51,081 nt of DNA from Bacteroidales bacterium (lineage in GTDB: Bacteria > Bacteroidota > Bacteroidia > Bacteroidales > Muribaculaceae). The stretch spans positions 1-51,081 of the forward strand of contig JAAVFI010000002.1 in the NCBI GenBank assembly GCA_014800815.1. The letters run 5' to 3'. Under the pieces are notes generated by a model. It saw only the letters and a list, made by a program, of their open reading frames with translations, did no database searches and had not been told where the DNA came from. Shown here one piece after another: positions 1 to 51,081 of this stretch (position 1 is the first letter of the stretch; each line of letters opens with the position of its first letter). A program made the position numbers and the translations under genes.

Positions 1-291
1 TACCACAGTTGCGCGGGCACTCGCAATCCCGATTTCCCGCCCTGCGTAGAGCGTGACATCAGCATCAGCGCATACCGCGCATATCGCCGTAAGGCCATGG
101 AAGACCTGCCTGCGAAGGCCGCTCCCATGACCACCGTTTTCCTCATCCCCGTCTCTTCACCGCCTAAGCCGCCACCAAAAGAAAGAAGACGGGGTCTCAC
201 CATGGAGACTCCGATCTTCTACACTTTTGCGGCAGCTGCCCCGCACACGACTGACTTTACAGTCAGCACCTCGCAGCGAAGAGTAGCTTGA
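1..291 (+). CDS. 3' end of an unidentified protein gene (start lies left of the window)
   Basis: The plus strand is open from base 1 to the TGA at 289-291 (96 codons visible), and codon use in the first half looks coding for this genome. The visible part contains two cysteines close together, a basic stretch, then a proline-rich segment (SPPKPPPKERRR) and an alanine-rich tail. It would converge on the thioredoxin-like gene, with 16 bases between the two stops. I do not recognise the family. The antisense frame is also open over part of the region but has no usable start codon, so the plus reading is preferred. An ATG at 97 exists but is probably internal. Confidence 0.35.
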   Translation, partial: YHSCAGTRNPDFPPCVERDISISAYRAYRRKAMEDLPAKAAPMTTVFLIPVSSPPKPPPKERRRGLTMETPIFYTFAAAAPHTTDFTVSTSQRRVA

Positions 292-307
292 CGTCTTGAA
301 TTATATT

Positions 308-1330
308 TTACTTTGCAAGAGCCGCATCCACATCGGCGCGCAGCTCATCGTCCTGCTTGTCGCGGCTGAGAATAGTGCCGTCAGGACCGAAAAGTATTAT
401 GCAGGGAATGCCCGAGATACCGTAAAGTTCGGTAGGCACAGACTGTGCGTCAAGGATGCAGTCCCAGGGGAGTTCGTGCTTCTCAATTGCTTTTTTGGTT
501 GCATCTACCTCATCCCAAACGGCTACGCCGAGCACATCGAGGCGGTCGTCGTTCTTATACTTGTTGTAGATATCCTTAAGCACTGCAGTCTGGCGTATGC
601 ACGGGCCGCACCAGCTTGCCCAGAAATCCACAAGAGTGTACTTGCCCTTGCCCACATAGTCGCTGAGTTTCTTCACGGTTCCGTCGGGCTGAGTGATAGC
701 GAAATCAATGAATTTGCCGCCGGGCTGAGTAGCCTCACGGCGCTCTGCGTTTTCGAGGAGTCTCTTGGCTCTTTGGAGAGATGCGAAATAGGGGTAGCGT
801 GCAAATGAATCACGGAGTTCCTGTGCATCCATCATCGACGCATCACCGTTGAGGAAAATGTAGTATCCGAAAGGATTGTCGGTGTTGGCCTGCAGTGTGC
901 TGTCGAGGAGAACTTCGTAAGACTCATAGAGCTTCTGCTGTTCTTCTTCCGACGATGAATTGCGGTAGCGGGCCTGAATATCGTTTATCTCCTTGGTAAG
1001 ACTTCTGAGCTGGTCGTTCAGCATGGTTCCGAAAGGACCTTCGGCGGCGTTGAACGAAATAGTACCCGGCTCGAGGATGAATACCGGCTGACGGGCGCCG
1101 TCTACCAGGATGCGGGCGAGGAAAGGTTCGTCTACCGTTCCTTCAAATACTGCAGCGCGTTCCGATACAAGTACGCTGTCGATGGTTTCGCCCGAGTCAA
1201 AGTTGATGAGTTTGGCCATTGCGCCGTCCTCATCTTCGCCCATGGGGGCAATGATTTTATATTGCTCGGCACTTGCAAGCGGTGCTGCGAGGAGCGCGAG
1301 GAGTGCCAATGTCAGTTGTGTTTTCTTCAT
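308..1330 (-). CDS. TlpA/ResA-like periplasmic thioredoxin-fold protein with N-terminal DUF4369-like domain
   Basis: The 340-residue product starts with a signal peptide (MKKTQLTLALLALLAAPLASA), followed by a beta-rich region of about residues 22-105 resembling the DUF4369 domain, a helical linker, and a C-terminal AhpC/TSA-type thioredoxin domain (about 205-338). The redox pair is in WCGPC (Cys241, Cys244), and the cis-proline motif is GIPC at 308-310. Proteins of this layout are abundant in Bacteroidales and reduce or isomerise disulfides in the envelope; the exact partner is unknown. It lies 70 bases downstream of hpf on the same strand, with a hairpin between them, so it may have its own promoter. 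The extra Cys next to the cis-proline and Cys291 are unremarkable but visible. Confidence 0.88.
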   Translation of the reverse strand: MKKTQLTLALLALLAAPLASAEQYKIIAPMGEDEDGAMAKLINFDSGETIDSVLVSERAAVFEGTVDEPFLARILVDGARQPVFILEPGTISFNAAEGPFGTMLNDQLRSLTKEINDIQARYRNSSSEEEQQKLYESYEVLLDSTLQANTDNPFGYYIFLNGDASMMDAQELRDSFARYPYFASLQRAKRLLENAERREATQPGGKFIDFAITQPDGTVKKLSDYVGKGKYTLVDFWASWCGPCIRQTAVLKDIYNKYKNDDRLDVLGVAVWDEVDATKKAIEKHELPWDCILDAQSVPTELYGISGIPCIILFGPDGTILSRDKQDDELRADVDAALAK

Positions 1331-1356
1331 AAAGATTTGTCATATCATACCGAAGT

Positions 1357-1380
1357 GGCCGGCAGAAATATCTGTCGGCC
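1357..1380 (-). terminator. hairpin between hpf and the TlpA-like gene
   Basis: Arms GGCCGGCAG (1357-1365) and CTGTCGGCC (1372-1380) pair over nine positions with one G-T pair and a six-base loop. No strong T-run follows on the minus strand, so it may be a weak terminator or a processing stem rather than a classical intrinsic terminator. Confidence 0.4.
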
Positions 1381-1400
1381 CTCGATATGTTATCTGTTAA

Positions 1401-1694
1401 TTATTTTTTATCCTTGTTCTTTTCGAGCTGACGTTCTACGGCTTCGAGAGCGAGGTCGAGAGCTTCTTCGAAAGAGTCTGCGAGTTTGGTGGCTACGAGT
1501 TCGGGAGTCTGAGGAGTTGTTACCTTAACAATTACTTCTTTATTCATTGCCGTTTCGGGCTTGACAACCTTGAGATTGACGTCGACTGTTGCAATCGAAG
1601 GGAACCGGCGAGCGAGACGGTCGGCTTTCTTGTTGATGAAGTCTACGAGGTGTTCGGCTATTTCGAAGTGGATAGCCTGAATTCTTACGTCCAT
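1401..1694 (-). CDS. hpf: ribosome hibernation promoting factor (short HPF/RaiA family)
   Basis: The 97-residue protein is the length of short HPF/RaiA and has the family pattern: an N-terminal strand (MDVRIQAIHFEI), the segment AEHLVDFINKKADRLARRF, and a C-terminal helix rich in acidic and basic residues. Such proteins bind the small subunit near the mRNA and tRNA channel and hold ribosomes inactive in slow growth. The gene begins 2 bases after the xerC stop, so it is very probably translated from the rpsU-xerC-hpf transcript, an arrangement common in Bacteroidales. The protein lacks the C-terminal dimerisation domain of long HPF. Confidence 0.93.
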   Translation of the reverse strand: MDVRIQAIHFEIAEHLVDFINKKADRLARRFPSIATVDVNLKVVKPETAMNKEVIVKVTTPQTPELVATKLADSFEEALDLALEAVERQLEKNKDKK

Positions 1695-1696
1695 AC

Positions 1697-2620
1697 TTAT
1701 TCCTCCTTGTTTAATGCACGGGGGTGTGCGAGTTGATAATTTAGTTGAAGTTCTTTATATGAGAGGTGTGTGTACCTCTGCGTTGTGGCGAGCGACTCAT
1801 GCCCGAGAAGTTTCTGTACGGCATTGAGGTCGGCTCCTCCATTAAGCATATCTGTTGCAAACGAGTGCCTGAGCACGTGCGGACTCTTTACTTTTGCAGA
1901 TACTCCCGCTTCAGTCAGAGCGCGGTTTACCACTCGGTACACAAATTGTCGGTAGAGCGCTTCGCCGTTGTCGCGGACGAAGAAATTCTCCGGGAAAGCG
2001 GTAGTAGCATCTGCATCTCTGAGTGAGCGGTAGTGGGTGATCATATCTTTGAGTTCAGGTCCGAAAGGGATTATTCTTTCTTTATTACGCTTACCACGCA
2101 CTTTTAGTTCGCAAGAATTTGTATTTACATTCACATCGAGCAGGTCCACGAGTTCCGATTCGCGCATGCCGGTAGAGTAGAGCATGTCTACAATCAGTGC
2201 ATCCCTGGCCGTAGAGAAGTTGTCGGAGAACCCTCCGAGGCCGTCCAGCGTGCGCTGTGTCTCATCAGGTCTTACAAATCTGGGCAGAGTGTGCGGAGCC
2301 TTGGGAGAAACCAATCGTGCAGCCGGATTTCGCTTTAAACCGAGATGCCGCTCGAGGTATCCGAAGAAAGCCCTCACCGCCGACATCTTTCTAAGCACGG
2401 TTGTCGTTGCAGCGCCCGACGCTGCGAGCGAAGCCACCCACAGACGCAGGTCGGCAAAACTTATTTCCGCAGGGTCGTCCGATTGTTTTCCGAGCTCATG
2501 TGTAAGATAGTGCCGAAGTTGCTCGATATCCCTCTTATATGCAAGTACGGTGTGAGGCGAACGTGTCGTCTCACACCGTATATGGTTGTAGAAAGCCTGA
2601 TAGAGCATATATTCGAGCAT
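1697..2620 (-). CDS. xerC: tyrosine recombinase XerC/XerD (chromosome dimer resolution)
   Basis: The 307-residue protein has the N-terminal core-binding SAM-like domain (about 5-95) and the C-terminal catalytic domain. The catalytic set is complete: Arg153 (in TGMRESELVDL), a beta-hairpin lysine near 177-180, His248-x-x-Arg251 (HVLRHSF), His274 (LLGHESL) and the nucleophile Tyr283 (QRYTH). These enzymes resolve chromosome dimers at dif during division. Its neighbours (rpsU, hpf) are housekeeping genes, which argues for the cellular Xer enzyme and against a mobile-element integrase. The start may be Met1 or Met5 (2608). Whether this copy is the C or D partner cannot be told from the sequence alone. 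Confidence 0.92.
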   Translation of the reverse strand: MLEYMLYQAFYNHIRCETTRSPHTVLAYKRDIEQLRHYLTHELGKQSDDPAEISFADLRLWVASLAASGAATTTVLRKMSAVRAFFGYLERHLGLKRNPAARLVSPKAPHTLPRFVRPDETQRTLDGLGGFSDNFSTARDALIVDMLYSTGMRESELVDLLDVNVNTNSCELKVRGKRNKERIIPFGPELKDMITHYRSLRDADATTAFPENFFVRDNGEALYRQFVYRVVNRALTEAGVSAKVKSPHVLRHSFATDMLNGGADLNAVQKLLGHESLATTQRYTHLSYKELQLNYQLAHPRALNKEE

Positions 2621-2713
2621 TAAGCGAGCCTGAGGCTCCTTGATGCTACGAATTTAGTCACAAAATTCGGACTATGCAAATTCTATGGCCTTAAAAGGCC
2701 GGGCTGACTGAAA

Positions 2714-2905
2714 TTAATCTTCTACAGAGCGGAGCTTCTGAACGTAAACCGCCTTCATCATTTTCTTGCGGTTTGTTACTGAAGGCTTCTGGAAAGCCTG
2801 GCGGCTGCGAAGTTCTTTCACGATGCCGGTCTTTTCGAATTTGCGTTTGAATTTCTTGAGTGCTCTTTCGATGAGCTCACCTTCTTTAACTTGTACGATG
2901 ATCAT
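2714..2905 (-). CDS. rpsU: 30S ribosomal protein S21
   Basis: The 63-residue basic protein matches S21: MIIVQVKEGELIERALKKFK at the N terminus, then RKFEKTGIVKELRSRQAF and the KPSVTNRKKM segment. S21 sits on the platform of the small subunit and in Bacteroidota takes part in occluding the anti-Shine-Dalgarno end of 16S rRNA, which fits the lack of strong Shine-Dalgarno sites seen across this window. It is the first gene of the likely rpsU-xerC-hpf unit; 93 bases separate it from xerC. No clean TAnnTTTG promoter was found in the 48 bases upstream. Confidence 0.96.
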   Translation of the reverse strand: MIIVQVKEGELIERALKKFKRKFEKTGIVKELRSRQAFQKPSVTNRKKMMKAVYVQKLRSVED

Positions 2906-2953
2906 ATTTAAAGTTGTATTTTAATTCGGTAATAAATTGGTAGTGGTACCTGC

Positions 2954-3754
2954 TTAGAATTCTGCAGGATTTTCGGCATTTGCCGGGTCGTAAATTGCGT
3001 TGAGGATTCTTGCGAGTCTCAGACCTCCTTTCAAGATTTGCTCTTCAATCACAGGAGTCCATGCTGCTATCTCGTTGTATGAAACCTTTGCGCCCTCGGG
3101 GAAGTAGTCGTATACACGACCAGCTATCTCATAAGTCTGCTTGGCCCAGTCATCCACGTTTCCTTCGGTGAGCACGAGTTCTTCTTCCGGCTTGAGGCGG
3201 TCGAGTTGCTGCTGCCACTCGCTGTAGCTCCAGGAATGGCCGGAGTTCATCAGCGAACCGTCCCATATGCTGTGAAGATTAGTGTCGCGGTCAAAGAAAC
3301 GGACTTTTCGGCGGTTGCCACCGAGGTCGCTCTGTCGGCCCATGTGCATGGGTTGGTGAAGGTCTCCTACTACGTGTACGAGAATCTTCATGGCGAGCTC
3401 CTTCTGTCCTTTGGTGGAGATAGGGTCGGAGAGTATCGCTATCTGCTCGCGAATCGCGGTCACTGCATCTCCGGCAGGGTTGAGGGCTGCTTCTTCGTAG
3501 GGTACACCTTCTTCAATATTCTTATAGTGCCAGGTCTTTGTATAGGAGTAGGGCGGAGTATGGCTTGCATTGTCAAGCCAGTTAGCCCAATATACGGGCG
3601 ACTTGCCGTCGAGGACATAAGCAACGGAATCCGCTGCCGCCTGCGACAGATGACACTCGGCTATGTATGCTATAGCATCATGGCCTTTTTGGCTCCATGC
3701 CGAGGCCGAGAGCACTGCGAAGGATGCACCTAATGCGAAGAAAAATTGTTTCAT
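2954..3754 (-). CDS. secreted S1/P1-family zinc nuclease
   Basis: The reading frame extends to 3790, but the start at 3754 gives a proper signal peptide (MKQFFFALGASFAVLSASA) and a mature protein beginning at Trp (WSQKGHDAIAYIA), whose N-terminal Trp and following His are zinc ligands in S1/P1 nucleases and phospholipase C. Further ligands are visible in NWLDNASH, KTWHYKNI, HVVGDLHQPMHMG and NLHSIWDGSL. The enzyme would cleave single-stranded DNA or RNA and 3'-nucleotides outside the cytoplasm, probably in the periplasm, for nucleotide salvage. It lies downstream of the rplU-rpmA pair behind a hairpin, so read-through expression is possible. Confidence 0.92.
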   Translation of the reverse strand: MKQFFFALGASFAVLSASAWSQKGHDAIAYIAECHLSQAAADSVAYVLDGKSPVYWANWLDNASHTPPYSYTKTWHYKNIEEGVPYEEAALNPAGDAVTAIREQIAILSDPISTKGQKELAMKILVHVVGDLHQPMHMGRQSDLGGNRRKVRFFDRDTNLHSIWDGSLMNSGHSWSYSEWQQQLDRLKPEEELVLTEGNVDDWAKQTYEIAGRVYDYFPEGAKVSYNEIAAWTPVIEEQILKGGLRLARILNAIYDPANAENPAEF

Positions 3755-3771
3755 CAGTTCAGAAAGACAAA

Positions 3772-3810
3772 GCAGCGGAAGCCCTGACAAAAATTGCCGG
3801 GGCTCGCTGC
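3772..3810 (-). terminator. hairpin after rplU-rpmA
   Basis: GCAGCG-(GA)-AGCCC at 3772-3784 pairs with GGGCTCGCTGC at 3800-3810, leaving a two-base bulge and a 15-base loop. On the minus strand it is followed by a T-rich stretch, as expected for a terminator or attenuator between rpmA and the S1/P1 nuclease gene. Confidence 0.55.
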
Positions 3811-3844
3811 CTTATAGGTTTGGACTTCAGTCTGTGTTTGCAAG

Positions 3845-4108
3845 TTAAGCTTCTGCAACGGGGAGAACGTTGATGAACTTACGACCGTTACGTCCTTCAG
3901 AGAACTGAACGGTGCCGCTTACAAGCGCGTAGAGAGTGTGGTCCTTACCGATACCTACATTGAGGCCCGGGTGGTGCTGGGTACCACGCTGACGCTTGAT
4001 GATGTTGCCGGCCTTTGCGAACTGGCCGCCGAAGATTTTTACGCCGAGTCGTTTGCTTTCTGACTCACGGCCGTTCTTAGAACTACCGACGCCTTTTTTA
4101 TGTGCCAT
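3845..4108 (-). CDS. rpmA: 50S ribosomal protein L27
   Basis: The 87-residue protein begins [20 protein letters not shown] and contains [21 protein letters not shown] and KDHTLYAL, all typical of L27. L27 reaches the peptidyl transferase centre with its N-terminal tail; here there is no N-terminal extension of the type cleaved in Firmicutes. The gene follows rplU after a 37-base gap, the nearly universal bacterial order, so the two are one transcript. Confidence 0.97.
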
Positions 4109-4145
4109 AGTGTGTTCTTTGTGTTTTTAGGGGTGAGACAGATAA

Positions 4146-4466
4146 TTAAGCCTGAATGTCTTTGATGACAACTTTGGTGAAGTACTGGCGGTGACCGTTT
4201 TTGCGGCGATAGCCTTTGCGACGTTTTTTCTTGAAAACGATTACTTTGTCACCCTTGACGAGAGATTTCTCTACTTCGCAGATAACTTTGGCTCCTTCTA
4301 CTGTGGGAGCGCCTACTTTAACGGTGCCGTCGATGTCGGCGAGGAGGACGCGGTCGAATTCTACCTTGTCGCCTTCCTTTACATTTTCACCCAGGAAGTG
4401 AACGTAGAGAAAGTTATCTTTCTCTGCCTTGAACTGCTGGCCCTGGATTTCTACGATAACGTACAT
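4146..4466 (-). CDS. rplU: 50S ribosomal protein L21
   Basis: The 106-residue protein has the L21 pattern: [20 protein letters not shown] at the start, the [20 protein letters not shown] middle, and the basic [19 protein letters not shown] end. L21 binds 23S rRNA domain VI. It heads the rplU-rpmA operon; a canonical promoter lies at 4559-4590, giving a leader of roughly 85 bases that contains a small inverted repeat (4519-4535). Confidence 0.97.
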
Positions 4467-4558
4467 TAATAAAAACTTTAATAGTTAACTCGCTGAGGCG
4501 AAAGAATCTAAATGCTAAATTCCTTACTTTGGAATGCCTATTGCGAAAAATCAGCGCA

Positions 4559-4590
4559 CAAAATTAGTGTTTTTCCCGCGCTCCTGCAAA
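4559..4590 (-). promoter_or_regulatory. Bacteroidota promoter for rplU-rpmA
   Basis: Read on the minus strand, 4559-4566 is TAATTTTG (a match to TAnnTTTG) and 4587-4590 is TTTG, separated by 20 bases. Both elements and the spacing fit the Bacteroides sigma-ABfr consensus. Confidence 0.75.
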
Positions 4591-4610
4591 TTTTTCTGCA
4601 TTTTTCTTAG

Positions 4611-4618
4611 TATTTTTG
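4611..4618 (+). promoter_or_regulatory. probable -7 element for the DUF1893-aroB gene run
   Basis: TATTTTTG at 4611-4618 matches TAnnTTTG and lies 40 bases before the ATG at 4658. No clear -33 TTG was found at the right distance. It sits back to back with the rplU promoter, so the two are divergent from one 60-base region. Confidence 0.5.
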
Positions 4619-4657
4619 CATTCGGAAACGGAAAATTTCATCCGAATCCTTTATGAT

Positions 4658-5089
4658 ATGTACGGAATCACTCACATAATAGATATTTTACACACTAAAG
4701 GATGCTCGTGTGTAATCCAAAATGGCGACCGAATTACCGAATTCTTCGGTCGCGGAGTCCTCGACCTTTACGAAACTCTCCAATCCGATCCATCTCTGCT
4801 CGCAGGTGCGACTGTTGCTGATAAAGTCGTCGGCAAAGGAGCTGCGGCTCTCATGATTCTCGGAGGCGTTGCTCAGGTGTATGCAGACGTACTGAGCGAA
4901 TCTGCCGCCGCGCTGTTTACCTCGGAAGGAATAGCCTTTGACTGTGGCAAACTTGTCCCGGCTATCATCAATCGTGCAGGCACGGGTATATGCCCCGTAG
5001 AGACGCTGACAGCCGACTGCACCACCGCCGAGGAGTGTCTCCCGCTGATTTCTGATTTTCTGACAAGAATGAAAGGGTCAGCGAAATGA
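4658..5089 (+). CDS. DUF1893 family protein (cytidine-deaminase-like fold)
   Basis: From the ATG at 4658 the product is 143 residues, the usual length of DUF1893. The longer reading from TTG at 4616 is rejected because its start overlaps a promoter -7 element. Family features are the IIDILHTKGCSCVIQNGD start, a GRGVLDLYE segment, the VADKVVGKGAAALMILGGV stretch and a late cysteine-containing C-terminal part (GICPVE, DCTTAEECL). DUF1893 proteins adopt a cytidine-deaminase-like fold, but no catalytic activity is established to my knowledge. Its stop overlaps the start of the next gene by four bases (ATGA), so translation is coupled with the DUF5715 gene. Confidence 0.85.
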   Translation: MYGITHIIDILHTKGCSCVIQNGDRITEFFGRGVLDLYETLQSDPSLLAGATVADKVVGKGAAALMILGGVAQVYADVLSESAAALFTSEGIAFDCGKLVPAIINRAGTGICPVETLTADCTTAEECLPLISDFLTRMKGSAK

Positions 5090-5850
5090 GGAACTTCTGG
5101 ACAGTAATATTTGCATCTCTGCTGATTTCCTGTGGCAATGACTTGCCTGATGGTATCAGCGAAGAATTTGATGAGGCTCTGAGAGTTGAAACGGATATAA
5201 ATCCTTACGCCGTAAAGCCCGAAGATGCTCCCGATTCAGGTTGTGAGAAAATGAAAATCAATGGCATCGGAGGTACTCTGGGTAAGATTTTCAGCGACCT
5301 TAACCCCGAACATCTTGCTGTAGCCCGTCCGCAGGGCATATCGCAGATATCGGACCTGGCTTCTGCATGGGAGAATGGCAAAGATTTATGCAAGATTGAG
5401 TCGGACGAGTATATCTACATAGATTCGCTTACCCACTCTTATCCCTACCTTACGGCCGCAGCTGCCGATTTGCTGCACGATATAGGAAAACGTTTCAACG
5501 ACGAACTCCAGGCCCGAGGGGGCGGCCGCTATCGCCTCAAGGTGACGAGTATGCTCCGCACCGACAGCTCGGTGGCAAAACTGCGTCGCGTCAATCGAAA
5601 TGCCTCGGGCGAGAGTGCACACTGCCACGGCACTACTTTCGATATTTCCTACAGTAAATTTATATGTGACGACCCCACGGATGTGCGACGTACTTTCGAG
5701 GACCTGAAAAATCTTCTTGCCGAAGTGGTAAACCAACTCCGTCAGGAAGGGCGTTGTCTTGTCAAGCACGAGCGCCGTCAGGCCTGTCTTCACATCACTG
5801 CAATAGCTCCTGAAGAAAACATTACGGATTATGAAGAAGCTGCTCTCTAA
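5086..5850 (+). CDS. DUF5715 lipoprotein, M15-like zinc carboxypeptidase fold
   Basis: The 254-residue protein starts with a lipoprotein signal (lipobox LISC, Cys16). Near the C terminus it carries SAHCHGTTFD (177-186), an exact fit to the M15 peptidase motif S-x-H-x-x-G-x-x-x-D with zinc ligands His179 and Asp186, and a later LHI with His236 as a plausible third ligand. M15 enzymes trim D-Ala-D-Ala or other peptidoglycan peptides, so an envelope role in wall remodelling is inferred. Its start overlaps the DUF1893 stop by four bases, and its end overlaps the AsmA-like gene by 20 bases, which implies tight co-translation. Confidence 0.85.
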   Translation: MRNFWTVIFASLLISCGNDLPDGISEEFDEALRVETDINPYAVKPEDAPDSGCEKMKINGIGGTLGKIFSDLNPEHLAVARPQGISQISDLASAWENGKDLCKIESDEYIYIDSLTHSYPYLTAAAADLLHDIGKRFNDELQARGGGRYRLKVTSMLRTDSSVAKLRRVNRNASGESAHCHGTTFDISYSKFICDDPTDVRRTFEDLKNLLAEVVNQLRQEGRCLVKHERRQACLHITAIAPEENITDYEEAAL

Positions 5851-8800
5851 AATAGCCTTTGTCTTATCAATGATAGTGTTGGGGTTGACACTCACCGTAG
5901 CGGCCACCCTGATATGCACTGTTAAGATACTCCACCCGGGCCGACTCACGCCTCTTGTTCGTGAATTTGCCAACAATATGCTTGATGCCCGATTCGATGT
6001 AAAGTATGTGGAGCTGTCGTTCAAACCGGCATTCCCCATGCTCAATGTCCGTGTAGACTCCCTTACATTGATTTCTCGGGTATTCGACGACCTTCCCGCC
6101 TCCGAGCGCGAGCGAATGCCTGAATGGACCGACTCGCTCATCACTTTCGACCGCATGACGGGTGCGCTAAATATCTCGCGACTCCTCAAGGGTGAAATTG
6201 CACTCCATAATGTGGAAATAGTCCGTCCGGGCGTAAACATTGTACTGGATGCCGACGGACGCGGAAACTTCGCTATATATAAAGGAGAGGAGGTGCAAAC
6301 GGACAAAGACGAAAAACTCTCTCTTCCGGCAATGAGCATCGACAGGTTTGCGTTTGTCGAGCCTCGGGAGATTCGTTATTTCAGTGTCGCGGAAGACGCT
6401 TCTGCCTCGATAGTCCTCCTGCATAACGCCCACCTCGAATCAGGCAAAGAGGCCTACAGCATCCACGTAGACGGAAATGTCGACAGCCCCTTCGTATCGT
6501 CGCTTATTAATCTGGAAGATTTGTCGTTCGGACTCGACGGCCGCGTGCACTGGAAGCCCGATACCCCTGAAATGTTTACCCTTGAGCAGTTTTCAGTCCG
6601 CGGAGCATTTGCCACGGCCAAGGCTGATCTGGCTGTAAATCTCGACAGCACCCTCACTATAGCAAGTGGAGGCATCGACGTAGAGCCCGTAAGAATAATC
6701 GATATAGTGTCGTTGCTCCCTGACAGCATCCGCCGTGAGTATCGTCTCGTTGCTCCCTATTTTTCGACCGACGGAACGTTAGAACTTTCGGCCCGACTGC
6801 TCAAGCCGTTCTCTGTGGCGACAGACTCGATTCCCTATGCCGATGCTACTGTCTCGCTCGGAGATTGCTCTCTGAAATACGGCAATGCCGATTTCCGAAA
6901 TCTCGGTTTTGATATTTCATTGATGCTCAGAGGCAACGATCTCGATTCGACTTCGGTTGAAGTAAAACGCTTCGCAGCAGCAGGCCCTGCTACAGCTATA
7001 AATATATCAGGCATAACTTCCAATCTTGCCACAGACCCGCGTTTCGATGTCAAAGTTACGGGAAAGACCGCTCTTGAGAAACTTCCGCCGATTATTGCAA
7101 ACCTTGCCGAAGGATACATCTCGGGAGTTCTTGATATGGACTTCTCAGCTCGAGGTGCAATGTCGATGCTGCAGGAAGAAAACTTCCACAGTCTTGACGT
7201 AAAAGGTCGTATCGACGGCTCAAACCTTTTCTACCTCTCCAACGATACCGCGAAAATGGTGGAAGCCGGGAAGTTAAATCTCAAATTCGGTTCTCAGGTG
7301 GTAGTGCGCACCGATAGCTCCTCGACAAAACCCATGCTGGCTGCCGGACTCAATATTGATACAGTCTCGGCTCTCATCAATGGTGTGAACTTGAGCGCTT
7401 CCGGCTTGTCGCTGTCGGCCGGCGTCGAGAATACCGTCAGAGGTGCCGACACAACTCTTCTCGTTCCGCTCGGAGGCAAACTGAAAGTAAAGCGTTTCGA
7501 CGTAATTTCGATTACTGATAGCGGTGGTATGCGTGCGCGCGAACTCGAAGGTTCGTTGCTTCTCCGCAGATACCACAATAATAAACGTCTGCCCGAACTT
7601 ATTGCCAACCTCGACCTGGGTAGATTATCCGCAGGAGCTACCTCCACACGTTTTGTGATTTCGAAAGCTCATCTCGATGCAAGCATGCACAAGATTGCCC
7701 GTAAGAACCCAACACCTCACAAGCGTAAGAAAGCCTTACGTCAAACCGAGGCGCACCCCAACCTTTCGCCCGAAAAGGTTTATACTCAGGCCATAGACAA
7801 ACGACGCGATCATCACGGAAAGAAACACGTCGAATTGGATACCAATGCGCAGCAGGTAGAGGTTCTCGAATGGGACCTCGCGAAAGGATTTCGCAACTTC
7901 CTTCTTGACTGGGAGTTGCAGGGCTCGCTTACTACGCGGAGCGCCCGACTTTTTACCCCTTCCTTCCCCTTGCGCAACCGTATCAATCGCCTCGACATAT
8001 CCTTTACCACCGACTCTGTGGTGCTCAACAGCGTTCGCTACCGTGCCGGCCGTTCGGATATTAATCTCACAGGACGAATAAGCAATATTCGGCGAGGACT
8101 TACCTCTAAGAATAATAACTCGCTGAAAGTCAACTTAGAGCTCAAAAGCGATACCATAGATGTAAACCAGCTTTCATCTGCTGTCTTCGCAGGAGCAGCC
8201 TTCAATCATGCTCATCGCAATGGCCAATCAGGTACTTTCAACTTTGATGCTGATGACGACGAACTCGACCGGCAACTCGACGATATAGCTGCTGTTCAGA
8301 GCGACAAAATGGACGCGATACTCATACCTGTGAATATCGACGGCAAGGTGACTATGGCGGCCTCAAACATCATGTATGCCGACCTTATGATGAAAGATTT
8401 CGGCGGCGAGATTCTTGTGTTCGACGGTGGTGTGAATCTCCACAATCTCGGAGCTACATCGGATGCCGGAGGCCTCAATCTTTCGGCGCTATACTCGGCT
8501 CCGAAGGCCGACGATATCCATTTTGGTTTCGGTCTTGACCTGGAGCGCATCAACATCGAGCGATTCCTGCGCCTCGTTCCGGCTATTGATTCCGTGCTGC
8601 CTATTATGCGTGATTTCAGCGGTATAATTGATGCCGAGATTGCCGCGACTGCCGACATTGATTCTAACATGAACTTCGAGCTTCCCAGCCTCGATGCAGC
8701 AGTGCGTCTTACAGCCGACTCCCTCTCGTTTATAGACCCGAAAACTTATGCTACGCTCGGCAAGTGGCTGCGCTTCCGCGACCGCACCGACAACACCGTG

Positions 8801-9277
8801 AAGACCGTAAACGTGGAGATGATAGTCCGCGACAATATGGTACGAGTATTCCCATTCGCATTCGACATCGACAGATATCGCCTTGCTATGGCGGGGTATA
8901 ATAGTCTTAACATGGACTTTAACTACCATATCGCCGTGCTTAAATCGCCTCTGCCGTTTAAGTTCGGTATAAATGTCAGCGGCAATCCCGACAAGTTCAA
9001 AGTTCGTTTCGGTGGCGCCAAGTTTAAAGAAAATCAAGTTGCAGAGTCGGTTAATGTAGTCGATACCGCACGCATCAACCTCCTTGAGCAGATCGAAAAT
9101 GTATTCAAACGCGGTGTCCGCAATGCCCGATTCGCACCCCTTAAAGGCACCGACCGCACTTCGGAGAACGACAACATACCCGACGCGGGTCTTTCGCGAG
9201 CCGACTCCATAGCACTTATAAAAGAAGGACTTATCGACGGTCCGATACCCGAAATTGATGAGAACAATGGAAAATAA
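5831..9277 (+). CDS. large AsmA-like envelope protein
   Basis: The 1148-residue product has one N-terminal membrane segment (about 8-30, VLSMIVLGLTLTVAATLICTV) followed by a long beta-rich region typical of AsmA/TamB/YicH-type proteins, with repeated DxxVSL/NISG-like strands and a C-terminal part (about 1000-1100, YHIAVLKSPLPFKFGINVSG) recalling the AsmA C-terminal domain. Such proteins form hydrophobic grooves thought to carry phospholipids between the inner and outer membranes. A basic linker lies at about 620-672 (many Lys, Arg, His), separating two beta-rich halves. The gene overlaps both neighbours (20 bases upstream, 11 or more downstream), so it is part of the 4658-11108 run. Confidence 0.85.
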   Translation: MKKLLSKIAFVLSMIVLGLTLTVAATLICTVKILHPGRLTPLVREFANNMLDARFDVKYVELSFKPAFPMLNVRVDSLTLISRVFDDLPASERERMPEWTDSLITFDRMTGALNISRLLKGEIALHNVEIVRPGVNIVLDADGRGNFAIYKGEEVQTDKDEKLSLPAMSIDRFAFVEPREIRYFSVAEDASASIVLLHNAHLESGKEAYSIHVDGNVDSPFVSSLINLEDLSFGLDGRVHWKPDTPEMFTLEQFSVRGAFATAKADLAVNLDSTLTIASGGIDVEPVRIIDIVSLLPDSIRREYRLVAPYFSTDGTLELSARLLKPFSVATDSIPYADATVSLGDCSLKYGNADFRNLGFDISLMLRGNDLDSTSVEVKRFAAAGPATAINISGITSNLATDPRFDVKVTGKTALEKLPPIIANLAEGYISGVLDMDFSARGAMSMLQEENFHSLDVKGRIDGSNLFYLSNDTAKMVEAGKLNLKFGSQVVVRTDSSSTKPMLAAGLNIDTVSALINGVNLSASGLSLSAGVENTVRGADTTLLVPLGGKLKVKRFDVISITDSGGMRARELEGSLLLRRYHNNKRLPELIANLDLGRLSAGATSTRFVISKAHLDASMHKIARKNPTPHKRKKALRQTEAHPNLSPEKVYTQAIDKRRDHHGKKHVELDTNAQQVEVLEWDLAKGFRNFLLDWELQGSLTTRSARLFTPSFPLRNRINRLDISFTTDSVVLNSVRYRAGRSDINLTGRISNIRRGLTSKNNNSLKVNLELKSDTIDVNQLSSAVFAGAAFNHAHRNGQSGTFNFDADDDELDRQLDDIAAVQSDKMDAILIPVNIDGKVTMAASNIMYADLMMKDFGGEILVFDGGVNLHNLGATSDAGGLNLSALYSAPKADDIHFGFGLDLERINIERFLRLVPAIDSVLPIMRDFSGIIDAEIAATADIDSNMNFELPSLDAAVRLTADSLSFIDPKTYATLGKWLRFRDRTDNTVKTVNVEMIVRDNMVRVFPFAFDIDRYRLAMAGYNSLNMDFNYHIAVLKSPLPFKFGINVSGNPDKFKVRFGGAKFKENQVAESVNVVDTARINLLEQIENVFKRGVRNARFAPLKGTDRTSENDNIPDAGLSRADSIALIKEGLIDGPIPEIDENNGK

Positions 9278-10022
9278 AATAGCAGAAGCAATACGCAGAT
9301 ACGAAGCTCGCACGGGACATCGCTTTGACACCCCCGGCGCGGTACTTTTCGATATGGACGGCGTACTCTACGATTCGATGCCCGGTCATGCAATAGCTTG
9401 GAAAAAGATGTGCGATGAAGCCGGAATAGAAGCCGACCCCAACGAATTCTTTGCATACGAAGGACGCACGGGCGCCTCAACCATAAATCTGCTGTTTGAA
9501 CGCCAGTTCGGCCACGGCGCCGATGAAGAGACTTGTCGAAGGCTCTATGCGATAAAGTCGGAGAACTTCAAGGCTCTCGGCGAACCGCCTCTCATGCCGG
9601 GCGCAAAGCGTGCTGTCGAAGAAGTTCTGAAAGCCGGAGATGCTACTGTCCTCGTCACGGGTTCGGGTCAACAATCAATCCTGACGCGCCTCGCCGCCGA
9701 TTATCCCGGAGCCTTTGAGGCTCGCATAACTGCCAACGATGTTATTCATGGCAAACCCGACCCCGAGCCTTATCTCAAAGGACTTGAAAAGGCTCGAATG
9801 GAGCCGTGGAAAGCCGTGGCTGTAGACAATGCACCTCTCGGCGTCCAAAGCGCCTCGTCAGCGGGCATCCTCACCATAGGAGTGCGGACCGGTCCCCTCG
9901 AAGAAGGCTCTCTGCTTGCATCAGGAGCGGATATTGAATTAAAAAGCATGGATGAGTGTGCCGATTTGCTTTCATATTTGTTATACTATAAGGCGGACGC
10001 TGATAAAACAGCCGCGTTTTAA
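9267..10022 (+). CDS. HAD-superfamily hydrolase (beta-phosphoglucomutase-like, subfamily IA)
   Basis: From the ATG at 9267 the protein has 251 residues; an ATG at 9258 and a TTG at 9255 are in-frame alternatives. Motif I is LFDMDGVLYDS (nucleophile Asp29, acid/base Asp31), followed by the helical cap; motif II is LVTGSG; motif III is in HGKPDPEPYLKG; motif IV is VDNAPLGVQSA. This is the layout of beta-phosphoglucomutases and small sugar-phosphate phosphatases. The substrate cannot be told. The start lies inside the AsmA-like gene and the stop is 6 bases before aroB, so it is co-expressed with both. Confidence 0.9.
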   Translation: MENKIAEAIRRYEARTGHRFDTPGAVLFDMDGVLYDSMPGHAIAWKKMCDEAGIEADPNEFFAYEGRTGASTINLLFERQFGHGADEETCRRLYAIKSENFKALGEPPLMPGAKRAVEEVLKAGDATVLVTGSGQQSILTRLAADYPGAFEARITANDVIHGKPDPEPYLKGLEKARMEPWKAVAVDNAPLGVQSASSAGILTIGVRTGPLEEGSLLASGADIELKSMDECADLLSYLLYYKADADKTAAF

Positions 10023-10028
10023 GAATTT

Positions 10029-11108
10029 ATGACTATGAAAGAGAAAGTGATATTTACAAATCTTGTAGGACAGGCAATTGACACATTGGTGGCCGAGGCC
10101 GGTAATCCTCAGACAGTTGTAGTAGCCGATACCAATACGGCACAATACGTACTCCCCGTTCTTGTAAACGACTCCAAGGCCGTTGCAGACTCGGAAGTCA
10201 TCACCGTTAAGTCCGGCGACGGCAACAAGAGCCTCGAAGCTCTGACCGACCTTTGGAAAAAATTGGCAGAACTTGAGGCCACCCGAAGCACTCTGGTGAT
10301 TAACCTCGGAGGCGGCATGGTAAGCGACCTCAGCGGATTCGCAGCCGCTACATATAAGCGTGGAATGCGTTGCATCAACGTTCCTACAACCTTGCTGGCA
10401 GCCGTAGATGCGTCGGTAGGCGGCAAAACAGGTATAAACTTCGGTGGATATAAGAACCAGATAGGGACCTTCACGGAACCCGAAGCAGTGATTATTTCGA
10501 CGATATTCTTCAACACCCTTCCTCAGCAGCAGATTCTGTCGGGCTATGCCGAGATGATCAAACACGGCCTTCTCGAAGACACCGACACACTTTCGCGCCT
10601 TCTTGCGTTCAGCCCCGTATATCCTATGTTTGACTCCCAGAGCCTGCTCCCTATCATTGAGGCGAGCGTAGGCGTCAAATCTCGTATCGTGGAGGAGGAT
10701 AAAACTGAGGCCGGCATCCGCAAAGCTCTCAACTTCGGACACACTATCGGCCACGCTATCGAGGCCTATTCATACAAGCGTCAGTCGCCCGTTCCTCACG
10801 GATATGCAGTAGCGTGGGGTATGGTAGCCGAACTGGTACTCTCCAACATGGAACTCGGTTTCCCCGGCGATACACTTCACACCGTGGCAGCTTACGTACT
10901 TAAAAACTATGGTGCGTATGATATCACCTGCGACGATTATCCCGCATTGATAGCAGCCATGAGGCAGGATAAGAAAAATCGCTCGGCCGACTCAATCACG
11001 TTCACCCTTCTTGAAAGCGTAGGGCACCCCAAAATCGATTGTGTCGTAGATCAGAAACAGATAGAGGCCGCGCTTGATATCTACCGCGACCTCATGCATC
11101 TTGCCTGA
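10029..11108 (+). CDS. aroB: 3-dehydroquinate synthase
   Basis: The 359-residue enzyme converts DAHP to 3-dehydroquinate, the second step of the shikimate pathway, using NAD and a divalent metal. Characteristic segments are GGGMVSDLSGFAAATYKRG (NAD binding), PTTLLAAVDASVGGKTGIN, KNQIGTF, the SGYAEMIKHGLL stretch and FGHTIGHAIE with metal-binding histidines, followed by PHGYAVAWGM. An ATG two codons in is also possible. It closes the plus-strand run that starts at 4658 and converges on the universal stress protein gene; a hairpin lies in the 23-base gap and beyond. Confidence 0.95.
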   Translation: MTMKEKVIFTNLVGQAIDTLVAEAGNPQTVVVADTNTAQYVLPVLVNDSKAVADSEVITVKSGDGNKSLEALTDLWKKLAELEATRSTLVINLGGGMVSDLSGFAAATYKRGMRCINVPTTLLAAVDASVGGKTGINFGGYKNQIGTFTEPEAVIISTIFFNTLPQQQILSGYAEMIKHGLLEDTDTLSRLLAFSPVYPMFDSQSLLPIIEASVGVKSRIVEEDKTEAGIRKALNFGHTIGHAIEAYSYKRQSPVPHGYAVAWGMVAELVLSNMELGFPGDTLHTVAAYVLKNYGAYDITCDDYPALIAAMRQDKKNRSADSITFTLLESVGHPKIDCVVDQKQIEAALDIYRDLMHLA

Positions 11109-11130
11109 AAGAACTTGTACAAGTATCTGC

Positions 11131-11169
11131 TTCAGACCGGTATTACCAGCATTGGTATATCGGTCTGAA
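11131..11169. terminator. hairpin between convergent aroB and the universal stress protein gene
   Basis: TTCAGACCG (11131-11139) and CGGTCTGAA (11161-11169) are perfect complements with a 21-base loop that can pair further (GTAT with a GTAT-like stretch). It covers the last codons of the minus-strand gene. A T-rich stretch follows on the plus strand, so it could serve aroB. Confidence 0.5.
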
Positions 11170-12232
11170 ATAGTATTTTATGGGCGAGTCCGGGATTGAA
11201 AAGGCGTGAGAAAGCATTTCTGCGCCGATTGGGGACTACAACAAGGTCAAAGTTGTGTGTTTGCTGCAACTCTGCAAACTCCTTATCGCCGTCGGTATGA
11301 CTCACAGGTACACTTATGAAGTGATAGTGATTGAAGTTCTTGCTGCAGTAATCGCCGAGGCGTCGGAGCGCCTTGTCGGCAGCGCCGTCGCTGAATCGGT
11401 GTTTCCTCGGTATGTGAACAATGGTTACGGATGCCGACTCTCCGCCATACAGGCGGTATAGCCCGTCTATCGCAAGAATATCATTCTGGTCAAGGTTGCT
11501 GAAGAAGAGGATATTTTTGGGCGTAAGAGAGTATTCCATTGGTGTGGATTCGGGTACCGTAAGAACTGAGAACCGTCCTTCGTCGAGTACTTCAGCCGTT
11601 ACGCTTCCTATAATCTCACGCTCTTTAGTGCCGGCAGCACGAGTGCCCATAACTATCAGGCGCGGAAGATGAAACTTGGCATATTCCACAATAGAATCCT
11701 CGGGAACGCCCTCTACAACCTCGGTAGAGATTCGTACGAGGGGCAGTTCGCCACTCTTAATCTTCGCCTTTATTCTGTCCGAGAAATGCTTGAGAAGCTT
11801 CGTAGCATTGTCTTGTATCTGCTGACGGGCGCCGCTTTCGCCTATCTCATAAGACAGCGAATCGGTGAACTGGAGATTGCCCGCAATATATGGGTCGAGA
11901 AAGCTGTAGAGCAGTACCACCTGTGCTTTCTGCTTTGCCGCAATATCTATAGCGACCTTTGCCGCCTTGTAGGAGCGTTCGCTCAGGTCGACAGGGACAA
12001 GTATGATGTGGGAATCTGCTCCGGGCACAGGCTGGAACAGCTCACGGTTCTCGATAATTCTCAGTGCATGCGGAAGATCACTTTCGTTAATGCGGACTCT
12101 CACGCCCGACGAAAATCCGGGAATCTCCAGATTTACATTTTCGAGAGTGACTTCAATATCCTCGCCTTCGAGCAGAGTCCGGAGGGCGAGAGCTTTCTCA
12201 TAAGTATGTATCGCTACAGTGATTCTTCGCAT
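11132..12232 (-). CDS. tandem universal stress protein with N-terminal DUF2007-like domain
   Basis: The frame extends to 12274, but the ATG at 12232 (MRRITVAIHTYEKALAL) is the natural start, giving 366 residues. The first 65 residues look like the DUF2007 signal-transducing fold (TLLEGEDIEVTLENVN, VRVNE-like IPGFSSGVRVRI). Then come two Usp domains: the first starts IILVPVDLSERSYKAAKVAID and ends in a nucleotide-binding-type GTRAAGTKEREIIGSVTAEVL; the second starts at about residue 235 (NILFFSNLDQND) and is degenerate. Usp proteins bind ATP or act as stress chaperones. It is likely separately transcribed; a terminator-like hairpin of the upstream gene lies at 12260-12294. Confidence 0.85.
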   Translation of the reverse strand: MRRITVAIHTYEKALALRTLLEGEDIEVTLENVNLEIPGFSSGVRVRINESDLPHALRIIENRELFQPVPGADSHIILVPVDLSERSYKAAKVAIDIAAKQKAQVVLLYSFLDPYIAGNLQFTDSLSYEIGESGARQQIQDNATKLLKHFSDRIKAKIKSGELPLVRISTEVVEGVPEDSIVEYAKFHLPRLIVMGTRAAGTKEREIIGSVTAEVLDEGRFSVLTVPESTPMEYSLTPKNILFFSNLDQNDILAIDGLYRLYGGESASVTIVHIPRKHRFSDGAADKALRRLGDYCSKNFNHYHFISVPVSHTDGDKEFAELQQTHNFDLVVVPNRRRNAFSRLFNPGLAHKILFQTDIPMLVIPV

Positions 12233-12259
12233 ATCATTAGTTATTGAGTCCTTAAAGCA

Positions 12260-12294
12260 GAAGGATGCAGGCACTTGTCAGACCGGCATCCTTC
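12260..12294 (-). terminator. hairpin after the small HTH gene
   Basis: GAAGGATGC (12260-12268) and GCATCCTTC (12286-12294) are perfect nine-base complements with a 17-base loop. On the minus strand it follows the stop of the HTH gene; only a modest T-rich tail comes after. Confidence 0.5.
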
Positions 12295-12323
12295 GTATTC
12301 GTTATTTCTGACGAAGCCAATAC

Positions 12324-12584
12324 TTAGTCAGCAACCTGCTGTTCCTGCAGAATCTCAACCGCCATATCGTAGATAGTACTGTCGTCGAGAACTACGATAC
12401 CTCCGTCAGGACCGGGCTCGATATGAACGCCGCAGTTTTTGCCGAAGTCATAGTTGCTGCCACCGAAATAATTTCGTACAGTCTGAACGGTTGTATTGAG
12501 TTTGTCCGCAATCTGGTGCATGGAGCCATCAGGCAGTCTGTCCTTGAGGCTACGGAGTTCGTTGAAGCTTATAGTCTTTGTCAT
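12324..12584 (-). CDS. small helix-turn-helix DNA-binding protein
   Basis: The 86-residue product has a helix-turn-helix-like part at about 18-40 (MHQIADKLNTTVQTVRNYFGG), in which the second helix TTVQTVRNYF would enter the groove, followed by a short conserved-looking tail with PGPDGGIVVLDDSTIYDMAVEIL. Proteins of this size and pattern occur widely in Bacteroidales but I know of no characterised member. A 13-base palindrome lies 45 bases upstream and may be its own operator. A role in gene regulation is inferred from the fold only. Confidence 0.75.
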   Translation of the reverse strand: MTKTISFNELRSLKDRLPDGSMHQIADKLNTTVQTVRNYFGGSNYDFGKNCGVHIEPGPDGGIVVLDDSTIYDMAVEILQEQQVAD

Positions 12585-12628
12585 ATCAGTATAGTTTAAG
12601 GTGAGTGATATGGGGTGTTGTTTACGGT

Positions 12629-12641
12629 GACTAAATTAGTC
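12629..12641. promoter_or_regulatory. 13-base palindrome upstream of the small HTH gene
   Basis: GACTAAATTAGTC is a perfect dyad with a central A. Its reverse reading includes TAATTTAG, one base from a TAnnTTTG -7 element, so a bound protein could cover the promoter of the HTH gene. Operator function is inference. Confidence 0.4.
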
Positions 12642-12672
12642 GCAATTTTCTTATTAAACAAACAAAATGAAG

Positions 12673-12698
12673 AAAAAATTATATGTTTAAAAACATAT
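12673..12698 (-). terminator. AT-rich terminator of the bat operon
   Basis: ATATGTTT (12681-12688) and AAACATAT (12691-12698) are perfect complements with a two-base loop. On the minus strand the stem is followed by AATTTTTT (12680-12673), which is the expected order for an intrinsic terminator 43 bases after batE. Confidence 0.6.
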
Positions 12699-12740
12699 TT
12701 TTCATCATAATGCGAATTAGAAGCGCTAACAAGTTAACAT

Positions 12741-13517
12741 TCAGATTCTTTCAACGTCACTCGCCCTCAGCCACGCTTTGGTACTGTTGTTGATTTTAAC
12801 GTTGTACCACTTCGGAGAGACGGGGTCGTCGGGTGTAGCGACCGAATCCACAATCGCAACTTTGGTTCCTTCGTGAATAGTCACCACCTTGTCGGACGCT
12901 GTCTTCGAAGCTCTCGGAGCTGAGGTCAGCTGAGTAGATGGCACGATCACTACGGCATCTTCGTGGGAGCGGGCAGTTGAAGCAGCGTCGGCTGCAACAC
13001 CTAAGAAGTAGGCGAATAACACCAGAAGAACAATTCCGCCGAAGAATCCGGCCTTACGCAGCGCCACCTGCTGAGAGAAGATATAGAGAGCGGCTGCACC
13101 TGCGAGGAGCAGAAATACCACGAATGCAGTCCAGGCCCATGCGTCGGGCGACATCATGGCGACAGTCGACGCATGCATGCTGGCAAAAAACGGGGTATCA
13201 TCCTCCGGTTTGTCCTGGATACGCGAGCGTACGAATTCGAGATTTTGGCGCGCATCTTCATCGGAAGGATTAATGCGAAGAGCTCGTTCGTACGAGACAA
13301 CGGCCTTTCCGAGATTGTCGTTTCGGAAATAGGCGTTGCCGAGGTTGTAGTATATCGTCGCGCTTCGGCCTTCTTGTGCGATACTCTTGTTGTAGAGTTC
13401 TATGGCTTCGCGATAGTTTTCCTTGTTGTATGCGGAGTCGGCTTGCTGGCCATAGGAGAGAGCGAATGCCTGCAGGGACGCAACAAAGAGCAGGACGACA
13501 GATAGGAATTTCTTCAT
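12741..13517 (-). CDS. batE: BatE: TPR protein with two membrane segments and SH3-like domain
   Basis: The 258-residue protein has a signal peptide (ends AFALS), TPR repeats at about 25-95 (SATIYYNLGNAYFRNDNLGKA, then YERALRINPSDEDAR), two membrane helices at about 130-152 and 160-178, and a C-terminal bacterial SH3-like domain (VVTIHEGTKVAIVDSV, WYNVKINNSTKAWL). This is the layout of BatE, the last gene of the Bacteroides aerotolerance operon. It is thought to act in a complex with BatA-D in envelope or oxidative stress. It starts three bases after the batD stop. Confidence 0.9.
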   Translation of the reverse strand: MKKFLSVVLLFVASLQAFALSYGQQADSAYNKENYREAIELYNKSIAQEGRSATIYYNLGNAYFRNDNLGKAVVSYERALRINPSDEDARQNLEFVRSRIQDKPEDDTPFFASMHASTVAMMSPDAWAWTAFVVFLLLAGAAALYIFSQQVALRKAGFFGGIVLLVLFAYFLGVAADAASTARSHEDAVVIVPSTQLTSAPRASKTASDKVVTIHEGTKVAIVDSVATPDDPVSPKWYNVKINNSTKAWLRASDVERI

Positions 13518-13520
13518 GAC

Positions 13521-15332
13521 TTATCTTTTTTTGACGTCTTCAATGTTTTTGATAGCATCTGATGCCTCGGTATAGAGTCCGGCAACCTCTGCATCGGAGT
13601 GGTCGGGTGTAAATCGGGCCATTTCGCAGCGGTCGAGAACATCAAGAACTTTCGCGGTATTTGCGGCATCGAGGCCGTAAGCGGTGAGCTTCTCTTCGAT
13701 GTTGTCGCGGGTGAGCTGTGAGGCTGAGATTGCGAGTTTGTCGCTGAGGTAGCCCCAGAGAGCCTTGGCAAGAGAAGCGTAGAACTGATCGTTCTTGTGG
13801 CTGTTCATAGCTTCACGGGCCTCGCGCAGACGTTTGTTGGCCACGCGCCCGGCCTTGGCAAGTTTGCGTCCACTCACATCGGCCTGGAGACGGATGTGAC
13901 GGCGATATATAAATACAAGTGCAATCAGAGCCAATACTACGATGATGTAAGCTATCCAATATGCGGCGCTGCTGAAAATATAGCTGATTGAGTGTGACTG
14001 GCTTTCGCTGTCGGAGGGTCGGATATGGAGAATATCGTCGATAGTATTGTCTAACGATGTCTGCTGTGTAACAGGTGTCGAGGAGTTGCCTCTGAGCACC
14101 TTAATAGGAGTACTGGCTACGTCTACAGTGACGTATTCACCTTTCTCAGGGTCAAAATATACGAAGGGTACGTCGTCGATAGTAAAGTTGCCTACCTCCT
14201 GAGGAACAATGGTAAAGTCGGTGCGGAATGTTCCTGACATATTTGTGCCGCCACCGATAATAGAAGCGTCGATATCGGTCTTGGGAGTATACGAGTCGAT
14301 GCCGGCAGGGAACTGTACCATAGGTTCGGCAAGGTACTTGATGTTGCCTCGGCCTTTTACGATGTATGAGTAAACCGAAGCCTCATTGGTACGCATGAGT
14401 TCGGGTTCAAGAGTCGTGCTCACAGAGAAGGTACCCACGGCTCCGTTGAAGCCCGCGGGGCGAGGTTCGGGAAGATTCTTTACCTGCAGTGTGGCGGCGT
14501 TCGACGAGGTGGTAACCTGACGTTCAATGGGGCGCTGTGTGCGGAAGAATCCCATATTTACCGTTTCATACTGCACGATAGTCACATCGTATTTACCCGA
14601 ATTGACGGTGAGCTTTCCACCTTTCTGAGGGTAGAGTAGGAGGCGCTTGAGGACTGCAGTATGGTAGTTCTGTCCATTATAGTTCTCAAGAGAGGTCTCA
14701 TAGTTTACAGGCAATTCCTCGCAGAGAAATCCTTCAAACGCCGGTTGGGTAGTGGGAAGGAACGAAGAAATCTCGTGCTTGGTGTAGACTTTGATAGTAG
14801 CCACGACAGGCTCCTGCTCATATACCGAGCTCTTGGAGAAACTGACTCTCACGAGGAGGTCGTCTGCCGAGATGCGCGATGCGCCGCCTTGCGGAGACGG
14901 AGCGGCCTGTGCAGGCTGCCCCTGCTGACTCTGCGAGGGCTGGTCGGTCGGCAATATCTGAAATGATACAGGATTCGACTTCAGAGTCTTGCCTCCTGCC
15001 GATACGCTCACCTGCGGTACTTTGACAACGCCGGGGGTATCGGCACGGTAAGTAAACGAATAGTCGACGGACATAGATGTACTCATGCGTCCGTTGACTA
15101 TCTGGGTGCTCTGCATCGTAGAAGTTGCAGGACCGTAGAGTAGGGTACATCCGTCGAGTTGCGGGGCCTGCGGAGGATTTGACTCACCGTCGGTCAGGCG
15201 GAATGTGAGGGAGAAATTCCGTCCCTGTACAACATTTCGCGGAGGCACTATCGAAAAGGAGGGCTGCTGTGCAACCGCTCCGAGAGTGACTACTGCAAAG
15301 AGAAATAATAGAATGAAACGTCTGAACTGCAT
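13521..15332 (-). CDS. batD: BatD: large membrane-anchored beta-sandwich protein
   Basis: The 603-residue protein starts with a signal peptide (MQFRRFILLFLFAVVTLGAVA) and continues with the BatD (oxygen tolerance) family N-terminal domain: PSFSIVPPRNVVQGRNFSLTFRL and FTYRADTPGVVKVPQVSVSAGGK. A membrane helix lies at about 448-470 (WIAYIIVVLALIALVFIY), followed by a cytoplasmic helical tail. A low-complexity Gln/Pro/Ala segment lies near 135-155. In Bacteroides the operon was linked to aerotolerance and in Leptospira to oxidative stress. It is 33 bases downstream of batC. Confidence 0.92.
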   Translation of the reverse strand: MQFRRFILLFLFAVVTLGAVAQQPSFSIVPPRNVVQGRNFSLTFRLTDGESNPPQAPQLDGCTLLYGPATSTMQSTQIVNGRMSTSMSVDYSFTYRADTPGVVKVPQVSVSAGGKTLKSNPVSFQILPTDQPSQSQQGQPAQAAPSPQGGASRISADDLLVRVSFSKSSVYEQEPVVATIKVYTKHEISSFLPTTQPAFEGFLCEELPVNYETSLENYNGQNYHTAVLKRLLLYPQKGGKLTVNSGKYDVTIVQYETVNMGFFRTQRPIERQVTTSSNAATLQVKNLPEPRPAGFNGAVGTFSVSTTLEPELMRTNEASVYSYIVKGRGNIKYLAEPMVQFPAGIDSYTPKTDIDASIIGGGTNMSGTFRTDFTIVPQEVGNFTIDDVPFVYFDPEKGEYVTVDVASTPIKVLRGNSSTPVTQQTSLDNTIDDILHIRPSDSESQSHSISYIFSSAAYWIAYIIVVLALIALVFIYRRHIRLQADVSGRKLAKAGRVANKRLREAREAMNSHKNDQFYASLAKALWGYLSDKLAISASQLTRDNIEEKLTAYGLDAANTAKVLDVLDRCEMARFTPDHSDAEVAGLYTEASDAIKNIEDVKKR

Positions 15333-15365
15333 AACGGCATCTAAGAGATGAGTTTTACCATGTGT

Positions 15366-16178
15366 TTACCAGGGTTTGTCGGTCTGAGGACGTCCGACAG
15401 GTTCTTCCTGCTCTTTGACTTTCTTGCGGGTCTGGTTTTCCTTGTTCTGCATTGACTGGAGCAACTGCTGGGCAGACTGGGTCATGGGTTGCTGCTGCTG
15501 TTGTTGCTGTTGCTGCTGCTCCTCTTGTTGATCCTGCTGTTGCTGCTCTTGCTGTTGTTGCTGCTGGTCCTGCTGATTCTGGTCCTGGTTCTGATCCTGA
15601 TTTTCCTGCTCCTCTTTCTTAAGCTGGGCAAGACGAAGGTTCTCACGGGTCTTCATGTTCGACGGCTCGATGCGCAGCGCGGCCTTGTAGAGCTCGATGC
15701 TTTGGTCGTACTTCTCATCGTTGAAAGCCATATTTCCGAGATTGTAGAGAGCCTTCTCTGCAATAGCGGCATCGTACTGCTTTGCCTCGGGGATAATTTC
15801 CTCGAAAAGAGCACCGGCCATTATTCTCGGGTCGTTCTTTGTGCCTTTGTTGTCGTCGGACTGAAGCTGGAGCAGGGCCACAGCCTTATTGTATCGGCCT
15901 CTGATCGAACTGCCGTTCACTTCAATGGCCTTGTCATATTCCTCAATAGCCTCGTGAAATTTGTCTTCGTTGAAGAGCGCATTGCCTTTGCGAATGGCAT
16001 TACGCTCATCCTTATACGACTTTGAAGGCGTATAGTACTCCGAACGACGCATTTCCTGCTGTTGCGATACAGCCGAAGTGTCGGGCTGAGAGTAGTTCTC
16101 GAGTTGGTCAGGATTAAGATTCTGTGCTCCTAAAGCAAGGGGCGCCAGAGTCATTGCTAATATGAGTACGATTTTCAT
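15366..16178 (-). CDS. batC: BatC: TPR protein with long glutamine-rich tail
   Basis: The 270-residue protein has a signal peptide (MKIVLILAMTLAPLALGA), TPR units at about 60-190 (ALFNEDKFHEAIEEYDKAIEV, then ALYNLGNMAFNDEKYDQSIELYKAALRIEPS) and, from about 192 to 235, a low-complexity tail almost wholly made of Gln with Glu, Asp and Asn. The tail is encoded by CAG/CAA triplets that could slip in replication. Its start overlaps batB by four bases. TPR repeats suggest it assembles the other Bat proteins. Confidence 0.9.
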   Translation of the reverse strand: MKIVLILAMTLAPLALGAQNLNPDQLENYSQPDTSAVSQQQEMRRSEYYTPSKSYKDERNAIRKGNALFNEDKFHEAIEEYDKAIEVNGSSIRGRYNKAVALLQLQSDDNKGTKNDPRIMAGALFEEIIPEAKQYDAAIAEKALYNLGNMAFNDEKYDQSIELYKAALRIEPSNMKTRENLRLAQLKKEEQENQDQNQDQNQQDQQQQQQEQQQQDQQEEQQQQQQQQQQPMTQSAQQLLQSMQNKENQTRKKVKEQEEPVGRPQTDKPW

Positions 16179-17224
16179 CGGGTGGTCTCCTTTCTGTTTT
16201 TATCGCTGTCTTCCTTTGTGAAGAAGTTGATACCTCTAAGCCAGCTTATCTTCTTGTTGACAATGAAGATATCTATGATTAGAAAAAGGAATGCGAGGAA
16301 TGCGAAAGTGGGGAACTGCTCGGCTCCTGCGGTGTATTGAACAGTGGCAAATTCGGATTTCTGGAGCTTGTCGAGCTGTGTCTCGAGTTCGGAGAGTGCC
16401 GAAGGCGATGCTCCGTTGACGTAGATGCCGTCGCCTGCCTGAGCTATCTCCGAAGCGAGAGCTTCGTTGAGAGCGGTGACTACGGGAGTGCCTTCAGGAG
16501 TGGTAAAGCCGGGAAGGATGTTGCCCTGAGGAGTTCCGAGGCCTATCACATCTATTTGTATGCCGTTTTCAGCAGCGAGTTTGGCCGCATCTACAGCAGC
16601 GCCCTCGTGGTCTTCGGCATCGGTAATCAGAATTATAGCCTTGTGCATATCTTCTGCCGGCGAAAAACCGTTCATAGCCATCTTTATAGCACTGGCAATA
16701 TCCGTACCCTGATAGTTGATGAGTGAAGGGTTGAGTTCGTTGAGATACATCTTTGCCGTGTAGAAGTCGGCTGTCAGAGGCAGCTGCATCTTCGACTGTC
16801 CGGCAAATATGATGAGACCGACCTTGTCATTGTCGAGGCGATCTACGAGTTTTTCAAGGAGGAGACGCGCTCTGTCGAGACGGCTCACACCGTCGGGGCG
16901 GTCGGTAGACGAAGCAAGCATCGAGTTGGAGATATCGAATGCTATCATCACTTCGATGCCCGAGGCTGTTTCCTGCTGTTCGCGGGCTCCGGCTCGGGGG
17001 CGTGCAATCATTATAACGAGGCAGATGAGTGCCAGTACTGCCAGAGTCGCCTTTATAGCGGGAGTATATCGCGAGGCATCAGGCATAAGGTTTGCTATAA
17101 CATTCGGTCTGCCGAATCTACGCAGCTTGGCGCGTCGAGTCGCACGCGCTGCAAGGAATAGCAGCACGAACACCGGGACGAGCAGGAGCAGGTAGAGATA
17201 TTTGGGATGTGCGAAGTCAAACAT
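16175..17224 (-). CDS. batB: BatB: membrane-anchored von Willebrand factor A protein
   Basis: The 349-residue protein has N-terminal membrane helices (about 10-27 and 58-76), a VWA domain at about 88-290 with the MIDAS metal site DISNSM, the TDIASAIKMAM threonine loop and the ITDAEDHEG aspartate, and a C-terminal membrane helix (FPTFAFLAFLFLIIDIFIV). The complete MIDAS suggests metal-dependent binding of a partner. It lies 12 bases after batA and is a paralogue of it. Confidence 0.92.
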   Translation of the reverse strand: MFDFAHPKYLYLLLLVPVFVLLFLAARATRRAKLRRFGRPNVIANLMPDASRYTPAIKATLAVLALICLVIMIARPRAGAREQQETASGIEVMIAFDISNSMLASSTDRPDGVSRLDRARLLLEKLVDRLDNDKVGLIIFAGQSKMQLPLTADFYTAKMYLNELNPSLINYQGTDIASAIKMAMNGFSPAEDMHKAIILITDAEDHEGAAVDAAKLAAENGIQIDVIGLGTPQGNILPGFTTPEGTPVVTALNEALASEIAQAGDGIYVNGASPSALSELETQLDKLQKSEFATVQYTAGAEQFPTFAFLAFLFLIIDIFIVNKKISWLRGINFFTKEDSDKNRKETTR

Positions 17225-17236
17225 AGTGAGTCAACT

Positions 17237-18229
17237 TTAGGGAATAGACCGGAGCACGGTGTGTCGGAGGACAAACTCAAGAGTAAAGCATGCAAGAGCT
17301 AACCAGGCCCACAGTGCGTAGTTATCTTCGGTATGAGAGAAATGGCGAACGTCCATCTGAGTCTTTTCGAGGGCATCAATTTCAGCGAATACTTCTTCGA
17401 GCACACGGTTGCCGGTAGCGCGGAAGTACTTGCCGCCGGTATTATCGGCAATAGTGCGGAGGGTGTTCTCATCGATCACCACAGGCTGAGGCTGGAATTC
17501 GATGCGTCCCGTAAGTGTGCGTACAGGGTAGGGCGCACTGCCGTTTGTTCCGATGCCGATGGTATAAATCTTCACACCGAGTTCCTTGGCAACCTCAGCG
17601 GCTGTCAGCGGGGCTACGACACCGGTATTGTTAGAACCGTCGGTAAGCAGGATTATGCTTTTGCTCTTGGCTTTACCTTCTTTAAGGCGGTTGAGCGAGG
17701 TAGCTATACCGTCGCCTATTGCGGTACCGTCTTCAAGAACGTTCATGTCGAGATTCTGGAGATACTGGAGCAGCTGTGCACGGTCTACGGTCATAGGTAC
17801 GCCGGTGAGGCTCTCGCCTGCAAAAATCACGATACCGATATTATCGCTTTCGCGGCCGGATATGAATTTTGCAGCAACTTCCTTGGCAGCGTTGAAGCGG
17901 TCGGGGTCGAAATCTCGCGCGAGCATCGACGAAGAAACGTCGAGGGCAAGCACAATATCGGTACCTTCGGTGGAAGTCGTTCGCCAGCTGTCGCGCTCCT
18001 GAGGTCTCGCCATGATGATGATGAGGCAGGCGAGGGTAGCCATTCGGAGTACGAAAAGGAAATGACGGAGATATTGCTTCCACGAGCGCGGGAGCGCCGC
18101 AAAAGCCTGCGATGTGGATAGCGCCATAGTGGCGTGGCTGTCTTTCTGTTTAAGAATGTACCACGCTGTGACAGGCACTATCACAAGGAGAGTCCAGAGA
18201 AAATTAGGATGAGCAAAGTGCATCGTCAA
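17237..18229 (-). CDS. batA: BatA: membrane-anchored von Willebrand factor A protein
   Basis: The 330-residue protein has two N-terminal membrane helices (about 8-25 and 52-72), a VWA domain starting DIVLALDVSSSMLARDFDPD (MIDAS DxSxS), with GTAIGDGIATSLNRL and LLTDGSNNTGVV as the other metal loops, and a C-terminal helix (YALWAWLALACFTLEFVL). It overlaps the stop of the preceding gene by four bases. MoxR-type AAA proteins and VWA proteins commonly act together as chaperone pairs for metal insertion or complex assembly; this fits the operon order here. Confidence 0.93.
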   Translation of the reverse strand: MTMHFAHPNFLWTLLVIVPVTAWYILKQKDSHATMALSTSQAFAALPRSWKQYLRHFLFVLRMATLACLIIIMARPQERDSWRTTSTEGTDIVLALDVSSSMLARDFDPDRFNAAKEVAAKFISGRESDNIGIVIFAGESLTGVPMTVDRAQLLQYLQNLDMNVLEDGTAIGDGIATSLNRLKEGKAKSKSIILLTDGSNNTGVVAPLTAAEVAKELGVKIYTIGIGTNGSAPYPVRTLTGRIEFQPQPVVIDENTLRTIADNTGGKYFRATGNRVLEEVFAEIDALEKTQMDVRHFSHTEDNYALWAWLALACFTLEFVLRHTVLRSIP

Positions 18230-19233
18230 TTCTTTGTTTTAGGTGTGGTTTGAGGAGTGTTTTCACCTGCGTTTTCAGCTTCTGCCTCAGGCTCGGGTGC
18301 TGGCTTGGTCTGCTCGACGAAAGCCGATGCCCGTGCAAATGCCTTGATGTTGTCATCGGTAAGAGGGCGCACCTTCGCAAACTTCACGAAGTCGGCAATC
18401 GAAAGTACCTGTCTTACTTCGTCGGCAGTCATTCGTGTAGCGGGATTCGAGCGCAGAGCCTTGACAATCTGAGAAGATGTCATCTCCATCGCATAAATTC
18501 CGAAACGTCCTTCGAGATACTGACGGAGAATATCGACGAGTTCGGTATAGTATTCTTTCTCATGGCCGCTCTCGGCAAGATTGCGTGAGCGCAGGGTGTT
18601 TAGGCGCGAAATAGCGAGTTCGTAAGGCGGTACAGGAGGATTGCGACGGAGTTCGACTGTCTCTTTCGCTTTGCGGAAGAACTTGATGCAGAAGAATGCC
18701 GCGACGACGGCTGCCACTGCGGCGAGCACCCAGAGCAACCAACCGGGAATGTAATCGTACCAGCGGCTGCCCGGCTCGACGATACTTTCCATGGGGTTGA
18801 TAGTCTCGAGCGAGTCGACATCTACAGGGAGTACCTTGAGAGTGACGATATTCGAGAACGCCGTATCGCCGCTCTGCGACGGGAGTGCCGCAAATGGTGG
18901 TATGGTCAAAGTTCCGGGGTCAAACGCCTGAATAGTAAAGGTGAAGTCTATCTTACGTCTGCCGTTTTCTATGACAGAGGAGCTGTCGGAAGCTACGACG
19001 TCGACACCATTAAAGGGGATATATTCAGTGCCGGGTGCCAACACCGGAAAGTCAAGGAGCTGAACCGGTGAGTCCGACGGCATATCTACCGAAACATGCA
19101 GCAGATTGCGGTCGCCCATGAGCATCACGGTGCTGTCGGCCGACGCTTTGATGCTGATAGCCGGCGCAGCACTCATAGTAACTGCCGGGATGAGAGCCCC
19201 TAATATTAATATGTGTCTTTTGAGCTTGTTCAT
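18226..19233 (-). CDS. membrane protein of the bat operon, BatD-like/DUF4381-like
   Basis: The frame extends to 19314 but the ATG at 19233 yields a signal peptide (MNKLKRHILILGALIPAVTMSA), giving 335 residues and avoiding overlap with the DUF58 gene. A beta-sandwich extracytoplasmic part (about 25-165) is followed by one membrane helix (WLLWVLAAVAAVVAAFFCI) and a cytoplasmic helical domain (YTELVDILRQYLEGRFGIYA, and MTADEVRQVLSIADFVKFAK), typical of the protein between the DUF58 and batA genes in Bacteroidota. The C terminus is Pro/Glu/Thr rich. Exact role unknown; it probably forms part of the Bat membrane complex. Confidence 0.85.
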   Translation of the reverse strand: MNKLKRHILILGALIPAVTMSAAPAISIKASADSTVMLMGDRNLLHVSVDMPSDSPVQLLDFPVLAPGTEYIPFNGVDVVASDSSSVIENGRRKIDFTFTIQAFDPGTLTIPPFAALPSQSGDTAFSNIVTLKVLPVDVDSLETINPMESIVEPGSRWYDYIPGWLLWVLAAVAAVVAAFFCIKFFRKAKETVELRRNPPVPPYELAISRLNTLRSRNLAESGHEKEYYTELVDILRQYLEGRFGIYAMEMTSSQIVKALRSNPATRMTADEVRQVLSIADFVKFAKVRPLTDDNIKAFARASAFVEQTKPAPEPEAEAENAGENTPQTTPKTKN

Positions 19234-19240
19234 AAGGGAA

Positions 19241-20116
19241 TCAAACGGAAGAGCGGTTTTTAAATAGCCCCATAAGAGCGCGGACATAGTCCTCGTCAGT
19301 AGCGACCGAAGCAAAGTCTACACGTGTACTTCTGAGAGTAACGGCCATTTGTTGCTGTCTGTCGTACCACCATTTATTGTATGCCTTGCGTGTGCGCGAC
19401 GACGAGGTGTCAACCCAGCGGGTCTGGCCTGTCTCGAGATCCTTAATTCGCATAAAACCGACGTCGGGCATCTCTCCGTCGCGCTTGTCGTAGACCTGGA
19501 TAGCCATTACGTCGTGCTTGGATACTGCCACGTTGAGCGGCGTGCGGTAGTCCGAACTGTCGATGAAGTCGGAGATAAGGAACATGGTGCAGCGTCTTTT
19601 CAGAGCGTCGCTGAAGTATCTTACGGCTTGGGCGATGTCGGTACCCGGGCTTTCGGGTGTAAAGTCGAGAAGCTCACGGATGAGGAAGAGGATGTGTTTG
19701 CGTCCCTTCTTCGGGGTAATAAATTTTTCGACTTTGTCCGAGAAGAAAATCGCGCCGATTTTATCGTTGTTCTGAATCGCGGAGAAAGCTATCGTAGCAG
19801 CGATCTCGGCTATCATCTCGCGTTTTTCCGGACCTACGGCACCAAAATTGCGTGAGGCCGAGACATCGACGAGAAGCATTACCGTAAGCTCACGTTCCTC
19901 CTCGTACACTTTCACGTAGGGATGATTGTGGCGTGCGGTCACGTTCCAGTCAATATCACGGATATCGTCGCCGTACTGGTACTCACGAACTTCCGAGAAC
20001 ATCATGCCTCGGCCCTTGAAGGCCGAATGGTATTCACCGGCAAAGATGTTCTGCGATAGTCCGCGCGTCTTTATTTCAATTTTGCGAACTTTCTTTATCA
20101 GTTCATTTGAATCCAT
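19241..20116 (-). CDS. DUF58 protein (VWA-like) of the MoxR/Bat operon
   Basis: The 291-residue cytoplasmic protein has the DUF58 core: GLSQNIFAGEYHSAFKGRGM, then EVREYQYGDDIRDIDWNVTA, then a VWA-like fold with VDVSASRNFG (MIDAS-like DxSxS), GTDIAQAVRY and FLISDFIDSSD. DUF58 proteins are encoded next to MoxR AAA ATPases in most Bacteroidota and are thought to be their partners. It is 21 bases downstream of the moxR gene. Confidence 0.92.
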   Translation of the reverse strand: MDSNELIKKVRKIEIKTRGLSQNIFAGEYHSAFKGRGMMFSEVREYQYGDDIRDIDWNVTARHNHPYVKVYEEERELTVMLLVDVSASRNFGAVGPEKREMIAEIAATIAFSAIQNNDKIGAIFFSDKVEKFITPKKGRKHILFLIRELLDFTPESPGTDIAQAVRYFSDALKRRCTMFLISDFIDSSDYRTPLNVAVSKHDVMAIQVYDKRDGEMPDVGFMRIKDLETGQTRWVDTSSSRTRKAYNKWWYDRQQQMAVTLRSTRVDFASVATDEDYVRALMGLFKNRSSV

Positions 20117-20137
20117 AAAATGGCTTGGTAATGATTT

Positions 20138-21133
20138 TTAGGGCACCTGAATCTTGTCGAGGATTTCGGTGATAATCATGTCGGTTGTGAAGTTGTTTGC
20201 TTCGGCTTCGTAAGTAAGACCGATACGGTGACGGAGCACGTCGTGGCAAACTGAGATTACATCTTCAGGGATTACATATCCGCGCTGATGCAGGAATGCG
20301 TAAGCACGTGCGGCACGTGCCAGCGAGATAGAGGCACGGGGCGATGCACCGAACGAGATATAGCTTGCGAGGTCGTCGAGGCCGTATTCTTTAGGATTAC
20401 GTGTTGCGAATACGATGTCGACAATGTAGCGTTCGATTTTCTCATCCACGTATATCTGCTCAACGATTTTCTGAGCTTCGATTACCTCAGAGGGCTTGAG
20501 GATGGGGAGTACGGGGCGCTGCTCGCCTGTGATATTCATACGGATAATCTCACGTTCTTCGTCCTTCGAAGGATAGCCGATGACAACCTTCATAAGGAAA
20601 CGGTCGACCTGTGCTTCGGGGAGGGGATAGGTACCTTCCTGCTCCACAGGGTTCTGGGTAGCCATTACAAGGAAGGGTTTGTCGAGTGCGAAGGTGTTGT
20701 CGCCGATAGTTACCTGACGTTCCTGCATGGCTTCGAGGAGTGCCGACTGGACTTTTGCCGGGGCACGGTTGATTTCGTCGGCAAGTACGAAGTTTGCGAA
20801 AATCGGGCCTTTCTTAACCTGGAAAGTCTCGTTTTTAACGCTGTAGATCATAGTACCGATTACGTCGGCAGGAAGGAGGTCGGGGGTAAACTGGATTCGG
20901 CTGTATTTTGCGTCGATGAGCTGTGCGAGGGTCTTGATAGCAAGAGTCTTTGCAAGACCGGGGACACCTTCGAGAAGAACGTGTCCGTTTGCAAGCATGG
21001 CGATAAGCAGACTCTCTACAAGGTGCTTCTGGCCCACGATAGTCTGGTCCATGCCATGTGTAACCATTTTGATAAAGTCGCTTTTGCTTGCCACTAACTC
21101 ATTGAGTTGGCGAATATTGACGCTGTCGCTCAT
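20138..21133 (-). CDS. MoxR-family AAA+ ATPase
   Basis: The 331-residue protein has Walker A EGVPGLAKT (about 55-63), Walker B VLADEINRAPAK, sensor 1 in MATQNPVEQEGTYPLPEAQVDRF, and the MoxR-type lid at the C terminus with SPRASISLARAARAYA. MoxR ATPases act as chaperones that activate or assemble VWA-domain partners, here DUF58, BatA and BatB. It is the first gene of the eight-gene operon; a -7 element lies at 21225-21232. Confidence 0.95.
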   Translation of the reverse strand: MSDSVNIRQLNELVASKSDFIKMVTHGMDQTIVGQKHLVESLLIAMLANGHVLLEGVPGLAKTLAIKTLAQLIDAKYSRIQFTPDLLPADVIGTMIYSVKNETFQVKKGPIFANFVLADEINRAPAKVQSALLEAMQERQVTIGDNTFALDKPFLVMATQNPVEQEGTYPLPEAQVDRFLMKVVIGYPSKDEEREIIRMNITGEQRPVLPILKPSEVIEAQKIVEQIYVDEKIERYIVDIVFATRNPKEYGLDDLASYISFGASPRASISLARAARAYAFLHQRGYVIPEDVISVCHDVLRHRIGLTYEAEANNFTTDMIITEILDKIQVP

Positions 21134-21224
21134 AGTGATGATATATTATTTTTCAAGTTTTGTATTATATTCAGTGTAAAGTAGATAAATAGCGATTGAC
21201 CAAAGTATTGCTTCAAACGCTCTA

Positions 21225-21232
21225 CAAAATTA
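21225..21232 (-). promoter_or_regulatory. -7 element of the moxR-bat operon
   Basis: On the minus strand this is TAATTTTG, a full match to TAnnTTTG, 92 bases from the moxR start codon. A second weaker TACTTTG lies at 21201-21207. No clear -33 was found. Confidence 0.5.
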
Positions 21233-21319
21233 CTTATATAACAATGAAATTCCCTAAAAGGAATGTTAATTTTATCTACTAAGTCTTTAACACACTTATC
21301 TTTTAATCTTTTTTATACC

Positions 21320-21327
21320 TAACTTTG
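21320..21327 (+). promoter_or_regulatory. -7 element of the GldB-like gene
   Basis: TAACTTTG matches TAnnTTTG exactly. Transcription would begin about 21334, giving a leader of only about 13 bases before the ATG at 21347 and almost none before the ATG at 21338. Confidence 0.6.
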
Positions 21328-21346
21328 TAATTGCTAAATGATAATT

Positions 21347-22333
21347 ATGAAATTAAGGAACATCTACATCGCATCTCTCATAGCAATATCGGCTGCTTGC
21401 TCCAAGGAGGCTCCCGAGCAATATGCTCCTGCCGACGTTGCACCTCTCCATGCTATAATGCCCGGGTATGCCGAGCTTGATTCTGCTTCGCGGGCTGAGA
21501 TTGCCGACAGTCTCAAACCCGAGCTGACAGCCTTCTTTAAGGCTGTGGCCGAGGGATATACGCTTTCCGATACGCTTATTCAGGCCTGGTCTCATTCCCG
21601 ACAGGTAAATACCTTTACTCCGCCTGCCGACAGCGTATTCCCCTCGATAGAACCGATTCGAGAATCGTTGGGATATACTTTGGGAGCCGCCGGGACACGT
21701 GGCCTACAGTTGCCCGCACGAAGATATGCAACAGTGGTCTATGGCAGAAACGAAGCTATACTCTTTGTCGACTCCGTGATGCTTATAGCATTGAACCACT
21801 TCCTCGGTCCGGAATATGAAGGTTATTCCCGTTGGCCGGTATATCGCCGACTCGAGAAGGATCCCGCAAAACTGCCGTACTATATGGCTGAGGCTCTTAT
21901 CGCTAATGAATATCCCTACACTGCCGAGGGCGAAGACGCGACCCTGCTCTCGCACTTATTATATCAGGGCGCTCTTACGTATGCCAAAATGCAGGTCGTG
22001 AAAAATGCCGACAGAGCTTTGGCACTTGATTATAGCGACGAAGACCTCGCGTGGATTGATGCAAACAGTGCTAAACTTTGGAGCGAACTCGCTTCTTCCA
22101 ATCTGATTTACGATACCTCGGAAACGCTCGCCGCCAGATTTGTAATGCCTTCCCCCTCCGTACGCGATTTACCTACCGTTTATCCGGGCCGTATAGGCCG
22201 TTACGTAGGACTACGACTCGTTGAGGAATACGTCAGGAAGCATCCCGAAGCAACGCTCGCGGAGCTGCTGTCTCCGTCGTTCTACACCTCTCCAGAGTTT
22301 GTGCAGACCAATGCGGCTGAAACATTTCGATAG
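21347..22333 (+). CDS. GldB-like lipoprotein
   Basis: The start at 21347 is preferred over 21338 because it gives a compact lipoprotein signal (MKLRNIYIASLIAISAAC, lipobox ISAAC). The mature 311-residue part resembles gliding motility lipoprotein GldB: a LNHFLGPEYEGYSRWPVYRRLEKDP-like core, PYYMAEALIANEYP, LSHLLYQGALTYAKMQVV and a C-terminal GRYVGLRLVEEYVRKHPE. GldB-like proteins also occur in non-gliding gut Bacteroidales, where the function is unknown. The gene lies 27 bases before GH97, so they may be one transcript. Confidence 0.8.
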   Translation: MKLRNIYIASLIAISAACSKEAPEQYAPADVAPLHAIMPGYAELDSASRAEIADSLKPELTAFFKAVAEGYTLSDTLIQAWSHSRQVNTFTPPADSVFPSIEPIRESLGYTLGAAGTRGLQLPARRYATVVYGRNEAILFVDSVMLIALNHFLGPEYEGYSRWPVYRRLEKDPAKLPYYMAEALIANEYPYTAEGEDATLLSHLLYQGALTYAKMQVVKNADRALALDYSDEDLAWIDANSAKLWSELASSNLIYDTSETLAARFVMPSPSVRDLPTVYPGRIGRYVGLRLVEEYVRKHPEATLAELLSPSFYTSPEFVQTNAAETFR

Positions 22334-22360
22334 ACAACCATCACACTTAAATAATTATCT

Positions 22361-24337
22361 ATGAAACTTATTGCAGGAGCTATATCTTTAGCATTGCTCT
22401 CGTTGTCACCGACGGCCTTCGCTAAAGATATCAAAGTAACATCTCCCGACGGAGGACTTCAAATCAGTCTCTCCACCGATAAAGCAGGTGCACTGAAGTA
22501 CTCGGCGACTAAAGACGGTAAGACTGTTCTTGAGCCCTCACGCCTCGGCTTGGAGATAAGCGGTGCGCCCGCTCTTGAAGGGGCGGTGAAAATTAAGAAT
22601 GTGCGCCGCTCTACGTTCGACGAAACATGGGCACCCGTCTGGGGTGAGGAGGACTCAATCCGCAACCACTACAATGAACTTGCAGTGGAATACGAGCAGA
22701 GCGGACGCAAACTCGGAGTCGTATTCCGCGTCTTCGACGACGGTTTCGGATTCCGTTACGAATTTCCGCGTCAGTCAGGCCTCGAAAACTTCACCATTAC
22801 CAACGAACTCACTGAGTTCGCTTTCCCCGAAGCGTATCGTTCGTGGTCTATCCCTGCCGAAAAGGTAAACTACTATGAGGGCCTTTACCGCGAACTTCCC
22901 CTTGACAGTATCGGAAAAGCAAGCACCCCGATAACAATCGAGGGTAACGGCATGGTAATGGCACTTCACGAAGCAAATCTTACCGACTATGCGGCTCTCA
23001 ATGTCGAGGCTCAACCCGGCACGCATACATTGAAGGCCGAACTCACTCCCTGGTCAACGGGCGAATTGGTATTCGTCACCGACACCAGAGTATCGCCGTG
23101 GCGAACTCTCATAGTCGCTGATTCAGTGCCCGAAATGATGCTCTCACGCATCATGCTTAACCTCAACGAACCTTGCGCAATCGAAAATACCGAATGGATA
23201 CAGCCCCAACGCTACATCGGTGTATGGTGGTGCTATCACAAACGTACGCACACGTGGGGTAACGGACCCAAGCACGGCGCAACTACCGAGAATGTAAAGC
23301 GCTACATGGATTTCGCCGCGCGTCACGGCTTCGGAGGTGTGCTTGTCGAGGGCTGGAACAAAGACTGGTGGACTTACGATTTCAGTTTTACCGAGCCTTA
23401 CGATGATTTTGACACTGATTCGATATGTGAATATGGCCGTAAGTTAGGCGTCGACTTCATCTCACACCATGAGACCGGCAGCAAGGTCGAGAACTATGAA
23501 AATCAGCTTGACGACGCCTTCAAATATTGCCGCGACAAGGGTATAAGATATGTCAAAACGGGATATACAACCCCTCTGCTCGACGGTAAGGAACGCCATT
23601 CAAGCCAGTTTGGCGTAAGACACATGAGAAAAGTTCTCGAGACTGCCGCAAAATACGGAGTGAATATTGACAACCACGAACCTGTGATGCCCACGGGCAT
23701 TCAGCGCACATATCCCAACCTGATGACTCAGGAAGGCGTCCGCGGTCAGGAGTGGGACGCTTGGAACAAAGCGGGCGGCAATCCTCCCTCGCACACAGTG
23801 ACCATACCCTTTACCCGAGGTCTTGCGGGCCCTATGGACTTCACCCCCGTCACTTTCGATTTTGAAAACAAGATTCTCCCCGATACCCGTGTCAACACAA
23901 CTCTTGCCAAGCAGTTGGCTCTTTTCTTGATTCTCTATTCACCCCTCCAGATGGCTTCCGATATGATAGAGAATTACGAACGCAATCCGGGTCCGCTGGT
24001 TTTTGTAGAATCATGTCCTACCGATTGGAGCAAGACTCTCTACCCTGAAGCGGAAATCGGAAAATATATTACCGTAGCCCGTAAGGACAAAAATTCAGAC
24101 GATTGGTTCGTGGCAGGAGCTACCGGCGATGATGCCCGCACGGCAAGTTTCTCGCTCGACTTCCTCGACCCCGACACTGTATATACCGCGACTATTTACA
24201 GAGACGGCCCCGATGCCGACTGGGAGACAAATCCCTATCCCGTTACTATCGAACGCAAGGATGTGGACTCTCACACCCGTCTGGAGATACCGATTGCACG
24301 GAGCGGAGGCTTCGCAATACGACTTATGAAAAAGTAA
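22361..24337 (+). CDS. glycoside hydrolase family 97 (SusB-like alpha-glucosidase or alpha-galactosidase)
   Basis: The 658-residue protein has a signal peptide (ends TAFA), an N-terminal beta-supersandwich (about 22-275), a (beta/alpha)8 barrel (about 280-560; PQRYIGVWWCYHKRTHTWGN, GGVLVEGWNKDW) and a small C-terminal beta domain. The segment NIDNHEPVMPTGIQRTYPN places Glu440 where the inverting subgroup (SusB) has its glutamate, and TQEGVRGQEWDAW follows; the calcium-binding environment appears kept. It is probably periplasmic and cleaves alpha-linked glucosides; the exact specificity needs assay. No SusC/D pair is in the window, so it is a stand-alone enzyme here. A strong terminator directly follows the stop. 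Confidence 0.93.
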   Translation: MKLIAGAISLALLSLSPTAFAKDIKVTSPDGGLQISLSTDKAGALKYSATKDGKTVLEPSRLGLEISGAPALEGAVKIKNVRRSTFDETWAPVWGEEDSIRNHYNELAVEYEQSGRKLGVVFRVFDDGFGFRYEFPRQSGLENFTITNELTEFAFPEAYRSWSIPAEKVNYYEGLYRELPLDSIGKASTPITIEGNGMVMALHEANLTDYAALNVEAQPGTHTLKAELTPWSTGELVFVTDTRVSPWRTLIVADSVPEMMLSRIMLNLNEPCAIENTEWIQPQRYIGVWWCYHKRTHTWGNGPKHGATTENVKRYMDFAARHGFGGVLVEGWNKDWWTYDFSFTEPYDDFDTDSICEYGRKLGVDFISHHETGSKVENYENQLDDAFKYCRDKGIRYVKTGYTTPLLDGKERHSSQFGVRHMRKVLETAAKYGVNIDNHEPVMPTGIQRTYPNLMTQEGVRGQEWDAWNKAGGNPPSHTVTIPFTRGLAGPMDFTPVTFDFENKILPDTRVNTTLAKQLALFLILYSPLQMASDMIENYERNPGPLVFVESCPTDWSKTLYPEAEIGKYITVARKDKNSDDWFVAGATGDDARTASFSLDFLDPDTVYTATIYRDGPDADWETNPYPVTIERKDVDSHTRLEIPIARSGGFAIRLMKK

Positions 24338-24373
24338 AAAACGGGAAGGCGCCGGACGCCTTCCCGTTTTTTT
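24336..24373. terminator. strong bidirectional intrinsic terminator
   Basis: ACGGGAAGGCG (24341-24351) and CGCCTTCCCGT (24357-24367) pair perfectly around a five-base loop. An A-run precedes and a T-run (to 24373) follows, so it can end both the GH97 gene and the convergent MCE-gene transcript. Confidence 0.92.
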
Positions 24374-24388
24374 AGATTATGTTTTGGA

Positions 24389-25291
24389 TCAAAGCAGTTT
24401 GATGCTGATGTAGCGCTTGGGATTCTTCTTGATGTCGATAAAGAGAGAATCGAGCGATGCGACCGCCGAATTGAGATTGTTGTAGAGTTCGGGGTCGTGA
24501 GTGAGTTTTCCTATCGAAGAGTCGGGGCTGTTGAGCTGTGCAGTAAGGGCCTCAACATTTGCGAGAGTTGTTTCGAGATTCGAGATGATGCTGTCGAGGG
24601 GAGCCTCGCGGAGCGATGCGCTCACAGCCGAGAGGTCGCCTGTGATAGAGTCGACGTTGGCGGTGATGCTCTTCACGTCGCGTGTCACGGGCTGGAGCGA
24701 TGCGAGCACACCGCGCATAGAGCGGAGCGAAGCCTCAAGCTCGGCAGTGATATTGTCGAAGCGGCTGATACTTGCAGTGAGTGCGGGGTCGGAAGCCACA
24801 GCGTTGAGGCTTGTGAGAAGTGTATCAATCTTGGGGAAGATAGCCGATACGGCAGGCATCAGGTCTTTGCTCACGGCATCCATCATACCGGCTTTCACAT
24901 CGCTTTCGAGAGTGTCGCCGACATTGTAGAAGCCATTGGCCGAGTTGCCGATTACGAGTTCGATAGAAGCGGTGCCGAGCAGGTCGGTAACTACGAGAGC
25001 CTTCGAACCTTTGGGGATGCGGAGTTTCTTGTCAACGCTGATTTCAACGGTCACATTGCCGAGATTGTCATAATCATAGATTATCTCGCGCACCTGACCG
25101 ATTTTGTATCCGTTGAGCGTAACGGGAGCCGATTGGGCCATTCCCTCGATATTGGTGTAGGTCGCGTAATAGTAGTTTGCAGCCTTGAATACGTTTACTC
25201 CTTTCAGGAAATTGATGCCTACGAAGAGCAAACCAAGAGCTAAAACGACAAGAGCTCCGATAATTACTTCTTTGCTAAATATTTTTTTCAT
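24389..25291 (-). CDS. MCE/MlaD-domain membrane protein
   Basis: The 300-residue protein has an N-terminal membrane anchor (IIGALVVLALGLLFVGINFL, 10-29), the MCE/MlaD domain at about 38-118 (YYATYTNIEGMAQSAPVTLNGYKIGQVREI, KALVVTDLLGTASIELVIG) and a long helical, coiled-coil-like C-terminal part with regular hydrophobic spacing (about 130-290). Such proteins form hexameric rings in the periplasm that move phospholipids between the membranes together with an MlaE/MlaF transporter. The MlaE/F genes are not adjacent here. It lies 24 bases after the amidase gene and is probably co-transcribed with it. Confidence 0.92.
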   Translation of the reverse strand: MKKIFSKEVIIGALVVLALGLLFVGINFLKGVNVFKAANYYYATYTNIEGMAQSAPVTLNGYKIGQVREIIYDYDNLGNVTVEISVDKKLRIPKGSKALVVTDLLGTASIELVIGNSANGFYNVGDTLESDVKAGMMDAVSKDLMPAVSAIFPKIDTLLTSLNAVASDPALTASISRFDNITAELEASLRSMRGVLASLQPVTRDVKSITANVDSITGDLSAVSASLREAPLDSIISNLETTLANVEALTAQLNSPDSSIGKLTHDPELYNNLNSAVASLDSLFIDIKKNPKRYISIKLL

Positions 25292-25315
25292 CGGTGTATG
25301 ATATTTATGGATGAA

Positions 25316-26110
25316 TTATTTCGATTGTTTATGATAGTCTGCAAAGGCATTGAGCAGCGCCTCCGCACATTTTTGACGGCCGCGTTCGCTACCGAGAAAC
25401 TTTTCTGCCTCGGCATTGCATATGAAATCCAGTTCGACCAGAACGGAAGGCATCTTCGTAGCCCACAGCACAAGGAAACCGGCTTGAAGAACGCCCTTGT
25501 CGGTGCGTCCGGCTGTAGTCACGAGCTCGTTCTGCACGAGCGATGCGAAGCCCACGCTCTGCGCCATAGCATGGTTCTGACCAAGTTCGAAGATGATATA
25601 TGACTCCGATGAGTTGGGGTCGAAACCTTGATATGTCTCCGAGAAATCTTCCTCAAGTTCGATTACGGCATTCTCACGCATTGCCACCGAAAGGTTAGCC
25701 TCGCTCTTGTGCAGACCTACCGTATATACCGAAGCTCCGTGAATATTCGCACGGTTCTTATTTTTGTAGTCTACGGAATTGACATGAATCGACACAAAGA
25801 GGTCGCCCTCGGCCTTGTTGGCAATTTTGGCTCTGTCGCCCAGCGGCACAAATACATCCGTATCGCGAGTCATCACGGTAGTGACGCTGTCGCCGAACTG
25901 CGTATTGACGAGATTTCGGAATCTTCGGGCCACATCGAGCGTTATATTTTTCTCATATTCCGTCTTGCCGCGACAGCCGAAGTCCTTACCTCCGTGGCCG
26001 GCATCTATAACGAGAGTAAAGGGTTTGTCGGAGGGTTGCGCGGCCGATCCGCCCGGCAAAATTGCCGAGGCAGACAGCAGAATTATTGATATGAGAGTGC
26101 GTATGTGCAT
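25316..26110 (-). CDS. N-acetylmuramoyl-L-alanine amidase (Amidase_3)
   Basis: The 264-residue protein has a signal peptide (MHIRTLISIILLSASAILPGGSA) and a single amidase_3 domain. Zinc ligands are in VIDAGHGGKDFG (His), the first-strand glutamate in EYEKNITLDVARRF, and SIHVNSVD (His); the catalytic glutamate is in VLVELDFICN. It cuts the bond between MurNAc and the stem peptide during daughter-cell separation. It heads a pair with the MCE gene; a TAnnTTTG element lies only 9 bases upstream of the start codon, which would make the leader very short. Confidence 0.92.
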   Translation of the reverse strand: MHIRTLISIILLSASAILPGGSAAQPSDKPFTLVIDAGHGGKDFGCRGKTEYEKNITLDVARRFRNLVNTQFGDSVTTVMTRDTDVFVPLGDRAKIANKAEGDLFVSIHVNSVDYKNKNRANIHGASVYTVGLHKSEANLSVAMRENAVIELEEDFSETYQGFDPNSSESYIIFELGQNHAMAQSVGFASLVQNELVTTAGRTDKGVLQAGFLVLWATKMPSVLVELDFICNAEAEKFLGSERGRQKCAEALLNAFADYHKQSK

Positions 26111-26118
26111 AAGCGTTG

Positions 26119-26126
26119 CAAAATTA
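26119..26126 (-). promoter_or_regulatory. -7 element for the amidase-MCE pair
   Basis: Minus-strand TAATTTTG, an exact TAnnTTTG match. The predicted start of transcription falls within a few bases of the amidase ATG, so the mRNA would be nearly leaderless if this is the promoter used. Confidence 0.5.
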
Positions 26127-26181
26127 CTATATTTTTTGACGACTTAATTGGTCATAAAGGCGAAAAATATAGCCTTATACC

Positions 26182-27759
26182 TCAATTTTTAGTTGTCACC
26201 ATAGTATTTGCCACTGCATTTGCGCATGCGATACCGTCCATCGCCGCCGAAACGATGCCTCCGGCATAGCCTGCACCTTCGCCGCAGGGGTAGAGGCCGG
26301 GCACCGATATGTGCTGCAAAGTTTCGTTGTCGCGAGGGATGCGCACAGGCGATGACGTACGGGTTTCGTCGCCGATGAGTACCGCTTCGGAGGAGAGGAA
26401 TCCGCGCTGCTTGTTGTTGAACTGACGGAAGCCTTCACGAAGTCTGCGGGCGATACTGTCGGGCAGAAGCTCGTCGATACGTCGGCTGAGAAGGCCGGGA
26501 GGATAGGACGAACGGGGAAGATCGGACGAGAGTCGACCCTCCACAAAGTCGGTCATGCGCTGAGCCGGAGCCTGCTGTGTCTCACCTGCGGCTTCAAAGA
26601 ACCGACGCTCGATTTCCTCCTGAAACTTCATTACTTTAAGTGCATTGTCGCCTTCTTCGGGGTCAGGAATATCTTCGGGGAGAACTTCCACCACCATGCC
26701 GGAGTTGGCCCATTTGGTGCCGCGGTTGGCCGGCGACATGCCGTTGACCACGAGCTGACCGGGAGCGCTCGCTGCGGGGATGATGTATCCGCCCGGGCAC
26801 ATGCAGAATGAGTAAACGGCTCTGTCGTCAACGCGGGTAAGCATGCTGTATTCTGCCGCCGGCAGATATTTTCCACGTCCTTTGGGAGAGTGATACTGCA
26901 GGCAGTCGATAAGGTGCTGAGGGTGCTCGAGGCGCACTCCCACAGCAATACCCTTAGGTTGAAGTTTTATGCCGGAGTCGTGGAGGAATCGGTACACATC
27001 GCGCGCCGAGTGGCCTGTTGCAAGTATCACAGGGCCGTACCACTCTTTGGAAGTCGAGTCTACGGCGCCTGTCACAGCTCCTTCGGCATCGGTAAGCAGC
27101 CCTGTTACTTTAGTGCCGAAGTGCACCTCTCCGCCCGAGGCCAGGATAGTCTCGCGCATTGCTTTGATGACGGAGGGCAGGCGGTCGGTACCAATGTGCG
27201 GGTGTGCGTCAATAAGAATCTCGGGTTGTGCGCCATGCTGCACGAAGATATTGAGCACCTTGTCTACCGACCCTCTTTTCTTGCTTCGGGTGTATAACTT
27301 GCCGTCGGAGTATGCACCGGCTCCGCCTTCGCCAAAACAATAGTTTGAATCGGGGTCGACAGTACCTGTACGGTTGATAGCCACCATATCGGCGCGGCGT
27401 GAGTCTACATCCTTACCTCGCTCGAGAACGATAGGCTTGATGCCGAGCTCTATAAGTTCGAGAGCCGCAAAGAGGCCGGCTGGGCCTGCACCAATTATTA
27501 TACATGCAGGTTTGTCGCTGACATCAGGGTAATTTATGGTGACAGGTTCGAGCAGAGATTTGTCCACGGTGTCGATGTGCACCTCAACCGTAAGATTTAT
27601 CATCACACGGCGCTGTCGGGCATCAATGGAGCGTTTGCGTATTACGGTCTGCACGATTCGTGCAGGATTTATGCGTAGCGAGGCCGCACATTCTTTTAAA
27701 ATTTTGGCGGAATCTGCGGCGACTTCCGGACTTACTCTGATATTAACTTTTTCAACCAT
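26182..27759 (-). CDS. FAD-dependent oxidoreductase (COG2509-type, uncharacterised)
   Basis: The 525-residue protein starts with a small N-terminal domain (about 1-80, RVSPEVAADSAKILKECAASL and KRSIDARQRRVMINLTVEV) followed by a flavin-binding Rossmann fold with IIIGAGPAGLFAALELI (GxGxxG) and VLERG. Later segments include NYCFGEGGAGAYSDGKLYTR, LATGHSARDVYRFL, EYSMLTRVDDRAVYSFCMCPGGYIIPA and the C-terminal GEGAGYAGGIVSAAMDGI. This matches the large family of NAD(P)/FAD-dependent oxidoreductases annotated as uncharacterised FAD-dependent dehydrogenases; the substrate is unknown. Its start overlaps the MATE gene stop by eight bases. Confidence 0.9.
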   Translation of the reverse strand: MVEKVNIRVSPEVAADSAKILKECAASLRINPARIVQTVIRKRSIDARQRRVMINLTVEVHIDTVDKSLLEPVTINYPDVSDKPACIIIGAGPAGLFAALELIELGIKPIVLERGKDVDSRRADMVAINRTGTVDPDSNYCFGEGGAGAYSDGKLYTRSKKRGSVDKVLNIFVQHGAQPEILIDAHPHIGTDRLPSVIKAMRETILASGGEVHFGTKVTGLLTDAEGAVTGAVDSTSKEWYGPVILATGHSARDVYRFLHDSGIKLQPKGIAVGVRLEHPQHLIDCLQYHSPKGRGKYLPAAEYSMLTRVDDRAVYSFCMCPGGYIIPAASAPGQLVVNGMSPANRGTKWANSGMVVEVLPEDIPDPEEGDNALKVMKFQEEIERRFFEAAGETQQAPAQRMTDFVEGRLSSDLPRSSYPPGLLSRRIDELLPDSIARRLREGFRQFNNKQRGFLSSEAVLIGDETRTSSPVRIPRDNETLQHISVPGLYPCGEGAGYAGGIVSAAMDGIACANAVANTMVTTKN

Positions 27760-29155
27760 TGTGAGTTTTAGAATTCTGAAGTGTACGACCTATGCGTCTG
27801 TTCATGATAGTGACGGTAGTTACTGCAAGGACAAAGGCAATAAAGTCGCTTGTGCACATGGAGATCCACACACCGTCGACTCCGAGTCGGGGCGGCAATA
27901 TCCACAGCAGCGGTACAAGAAATATCAACTGGCGGGTGAGGGAGAGGAATATGGAGAGTTTGGGTTTTCCGATAGACTGGAAATAATTCTGAATAACAAT
28001 TTGCGCTCCCACAACGGGATAGAACATAAAGTATATGCGGAATCCGTCGCGGGCTATCTTCACCATGTGTCCGTCTGTGGTAAACATGCCGCTGATAGTG
28101 TCGGGAATAGTCTCGGTGAGTATAAAGCCTATAGAAGCTATGGCAGTGGCAATCCATATACCGCGCATGAGAGTCTGCTTTACTCGCTCCCAGTTTGCCG
28201 CACCAAAGTTGTAGCCGAGTATAGGCTGCATACCTTGAGTGATGCCGAAGATTATCATCACGAAGAATGTGGTTGTGCGGTTGACTATACCGTAAGCCCC
28301 CACGGCGAGGTTGCCGTCGGCGCCTGCACTCTCAAGAAGGGCTTTGTTTATGAATACCACCACGAGGCATGCGCAGCAGTTCATAAGGAAAGGCGAGAGG
28401 CCGATGCTGTATATTTTGCGGATAAGTGAAGGCGAGAATTTCCAGCACTCCTTAGCGAAATGTATAAAACTATTCTTGGAGGTGAAGTGCTTGAGTACCC
28501 ATATAAATGCCGTGAACTGGCCGCAGACAGTTGCAGCCGCAGCGCCGCGTATGCCCCAGCCCAATACAAAAATGAGTATCGGTGCCACTATCACGTTGAC
28601 GCCTACCGAAAGCAGTGCCGATACCATGGCTTTCTTTGGATAACCTGTGGCTCGCATGAGGTTGTTGAGCCCGAGGAACACATAAGTAATAGGTGTCCCG
28701 AGCAGGATTATCGTCATGAATTCATGGGCGTAGGGCAGTGTCTCGGGGGTCGCTCCGAATAGTATGAGGATATCATCGAGGAATACCAGCCCGATAGTCA
28801 TGATTGCTACAGCATGGACGAGGCAGAGCAGTGTAACGTTGCCCACAACTCTCGATGCCTTCAGCGTATCACGCTGGCCTAAGAGGATTGAGGTGATAGC
28901 CGCACCACCCGCCGCGACGAGCACACAGAAAGCTACGACAAGGTTCATCAGCGGGAAAGTAATGGCGAGGCCTGTAATAGCCATTGCACCTACTCCGCGA
29001 CCGATGAAAATACTGTCGACTATATTGTATAGCGATGTTGCGAGGCTCGCTATAATTGCCGGAAGCGAATATTGGAGCAGGAGACTGCCGATACTCGCCG
29101 TTCCGAGCGATGTGGGCGAGGATTTTGCCGATGTAGCTTTGATATCTGGTGCCAA
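27752..29155 (-). CDS. MATE-family multidrug efflux transporter
   Basis: The 467-residue protein has about twelve membrane helices in two six-helix halves, with MATE signatures: LPAIIASLATSLYNIVDSIFIGRGVG in the first helix pair, PLMNLVVAFCVLVAAGGAAITSILLGQ, and in the second half GITQGMQPILGYNFGAANWERV. It exports cationic or other drugs with sodium or proton. It precedes and overlaps the FAD oxidoreductase gene, so the two are co-expressed. The upstream region holds a nested palindrome. Confidence 0.92.
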   Translation of the reverse strand: MAPDIKATSAKSSPTSLGTASIGSLLLQYSLPAIIASLATSLYNIVDSIFIGRGVGAMAITGLAITFPLMNLVVAFCVLVAAGGAAITSILLGQRDTLKASRVVGNVTLLCLVHAVAIMTIGLVFLDDILILFGATPETLPYAHEFMTIILLGTPITYVFLGLNNLMRATGYPKKAMVSALLSVGVNVIVAPILIFVLGWGIRGAAAATVCGQFTAFIWVLKHFTSKNSFIHFAKECWKFSPSLIRKIYSIGLSPFLMNCCACLVVVFINKALLESAGADGNLAVGAYGIVNRTTTFFVMIIFGITQGMQPILGYNFGAANWERVKQTLMRGIWIATAIASIGFILTETIPDTISGMFTTDGHMVKIARDGFRIYFMFYPVVGAQIVIQNYFQSIGKPKLSIFLSLTRQLIFLVPLLWILPPRLGVDGVWISMCTSDFIAFVLAVTTVTIMNRRIGRTLQNSKTHNG

Positions 29156-29180
29156 GGTGATGAATTATTAGAGATTGGAA

Positions 29181-29234
29181 GTTCTTAATATGACTGATTT
29201 AATAACAATTATTAATGCAATTTAGATTAAGAAC
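29181..29234. repeat. nested palindrome upstream of the MATE gene and downstream of sdaA
   Basis: Outer arms GTTCTTAAT (29181-29189) and ATTAAGAAC (29226-29234) are perfect complements. Between them TTAATAA (29199-29205) and TTATTAA (29209-29215) form a second perfect stem with a three-base loop. It could be the sdaA terminator (no long T-run) or an operator for MATE. Confidence 0.55.
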
Positions 29235-29242
29235 GCTTCACT

Positions 29243-30439
29243 TTATTTTATCACCGCCAATCCGCCGAGGGCAGTTTCCTTATACAGTGAGGGTATGTCG
29301 TGCCCTGTCTGTTTCATCACCTCTACGATTCTGTCGAAGTCAACGGAGTGTTTTCCGTCGGAGAATGCGGCATACAGATTGGCATCGAGAGCTCGGGCGG
29401 CGGCATATGCGTTTCGCTCGATGCAGGGTATCTGCACAAGGCCGCATACGGGGTCGCAGGTGAGTCCGAGGTGGTGCTCGAGTCCCATTTCGGCGGAGTA
29501 TTCAATCTGTGCGGGTGTGCCGCCGAACAGTTGTGAAGCGGCGGCAGCCGCCATTGCACAGGCAACGCCGACTTCGCCCTGACAGCCGACTTCCGCGCCT
29601 GAAACAGAGGCGTTATACTTCACCACATTGCCAAAAAGTCCGGCAGTGGCAAGCGCACGGAGAATACGCTTTTCGCTGAAGCCCTTTGAGTGATGCAGAT
29701 GATATAGTACGGCAGGAACTATACCGCAGCTGCCGCATGTAGGAGCGGTAACGATTTCGCCACCGGCTGCATTTTCTTCCGATACGGCCAGTGCGTAGGC
29801 GTAGACAAGGCCTCGGCTCTTCAAGGATGTGGCATACCCTTCGGCATGGACGTAGTAGCTCACTGCCTTACGACGCACACCAAGCCCTCCGGGAAGAACT
29901 CCTTCTGCCTCGATGCCTCGCTTAACTGCTCTCTGCATCACATCCCACACCTGAGCGAGATAGTCCCAGATCTCGGGACCTTCACATCGCTCTACATATT
30001 CCCAGTAGCTCGTGCCTTCTCGCTCGCAAAGAGCCTGTATATCTTTAATCTTTGTCAGCGGATAAATCGAGGGGCCGGAGGTGCGGCATTGGCCTTCTTC
30101 TACAATGTCGCCGCCGCCTACCGAATATACGGTCCATGTATCCAATTCCTTTCCTTCTGAATCGAAAGCTTTGAATGTCATGCCGTTGGTGTGAAACGGC
30201 AGAACTGTATCGGGTTTCCATACAATTTCTGTAGTGCACTGAGGCGTAAGCACCTCGAGAATGGCCTGGTCGGTAAGGTGACCGCGTCCGGTAGCGGCAA
30301 GGGCGCCGTATAGCGTCACTTCGATGCGTGACGCACCCTTGGCTCTGTTACCGAAGATTTCGGCAGCCTTGCGCGGTCCCATGGTATGCGAACTTGACGG
30401 GCCGTTACCTATTTTATATAGTTGACGAATTGATTCCAT
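29243..30439 (-). CDS. sdaA: L-serine ammonia-lyase, iron-sulfur type, single chain
   Basis: The 398-residue enzyme deaminates L-serine to pyruvate and ammonia. The beta part is N-terminal (KIGNGPSSSHTMGPRKAAEIF) and the alpha part C-terminal, fused in one chain. The [4Fe-4S] ligand cysteines are in APTCGSCGIVPAV, the LTCDPVCGL segment and VQIPCIERN; the SAEMGLEHHLG segment is also typical. It starts 29 bases after nfo stops and is probably on the same transcript. Confidence 0.95.
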   Translation of the reverse strand: MESIRQLYKIGNGPSSSHTMGPRKAAEIFGNRAKGASRIEVTLYGALAATGRGHLTDQAILEVLTPQCTTEIVWKPDTVLPFHTNGMTFKAFDSEGKELDTWTVYSVGGGDIVEEGQCRTSGPSIYPLTKIKDIQALCEREGTSYWEYVERCEGPEIWDYLAQVWDVMQRAVKRGIEAEGVLPGGLGVRRKAVSYYVHAEGYATSLKSRGLVYAYALAVSEENAAGGEIVTAPTCGSCGIVPAVLYHLHHSKGFSEKRILRALATAGLFGNVVKYNASVSGAEVGCQGEVGVACAMAAAAASQLFGGTPAQIEYSAEMGLEHHLGLTCDPVCGLVQIPCIERNAYAAARALDANLYAAFSDGKHSVDFDRIVEVMKQTGHDIPSLYKETALGGLAVIK

Positions 30440-30468
30440 AGTGTTGTTATGTATCGTTGGAAGTTGCT

Positions 30469-31317
30469 CTACGATTCTCCTGCGAGTGTGCGCAACTTAT
30501 ATATTTCTTCCGGCCATAGAGAAGGGTCGGGTGTTTCGAGAATCATCGGAATGCCGTCGAATCGCGGATCCTTCATAAGCCGTTTGAAAAAATCAAAACC
30601 TATAGTTCCTGCGCCGATAGAAGCGTGGCGGTCGATGCGCGAACCTGTCGGACGCACTGCGTCGTTGAGATGCATGCCTTTGAGATATGCAAAACCTACA
30701 ATGCGGTCAAACGCATCCCATACTTCATCGTATGACTCACTCGTCGACCATTCATAGCCTGCAGCAGAGGCATGGCAGGTGTCTATACATACACCCACGC
30801 GTGTCTTGTCCTCGACACATTCAATAATTCTTGCGAGTTGCTCGAAAGAATATCCGATATTCGAACCCTGTCCGGCCGTATTCTCTATTACAGCCGTCAC
30901 TCCTTCGGTACGCTCAAGAGCATAGTTTATAGATGCGCCTACGAGTTCGAGGCTCGCTTCCTCATCCATCTTCTTGAGGTGTGCGCCGGGGTGAAAGTTG
31001 AGCAGTGTTACGCCGAGCTGATTGCACCGCTTCATTTCATCAACAAACGTGCGCCGGGAAAGTGCGAGTTTGCGTGCTTCGGGCGAACAGAGATTCACCG
31101 TAAAAGCAGAGTGCGGCAGCATTTGGTCCGAAGTAAATCCGTATTCGGCACAGAGTCGGCGGAAACGTTCTACATCCGCCTCATCGTAGGCGGGATAGTT
31201 CCAACGCTGAGGGTCGATGAGATTGAATGCGAAGGCATTGGCACCCAAGCGATGCGCTTCTTCGGGGGCATCGCTTACAAGAGGGAGAGAGGCTACGTGA
31301 GCACCAATATATTTCAT
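30469..31317 (-). CDS. nfo: endonuclease IV (apurinic/apyrimidinic endonuclease)
   Basis: The 282-residue protein matches endonuclease IV: IGAHVASL at the start, LNFHPGAHLK, VIENTAGQGSNIGY, GVCIDTCHASAAGYEW, HLNDAVRPTGSRIDRHASIGAGTIG and MILETPDP carry the trinuclear-zinc ligands (His, Glu, Asp). It nicks DNA 5' of abasic sites in base excision repair. It heads the nfo-sdaA pair behind a very good promoter. Confidence 0.96.
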   Translation of the reverse strand: MKYIGAHVASLPLVSDAPEEAHRLGANAFAFNLIDPQRWNYPAYDEADVERFRRLCAEYGFTSDQMLPHSAFTVNLCSPEARKLALSRRTFVDEMKRCNQLGVTLLNFHPGAHLKKMDEEASLELVGASINYALERTEGVTAVIENTAGQGSNIGYSFEQLARIIECVEDKTRVGVCIDTCHASAAGYEWSTSESYDEVWDAFDRIVGFAYLKGMHLNDAVRPTGSRIDRHASIGAGTIGFDFFKRLMKDPRFDGIPMILETPDPSLWPEEIYKLRTLAGES

Positions 31318-31363
31318 TTTAATTAAGAAAGTCTTAAGTAAGTCTTGTAAATCTAATTTACTA

Positions 31364-31394
31364 CAAAAGTACTAAAAAAAAGGTGATAAGCAAA
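31364..31394 (-). promoter_or_regulatory. Bacteroidota promoter for nfo-sdaA
   Basis: Minus-strand -7 TACTTTTG at 31364-31371 and -33 TTTG at 31391-31394 with a 19-base spacer. The leader to the nfo ATG would be about 40 bases. Confidence 0.75.
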
Positions 31395-31420
31395 ATTTAC
31401 ATAAAAACACCCGCCTAATA

Positions 31421-31460
31421 AAAAATGCGGATACTCCGGGTTCGAAGCATCCGCATTTTT
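31421..31460. terminator. terminator after the gyrA-TPR unit
   Basis: AAAAATGCGGAT (31421-31432) and ATCCGCATTTTT (31449-31460) are perfect twelve-base complements with a 16-base loop; A-runs and T-runs on both sides make it work in both directions. It lies 18 bases downstream of the TPR gene stop. Confidence 0.9.
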
Positions 31461-31478
31461 TATAGTTGGATTATTCAA

Positions 31479-32708
31479 TCAATATTGCATACGCTTGCGT
31501 ACGTCGTTGAGCATCTTTTCGTCGTTGAGGTTGTAGTAAACGCTCTCAAGGAGACGGAGGATGTCGGTATTGTCTGCGTCGAGTTTGTAAGCGCCTTCGA
31601 GCACTGTAGCTGCCTCGTTGAGGAGGGGAGCTACCTTTTCAGAGTAGTACTTGTCGTACTCAGACTGAAGGGTGGGAGCAGAGTCGAGGAGGTTGAATGC
31701 CTCGCTGCAGATCATACGGCCATAGTAGAAGTTTGCCTGAGCGTTTTCAGCATCAAGACGAACTGCATTTTCGTAAGAATCTTTAGCTGCAGAGTTGTTG
31801 TTGACGTTCTCGTAGAGCACGCCCTGTACAATGTAGTATTTAGCATTGTTGGGCTCCTGTGCGAGAGCTGCGTTGATGATATCAAAAGCCTTGTCGTAGT
31901 CCTTGGCCTGGAGATAGTAGTTTACGATTTCTGCCATATAAGCTGAATCTTCGCTACCGTAGAGGGGAACAGCGGCCTGAGCTATTGCGAGAACTTCTTC
32001 GTTGTTGCCGAGATTCTTGGCAACAGCAAGAGCGTTGTCGTAGATCTGCTTCTTGTCGTAGCCGAGTTTGATACCCTTGCGGAATGCGTCGAGAGCTGCC
32101 TGGTGGTTTTCAAGCTGCCATGCAGCGAGACCCTGGTTGTAAGCGATGTTTGCGAGAAGGCTGTCGGCGGGCATCACCTTGTTGGCATTGAGGAGCTTGG
32201 CAAGTTCTGCGTTCTGAGGGGCGTCGAGGTAGATTTCCCAGAGGTCGTAAGCACCCTGATAGTCGCGTTCGTTGTAGAGTTCTACACCGAAGTTGAGGTA
32301 GTCGTTGTAGTGACCGGCGAGAGTGTTGAGCATTTCTTTCGACTTCTTGGGTTTGATTTTACCCTTTGCATCGGGAATTGAGTCGAGGGGGAATGCTTTG
32401 CCGAAGTATGTATAACCGTCAAGAAGGAGGTGACCCATAGTGGTCTTGCCGTTCTCGGGGAGCTTGTTGAACTGGAGAAGGCCGAGCATATGGTCGTATT
32501 CCTTGAATGCAGAAGCACCGGGAATATACCAGGTATTTACATCGCCGGAAGTTTCAGGGTTGGTGAAAGCCGGAGTGATGATTTCTACTACTTTAGAGGT
32601 CTTTTCACCGTTCTTCATGGCACGTTCTGCTTCCTTTACTACCGAAAGCTGAGCGTTGGCGCCGAGGAAAGTGGCTACGGCGAGAGCCAGTAGACAGATT
32701 TTCTTCAT
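31479..32708 (-). CDS. secreted tetratricopeptide repeat protein downstream of gyrA
   Basis: The 409-residue protein starts with a signal peptide (MKKICLLALAVATFLGANA), so it is periplasmic or outer-membrane associated. It contains several TPR units, clearest at about 200-235 (NIAYNQGLAAWQLENHQAALDAF), 265-320 (YYLQAKDYDKAFDIINAALA; YYIVQGVLYENVNNNSAAKDSYENAVRL). The function is unknown; partners cannot be told. It is 44 bases after gyrA without a visible terminator, an arrangement frequent in Bacteroidales. Confidence 0.85.
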   Translation of the reverse strand: MKKICLLALAVATFLGANAQLSVVKEAERAMKNGEKTSKVVEIITPAFTNPETSGDVNTWYIPGASAFKEYDHMLGLLQFNKLPENGKTTMGHLLLDGYTYFGKAFPLDSIPDAKGKIKPKKSKEMLNTLAGHYNDYLNFGVELYNERDYQGAYDLWEIYLDAPQNAELAKLLNANKVMPADSLLANIAYNQGLAAWQLENHQAALDAFRKGIKLGYDKKQIYDNALAVAKNLGNNEEVLAIAQAAVPLYGSEDSAYMAEIVNYYLQAKDYDKAFDIINAALAQEPNNAKYYIVQGVLYENVNNNSAAKDSYENAVRLDAENAQANFYYGRMICSEAFNLLDSAPTLQSEYDKYYSEKVAPLLNEAATVLEGAYKLDADNTDILRLLESVYYNLNDEKMLNDVRKRMQY

Positions 32709-32752
32709 CGTGAATTATGTTATAAGTTGATTTAGGTTGATTATTCTATTGA

Positions 32753-35332
32753 TTATTCGTCGCTCTCGGCAGTCTCTTCAGCTTCGTCGATTTCGATTTC
32801 GTCTATTTCAACTTCTGCTTCGTCGGCTGCGCTGAGGTCGGGAAGTTCCTCTGCATCGGGAGCTATCTGGATTGTTTCTTCTTCGGGGTCGGCATCGACG
32901 CAGCATACAGATGCAATATTGTCGTTTCGCTTCTCGAGGTTGATGATGCGTACACCCTGTGTGAGACGACCCATGATACGGATATCGGCTACATGTACGC
33001 GAAGAACAATGCCCGAACGGTTGATGATTACGAGGTCGTTGTCATCGTTTACCGACTTGAAGGCTACGAGTGAACCGGTCTTGTCGGTGATGTTCATTGT
33101 CTTCACACCACGGGCGCCGCGACGTGTCAGGCGGTAGCCGTCGAGGAGCGAACGCTTGCCGAAGCCCTTCTGCGAAAGAACGAGTACAGAGTTCTCGGTA
33201 TCTTCGGGCATCACAACGAGTCCGACTACGGCATCGTCGCCGGTTTCATCGAGCTTCATACCGCGTACGCCGGAGCTTACGCGACCCATAGCGCGGAGAT
33301 CGCTCTCGTGGAAGCGGATTGCACGGCCATGACGGTTAGCCATGAGTATCTCGCTGTTGCCGTCGGTGAGTTCTACGCCGACAAGTGTATCGCCTTCGCG
33401 GATAAGGATTGCTTTCTTACCCTTGGCCATAACGCGTGCATATTCGCTGAGCACGGTCTTCTTGATAAGACCGTTGGCGGTGGCGAATACGAGATAGTGG
33501 CTCGAGGTATATTCGGGATCGTCCAGACTCTTGCAACGGATGAAGGCATTTACACGGTCGCCCGGCTCGATATTGAGGAGGTTCTGGAGAGCACGACCCT
33601 TGTTCTGCTTGGTACCTTCGGGGAGCTCGTACACCTTTAATTTATATACAAGGCCGCGATCGGTGAAGAAGAGCATGGTGTTGTGCATCGAAGCGGTGTA
33701 GATGTGCTCGATGAAGTCCTTGTCGCGTGTCACGGAGCCGCGGGCACCCATGCCGCCACGGTTCTGAGCACGGAATTCGGCAAGAGGAGTAGCCTTGATG
33801 TAGCCGAGGTGAGAAATGGTGATAATCATTTCTTCGTCGGCAACGAAGTCTTCTTCGTTGAATTCGCCTGCGGTGTATTTGATTTTGGTACGGCGGGCAT
33901 CGCCGAATTTTTCCTTCACTTCGCGGAGCTCTTCCTCGATTAGGTTGCGGAGCACGTTCTCGTCGCGGAGGATGAGTTCGAGTTCGGCAATACGCTTGTG
34001 GATTTCGTCGATGTCGTGGCGGAGCTCGTCAACGGCGAGGTTGGTGAGCGCACGCAGACGCATATCTACGATTGCCTGTGTCTGTGCTTCAGAGAGACCG
34101 AAGCGCTCGGCAAGACGTGTGCGGGCTTCTTCGGTAGTCTTCGAACCGCGGATGATAGCGATAACTTCGTCGATGTTCTGAACCGCAATCATGAGGCCCT
34201 CGAGGATGTGGGCTTTCTCACGAGCCTTACGGAGCTCGAACTGTGTACGGCGTGTCACCACTTCGCGACGGTGTTCGTTGAAGGCCTGAAGAATTTCTTT
34301 CAGGTTGAGAGTGCGGGGACGACCGTTGACAAGCGCAACGTTGTTCACCGCAAACGACGATTGCATTGCGGTAAGTTTGTAGAGCTTGTTGAGCACCACA
34401 TTGGCGTTGGCATCACTCTTGAGGGTGACAACGATACGCATACCGTCGCGGTCAGATTCGTCGTTTACGTTCGCGATACCGTCGATTTTCTTATTGATAA
34501 CGAGGTCGGCGATGCTCTTGATGAGTTCCGCACGGTTTACACCGTAAGGAATTTCGGTAACAACGATGAGTTCGTGGTCGTGCTTCTGCTCGATTTCGGC
34601 CTTTGCTCGGATTACCACGCGGCCGCGGCCTGTCTCATAGGCTTCGCGCACACCTTCGTAGCCGTAGATGATACCGCCGGTGGGGAAGTCGGGAGCAAGA
34701 ATAATCTTTGAGAGTTCGGCGATAGTGAGGTCGGGGTTCTCGAGCAGGGCGATACATGCGTCGATACTTTCGCCGAGGTTGTGAGGAGGCATGTTGGTAG
34801 CCATACCTACCGCGATACCCGACGCACCGTTTACGAGGAGGTTGGGGAAGCGGGTGGGCAGAACTACAGGCTCCTTGCGGGAGTTGTCGTAGTTGGGCTG
34901 GAAGTCTACAGTCTCGGCATCGATATCGCGGAGCATCTCTTCACCGAGAGGATCGAGACGTACCTCGGTATAACGCATAGCTGCGGGAGAGTCACCGTCG
35001 ATAGAACCGAAGTTGCCGTGTCCGTCGATAAGAGTATGGCGGAGCGACCACGACTGTGCCATACGGCATACGGTGCCGTAGATCGAGGAGTCGCCGTGCG
35101 GGTGGTACTTACCCATAACTTCTCCGACGCAGTTTGCCGACTTCTTGTGAGGTTTATTACTTGTATTACCCATTTCGTTCATGCCGAAAAGCACACGACG
35201 GTGAACGGGTTTCATGCCATCTCGTACGTCTGGCAGGGCGCGCGACACAATCACCGACATTGAGTAGTCGATGTATGCCGTCTTCATTTCATTTTCAATG
35301 TTGATCTTAAATATGCGATCTTCTTCAAACAT
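32753..35332 (-). CDS. gyrA: DNA gyrase subunit A
   Basis: The frame is open to 35494, but the ATG at 35332 ([17 protein letters not shown]) matches where Bacteroidales GyrA begins, giving 859 residues. The catalytic Tyr121 is in AAMRYTE, and the GyrA box is QNRGGMG. The C-terminal beta-pinwheel ends in a long acidic tail (many Glu/Asp from about 815). The quinolone-determining region reads [17 protein letters not shown] with Ser82 kept and Gly at 86. With GyrB it adds negative supercoils to DNA. A promoter element lies at 35418-35425; clpC is divergent. Confidence 0.97.
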
Positions 35333-35417
35333 ACTGATATATATGTTAGTCAAGCGGATATCTCCCTCCAATGTTATCTTCGATACTATCGCAGGGAGCT
35401 TAACGCTAAATTTCATA

Positions 35418-35425
35418 CAAAGGTA
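35418..35425 (-). promoter_or_regulatory. -7 element of gyrA
   Basis: Minus-strand TACCTTTG, an exact TAnnTTTG match, 86 bases upstream of the gyrA ATG. It falls inside the longer open frame, which supports the shorter gyrA start. No clear -33 at 19-21 bases. Confidence 0.55.
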
Positions 35426-35579
35426 CAAAAAAAAATTCAAATGGAGCACTTCCGTGAACAATCGAAGTGATTTTTTTATTTTAATAATAAACACCGGCTG
35501 TCATACACAATATTTGGCACGGTTATTGCATTATTTATCACAGACGGAATTTTCTAATTTCGCATTTGCTTAATAGAAT

Positions 35580-38141
35580 ATGGAGAACAACCAGAAATAT
35601 ACCCCGGAAGTGCAGGCGATGATTGACCGCCTCCGCACTCAGTGTACAAATCACAACAATCAGTTCATTATGCCTGCGCACCTGCTGCTGGAGCTTTCGC
35701 TGCCCGGCACCCGTTCTGCAGAGATAATGGAACGCATAGTAGGCGCTGACAAGTTGTCGGACCTTCGTTCTGACCTCGACCTCGCTCTCTACGAGGCCGG
35801 TGTGGCAGAAGATAAGTCGGCCGACTACTACAACCGCATACTTACACTCGTAATCAAACTCGCTATCATCGAGGCTCGCTATCTAAAGGCTCCTACAGTA
35901 GACGTTGAGCACCTCCTTCTGTCTTTATTCCATAATAAAGAACTGAAGGCAATGGCAGTGGCCTCTCCTTATTTTAATGCGGGAATCGACTATGATTCTA
36001 TCCTCCGCCAGGTTAAAGCCGACCTTCATCCCGAAGGCGACGCCATAGTGGCAGATGCTCCTGCGGCTTCGGCAGAACCCGTCGGCGAAGCTCCGGCAGG
36101 AGAGGGTAGTGATGAATCGAAGTCTGCCGACCGCAAATACGCACGCCCCGGAACCAAACGTGGCGCGGACACTCCCATGCTTGATAAATTCGGCAACGAT
36201 ATGACCAAGGCTGCGCTCGAAGGCCGTCTTGACCCCGTTGTGGGTCGTGAGACCGAAATCGAACGCCTTGCCCAGATTCTCAGCCGACGCAAGAAAAACA
36301 ACCCCGTACTCATCGGCGAACCCGGTGTGGGTAAATCGGCTGTAGTCGAAGGTCTTGCCCTCCGCATAGTTCAACGCAAGGTATCCCGTACACTCTTCGA
36401 TAAGCGCGTAGTATCTCTCGACATGGCGTCGATAGTTGCCGGCACAAAATATCGAGGCGAGTTCGAAGAACGTATCAAGGCTATTCTCAACGAACTCACC
36501 AAGAATCCCGATGTAATCCTCTTTATCGACGAGATTCACACTATAGTCGGAGCAGGCAACGCTCAGGGCTCAATGGATGCCGCCAACCTTCTCAAACCGG
36601 CTCTCGCACGCGGCGAAATCCAGTGCATCGGAGCTACGACCCTCGACGAATACCGTGTTAATATCGAAAAGGACGGCGCTCTCGAAAGACGATTCCAGAA
36701 GGTAATGGTCGAGCCGACCACCGCAGAGGAAACTCTTACTATCCTGAACAATATCAAGCCCCGCTACGAGGCTCACCACGGCGTGACTTACACCGACGAT
36801 GCTCTCGAAGCGTGCGTGAAACTCACCGACCGATACATCACCGACCGAAACTTCCCCGACAAGGCTATCGACGCTCTGGATGAAGCCGGCTCGCGTGTAC
36901 GCATCACCAACATAACCGTACCCGCCGAAATCGACGAGCTCGAAAAACAGCTTGCCGAGACCACCGCTGCCAAGAGTGCTGCTGCACAGCGTCACGATTT
37001 CGCCGAGGCTACACGCCTTCGCGACCTCGCTTCTTCTCTCGGCGAGCAGCTCGAAACCGCCCGCAAGAAGTGGGAGAAGGAAATGGAGGCCAATCGCGTG
37101 ACAGTCGATGCCGACAAGGTTGCCGAAGTCGTTGCAATGATGACGGGGGTGCCCGTCCAGCGCATCGCTCAGGCCGAAGGCATCCGCCTGCTCGAAATGG
37201 GTCCCACTCTCCAGAGTGCAGTCATCGGTCAGGACCAGGCTATCGCCAAGATTGTCAAGGCTATCCAGCGCAACCGTCTCGGTCTCAAAGACCCTGCCAA
37301 ACCTATCGGCACCTTTATGTTCCTTGGCCCGACAGGTGTAGGTAAGACTCACCTTGCCAAGAAACTCGCCGAATATCTCTTCGACTCTGCCGACACCCTC
37401 ATCCGCATCGACATGAGCGAATATATGGAGAAATTCAGCGTCAGCCGACTTGTTGGAGCGCCTCCGGGATACGTAGGCTACGAGGAGGGCGGTCAGCTCA
37501 CCGAGAAAGTGCGCCGTCACCCCTACTCGGTAGTTCTGCTCGACGAGATTGAAAAGGCTCACCCCGATGTATTCAACCTCCTGCTGCAGGTGATGGACGA
37601 AGGACGACTCACCGACAGCCTCGGTCGACGTATCGACTTCAAGAATACTATCATAATAATGACGTCGAATATCGGTACCCGTCAGCTCAAGGACTTCGGT
37701 TCGGGTGTAGGTTTTGCCACAAAAGAAGTCGACCGCGAATACTCCCACAGTGTACTCTCTAAGGCTCTCAACAAGGCTTTCTCGCCCGAGTTCCTCAATC
37801 GTATCGACGATGTGATTATATTCGACACTCTCGACCGCGACGCAATCTTCAAGATTATCGACATCGAGCTCGCCGGCTTCTACCGTCGCCTCGGTAGCTT
37901 GGGTTACACCGTGACTATCAGCGACGAAGCCAAGAACTTCATTGCCTCGAAAGGCTGCGACGTTCAGTTCGGTGCCCGTCCCCTCAAGCGTGCGATACAA
38001 AAATATCTCGAAGATGAACTCGCCGAGGTACTCCTCGCTCAGCAGCCCGCTCCGGGCGACGAGATAATCGTTGACTACGATTCCGAGGCCTCAAAGATTG
38101 TCACTCACGTAATCAAGGCTAACGAGCAGCCCAAATTATGA
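35580..38141 (+). CDS. clpC: ClpC/ClpA-type AAA+ unfoldase of the Clp protease
   Basis: The 853-residue protein has a double Clp-N domain (about 8-150), an acidic/alanine linker, AAA1 with Walker A GEPGVGKS (246-253) and Walker [16 protein letters not shown], a short UVR-like middle helix (about 445-505), AAA2 with Walker A GPTGVGKT (583-590) and [14 protein letters not shown], and the D2-small domain. The tripeptide VGF (710-712) in the loop SGVGFATKE is the ClpP-binding motif, so it should feed ClpP and not act as a ClpB disaggregase. Its stop overlaps the cca start by four bases. A weak -7-like TAATTTCG lies at 35555-35562. Confidence 0.93.
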
Positions 38142-39535
38142 CCGATAAAACTTACAACGGCATCCTTGCCTTCCTGCGCGATCTTATCAAAGATACGCCG
38201 TGGGAAGGCAATGTCTTTGCGGTTGGCGGGTGCTGTCGCGACACTGTAATGGGTACACTCGTCAAGGACGTGGACCTTGCCGTATCGCTTCCCGACGGAG
38301 GCGTGGAGTTTGCCTGCTGGCTGCACAAAAAAGGTCTGACCATAGGCGAGCCGGTACTCTTCACAAAATACGGTACGGGACGATTGACCCTCAAGGCCTT
38401 CCCTGACGATGAGATAGAACTCGTGCAGACTCGCCGTGAGAAATACGACGACCGCACGAAGCGCGACCCCTCGGTGGCCTTCGGTTCGATAGAGGAAGAT
38501 TGCTTCAGGCGCGACCTTACTATCAATACTCTCTATTACGATATCTCGACCGGCAAGTTGCTCGACATCACCGGTAAAGCACTCCACGACATTCAGCATC
38601 ATATAATCCGTACTCCATCCGACCCCGACACCACCTTCGACGACGACCCTGTTCGCATACTGCGCGCCATACGCTTCGCAGCCCGCTACGGCTGGGAGAT
38701 AGCTCCCGAGGCATTCGAAGCCATGAAGCGCTATGTAGAGCGACTTTCGATAATATCTCCCGAAAGAATGTGGGGTGAGTTCGAGAAAATCCTTCTCTGT
38801 CCGCATCCCGGGCAGGCGCTTGCGATGCTTAAAGAAGTGGGTGCCATGCCGTATATAATTCCCGAACTGTGCAAGACCTACAACCTCGCCCAGTCGGACT
38901 ATCACTTCGGCACAGTGTGGGAACATACGCTCAAGACTGTCGACCTTGTGCCGGCAGATACCTTGCTCCGTACCGCAGCCCTTCTCCATGATATAGGCAA
39001 GATAGTCTCGGCGACAAAAGGAGCCGACGGAAAACCGCGATTTCCGCGCCACGACCGCCGCGCCCGCAGCATTGTAGGGCTTATCCTCAACCGCCTGCGT
39101 TGCCGTTCAAGTTTTATCGACAAGGTAATTTTCCTCGTTGTCAATCACGAAGCGGCGAAAGGGTGGGGTGCTCACGCTCAGGATATGACTGATGCGCAGT
39201 TGCGGCGCCTCGAATTCACATGCCGCACCTACGGCCGTTTCGACCGCCTGCTCACGCTGATAGATGCCGATAACAGAGCCTATGCTCCCGCTCACTGCAT
39301 GCCCGGCCAGGTAAAGGCTATAAGGCAACGAGCTGCCGAACTGAAAGCTGACCATACCGACGGTTTCTCAGTGAGGTTGCCAATCAAGCCGTCAAGGATA
39401 GCACGCATAGCAGGAATGCGACCCGGTCCTCAATTTGATGAACTGATGCGCCGCCTTTTCGACCATATCTTCAAAAAGCCGCATACCTCTCGCGATCAGG
39501 TGATTCACCTGATTAAGAAATGGAAGAAACAATAA
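38138..39535 (+). CDS. cca: CCA tRNA nucleotidyltransferase with HD domain
   Basis: The 465-residue protein has the class II nucleotidyltransferase head: NVFAVGGCCRDTVMG (usual GGxVRD, here with Cys), KDVDLAVS with the two metal aspartates, RRDLTINTLYYDI, DDPVRILRAIRFAARYGW (base-recognition region), then an HD phosphohydrolase domain with LLHDIGK near residue 283 and a basic C terminus. It adds or repairs the 3' CCA of tRNA. ATG overlaps the clpC stop (ATGA), so it is translationally coupled. A clear terminator follows. Confidence 0.92.
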   Translation: MTDKTYNGILAFLRDLIKDTPWEGNVFAVGGCCRDTVMGTLVKDVDLAVSLPDGGVEFACWLHKKGLTIGEPVLFTKYGTGRLTLKAFPDDEIELVQTRREKYDDRTKRDPSVAFGSIEEDCFRRDLTINTLYYDISTGKLLDITGKALHDIQHHIIRTPSDPDTTFDDDPVRILRAIRFAARYGWEIAPEAFEAMKRYVERLSIISPERMWGEFEKILLCPHPGQALAMLKEVGAMPYIIPELCKTYNLAQSDYHFGTVWEHTLKTVDLVPADTLLRTAALLHDIGKIVSATKGADGKPRFPRHDRRARSIVGLILNRLRCRSSFIDKVIFLVVNHEAAKGWGAHAQDMTDAQLRRLEFTCRTYGRFDRLLTLIDADNRAYAPAHCMPGQVKAIRQRAAELKADHTDGFSVRLPIKPSRIARIAGMRPGPQFDELMRRLFDHIFKKPHTSRDQVIHLIKKWKKQ

Positions 39536-39554
39536 ATAAAGAGCTGAATAAACA

Positions 39555-39605
39555 CAGACGCTCTTCGAGTCGATTGAAATCACTCGGGGAGCGTCTGATT
39601 TTTTT
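39555..39605 (+). terminator. intrinsic terminator after cca
   Basis: CAGACGCTC (39555-39563) and GAGCGTCTG (39589-39597) pair perfectly; inside them CGAGT (39566-39570) and ACTCG (39582-39586) extend the stem. A run of seven T follows (39599-39605). Confidence 0.88.
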
Positions 39606-39614
39606 ACACGACTA

Positions 39615-39645
39615 TTGAAAAATTCAAAATTATTAACTAACTTTG
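39615..39645 (+). promoter_or_regulatory. Bacteroidota promoter for the lipoprotein/DUF5723 pair
   Basis: TTG at 39615-39617 and TAACTTTG at 39638-39645 with a 20-base spacer: a textbook -33/-7 pair. The start of transcription near 39652 excludes the upstream in-frame ATG at 39643. Confidence 0.8.
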
Positions 39646-39693
39646 CGACGCCATTATAATACGCTAATCATTAAACTAACCATATCATTTCTT

Positions 39694-41463
39694 ATGAAAA
39701 ACGTTTCAAAGAGTCTTGCGTCGATGATTGCAACCGTTACTGCGGCATCATTGACTCTGTCTTCGTGCGTTGACCACGACTATGATCTTACCGAAGACAT
39801 AGACATGACAATCCAGATTGGCAGTAACTTCATAACGCTTCCGAGCAGCAGTGTAGATGCTATCACACTCGATCAGATTCTCGATCTGAGCTCTTCAAGT
39901 TCTATCAAGACAGTTGAGACCGACGGCGAATACGGCCTCAAGACAGGCGATTACGTGCTCGTACAGCCCGGCCAGCGCACCGACTCAGACGTGAAGGTGC
40001 CCGAAGTCACAATCAGGGATTTGTCAGGCTCTCAGAGCGAGACCAAACTTCCCGAATTCGTCAGCGCCGGATCTGATGAGATAGTAGTACATGCAAGCCT
40101 TCTCTCCAACAACCTGCGCATCTCTGACGACAATGTAACCAAAGAACTCGTTTCGCTGGAGCAGGCCGACCTCGATGTGCTTCTCTCCCTCAACCTCAGC
40201 TTTATATCTTCCGATTTTGCCGGAACAGCCTATATCAAGAAAGGTTTCCGAGCTGAATTCGACCCCTCGTGGACAGTTACACCCGATGCTACTTCCGCCA
40301 ACTACATCAAGTCTGTATCTGACAACGTGATAGAGTTCATCGCCGATGCTCCTGTCTCCTCTAAAGTGCCATTAAAAATCAATATAAAACTCGTTAAGGT
40401 AGACTTTACCAAGCTCCCCGCAACTCAAGGCATCTATGAGCCCGGTAAGTTCCTCCTCGACTGCAATGTGCTCTCCGTTGGCGACGTGGCTATTAAAGCC
40501 GCAAACCTTCCCCTCGGTTCTACTGCAAATCTTAATCTTCACATCGCCACCGAGATTGAACATGCCAAGATTCTTGCTGTGACCGGTGTTGTAGAGCCCA
40601 ATATCACTATTGCGACCTCATCGTTCACAATCAACGATATCCCCGACTTCCTCAAAGGCGACGAGAACCATCTCGACATTGCCAATCCCATGATTTACTT
40701 CACCGTATCAAACAGCTCACCTCTTAGCCTTGATGTCAACGGCGCTCTTACCTCGTATAGCGAAGGTGCTGCTGTAGGCGAAGCAAAAATCGGTGAAAAG
40801 TACGGAACCAAGGCAATCGTTATTCCCGCAGCATCGTCGAAGACGTTTGTTATATCACGCGAAGCCGTTGCAGGTAATTTCGATAACATCGTAGTTCCGA
40901 CACTCGGCACTCTTCTCAATACCATTCCCGACCAAATCTCTTTCCACAATGTAACATGTGAGGCACTCCCCGAAGCAGCATCGTTTACCCTCGGCCACAC
41001 CTATTCATATGCCGCCGATTACGAAGCCGTGATACCCTTTGCTTTCGGCAGCGACATGTTCCTTCACTACACTCACGAAGACACCGACTGGGACGAAGAC
41101 CTCGACAAATACAACTTCAACGAAGTTAATATCAAGGCTATAGCAATCAATACTATACCGATGACCCTTACTCCCGAAGCAGTGGCACTCGACAAGAACG
41201 GCAACGAAATTTCCGACATCACCGCTACTGTAGTTCACAATGTGGCTGCAGGTTCTGTAAGTTCGCCCTCTCGCAGCGAGATAGAGATTATCCTCAAATC
41301 CGAAGCCAAGAATATGGGCAATCTCGACGGCATCCGCCTTATCTTCGACGGCACCACTGCCGCGCAGTACGTAGGTGAAAATCTCAATAAAGGCCAGTCG
41401 CTCAGATTTGAAGATATCAAGGTAACAATCGTCGGTGGTATCACCATCGATCTTAATGACTAA
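39694..41463 (+). CDS. unidentified lipoprotein with beta-rich repeats
   Basis: From the ATG at 39694 the product is 589 residues with a lipoprotein signal (LTLSSC) followed by VDHDYDLTEDIDMTIQIG. The rest is beta-rich and rich in Ser, Asp and Val, with several stretches that look like repeated strands of an immunoglobulin-like fold (for example ITLPSSSVDAITLDQILDL and the AEIVHAKILAVTGVVEP-like part). I do not recognise a named family. It is followed 23 bases later by a DUF5723 protein; both would be at the outer membrane, so they may work together. The upstream ATG is rejected because it lies within the promoter. Confidence 0.8.
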   Translation: MKNVSKSLASMIATVTAASLTLSSCVDHDYDLTEDIDMTIQIGSNFITLPSSSVDAITLDQILDLSSSSSIKTVETDGEYGLKTGDYVLVQPGQRTDSDVKVPEVTIRDLSGSQSETKLPEFVSAGSDEIVVHASLLSNNLRISDDNVTKELVSLEQADLDVLLSLNLSFISSDFAGTAYIKKGFRAEFDPSWTVTPDATSANYIKSVSDNVIEFIADAPVSSKVPLKINIKLVKVDFTKLPATQGIYEPGKFLLDCNVLSVGDVAIKAANLPLGSTANLNLHIATEIEHAKILAVTGVVEPNITIATSSFTINDIPDFLKGDENHLDIANPMIYFTVSNSSPLSLDVNGALTSYSEGAAVGEAKIGEKYGTKAIVIPAASSKTFVISREAVAGNFDNIVVPTLGTLLNTIPDQISFHNVTCEALPEAASFTLGHTYSYAADYEAVIPFAFGSDMFLHYTHEDTDWDEDLDKYNFNEVNIKAIAINTIPMTLTPEAVALDKNGNEISDITATVVHNVAAGSVSSPSRSEIEIILKSEAKNMGNLDGIRLIFDGTTAAQYVGENLNKGQSLRFEDIKVTIVGGITIDLND

Positions 41464-41486
41464 AAGAACCGCAAAACTAAGATAAT

Positions 41487-42929
41487 ATGAAATCTACTAA
41501 GAAAATAATACTCGGCTTTGCGGCTGCTTGCGCCTTTGCCACCGCTTCTGCACAGGATGCTCCCCGCAGTGCCTACTTCCTCGAAGGCTACACCATGCGC
41601 CACGAGCTCAACCCCGCATTTACACCCGAACGCAACTACGTCTCGATACCCGCACTCGCAAATATCGACGTTGCCCTCTTCTCGAATGTCGGCGTAAATA
41701 CCTTCCTCTACAAGACTCAGCCCGGTAGCCCCTACAAGCTCACCACATTCATGAGCCCCGAAGTGTCGGCCTCGGAATTCCTCGGCAAACTGAAGAATGT
41801 CAACAACATCAACATGGATTACGACATGACAATCCTGTCGACCGGCTTCAGAGCATTCAAGGGCTATAACACAATCACAATCGGTGTCCACAGCGATATG
41901 GGCCTCGCGCTCCCCAAAGATTTCTTCCGCTTCATGAAACTTGGTCAGACCGACGGCGACACCCAATACCACTTCGACAACCTCCGTGCCAAGGCAAGTG
42001 CCCGCGCAGAGATAGCGCTCGGTCACAGCCACAAGGTAAACGACAAACTCAACGTAGGCGCCAAGCTCAAATTCCTCGTGGGCCTCGCAAACGTCAATGC
42101 TCATATCACCGACATGGATGTGCGCCTCAACGACGAGATGTGGAGCGTGACTGCCGACGGTAAGGTAGAAATGGCAGCCGGTTCTGGACTCTACGTACCC
42201 ACCAAGGCCGAAAGCGGTTCAGACTATAAAGTCCCCGCAGATGCCGACCTTATCGAATGGGGCGATATCGAATACAACAACTTCGGTATAGCAGGCTACG
42301 GCCTCGGTATCGACCTCGGTGCCACCTATCAGCTCCTCCCCGACCTTCAGCTCTCCGCCGCAATCAACGATTTCGGCTTCATGAACTGGAAACATGCCTA
42401 CAAAGGTGTGACAGGCGACTCGAGCTGGGAGTTCACCGGCTTCAACAACATCGCCGTAGACAAGGACCAGGACGGATATGAAGACAACAAGCTCAGCGAG
42501 CAGTTAGACCGCACCTGGGACGGCCTTCAGGACGTAATCAACATGCACCGCGAAGAAGTGCACGGCAACTATGCACAGATGCTCAACGCCACAATCCGCG
42601 TCGGTGCCGAATACAACATGCCCTTCTACCGCAAGCTCACCGGCGGCTTCCTCTTCAGCTCGCACATTGCAGGCTGCAGCTCATGGACCGAAGGCCGCTT
42701 CTATGCCAACGTCAAGCCCACAAGCTGGTTCAACGCCTCAATCAACTATGGTGCATCTACTTACGGCTCATCATTCGGCTGGATGATCAACTTCTGTCCC
42801 TGCGGTTTCAACTTCTTCATAGGCTCCGACCATCAGTTCTTCAAGGTTACACCTCAGTTCGTTCCCGTAGGTCATGCGTGCGCAAGCATCAACCTCGGTA
42901 TGAGCATAACCTTCGGTTCCCGCAAGTAA
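41487..42929 (+). CDS. DUF5723 outer-membrane protein (PorV/FadL-like beta barrel)
   Basis: The 480-residue protein has a signal peptide (ends FATASA), then QDAPRSAYFLEGYTMRHELNPAFTPERNYVSIPALANI, the DUF5723 start. The remainder has alternating strands typical of a beta barrel related to PorV/FadL proteins, with glycine and aromatic residues at girdles and a C-terminal segment ending in SINLGMSITFGSRK (a final strand with aromatic third-last position). The role is unknown; DUF5723 proteins are widespread in Bacteroidales. Co-transcribed with the upstream lipoprotein. Confidence 0.85.
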   Translation: MKSTKKIILGFAAACAFATASAQDAPRSAYFLEGYTMRHELNPAFTPERNYVSIPALANIDVALFSNVGVNTFLYKTQPGSPYKLTTFMSPEVSASEFLGKLKNVNNINMDYDMTILSTGFRAFKGYNTITIGVHSDMGLALPKDFFRFMKLGQTDGDTQYHFDNLRAKASARAEIALGHSHKVNDKLNVGAKLKFLVGLANVNAHITDMDVRLNDEMWSVTADGKVEMAAGSGLYVPTKAESGSDYKVPADADLIEWGDIEYNNFGIAGYGLGIDLGATYQLLPDLQLSAAINDFGFMNWKHAYKGVTGDSSWEFTGFNNIAVDKDQDGYEDNKLSEQLDRTWDGLQDVINMHREEVHGNYAQMLNATIRVGAEYNMPFYRKLTGGFLFSSHIAGCSSWTEGRFYANVKPTSWFNASINYGASTYGSSFGWMINFCPCGFNFFIGSDHQFFKVTPQFVPVGHACASINLGMSITFGSRK

Positions 42930-42955
42930 AATTTCCGAAATAAAGAAAAATTTCT

Positions 42956-42963
42956 TAACTTTG
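42956..42963 (+). promoter_or_regulatory. -7 element of fabG
   Basis: TAACTTTG, an exact TAnnTTTG match, 28 bases before the fabG ATG. Confidence 0.6.
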
Positions 42964-42991
42964 CCCAGTTTTTATAAAAACACGCAAAACT

Positions 42992-43738
42992 ATGAAATTA
43001 CTTGAAGGAAAGACCGCCCTCATCACCGGCGCGGCTCGCGGCATTGGCAAGGCCCTTGCTATACGCTTCGCCCAGGAAGGCGCTAATATTGCATTCACCG
43101 ATCTCGTAATCGACGAAAACGGCAAAGCTACCGAAGCAGAAATCGCTGCTCTTGGTGTCAAAGCCAAAGGATACGCTTCAAATGCAGCCGACTTCGCACA
43201 GACCGAAGCCGTAGTAGCAGAAGTTGTAAAAGACTTCGGAAGTATCGACATCCTCGTAAACAACGCCGGTATCACCAAAGACGGCCTCATGATGCGAATG
43301 ACCGAAGCTCAGTGGGATGCTGTTATCGCAGTAAACCTTAAGAGCGCATTCAACTTCATCCACGCTGTCCTCCCCATTATGATGCGTCAGCGTTCAGGCT
43401 CTATCATCAACATGGCATCTGTAGTAGGTGTACACGGCAACGCCGGACAGTCTAACTACGCAGCTTCCAAGGCAGGCCTTATCGCCCTCGCCAAGAGTAT
43501 CGCTCAGGAAGTTGGTTCACGCGGTATCCGTGCCAACGCTATCGCTCCCGGCTTCATCGAGACTGCAATGACAGCACAGCTTCCTGACGCTGTTCGCGAA
43601 GAATGGAAGAAGAAAATTCCCCTTCGTCGCGGCGGTCAGGTCGAGGATATCGCCAATGTGGCTACTTTCCTCGCTTACGATCTCTCGAGCTATGTAACCG
43701 GTCAGGTTATACAGGTCGACGGTGGTATGAATATGTAA
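42992..43738 (+). CDS. fabG: 3-oxoacyl-[acyl-carrier-protein] reductase
   Basis: The 248-residue short-chain dehydrogenase has the NADP-binding TGAARGIGKALA, NNAG (NNAGITKDGLMMRM), the catalytic Ser in INMASVVGVHGNAGQSNYAASKAG with Tyr and Lys (YxxxK), and IAPGFIETAMT. The MRMTEAQWDAVIAVNLKS segment is typical of FabG, which reduces beta-ketoacyl-ACP in fatty acid elongation. It has its own promoter and a GC-rich terminator. Confidence 0.94.
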   Translation: MKLLEGKTALITGAARGIGKALAIRFAQEGANIAFTDLVIDENGKATEAEIAALGVKAKGYASNAADFAQTEAVVAEVVKDFGSIDILVNNAGITKDGLMMRMTEAQWDAVIAVNLKSAFNFIHAVLPIMMRQRSGSIINMASVVGVHGNAGQSNYAASKAGLIALAKSIAQEVGSRGIRANAIAPGFIETAMTAQLPDAVREEWKKKIPLRRGGQVEDIANVATFLAYDLSSYVTGQVIQVDGGMNM

Positions 43739-43759
43739 TATCTATTCACCTTAAATACG

Positions 43760-43798
43760 GCGCGCCGACGGACTCATCCGCCGGCGCGCTCCATTTTT
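43760..43798 (+). terminator. GC-rich terminator after fabG
   Basis: GCGCGCCGACGGA (about 43760-43772) pairs with TCCGCCGGCGCGC (43777-43789) with one mismatch, and TTTTT follows at 43794-43798. Confidence 0.85.
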
Positions 43799-43869
43799 AC
43801 GGGTGCTACTTTTCTCAATATGCCAGTTTCCTCTTCGCTGCGAGGTTGGATGCCGCCATATTATTAAAC

Positions 43870-43899
43870 AGTACAAAAAAGTACATAAAAATACTTGAC
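43870..43899. repeat. 10-base-phased AGTACA repeats upstream of the defence operon
   Basis: AGTACAAAAA (43870-43879), AGTACATAAA (43880-43889) and the degenerate AATACTTGAC (43890-43899) are spaced by exactly ten bases, one helix turn. They run into the -33 element of the operon promoter. They could be an operator or phased A-tracts that bend the DNA. Confidence 0.45.
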
Positions 43900-43924
43900 C
43901 AACCCCAAATAATTTATAACTTTG
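43895..43924 (+). promoter_or_regulatory. promoter of the MTase-DUF2971-helicase-GIY-YIG operon
   Basis: TTG at 43895-43897 and TAACTTTG at 43917-43924 with a 19-base spacer fit the Bacteroidota consensus. The ATG follows 35 bases after the -7 element. Confidence 0.78.
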
Positions 43925-43959
43925 CAATCAACACTATAACTTAATAGACCTTCCCTAAA

Positions 43960-46704
43960 ATGGCAAATAAGACCAAATCATTTTCACTTGTTCAAGCGAC
44001 CGACGCATTAGAGCAACTCGGGCAACGTGGCACATCTGCACATGAATTTATCTTTGAGTTACTCCGCATTTTCGCCGGATATGGAGATGGTCAAATACGT
44101 CGTGTTAAGGAAGGGTCGGGTAATCTTGCAAAAGATAAAGAAACCGTTCTTATCAAGAATCTTGTCGCATATCGTCCCGCCCCCGTTAATACCATCAACG
44201 GGGACTGCTCAAAGTTATATGACATTGTCAATGCCATGCGAGACGATGCCAAGATTACTAAACAATCACCACGTCTTTACATTACAAGTAATGGTGTGCA
44301 TGTTGTAGTTTACGACCCGAAAGATAATGATTGGGATGAGAATAGTATCGAATTGCTTTGGAAAGACTTTGAATTTTTCACGCCTCTTGCAGGTATCGAA
44401 AAGATTCAGTTCTCCGAGGAAGCTGAGGCCGACGTTAAGTCTGCCGAGCTCATGGCGAAACTCTATGACGATATTCGCCGCTACAATGATATTCGAGACC
44501 CACAGACGGTACATGCGCTAAATGTGTTTATGTCACGTCTGCTTTTCTGTTTCTTTGCCGAAGATACAGGATTGTTTCCCGAAGAAAATCTTTTTACCAA
44601 TACACTTAGAACCCATACAAAAGAGGACGGCTCTGATCTCGGCGAGTTTATCGACCGAGCATTCTTTGCTATGTCAACCAACGTCAAGGACGCACTGGAT
44701 ACTTTACCTGACCTATACAAGGTTTTTCCTTATGTAAATGGAGGCCTATTCAAAGAGCGTTTTCCCATTCCTGTTCTCTCTCGCCGAGCCCGCACGTTGA
44801 TTATAAATTGTGGCGAATATAACTGGAGAGAGATTAACCCTGACATCTTCGGCTCGATGATTCAGGCGGTTATCACGCCCGAACAGCGTGCCGGACTTGG
44901 TATGCACTACACATCGGTGCCGAACATCGAAAAGGTTATTTGCCCGCTTTTCTTCGATGAGCTCGAAGAAGAATTTGAGGCTGCTCGTAGTGAAGCTCGC
45001 GAAAAAATCGCAAATAATATCCATTCAGAGCGAGCCACACAGCGACTCCGCAATTTGCTTGGCCGTATGTCGCGTATCAAGTTCTTCGATCCCGCTTGCG
45101 GTAGCGGTAATTTCTTGATTATTTCATACAAACGGCTTCGCGAGCTCGAAATTCGTATCTGGAAAGAACTGCGAGAACTTTCAAAAACTGCTTTTCTTCC
45201 TGTACCAAGCATATCTCTAACACAGTTCTACGGGATAGAACTCGATGGATACGCCTGTGATACAGCCACTCTCTCGCTTTGGCTTGCCGAACATCAGATG
45301 AACGTTAAGTTTAAGGAAGAACTCTACGTCCTTCCCGAAACATTGCCCCTGAAACCATCCGGCCATATCGTCTGCGGCAACGCCTGTCGCATCGACTGGA
45401 ATACAGTTTGTCCCCACACGTCCGAAGATGAAGTCTACATCATGGGAAATCCGCCCTATCTCGGCAGTTCACTCCAAAGCCTTGAACAGAAAGAAGATAT
45501 GCGAATTGCTGTTGGCGAGTTCTGCAAAGGTTATAAAAAGCTGGATTATATTGCTACTTGGTTCTTCAAAGCATCAATATTCTGCAGGGACTCCAAATCA
45601 TCTTTTGCTTTTGTAACTACAAATTCAATTACACAGGGCGAACAGGTACCGATATTGTGGCCTGTATTATTTTCTACTGGCATTTTAATAAAATTCGCTT
45701 ATCCATCTTTTAAATGGAGTAATAACGCTAAGCATAACGCAGGGGTAACCGTGTCTGTTATTGGTTTATCTGTAAATCCCCATACGAGATTCCTATACAA
45801 AAATGGAATGAAACAGGTGGTTAATATGATTAATCCATATTTGGTAGCATCTGACTCCAAAATAGTAGAGCCATCTAAATTGCCCATTTGTAAAGTGCCA
45901 CTTATGACAAAAGGTAGTATTCCTGTTGATGGTGGAAGTCTCGTTTTAGATAAATATGAGGCGGAAAATATTCTCCAAGAGTATCCTTACGCCGATATGT
46001 TCATTAAAAAATATATAGGATCTGATGAATTACTGAACTCTGATTTTAGGTATTGCATATGGGTTGAGGATGAATTTGCTTCTGCTGCATATGAAATTCC
46101 ACCATTCTTCATAAGGTTTGAAAATTGCAGGCAGATGAGACTTAATAGTACAAAACAAGCCACTATTCAAGATGCTCAATATCCTTACCGATTTTCTGAA
46201 CGTAGATTTTTAGACACAGAATGTATTATTGTTCCGTCTCACTCATCAGAAAACAGAGCATATGTGCCAATTGGATATTCTTCAGAAGAATCTGTGATTT
46301 CAAATGCTGCTTTTGCGGTTTATGACGCGGAAAAATGGCTTTTCACCATACTGATGTCTAAAATGCACAACATTTGGATTAGAGCAGTTGCGGGAGCTTT
46401 AGAAACTCGAATTAGGTATTCTAATACGCTTTGCTACAATACCTTCCCATTCCCGAAACTAACAATAGCCCAGAAAGAGGAACTGGAGCGATTGGCGCAG
46501 AACATTCTCAACATCCGCGATGAGAATTTTGATATGACGCTCGGCGAAATGTATAATCCGGAAACTATGCCGGAAGAACTGCGCGAGGCTCATCATCAAC
46601 TCGACCTCGCAGTAGAGCGCATCTACCGTCCTGAGCCGTTCACCTCCGACGAAGAACGCCTCGAACACCTTTTCAAACTCTACGCAAAAATGACAAAGAA
46701 ATAA
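43960..46704 (+). CDS. MmeI-like class I SAM-dependent adenine DNA methyltransferase, nuclease site apparently lost
   Basis: The 914-residue protein follows the MmeI-type order: N-terminal domain (1-150), helical spacer (155-345), methyltransferase core with motif I FFDPACGSGNF (375-385) and motif IV GNPPY (496-500, N6-adenine type), a target-recognition region (about 550-825) and a C-terminal helical tail (833-914). MmeI-family N-terminal domains bear a D..ExK nuclease site. Here the equivalent strand reads ETVLIKN (61-67) without an ExK, so cleavage by this chain is doubtful (judged by eye). The target-recognition part is AT-rich (about 35% GC on sampled lines) against 43-58% in the core. 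It is the first gene of the four-gene operon. It should methylate a specific sequence and may guide the helicase and nuclease. Confidence 0.88.
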   Translation: MANKTKSFSLVQATDALEQLGQRGTSAHEFIFELLRIFAGYGDGQIRRVKEGSGNLAKDKETVLIKNLVAYRPAPVNTINGDCSKLYDIVNAMRDDAKITKQSPRLYITSNGVHVVVYDPKDNDWDENSIELLWKDFEFFTPLAGIEKIQFSEEAEADVKSAELMAKLYDDIRRYNDIRDPQTVHALNVFMSRLLFCFFAEDTGLFPEENLFTNTLRTHTKEDGSDLGEFIDRAFFAMSTNVKDALDTLPDLYKVFPYVNGGLFKERFPIPVLSRRARTLIINCGEYNWREINPDIFGSMIQAVITPEQRAGLGMHYTSVPNIEKVICPLFFDELEEEFEAARSEAREKIANNIHSERATQRLRNLLGRMSRIKFFDPACGSGNFLIISYKRLRELEIRIWKELRELSKTAFLPVPSISLTQFYGIELDGYACDTATLSLWLAEHQMNVKFKEELYVLPETLPLKPSGHIVCGNACRIDWNTVCPHTSEDEVYIMGNPPYLGSSLQSLEQKEDMRIAVGEFCKGYKKLDYIATWFFKASIFCRDSKSSFAFVTTNSITQGEQVPILWPVLFSTGILIKFAYPSFKWSNNAKHNAGVTVSVIGLSVNPHTRFLYKNGMKQVVNMINPYLVASDSKIVEPSKLPICKVPLMTKGSIPVDGGSLVLDKYEAENILQEYPYADMFIKKYIGSDELLNSDFRYCIWVEDEFASAAYEIPPFFIRFENCRQMRLNSTKQATIQDAQYPYRFSERRFLDTECIIVPSHSSENRAYVPIGYSSEESVISNAAFAVYDAEKWLFTILMSKMHNIWIRAVAGALETRIRYSNTLCYNTFPFPKLTIAQKEELERLAQNILNIRDENFDMTLGEMYNPETMPEELREAHHQLDLAVERIYRPEPFTSDEERLEHLFKLYAKMTKK

Positions 46705-46706
46705 TT

Positions 46707-47603
46707 ATGAATGAGTTACTCTATCACTATGCAACAGGAGCGAGTCTACTTGGCATGCTAAAAGACTATACCAAAGATACTCCAAATATAAAATTATGGG
46801 CATCTCATTATATGTACATGAACGATCCTTATGAATATGAAATAGGAGAACAACTATGTACTGAAATAATAGATCGAATTGAATCAGACTTAAAGATACC
46901 CGACGAATATCGGACAAAATCATTTGTGAATACACCCCAATATATTAATGCCGTAAAATCTTATCGTAGAACTATCGATGGACAATCAATTTGCCCCTAT
47001 CTAATATCTATGTCAAAGACGTTTGATTCACTTCATATGTGGAATATGTATGCGTCAAATGGCAATGGTTTAGCATTAGGGTTCAATCGATTAAAATTAT
47101 TAGGAGTTCAAATACTTCCAATGGACTGCCATTATTTTGATAACAATAGTCAATACAATAAAGAGATAATCGACAAACTTGAGCCAGATATTAAAGAGTT
47201 GTATCTCGAACTTGATCAAGAACATCCCTTAGACAATATTCAAGAATCTCTGAAAAACGGAGACCATAGTCTTTTTTACGATCGTCTCCATACTATATAT
47301 ACTTTAATATGTGTTTTTATTGGGATTCGTATTAAGGATATTGCATACAAGTTAGAGAATGAAGTTCGAATAACGACTCCGCACACTCCTGAAGAACCTA
47401 CAATTCTATTCAGAGAACGGAATGGTATAATTATTCCATACATTGAATATCCTATCCCTTTTGATTGTGTTGAAAATATTGTGGTAGGACCCACAGCTGA
47501 TTTTGACAGAGTTAAAGAATCGATCCTTATTTTCTTAAACTCGAAAGGTATACATTGGAATGAAGATAACATTATCCAATCTAAAGTTCCCTATAGAAAA
47601 TGA
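46707..47603 (+). CDS. DUF2971 protein inside the restriction-like operon
   Basis: The 298-residue protein has the DUF2971 signature: LLYHYATGASLLGML (4-18), IKLWASHYMYMNDPYEYEIG (28-47), SMSKTFDSLHMWNMYA (101-116) followed by NGNGLALGFN (118-127), and a late DIAYKLENEVRI (211-222). The biochemical activity of the family is not established to my knowledge; family members turn up beside anti-phage genes, so an effector or toxin role is possible. The gene starts 2 bases after the methyltransferase stop and overlaps the helicase start by four bases. It is distinctly AT-rich (30-33% GC on sampled lines) against 48% or so in the helicase, which suggests a different origin. No signal peptide or membrane helix is evident. 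Confidence 0.85.
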   Translation: MNELLYHYATGASLLGMLKDYTKDTPNIKLWASHYMYMNDPYEYEIGEQLCTEIIDRIESDLKIPDEYRTKSFVNTPQYINAVKSYRRTIDGQSICPYLISMSKTFDSLHMWNMYASNGNGLALGFNRLKLLGVQILPMDCHYFDNNSQYNKEIIDKLEPDIKELYLELDQEHPLDNIQESLKNGDHSLFYDRLHTIYTLICVFIGIRIKDIAYKLENEVRITTPHTPEEPTILFRERNGIIIPYIEYPIPFDCVENIVVGPTADFDRVKESILIFLNSKGIHWNEDNIIQSKVPYRK

Positions 47604-49573
47604 CCAACCTCGTTGAAGTAAAATACGCCCAGACAGGCAAGTCCAGTAATACCGATGAGCTTGGTATGCGCGAAATGCAAGCGATGGTCTATGCGCAGCG
47701 TAACCGTCAACATCTGCTTGTAAAGGCTCCGCCTGCATCGGGTAAGAGTCGTGCTATGATGTTTGTGGCGCTGGATAAACTCGCTAATCAAGGCGTTCGG
47801 AAAGTTATTGTGGCAGTTCCTCAGCAGAATATCGGTCGTAGTTTTAATAATACTCCATTGGAGAAATTTGGATTCTTTGAGGACTGGAGGGTTGCTCCAT
47901 ATTGGAATCTTTGCCTTAACGCCGGAAGCGAAAACTCCAAGAAATCGATAGTTCGTGAGTTCTTGGACGATCCTACAGCCACAAAACTCATTTGTACCCA
48001 TGCTACGCTACTTAACTCGCTAAATGGCATAGATGCGCGTAAACTCGACAATGTGTTCTTCGGCATTGATGAGTTCCATCACGGCTCAGCTGATGAGGAT
48101 AACCGTCTCGGCACATTGATACGCCGACTGCTCAACGAGACATCGGCGCACATCCTCGCCATGACCGGCTCATATTTTCGTGGCGATGCAGTTCCGGTGA
48201 TGCGTCCTGAAGACGAGGCAATGTTTCAGCCGACCATAAACTATAACTATTATCAACAACTCAACGGTTACAAGTGGCTGAAAAGTCTTGGCATTGGTTA
48301 TAGCTTTTTCCAGGGCAACTATCTCACTGCCATTCCCAAAGTTCTCGATACCACAAAGAAAACTCTTATTCACATTCCGCGCCCTAACAGCAAAACGGGG
48401 GCTTTTATGAATAAGCACGATCAAGTGGCTGAGATTATCAAGCACATAGGAGAGATTGTTGACCGCGATTATACCCATAATCTGTATAAAGTCAAAACTT
48501 CGGACGGGAGGATTCTGACTGTCGGTGACCTCGTAGAGGATAAAAAGGAGCAGCGCGACGCATTACAAGCATACCTGCAACGAATGGACAGTCGCGATTC
48601 TCTTGATATTCTCATAGCACTTGGTACTGCAAAGGAAGGTTTCGACTGGGAATGGTGCGAGCATTGTATCACAATCGGCATTCGTGCATCACTGACTGAA
48701 GTAGTTCAGATTATCGGTCGTTGTACCCGTGACTGCGAGGGCAAGACTCATGCACAGTTTACCAATCTCATTCCTTGCCCTGATGCAGCCCAGGATGATG
48801 TTTCAATGGCAGTCAACGATTTCCTGAAAGCTATATCCGCCTCATTACTCATGGAGCAAGTTATGGCACCCAAGTGGAATTTCAAGACAAAGGTCGATGA
48901 TGAAGATAAACCCGAAAAGCCGAATACACCTGGCGAAGATGATCACGTAATCGAAGTAAAGGGGTTGCCTACGCTCAATGAAAAGACGAAGGCGATTGTT
49001 GAGAATGACCTTGACACATTGGTTGCCACTACACTTTCTGATAAAAATATCCGCGAAGCAATTATCGGAGAGGGTATGGCAGAGATGATAACCGAAGTTT
49101 ACATACCCAAGATTATCCGAGAAACTTATCCAGAACTGAATGAGGCGGATGTTGATGCTGTTGCAAAGCATACTATCCTGACAATAGCAACTCAAGGCGA
49201 ACAAGTTACAGTCGATGATTCCGGCAACAGATTCATTAAGATTGCAAATCGATTTGTCAATCTTAATGAACTTGATATAAACCTCATCGCTGAAATTAAT
49301 CCGTTCCAACGCGCTTATGAGGTTGTAAGCAAGTCACTCACTCCTGAAGTATTGCGTACAATTCAATATGTTATAGAGGAAAAACGCTCGGTTAAGCTGA
49401 CCGATGAAGAAGCCATCTTGCTTTTCACAAAATATCTTCCCAAATGGAGAGAAGAGAATCCGGGCAAGGTAAAACCTGAAATTACCGATGGAGACCCATT
49501 AGCCCGAAGAATCGCTATGGCTATTGAACACCTCAGAAATCTTAAACGTCAAAGACTCGCACAGCAACAATGA
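47600..49573 (+). CDS. superfamily 2 DEAD/DEAH-type helicase/translocase of a restriction-like system
   Basis: The 657-residue protein has SF2 motifs: I APPASGKSR (43-51), II IDEFHH (156-161, a DEFH variant of DEAH), III MTGS (188-191), V GTAKEGFDW (342-350) and VI QIIGRCTRD (370-378). A long C-terminal region (about 430-657) starts with an acidic, proline-containing linker, continues as helices, and shows no nuclease motif I can recognise. The two RecA-like halves resemble those of HsdR and Res subunits of type I and III restriction enzymes. It may move along DNA or remodel it for the GIY-YIG nuclease. It overlaps both neighbours by four bases, so expression is coupled. Confidence 0.9.
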   Translation: MTNLVEVKYAQTGKSSNTDELGMREMQAMVYAQRNRQHLLVKAPPASGKSRAMMFVALDKLANQGVRKVIVAVPQQNIGRSFNNTPLEKFGFFEDWRVAPYWNLCLNAGSENSKKSIVREFLDDPTATKLICTHATLLNSLNGIDARKLDNVFFGIDEFHHGSADEDNRLGTLIRRLLNETSAHILAMTGSYFRGDAVPVMRPEDEAMFQPTINYNYYQQLNGYKWLKSLGIGYSFFQGNYLTAIPKVLDTTKKTLIHIPRPNSKTGAFMNKHDQVAEIIKHIGEIVDRDYTHNLYKVKTSDGRILTVGDLVEDKKEQRDALQAYLQRMDSRDSLDILIALGTAKEGFDWEWCEHCITIGIRASLTEVVQIIGRCTRDCEGKTHAQFTNLIPCPDAAQDDVSMAVNDFLKAISASLLMEQVMAPKWNFKTKVDDEDKPEKPNTPGEDDHVIEVKGLPTLNEKTKAIVENDLDTLVATTLSDKNIREAIIGEGMAEMITEVYIPKIIRETYPELNEADVDAVAKHTILTIATQGEQVTVDDSGNRFIKIANRFVNLNELDINLIAEINPFQRAYEVVSKSLTPEVLRTIQYVIEEKRSVKLTDEEAILLFTKYLPKWREENPGKVKPEITDGDPLARRIAMAIEHLRNLKRQRLAQQQ

Positions 49574-50760
49574 TTAACTGGGACAAAGAACTTGAAAAGA
49601 TTTTTGAAGATCCACTTATAGCTGATGTTACCGCGCCAAGAAAGCGTACTACCTCGAGTGACCGCCTTATAGCTGGTTTTCAAGAGATATTATCATTCTA
49701 CGAAGCTAATGGCCGACTTCCCGAAGACAATCCAACGGAATCTTCGCTCTATCATAATTGGCTCGGCGTACTTAAATACGAAAAGAAGATTGAGCGTTGC
49801 CGTCCGTTTGATGACCTCGGCATACTCCCTCAACCTGCAAGCACAGTAGAAGAACCACAGGCTGAATATCTTCGCGAGCTTACGGAGGAAGAACAGCTTG
49901 AAGTTATTCTCAAAGACCCGCTGCTCGAGGATATTAAGAACGGAGCAGACCTCGGACTGTTTGATATTCCGGAATATATGCACCAGCGTCTTGATGCACG
50001 CAAGGAAGCTGAGTATGTCGGAAAACGTCGTCCTTGTGAAGATTTTGACAAATACGCAGATGGTTTCAATAAAATTCAGCTGGGATTGAAATCGGGAACT
50101 CATAAATTAATCAAATTCAGCGTTAAACTTCTCAAGGTTGGAAGTTACTTTGTAGAAGACGGTATGATCGGGTATCTTGCAGCATTTGAGGACGAGGGTG
50201 TTAATCGGCATGGAAATCGTGATGGGCGTACCAGAGTTATTTATGAGAATGGCTCTGAATCTGACATCAGATATAAAACGATTACTAAAAATCTCTCAGT
50301 TACCGGCTATTCTGTGATGGACTGCGCAGACATACCGGCAGAAGATTTTGAAAAATCCTTCACCATAACAGATAAGGATGTAGAAAGCGGTACTATTTAT
50401 GTATTGCGTTCAAAATCTACTCGTCCCGAAATTGCGGCAATCAAAGACCTCTATAAAATTGGATTTACCATTACCTCTGTAGATAGTCGCATTGCTAATG
50501 CTAAGAATGAGCCGACCTATCTTTGCTCAGATGTCGAAGTTGTTGCAACTTGGAAAGTCTATAATGTAAAATCTTCGACGTTTGAGGCTCTTATTCATAA
50601 ACTCTTTGCATCCGTTCAATTACAGGCAACCGTGGACGGACACCGCCCGAAAGAATGGTTTATTGTACCGCTGAGAATTATTGAAGAAGCCATACAAGCT
50701 ATTATTTCTGGCAAAGCTGTTGAGTATGATCCTCAGTTCCAGCAATTAGTATATCTTTAG
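49570..50760 (+). CDS. GIY-YIG nuclease (T5orf172-type) of the restriction-like operon
   Basis: The 396-residue protein ends in a GIY-YIG domain: GTIYVLRS (274-281, GIY part), LYKIGFT (294-300, YIG part), Arg307, the catalytic Glu339 in FEALIHKLF and a closing WFIVPL (363-368). This is the T5orf172/Mug113 branch. Upstream, RDGRTRVIYENGSESD (218-232) is a segment usual in such proteins. The N-terminal half contains two copies of a short motif, EDPLIADV (13-20) and KDPLLEDI (115-122), each followed by helices, a likely internal duplication. It begins inside the helicase stop (ATGA). It is the probable DNA-cutting subunit; all visible catalytic residues are present. Confidence 0.88.
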   Translation: MINWDKELEKIFEDPLIADVTAPRKRTTSSDRLIAGFQEILSFYEANGRLPEDNPTESSLYHNWLGVLKYEKKIERCRPFDDLGILPQPASTVEEPQAEYLRELTEEEQLEVILKDPLLEDIKNGADLGLFDIPEYMHQRLDARKEAEYVGKRRPCEDFDKYADGFNKIQLGLKSGTHKLIKFSVKLLKVGSYFVEDGMIGYLAAFEDEGVNRHGNRDGRTRVIYENGSESDIRYKTITKNLSVTGYSVMDCADIPAEDFEKSFTITDKDVESGTIYVLRSKSTRPEIAAIKDLYKIGFTITSVDSRIANAKNEPTYLCSDVEVVATWKVYNVKSSTFEALIHKLFASVQLQATVDGHRPKEWFIVPLRIIEEAIQAIISGKAVEYDPQFQQLVYL

Positions 50761-51081
50761 AGTTTTCGTGTTCGTACACACCCAACGCTCTATTAGATGA
50801 CATCCCTATAGTTAATTCATTTCATATTTCCCCGCACCGCGATATCTACCCGCACACTTCACGCGTCGCGAGTCGTATCTTCGCGGCATCATGTCACGTC
50901 GCTTCCTCGACATAACCGCAGAATTTGCTCGGTGGTTTGGCCGTTCCCTCCGTTGGTGGGAGCGCAACATCATTTTTACCCTCGAGCGACAGTGACGTCG
51001 TCGCGGCGGCATCAACGTGCAGGTCGTTGACTATCCCGACACCGACTCCACAGAGGTGCTCATCGGCTACATCAACTGGCT
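50761..51081. other. 321-base segment with no identifiable gene at the right edge
   Basis: The composition rises again to GC-rich after the operon. A plus-strand frame is open from 50816, has an ATG at 50891 (MSRRFLDITAEF) and a TGA at 50993-50995, then continues in the same frame to the window edge as GINVQVVDYPDTDSTEVLIG with coding-like codon use. A minus-strand frame is also open from the edge to 50894. I cannot decide between a broken gene, two small genes, or chance. No terminator was seen after the GIY-YIG gene. Confidence 0.4.

What the first reader, a model, noticed from the sequence alone, without database searches (positions are those of the whole stretch)
43960..50760. Four-gene restriction-like module: MmeI-type MTase, DUF2971, SF2 helicase, GIY-YIG nuclease
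Four genes share one promoter and are joined by 4-bp ATGA overlaps or a 2-bp gap. They provide modification, DNA translocation and cleavage as separate proteins, unlike type IIG enzymes (all in one chain), type I (HsdRMS) or type III (Mod/Res). The gene content does not match DISARM, BREX or Zorya as I know them. A DUF2971 gene sits within it. I think MTase, helicase and GIY-YIG nuclease co-occur in other gut bacteria, but I know of no functional description.
Basis: partly seen in the sequence, partly recalled or inferred. Interest (0 to 1): 0.85.

Follow-up and report, generated by a model that had tools for sequence, protein, structure and literature searches.

The report
Split restriction operon with swappable cargo
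This is a gut bacterium's version of a known three-gene DNA-marking and DNA-cutting module, with a spare slot inside the operon where relatives carry different toxin-like or defence genes; here the slot holds a protein of unknown function that may be an ADP-ribosyltransferase.

Summary
The four genes are real, complete and packed as described. Three form a known set: a nuclease-dead MmeI-type methyltransferase, an SF2 helicase and a T5orf172/GIY-YIG protein, like the DnmA-YeeB-YeeC cluster of Bacillus subtilis (PMC7261158, PMC9973331; passages seen). So 'no functional description' is wrong, but 'split restriction-like module' holds up. The methyltransferase's D/ExK nuclease motif is absent in 48 of 48 helicase-linked relatives and present in 21 of 21 without the helicase in view. 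PADLOC therefore mislabels it as a one-protein type IIG enzyme. The fourth gene, DUF2971, is not core: the junction between methyltransferase and helicase is a variable cargo slot, filled in 42 of 55 loci by unrelated genes, many from toxin, Abi or (often only candidate) defence families; DUF2971 is there in 7 of 55. One AlphaFold model of the DUF2971 protein matches DarT ADP-ribosyltransferases best, weakly; a poorer second model did not repeat this. Reading: a DnmA-YeeB-YeeC-type restriction system carrying an exchangeable back-up effector. New variant of a known kind.

The parts
43895..43924 (+). Putative Bacteroidales-type promoter (TTG, 19 bp, TAACTTTG) before the operon
   Evidence: Read; the consensus is recalled, not tested
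43960..46704 (+). MmeI-type adenine DNA methyltransferase, DnmA/YeeA-like, 914 aa, nuclease motif absent
   Evidence: Pfam MmeI_N/hel/Mtase/TRD/C; solved MmeI 5hr4 E=1e-154 over residues 133-913; D and ExK positions read T, R, A (row L108)
44005..44481 (+). MmeI_N domain (residues 16-174), the place of the PD-ExK nuclease in MmeI; motif lost here
45853..46461 (+). Target recognition domain (residues 632-834), hypervariable among close relatives
   Evidence: Pfam MmeI_TRD; mean pairwise identity 0.49 against 0.73-0.84 for the other regions, 171 pairs of 19 proteins
46707..47603 (+). Cargo gene: DUF2971 protein, 298 aa, candidate ADP-ribosyltransferase-like effector
   Evidence: PF11185 E=7e-8; PADLOC candidate family PDC-S31; GC 33.2% against 41.9-45.0% for the three core genes; model pLDDT 80.6, best PDB match DarT 7omv E=0.015, probability 0.94, but TM-score only 0.35/0.47
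47600..49573 (+). SF2 helicase/translocase, YeeB-like, 657 aa
   Evidence: Pfam DEAD, ResIII; conserved motifs in 49 relatives
49570..50760 (+). T5orf172/GIY-YIG nuclease, YeeC-like, 396 aa
   Evidence: Pfam T5orf172 E=8e-12, MUG113 E=1e-11; conserved residues in 48 relatives
50389..50703 (+). T5orf172 (GIY-YIG) domain, residues 274-378

Best explanation
A restriction-modification type defence operon of the DnmA-YeeB-YeeC kind. The MmeI-like protein recognises a non-palindromic site through its TRD and methylates adenine on one strand (inferred from MmeI and DnmA). Its own N-terminal nuclease is dead (shown by sequence). When it meets an unmethylated site it works as the recognition subunit for the SF2 motor (YeeB-like), which translocates along DNA and lets the GIY-YIG protein (YeeC-like) cut (inferred). 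Because one-strand methylation leaves one fresh daughter duplex unmodified, cutting should need a second cue, most simply two unmodified sites in a set orientation, as in type III enzymes (inferred). The DUF2971 gene sits in an in-operon cargo slot where relatives carry other toxin or defence genes; it most likely encodes a back-up effector used when the restriction core fails or is inhibited, possibly by ADP-ribosylation (weakly supported).
For: Core triad: 22 of 22 substantial helicase places in the family sample have GIY-YIG next door. Of 52 helicase loci, 46 show an MTase match (in L029 only a 67-residue piece) and 50 the GIY-YIG gene; the 2 without GIY-YIG end at the contig edge. Dead nuclease: D/ExK at the aligned place in 0 of 48 helicase-linked and 21 of 21 unlinked MTases; 20 of those 21 were re-fetched with wider flanks and none has a helicase or GIY-YIG match. 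An alignment-free pattern in motif context finds 0 of 49 (window included) and 21 of 21. Intact helicase and GIY-YIG motifs. TRD far more variable than the rest of the MTase. Flanking genes differ: 84 flanking ORFs from loci fall in 78 clusters, by a crude longest-ORF pick. 263 plasmid records hold a helicase match, 153 of them over at least 80% of it; 118 of the 263 are predicted conjugative. Cargo slot: 42 of 55 filled; contents. Prior work: PMC9973331, PMC7261158 (passages). RM-embedded toxins as a second line of defence: PMC3710099 (passages).
Against: B. subtilis dnmA, yeeB and yeeC showed no restriction of plasmid uptake and no effect on three phages, and the authors call the cluster a relic. 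No activity of the window's proteins has been tested. One locus, L023, has helicase and GIY-YIG but no MTase in 8 kb upstream; SIR2, HerA and an AlbA_2 gene stand there instead. Some slot genes look like passive insertions: opposite-strand toxin-like genes in L024, L026, L030 and L036, a transposase in L035. A loose D-x(7-14)-[EQ]xK pattern occurs by itself in 10 of 49 helicase-linked N-termini, outside the motif context. The DarT match has low TM-scores and high rmsd, failed in a second, poorer model, and profile comparison gave only 0.3-19% probability, depending on the alignment.
Confidence: 0.68

Rival explanations
1. Relic: only the methyltransferase works, as an orphan epigenetic regulator; helicase and nuclease are decaying passengers, as proposed for B. 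subtilis.
For: B. subtilis deletion results.
Against: In this window all three core genes are full length with conserved motifs; the TRD diversifies fast; helicase matches sit on many plasmids and loci lie in changing neighbourhoods; PMC9973331 reports phage phenotypes for V. crassostreae homologues.
Confidence: 0.17
2. Ordinary one-protein type IIG/IIL restriction enzyme with unrelated neighbours, as PADLOC would call it.
For: PADLOC REase_MTase_IIG model, 944 bits.
Against: No D/ExK nuclease motif; constant partner genes.
Confidence: 0.03
3. The slot is a passive insertion hotspot; DUF2971 is an unrelated gene with no tie to restriction.
For: DUF2971 occurs mostly elsewhere: 4 of 39 family-level places lie beside this helicase; opposite-strand and transposase insertions exist; low GC of the gene.
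Against: ATGA coupling of DUF2971 to the helicase start; many cargo families are toxin, Abi or PADLOC-listed genes; at the helicase/GIY-YIG junction of the same operons unrelated cargo was seen in 1 of 58 loci, with 7 longer gaps unchecked.
Confidence: 0.35
4. DUF2971 is an essential fourth core subunit.
For: It lies inside the operon and overlaps the helicase start.
Against: Present in 7 of 55 loci; absent from the 4 plasmid loci read with an intact triad.
Confidence: 0.04

Closest known systems
B. subtilis DnmA(YeeA)-YeeB-YeeC (PMC7261158, PMC9973331; Morgan 2009 as cited there)
   Same: MmeI homologue without endonuclease motif, then SF2 helicase, then T5orf172 protein, same order and strand
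   Different: Here a cargo gene (DUF2971) lies between the first two; B. subtilis is described without one, and its YeeB/YeeC are said to lack C-terminal stretches
MmeI, type IIL/IIG restriction enzyme (PDB 5hr4)
   Same: Methyltransferase, TRD and C-terminal domains align over residues 133-913
   Different: PD-ExK nuclease motif missing; separate motor and nuclease genes
PrrC with the PrrI type I RM system (PMC3710099, passages)
   Same: A toxin gene inside an RM operon, a second line of defence
   Different: PrrC is an anticodon nuclease in hsd genes; here the cargo family is DUF2971 in a DnmA-type operon
PARIS (AriAB)
   Same: A relative (L022) carries an AriAB-like fusion in the same slot; PARIS is triggered by anti-restriction proteins (recalled)
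   Different: Not present in this window
DarT DNA ADP-ribosyltransferase (7omv and others)
   Same: Best structural matches of the one better DUF2971 model; several members of both families begin with a LYH[YF]T-like strand
   Different: No Pfam DarT match listed up to E=10; no DarG recognised beside it; different invariant residues

Membership tests
DnmA-YeeB-YeeC cluster | MmeI-like MTase without PD-ExK motif | tested here: met
DnmA-YeeB-YeeC cluster | SF2 helicase downstream on the same strand | tested here: met
   (one cargo gene in between)
DnmA-YeeB-YeeC cluster | T5orf172 protein directly after the helicase | tested here: met
DnmA-YeeB-YeeC cluster | Direct sequence match to the B. subtilis proteins | not tested
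   The B. subtilis sequences were not fetched; only shows that B. subtilis has a MmeI_Mtase match
DnmA-YeeB-YeeC cluster | N6-methyladenine on one strand of a non-palindromic site | not testable with these tools
   Needs long-read methylome
Type IIG/IIL (MmeI) | Active nuclease in the same chain | tested here: not met
   D/ExK absent
Type III RM | Mod plus a Res subunit holding both helicase and nuclease (recalled) | tested here: not met
   Helicase and nuclease domains are in separate genes; the MTase is of MmeI type
Type I RM | HsdM, separate HsdS, HsdR (recalled) | tested here: not met
   TRD is fused to the MTase; no HsdS or HsdR among the listed matches (for the MTase 25 of 33 families are listed)
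DISARM | DrmA/DrmB/DrmC set (recalled) | tested here: not met
   Drm matches only to the MTase: DrmMI 4e-36 and a marginal DrmD, among the 25 of 33 families listed; none for the other three proteins. Genes outside the four were not scanned with PADLOC
BREX | PglZ, BrxC and partners (recalled) | tested here: not met
   Only weak PglX matches to the MTase core among the families listed
MADS | Eight-gene mad set (recalled) | tested here: not met
   Weak mad2 (6e-10) and mad5 (0.001) matches to the MTase only
DarT / ADP-ribosyltransferase superfamily (for DUF2971) | Sequence family match (PF14487) | tested here: not met
   None listed up to E=10 for 7 proteins (HMMER filters drop most matches above about 0.1)
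DarT / ADP-ribosyltransferase superfamily (for DUF2971) | ART fold | tested here: inconclusive
   Window model: 7 of the 8 best PDB matches are DarT entries, the eighth Tpt1, but E 0.015-0.25, TM-scores 0.10-0.50 and rmsd 7-17 A. Second model of pLDDT 70.7: no DarT or Tpt1 among the 50 of 169 matches listed. Profile comparison on 51 and 17 sequences: P=2.7e-4 global, 2.4e-3 local against 0.14-0.95 for three controls, probability 12-19%; smaller alignments 9.7% and 0.3%
DarT / ADP-ribosyltransferase superfamily (for DUF2971) | NAD+-dependent transfer | not testable with these tools
   Needs assay

The most novel reading that the evidence does not exclude
DnmA-type split restriction systems of Bacteroidota carry a dedicated guard slot between the recognition subunit and the motor. 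Whatever effector lies there is kept silent by the restriction complex and released when phage inhibits it. DUF2971, a family with almost no literature in the library searched, is one such effector: a previously unrecognised ADP-ribosyltransferase.
Probability: 0.25. Interest if true: 0.78.

Novelty: new variant of a known kind. Interest (0 to 1): 0.5.

Why it matters
It corrects an annotation: PADLOC's model calls this methyltransferase a stand-alone type IIG enzyme although its nuclease motif is gone and the motor and cutter are separate genes. It gives a sharp rule (no D/ExK when the helicase is present) that tools can use. It also points to a defined spot in a mobile restriction operon from which toxins and back-up defence genes, known and unknown, can be listed, and gives a structural lead for DUF2971.

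Tried and rejected
DUF2971 relatives in viral contigs: two scans, none. Empty-site comparison: of the same-genus loci fetched around the upstream DUF5723 gene only the window's own has a fabG match within the 1.5-kb flank, so no empty site could be shown. Second DUF2971 model led by the L003 sequence: lower confidence and no ADP-ribosyltransferase among the listed hits; counted against the idea. Viral structure library: nothing useful. Profile comparison of DUF2971 with DarT: weak. Papers: ten searches; judged by listed titles and starts of abstracts, only the two DnmA papers describe this gene set; some lists were capped at 20, and papers such as the Acinetobacter and review papers listed were not opened. 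DUF2971 occurs in 1 held paper, of which I saw only the listing; DUF2971 with 'defense' in none. Morgan 2009 and Makarova 2011 are not held, so I cite Morgan through PMC7261158 and PMC9973331, and the Vibrio study through PMC9973331.

Rows dropped before counts: MTases with the same last 400 residues were merged and three rows set aside (L114 and L138 lack the N-terminus; L108 is the window's own MTase cut before the helicase, so the window is not one of the 48). L144, L145 and L147 start at a locus edge but include the motif stretch. Of the 21 motif-bearing MTases, 20 were re-fetched with wider flanks (1.7 to about 7 kb downstream); L140 was not. Slot count: 54 of 60 loci had both MTase and helicase in view, plus the window; the other six are L020, L021, L023, L027, L046 and L047 (all but L023 begin within 2 kb of a contig start). 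Slot families were scanned by one or a few members each; the rest were assigned by BLAST clustering. Two of the opposite-strand RelE matches (L026, L030) and the PIN match (L029) are below Pfam's cut-off.
Full report
What is there. Four + strand genes at 43960-50760 are complete and tightly packed as reported. Pfam gives all five MmeI domains for gene 1, DUF2971 for gene 2, DEAD/ResIII for gene 3 and T5orf172/MUG113 for gene 4. Gene 1 aligns with the solved MmeI (5hr4) over residues 133-913 at E=1e-154. PADLOC has a model for gene 1 (REase_MTase_IIG, 944 bits), candidate-family matches for gene 2 (PDC-S31, 3e-8) and gene 4 (PDC-S57, 2e-4), and only weak matches for gene 3 (best PbeA, 2e-6). 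The host genome (2.77 Mb, 79 contigs) has one helicase match, one full MmeI-type MTase (a second match is below the cut-off) and one DUF2971. The genes before it are fabG-like and DUF5723. The nearest relatives by sequence are records titled Muribaculaceae and other Bacteroidales.

The three-gene core is known. PMC7261158 (passages) says that B. subtilis DnmA is an m6A methyltransferase at GACGAG, homologous to MmeI, in a set of MmeI homologues that lack the endonuclease motif and are flanked by yeeB- and yeeC-like genes; a type I-like RM system had been suggested. PMC9973331 (passages) shows that the neighbourhood is conserved in other bacteria, finds no phage effect in B. subtilis, and cites V. 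crassostreae homologues whose deletion raised sensitivity to some phages.

Dead nuclease tied to partners. I aligned 77 MmeI-like proteins, duplicates included, and read the D and ExK positions from stand-alone relatives. After merging duplicates, 48 MTases with the helicase in view have no D/ExK there, and 21 without it all have D/ExK. The window's own MTase also lacks it. With wider flanks, 20 of the 21 were rechecked: no helicase or GIY-YIG match. An alignment-free check agrees: the motif in its hydrophobic context is in 0 of 49 helicase-linked (window included) and 21 of 21 others; a loose version of the pattern occurs in 10 of the 49, outside that context. Two motif-less MTases from the phylum sample that had shown no helicase in the narrow locus (L119, L120) turned out to have both partners (L170, L171); they repeat L052 and L039, so they are not independent of the 48.

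Co-occurrence. Family sample: helicase in 24 of 297 genomes; 22 of 25 places are substantial and all 22 have GIY-YIG adjacent. Across 52 loci from genome contigs, 46 show an MTase match and 50 the GIY-YIG gene. Of the six without MTase, five begin within 2 kb of a contig start; L023 is a true exception: SIR2, HerA, AlbA_2, helicase, GIY-YIG, no MTase in 8 kb. On plasmids, 263 of 72,556 records have a helicase match (153 over at least 80% of the query), 118 of the 263 predicted conjugative; 2 of 50,697 phage records have a partial match. Four of the six plasmid records I opened have an intact MTase-helicase-GIY-YIG run without cargo; in the other two the MTase is annotated as broken or cut.

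The cargo slot. Between MTase and helicase the gap is over 150 bp in 42 of 55 loci, window included; in the other 13 it is 15 bp or less, or 55 and 118 bp. Contents: SLFN_AlbA_2 with HATPase in 9 loci; DUF2971 in 7; a 246-251 aa family of unknown function in 5; a small membrane-type family in 4; RhuM in 4; a CxxC/SHVF family of unknown function in 4; AbiJ_NTD4 in 3; Zeta toxin in 2; DUF1016/YhcG nuclease in 2; PD-T4-9_A-like genes in 2; AriAB (PARIS) fusion in 1; HTH plus Gp49 pair in 1; BRO-N in 1; opposite-strand YoeB/RelE-type genes in 4 (two below the cut-off); others unknown. By my hand tally, 26 of 42 filled slots hold at least one toxin, Abi or PADLOC-listed family other than DUF2971 (several of these are only PADLOC candidates); leaving out slots where AlbA_2 is the only such family gives 19 of 42. 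Five slots have DUF2971 as the only recognised gene, and 11 have nothing recognised or only a weak or transposase match. A control inside the same operons: the helicase/GIY-YIG junction is 12 bp or less in 43 of 58 loci. In the other 15 the extra sequence is a split-off N-terminal piece of the GIY-YIG protein in 7 of 7 tested; L039 has an unrelated small ORF by eye, and 7 were not checked. Loci titled as outside Bacteroidota with MTase and helicase in view (Psychrobacter L041, L042, L044; Campylobacterales L040) and the four intact plasmid loci have no cargo, so the slot looks mainly a Bacteroidota habit; the sample is small. One cargo-bearing record is titled Lachnoclostridium (L019), but it repeats a contig of G170, a genome placed in the window's family.

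Signs of an arms race and mobility. Among 19 close relatives (171 pairs) the TRD is 0.49 identical on average, other MTase regions 0.73-0.84; the helicase is 0.87 and the GIY-YIG protein 0.75 (17 loci). Flanking ORFs of the loci (38 upstream, 46 downstream, each the longest ORF within 1.5 kb, so some may be spurious) fall in 78 clusters. The DUF2971 gene has GC 33.2% against 41.9-45.0% for the core genes and 49.9% for the window, which fits separate arrival.

DUF2971. In 149 genomes of the family it occurs in 31, at 39 places, of which 4 lie beside this helicase. Across 51 aligned members W112, Y143, K210, E219 and R221 are invariant, and D40 (50) and E217 (49) nearly so, which suggests an enzyme. 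The AlphaFold model from six sequences has pLDDT 80.6 and pTM 0.77. Its PDB matches are led by DarT (7omv E=0.015, probability 0.94; seven of the top eight are DarT entries, one Tpt1; that both are ART-fold is recalled), but none passes E=0.001 and the superpositions are poor (TM-score at most 0.50, rmsd 7-17 A). A second model led by L003 (pLDDT 70.7, pTM 0.59) gave no such match among the 50 listed. Profile comparison with 17 DarT sequences beat three controls but at only 12-19% probability, and less with fewer sequences (9.7% and 0.3%). I hold the ART fold at roughly even odds.

Mechanism. Shown by sequence: loss of the MTase's own nuclease motif, intact motifs in the other two core proteins, fixed gene order, variable TRD, variable cargo. 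Inferred from family knowledge: one-strand m6A at an asymmetric site; MTase as recognition subunit; ATP-driven translocation; GIY-YIG cleavage; a two-site or orientation rule to spare freshly replicated host DNA. Inferred by analogy with PrrC (PMC3710099, passages) and with PARIS in the same slot of L022: the cargo acts as a second line when the core is beaten. No step has been tested by experiment for this window.

Verdict. The core is a known kind of system, so the original claim of an undescribed module is too strong. What I add is the partner-dependent loss of the nuclease motif counted across loci, the cargo slot, and the structural lead for DUF2971. In the searches I ran I saw no listing that describes the slot; I read passages of four papers only.

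Noticed in passing
L022, L024, L025, L028-L033, L035-L038, between helicase and GIY-YIG gene; plasmid loci L257, L259: The GIY-YIG protein appears split: a separate ORF of about 90-104 aa matches the N-terminal 86 residues of the window's protein in 7 of 7 tested (L022, L024, L030, L033, L035, L036, L038); the others have a gap of similar size. Proteus and Acinetobacter plasmids also have a hypothetical protein of about 95 aa there.
   Followed up: partly
L023:3050-11495 (Bacteroides ihuae): SIR2-HerA pair, AlbA_2/HATPase gene, then the helicase and GIY-YIG genes with no methyltransferase: the motor-nuclease pair may work with another partner.
   Followed up: partly
L022:5060-8008: The slot holds an AriAB (PARIS-like) fusion followed by RhuM. 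PARIS is, as I recall, triggered by anti-restriction proteins, which would suit a guard slot.
   Followed up: no
L010:7003-8016, L051:7006-8016, L113:4528-5544, L114:3937-4920: An unannotated cargo family of about 330 aa with a CxxC...SHVF start and no Pfam or PADLOC match in the two members scanned, seen in four slots.
   Followed up: no
L001:4153-4893, L002:7261-8016, L009:7255-8001, L016:7268-8008, L110:2805-3551: An unannotated cargo family of about 250 aa, no Pfam or PADLOC match in the two members scanned, in five slots.
   Followed up: no
L253:1154-1492 (about 0.9 kb past the operon, just outside the window): A Polbeta/NTP_transf_2 nucleotidyltransferase gene of 112 aa, a type often half of a toxin-antitoxin pair (recalled); I did not search for a partner beyond reading the nearby ORFs.
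   Followed up: no
L019 (JAMPAP010000020.1): Record titled Lachnoclostridium, but its contig has the same length as G170:C12 and the same helicase over the 250 residues compared; G170 is in the window's family: probably a wrong title.
   Followed up: partly
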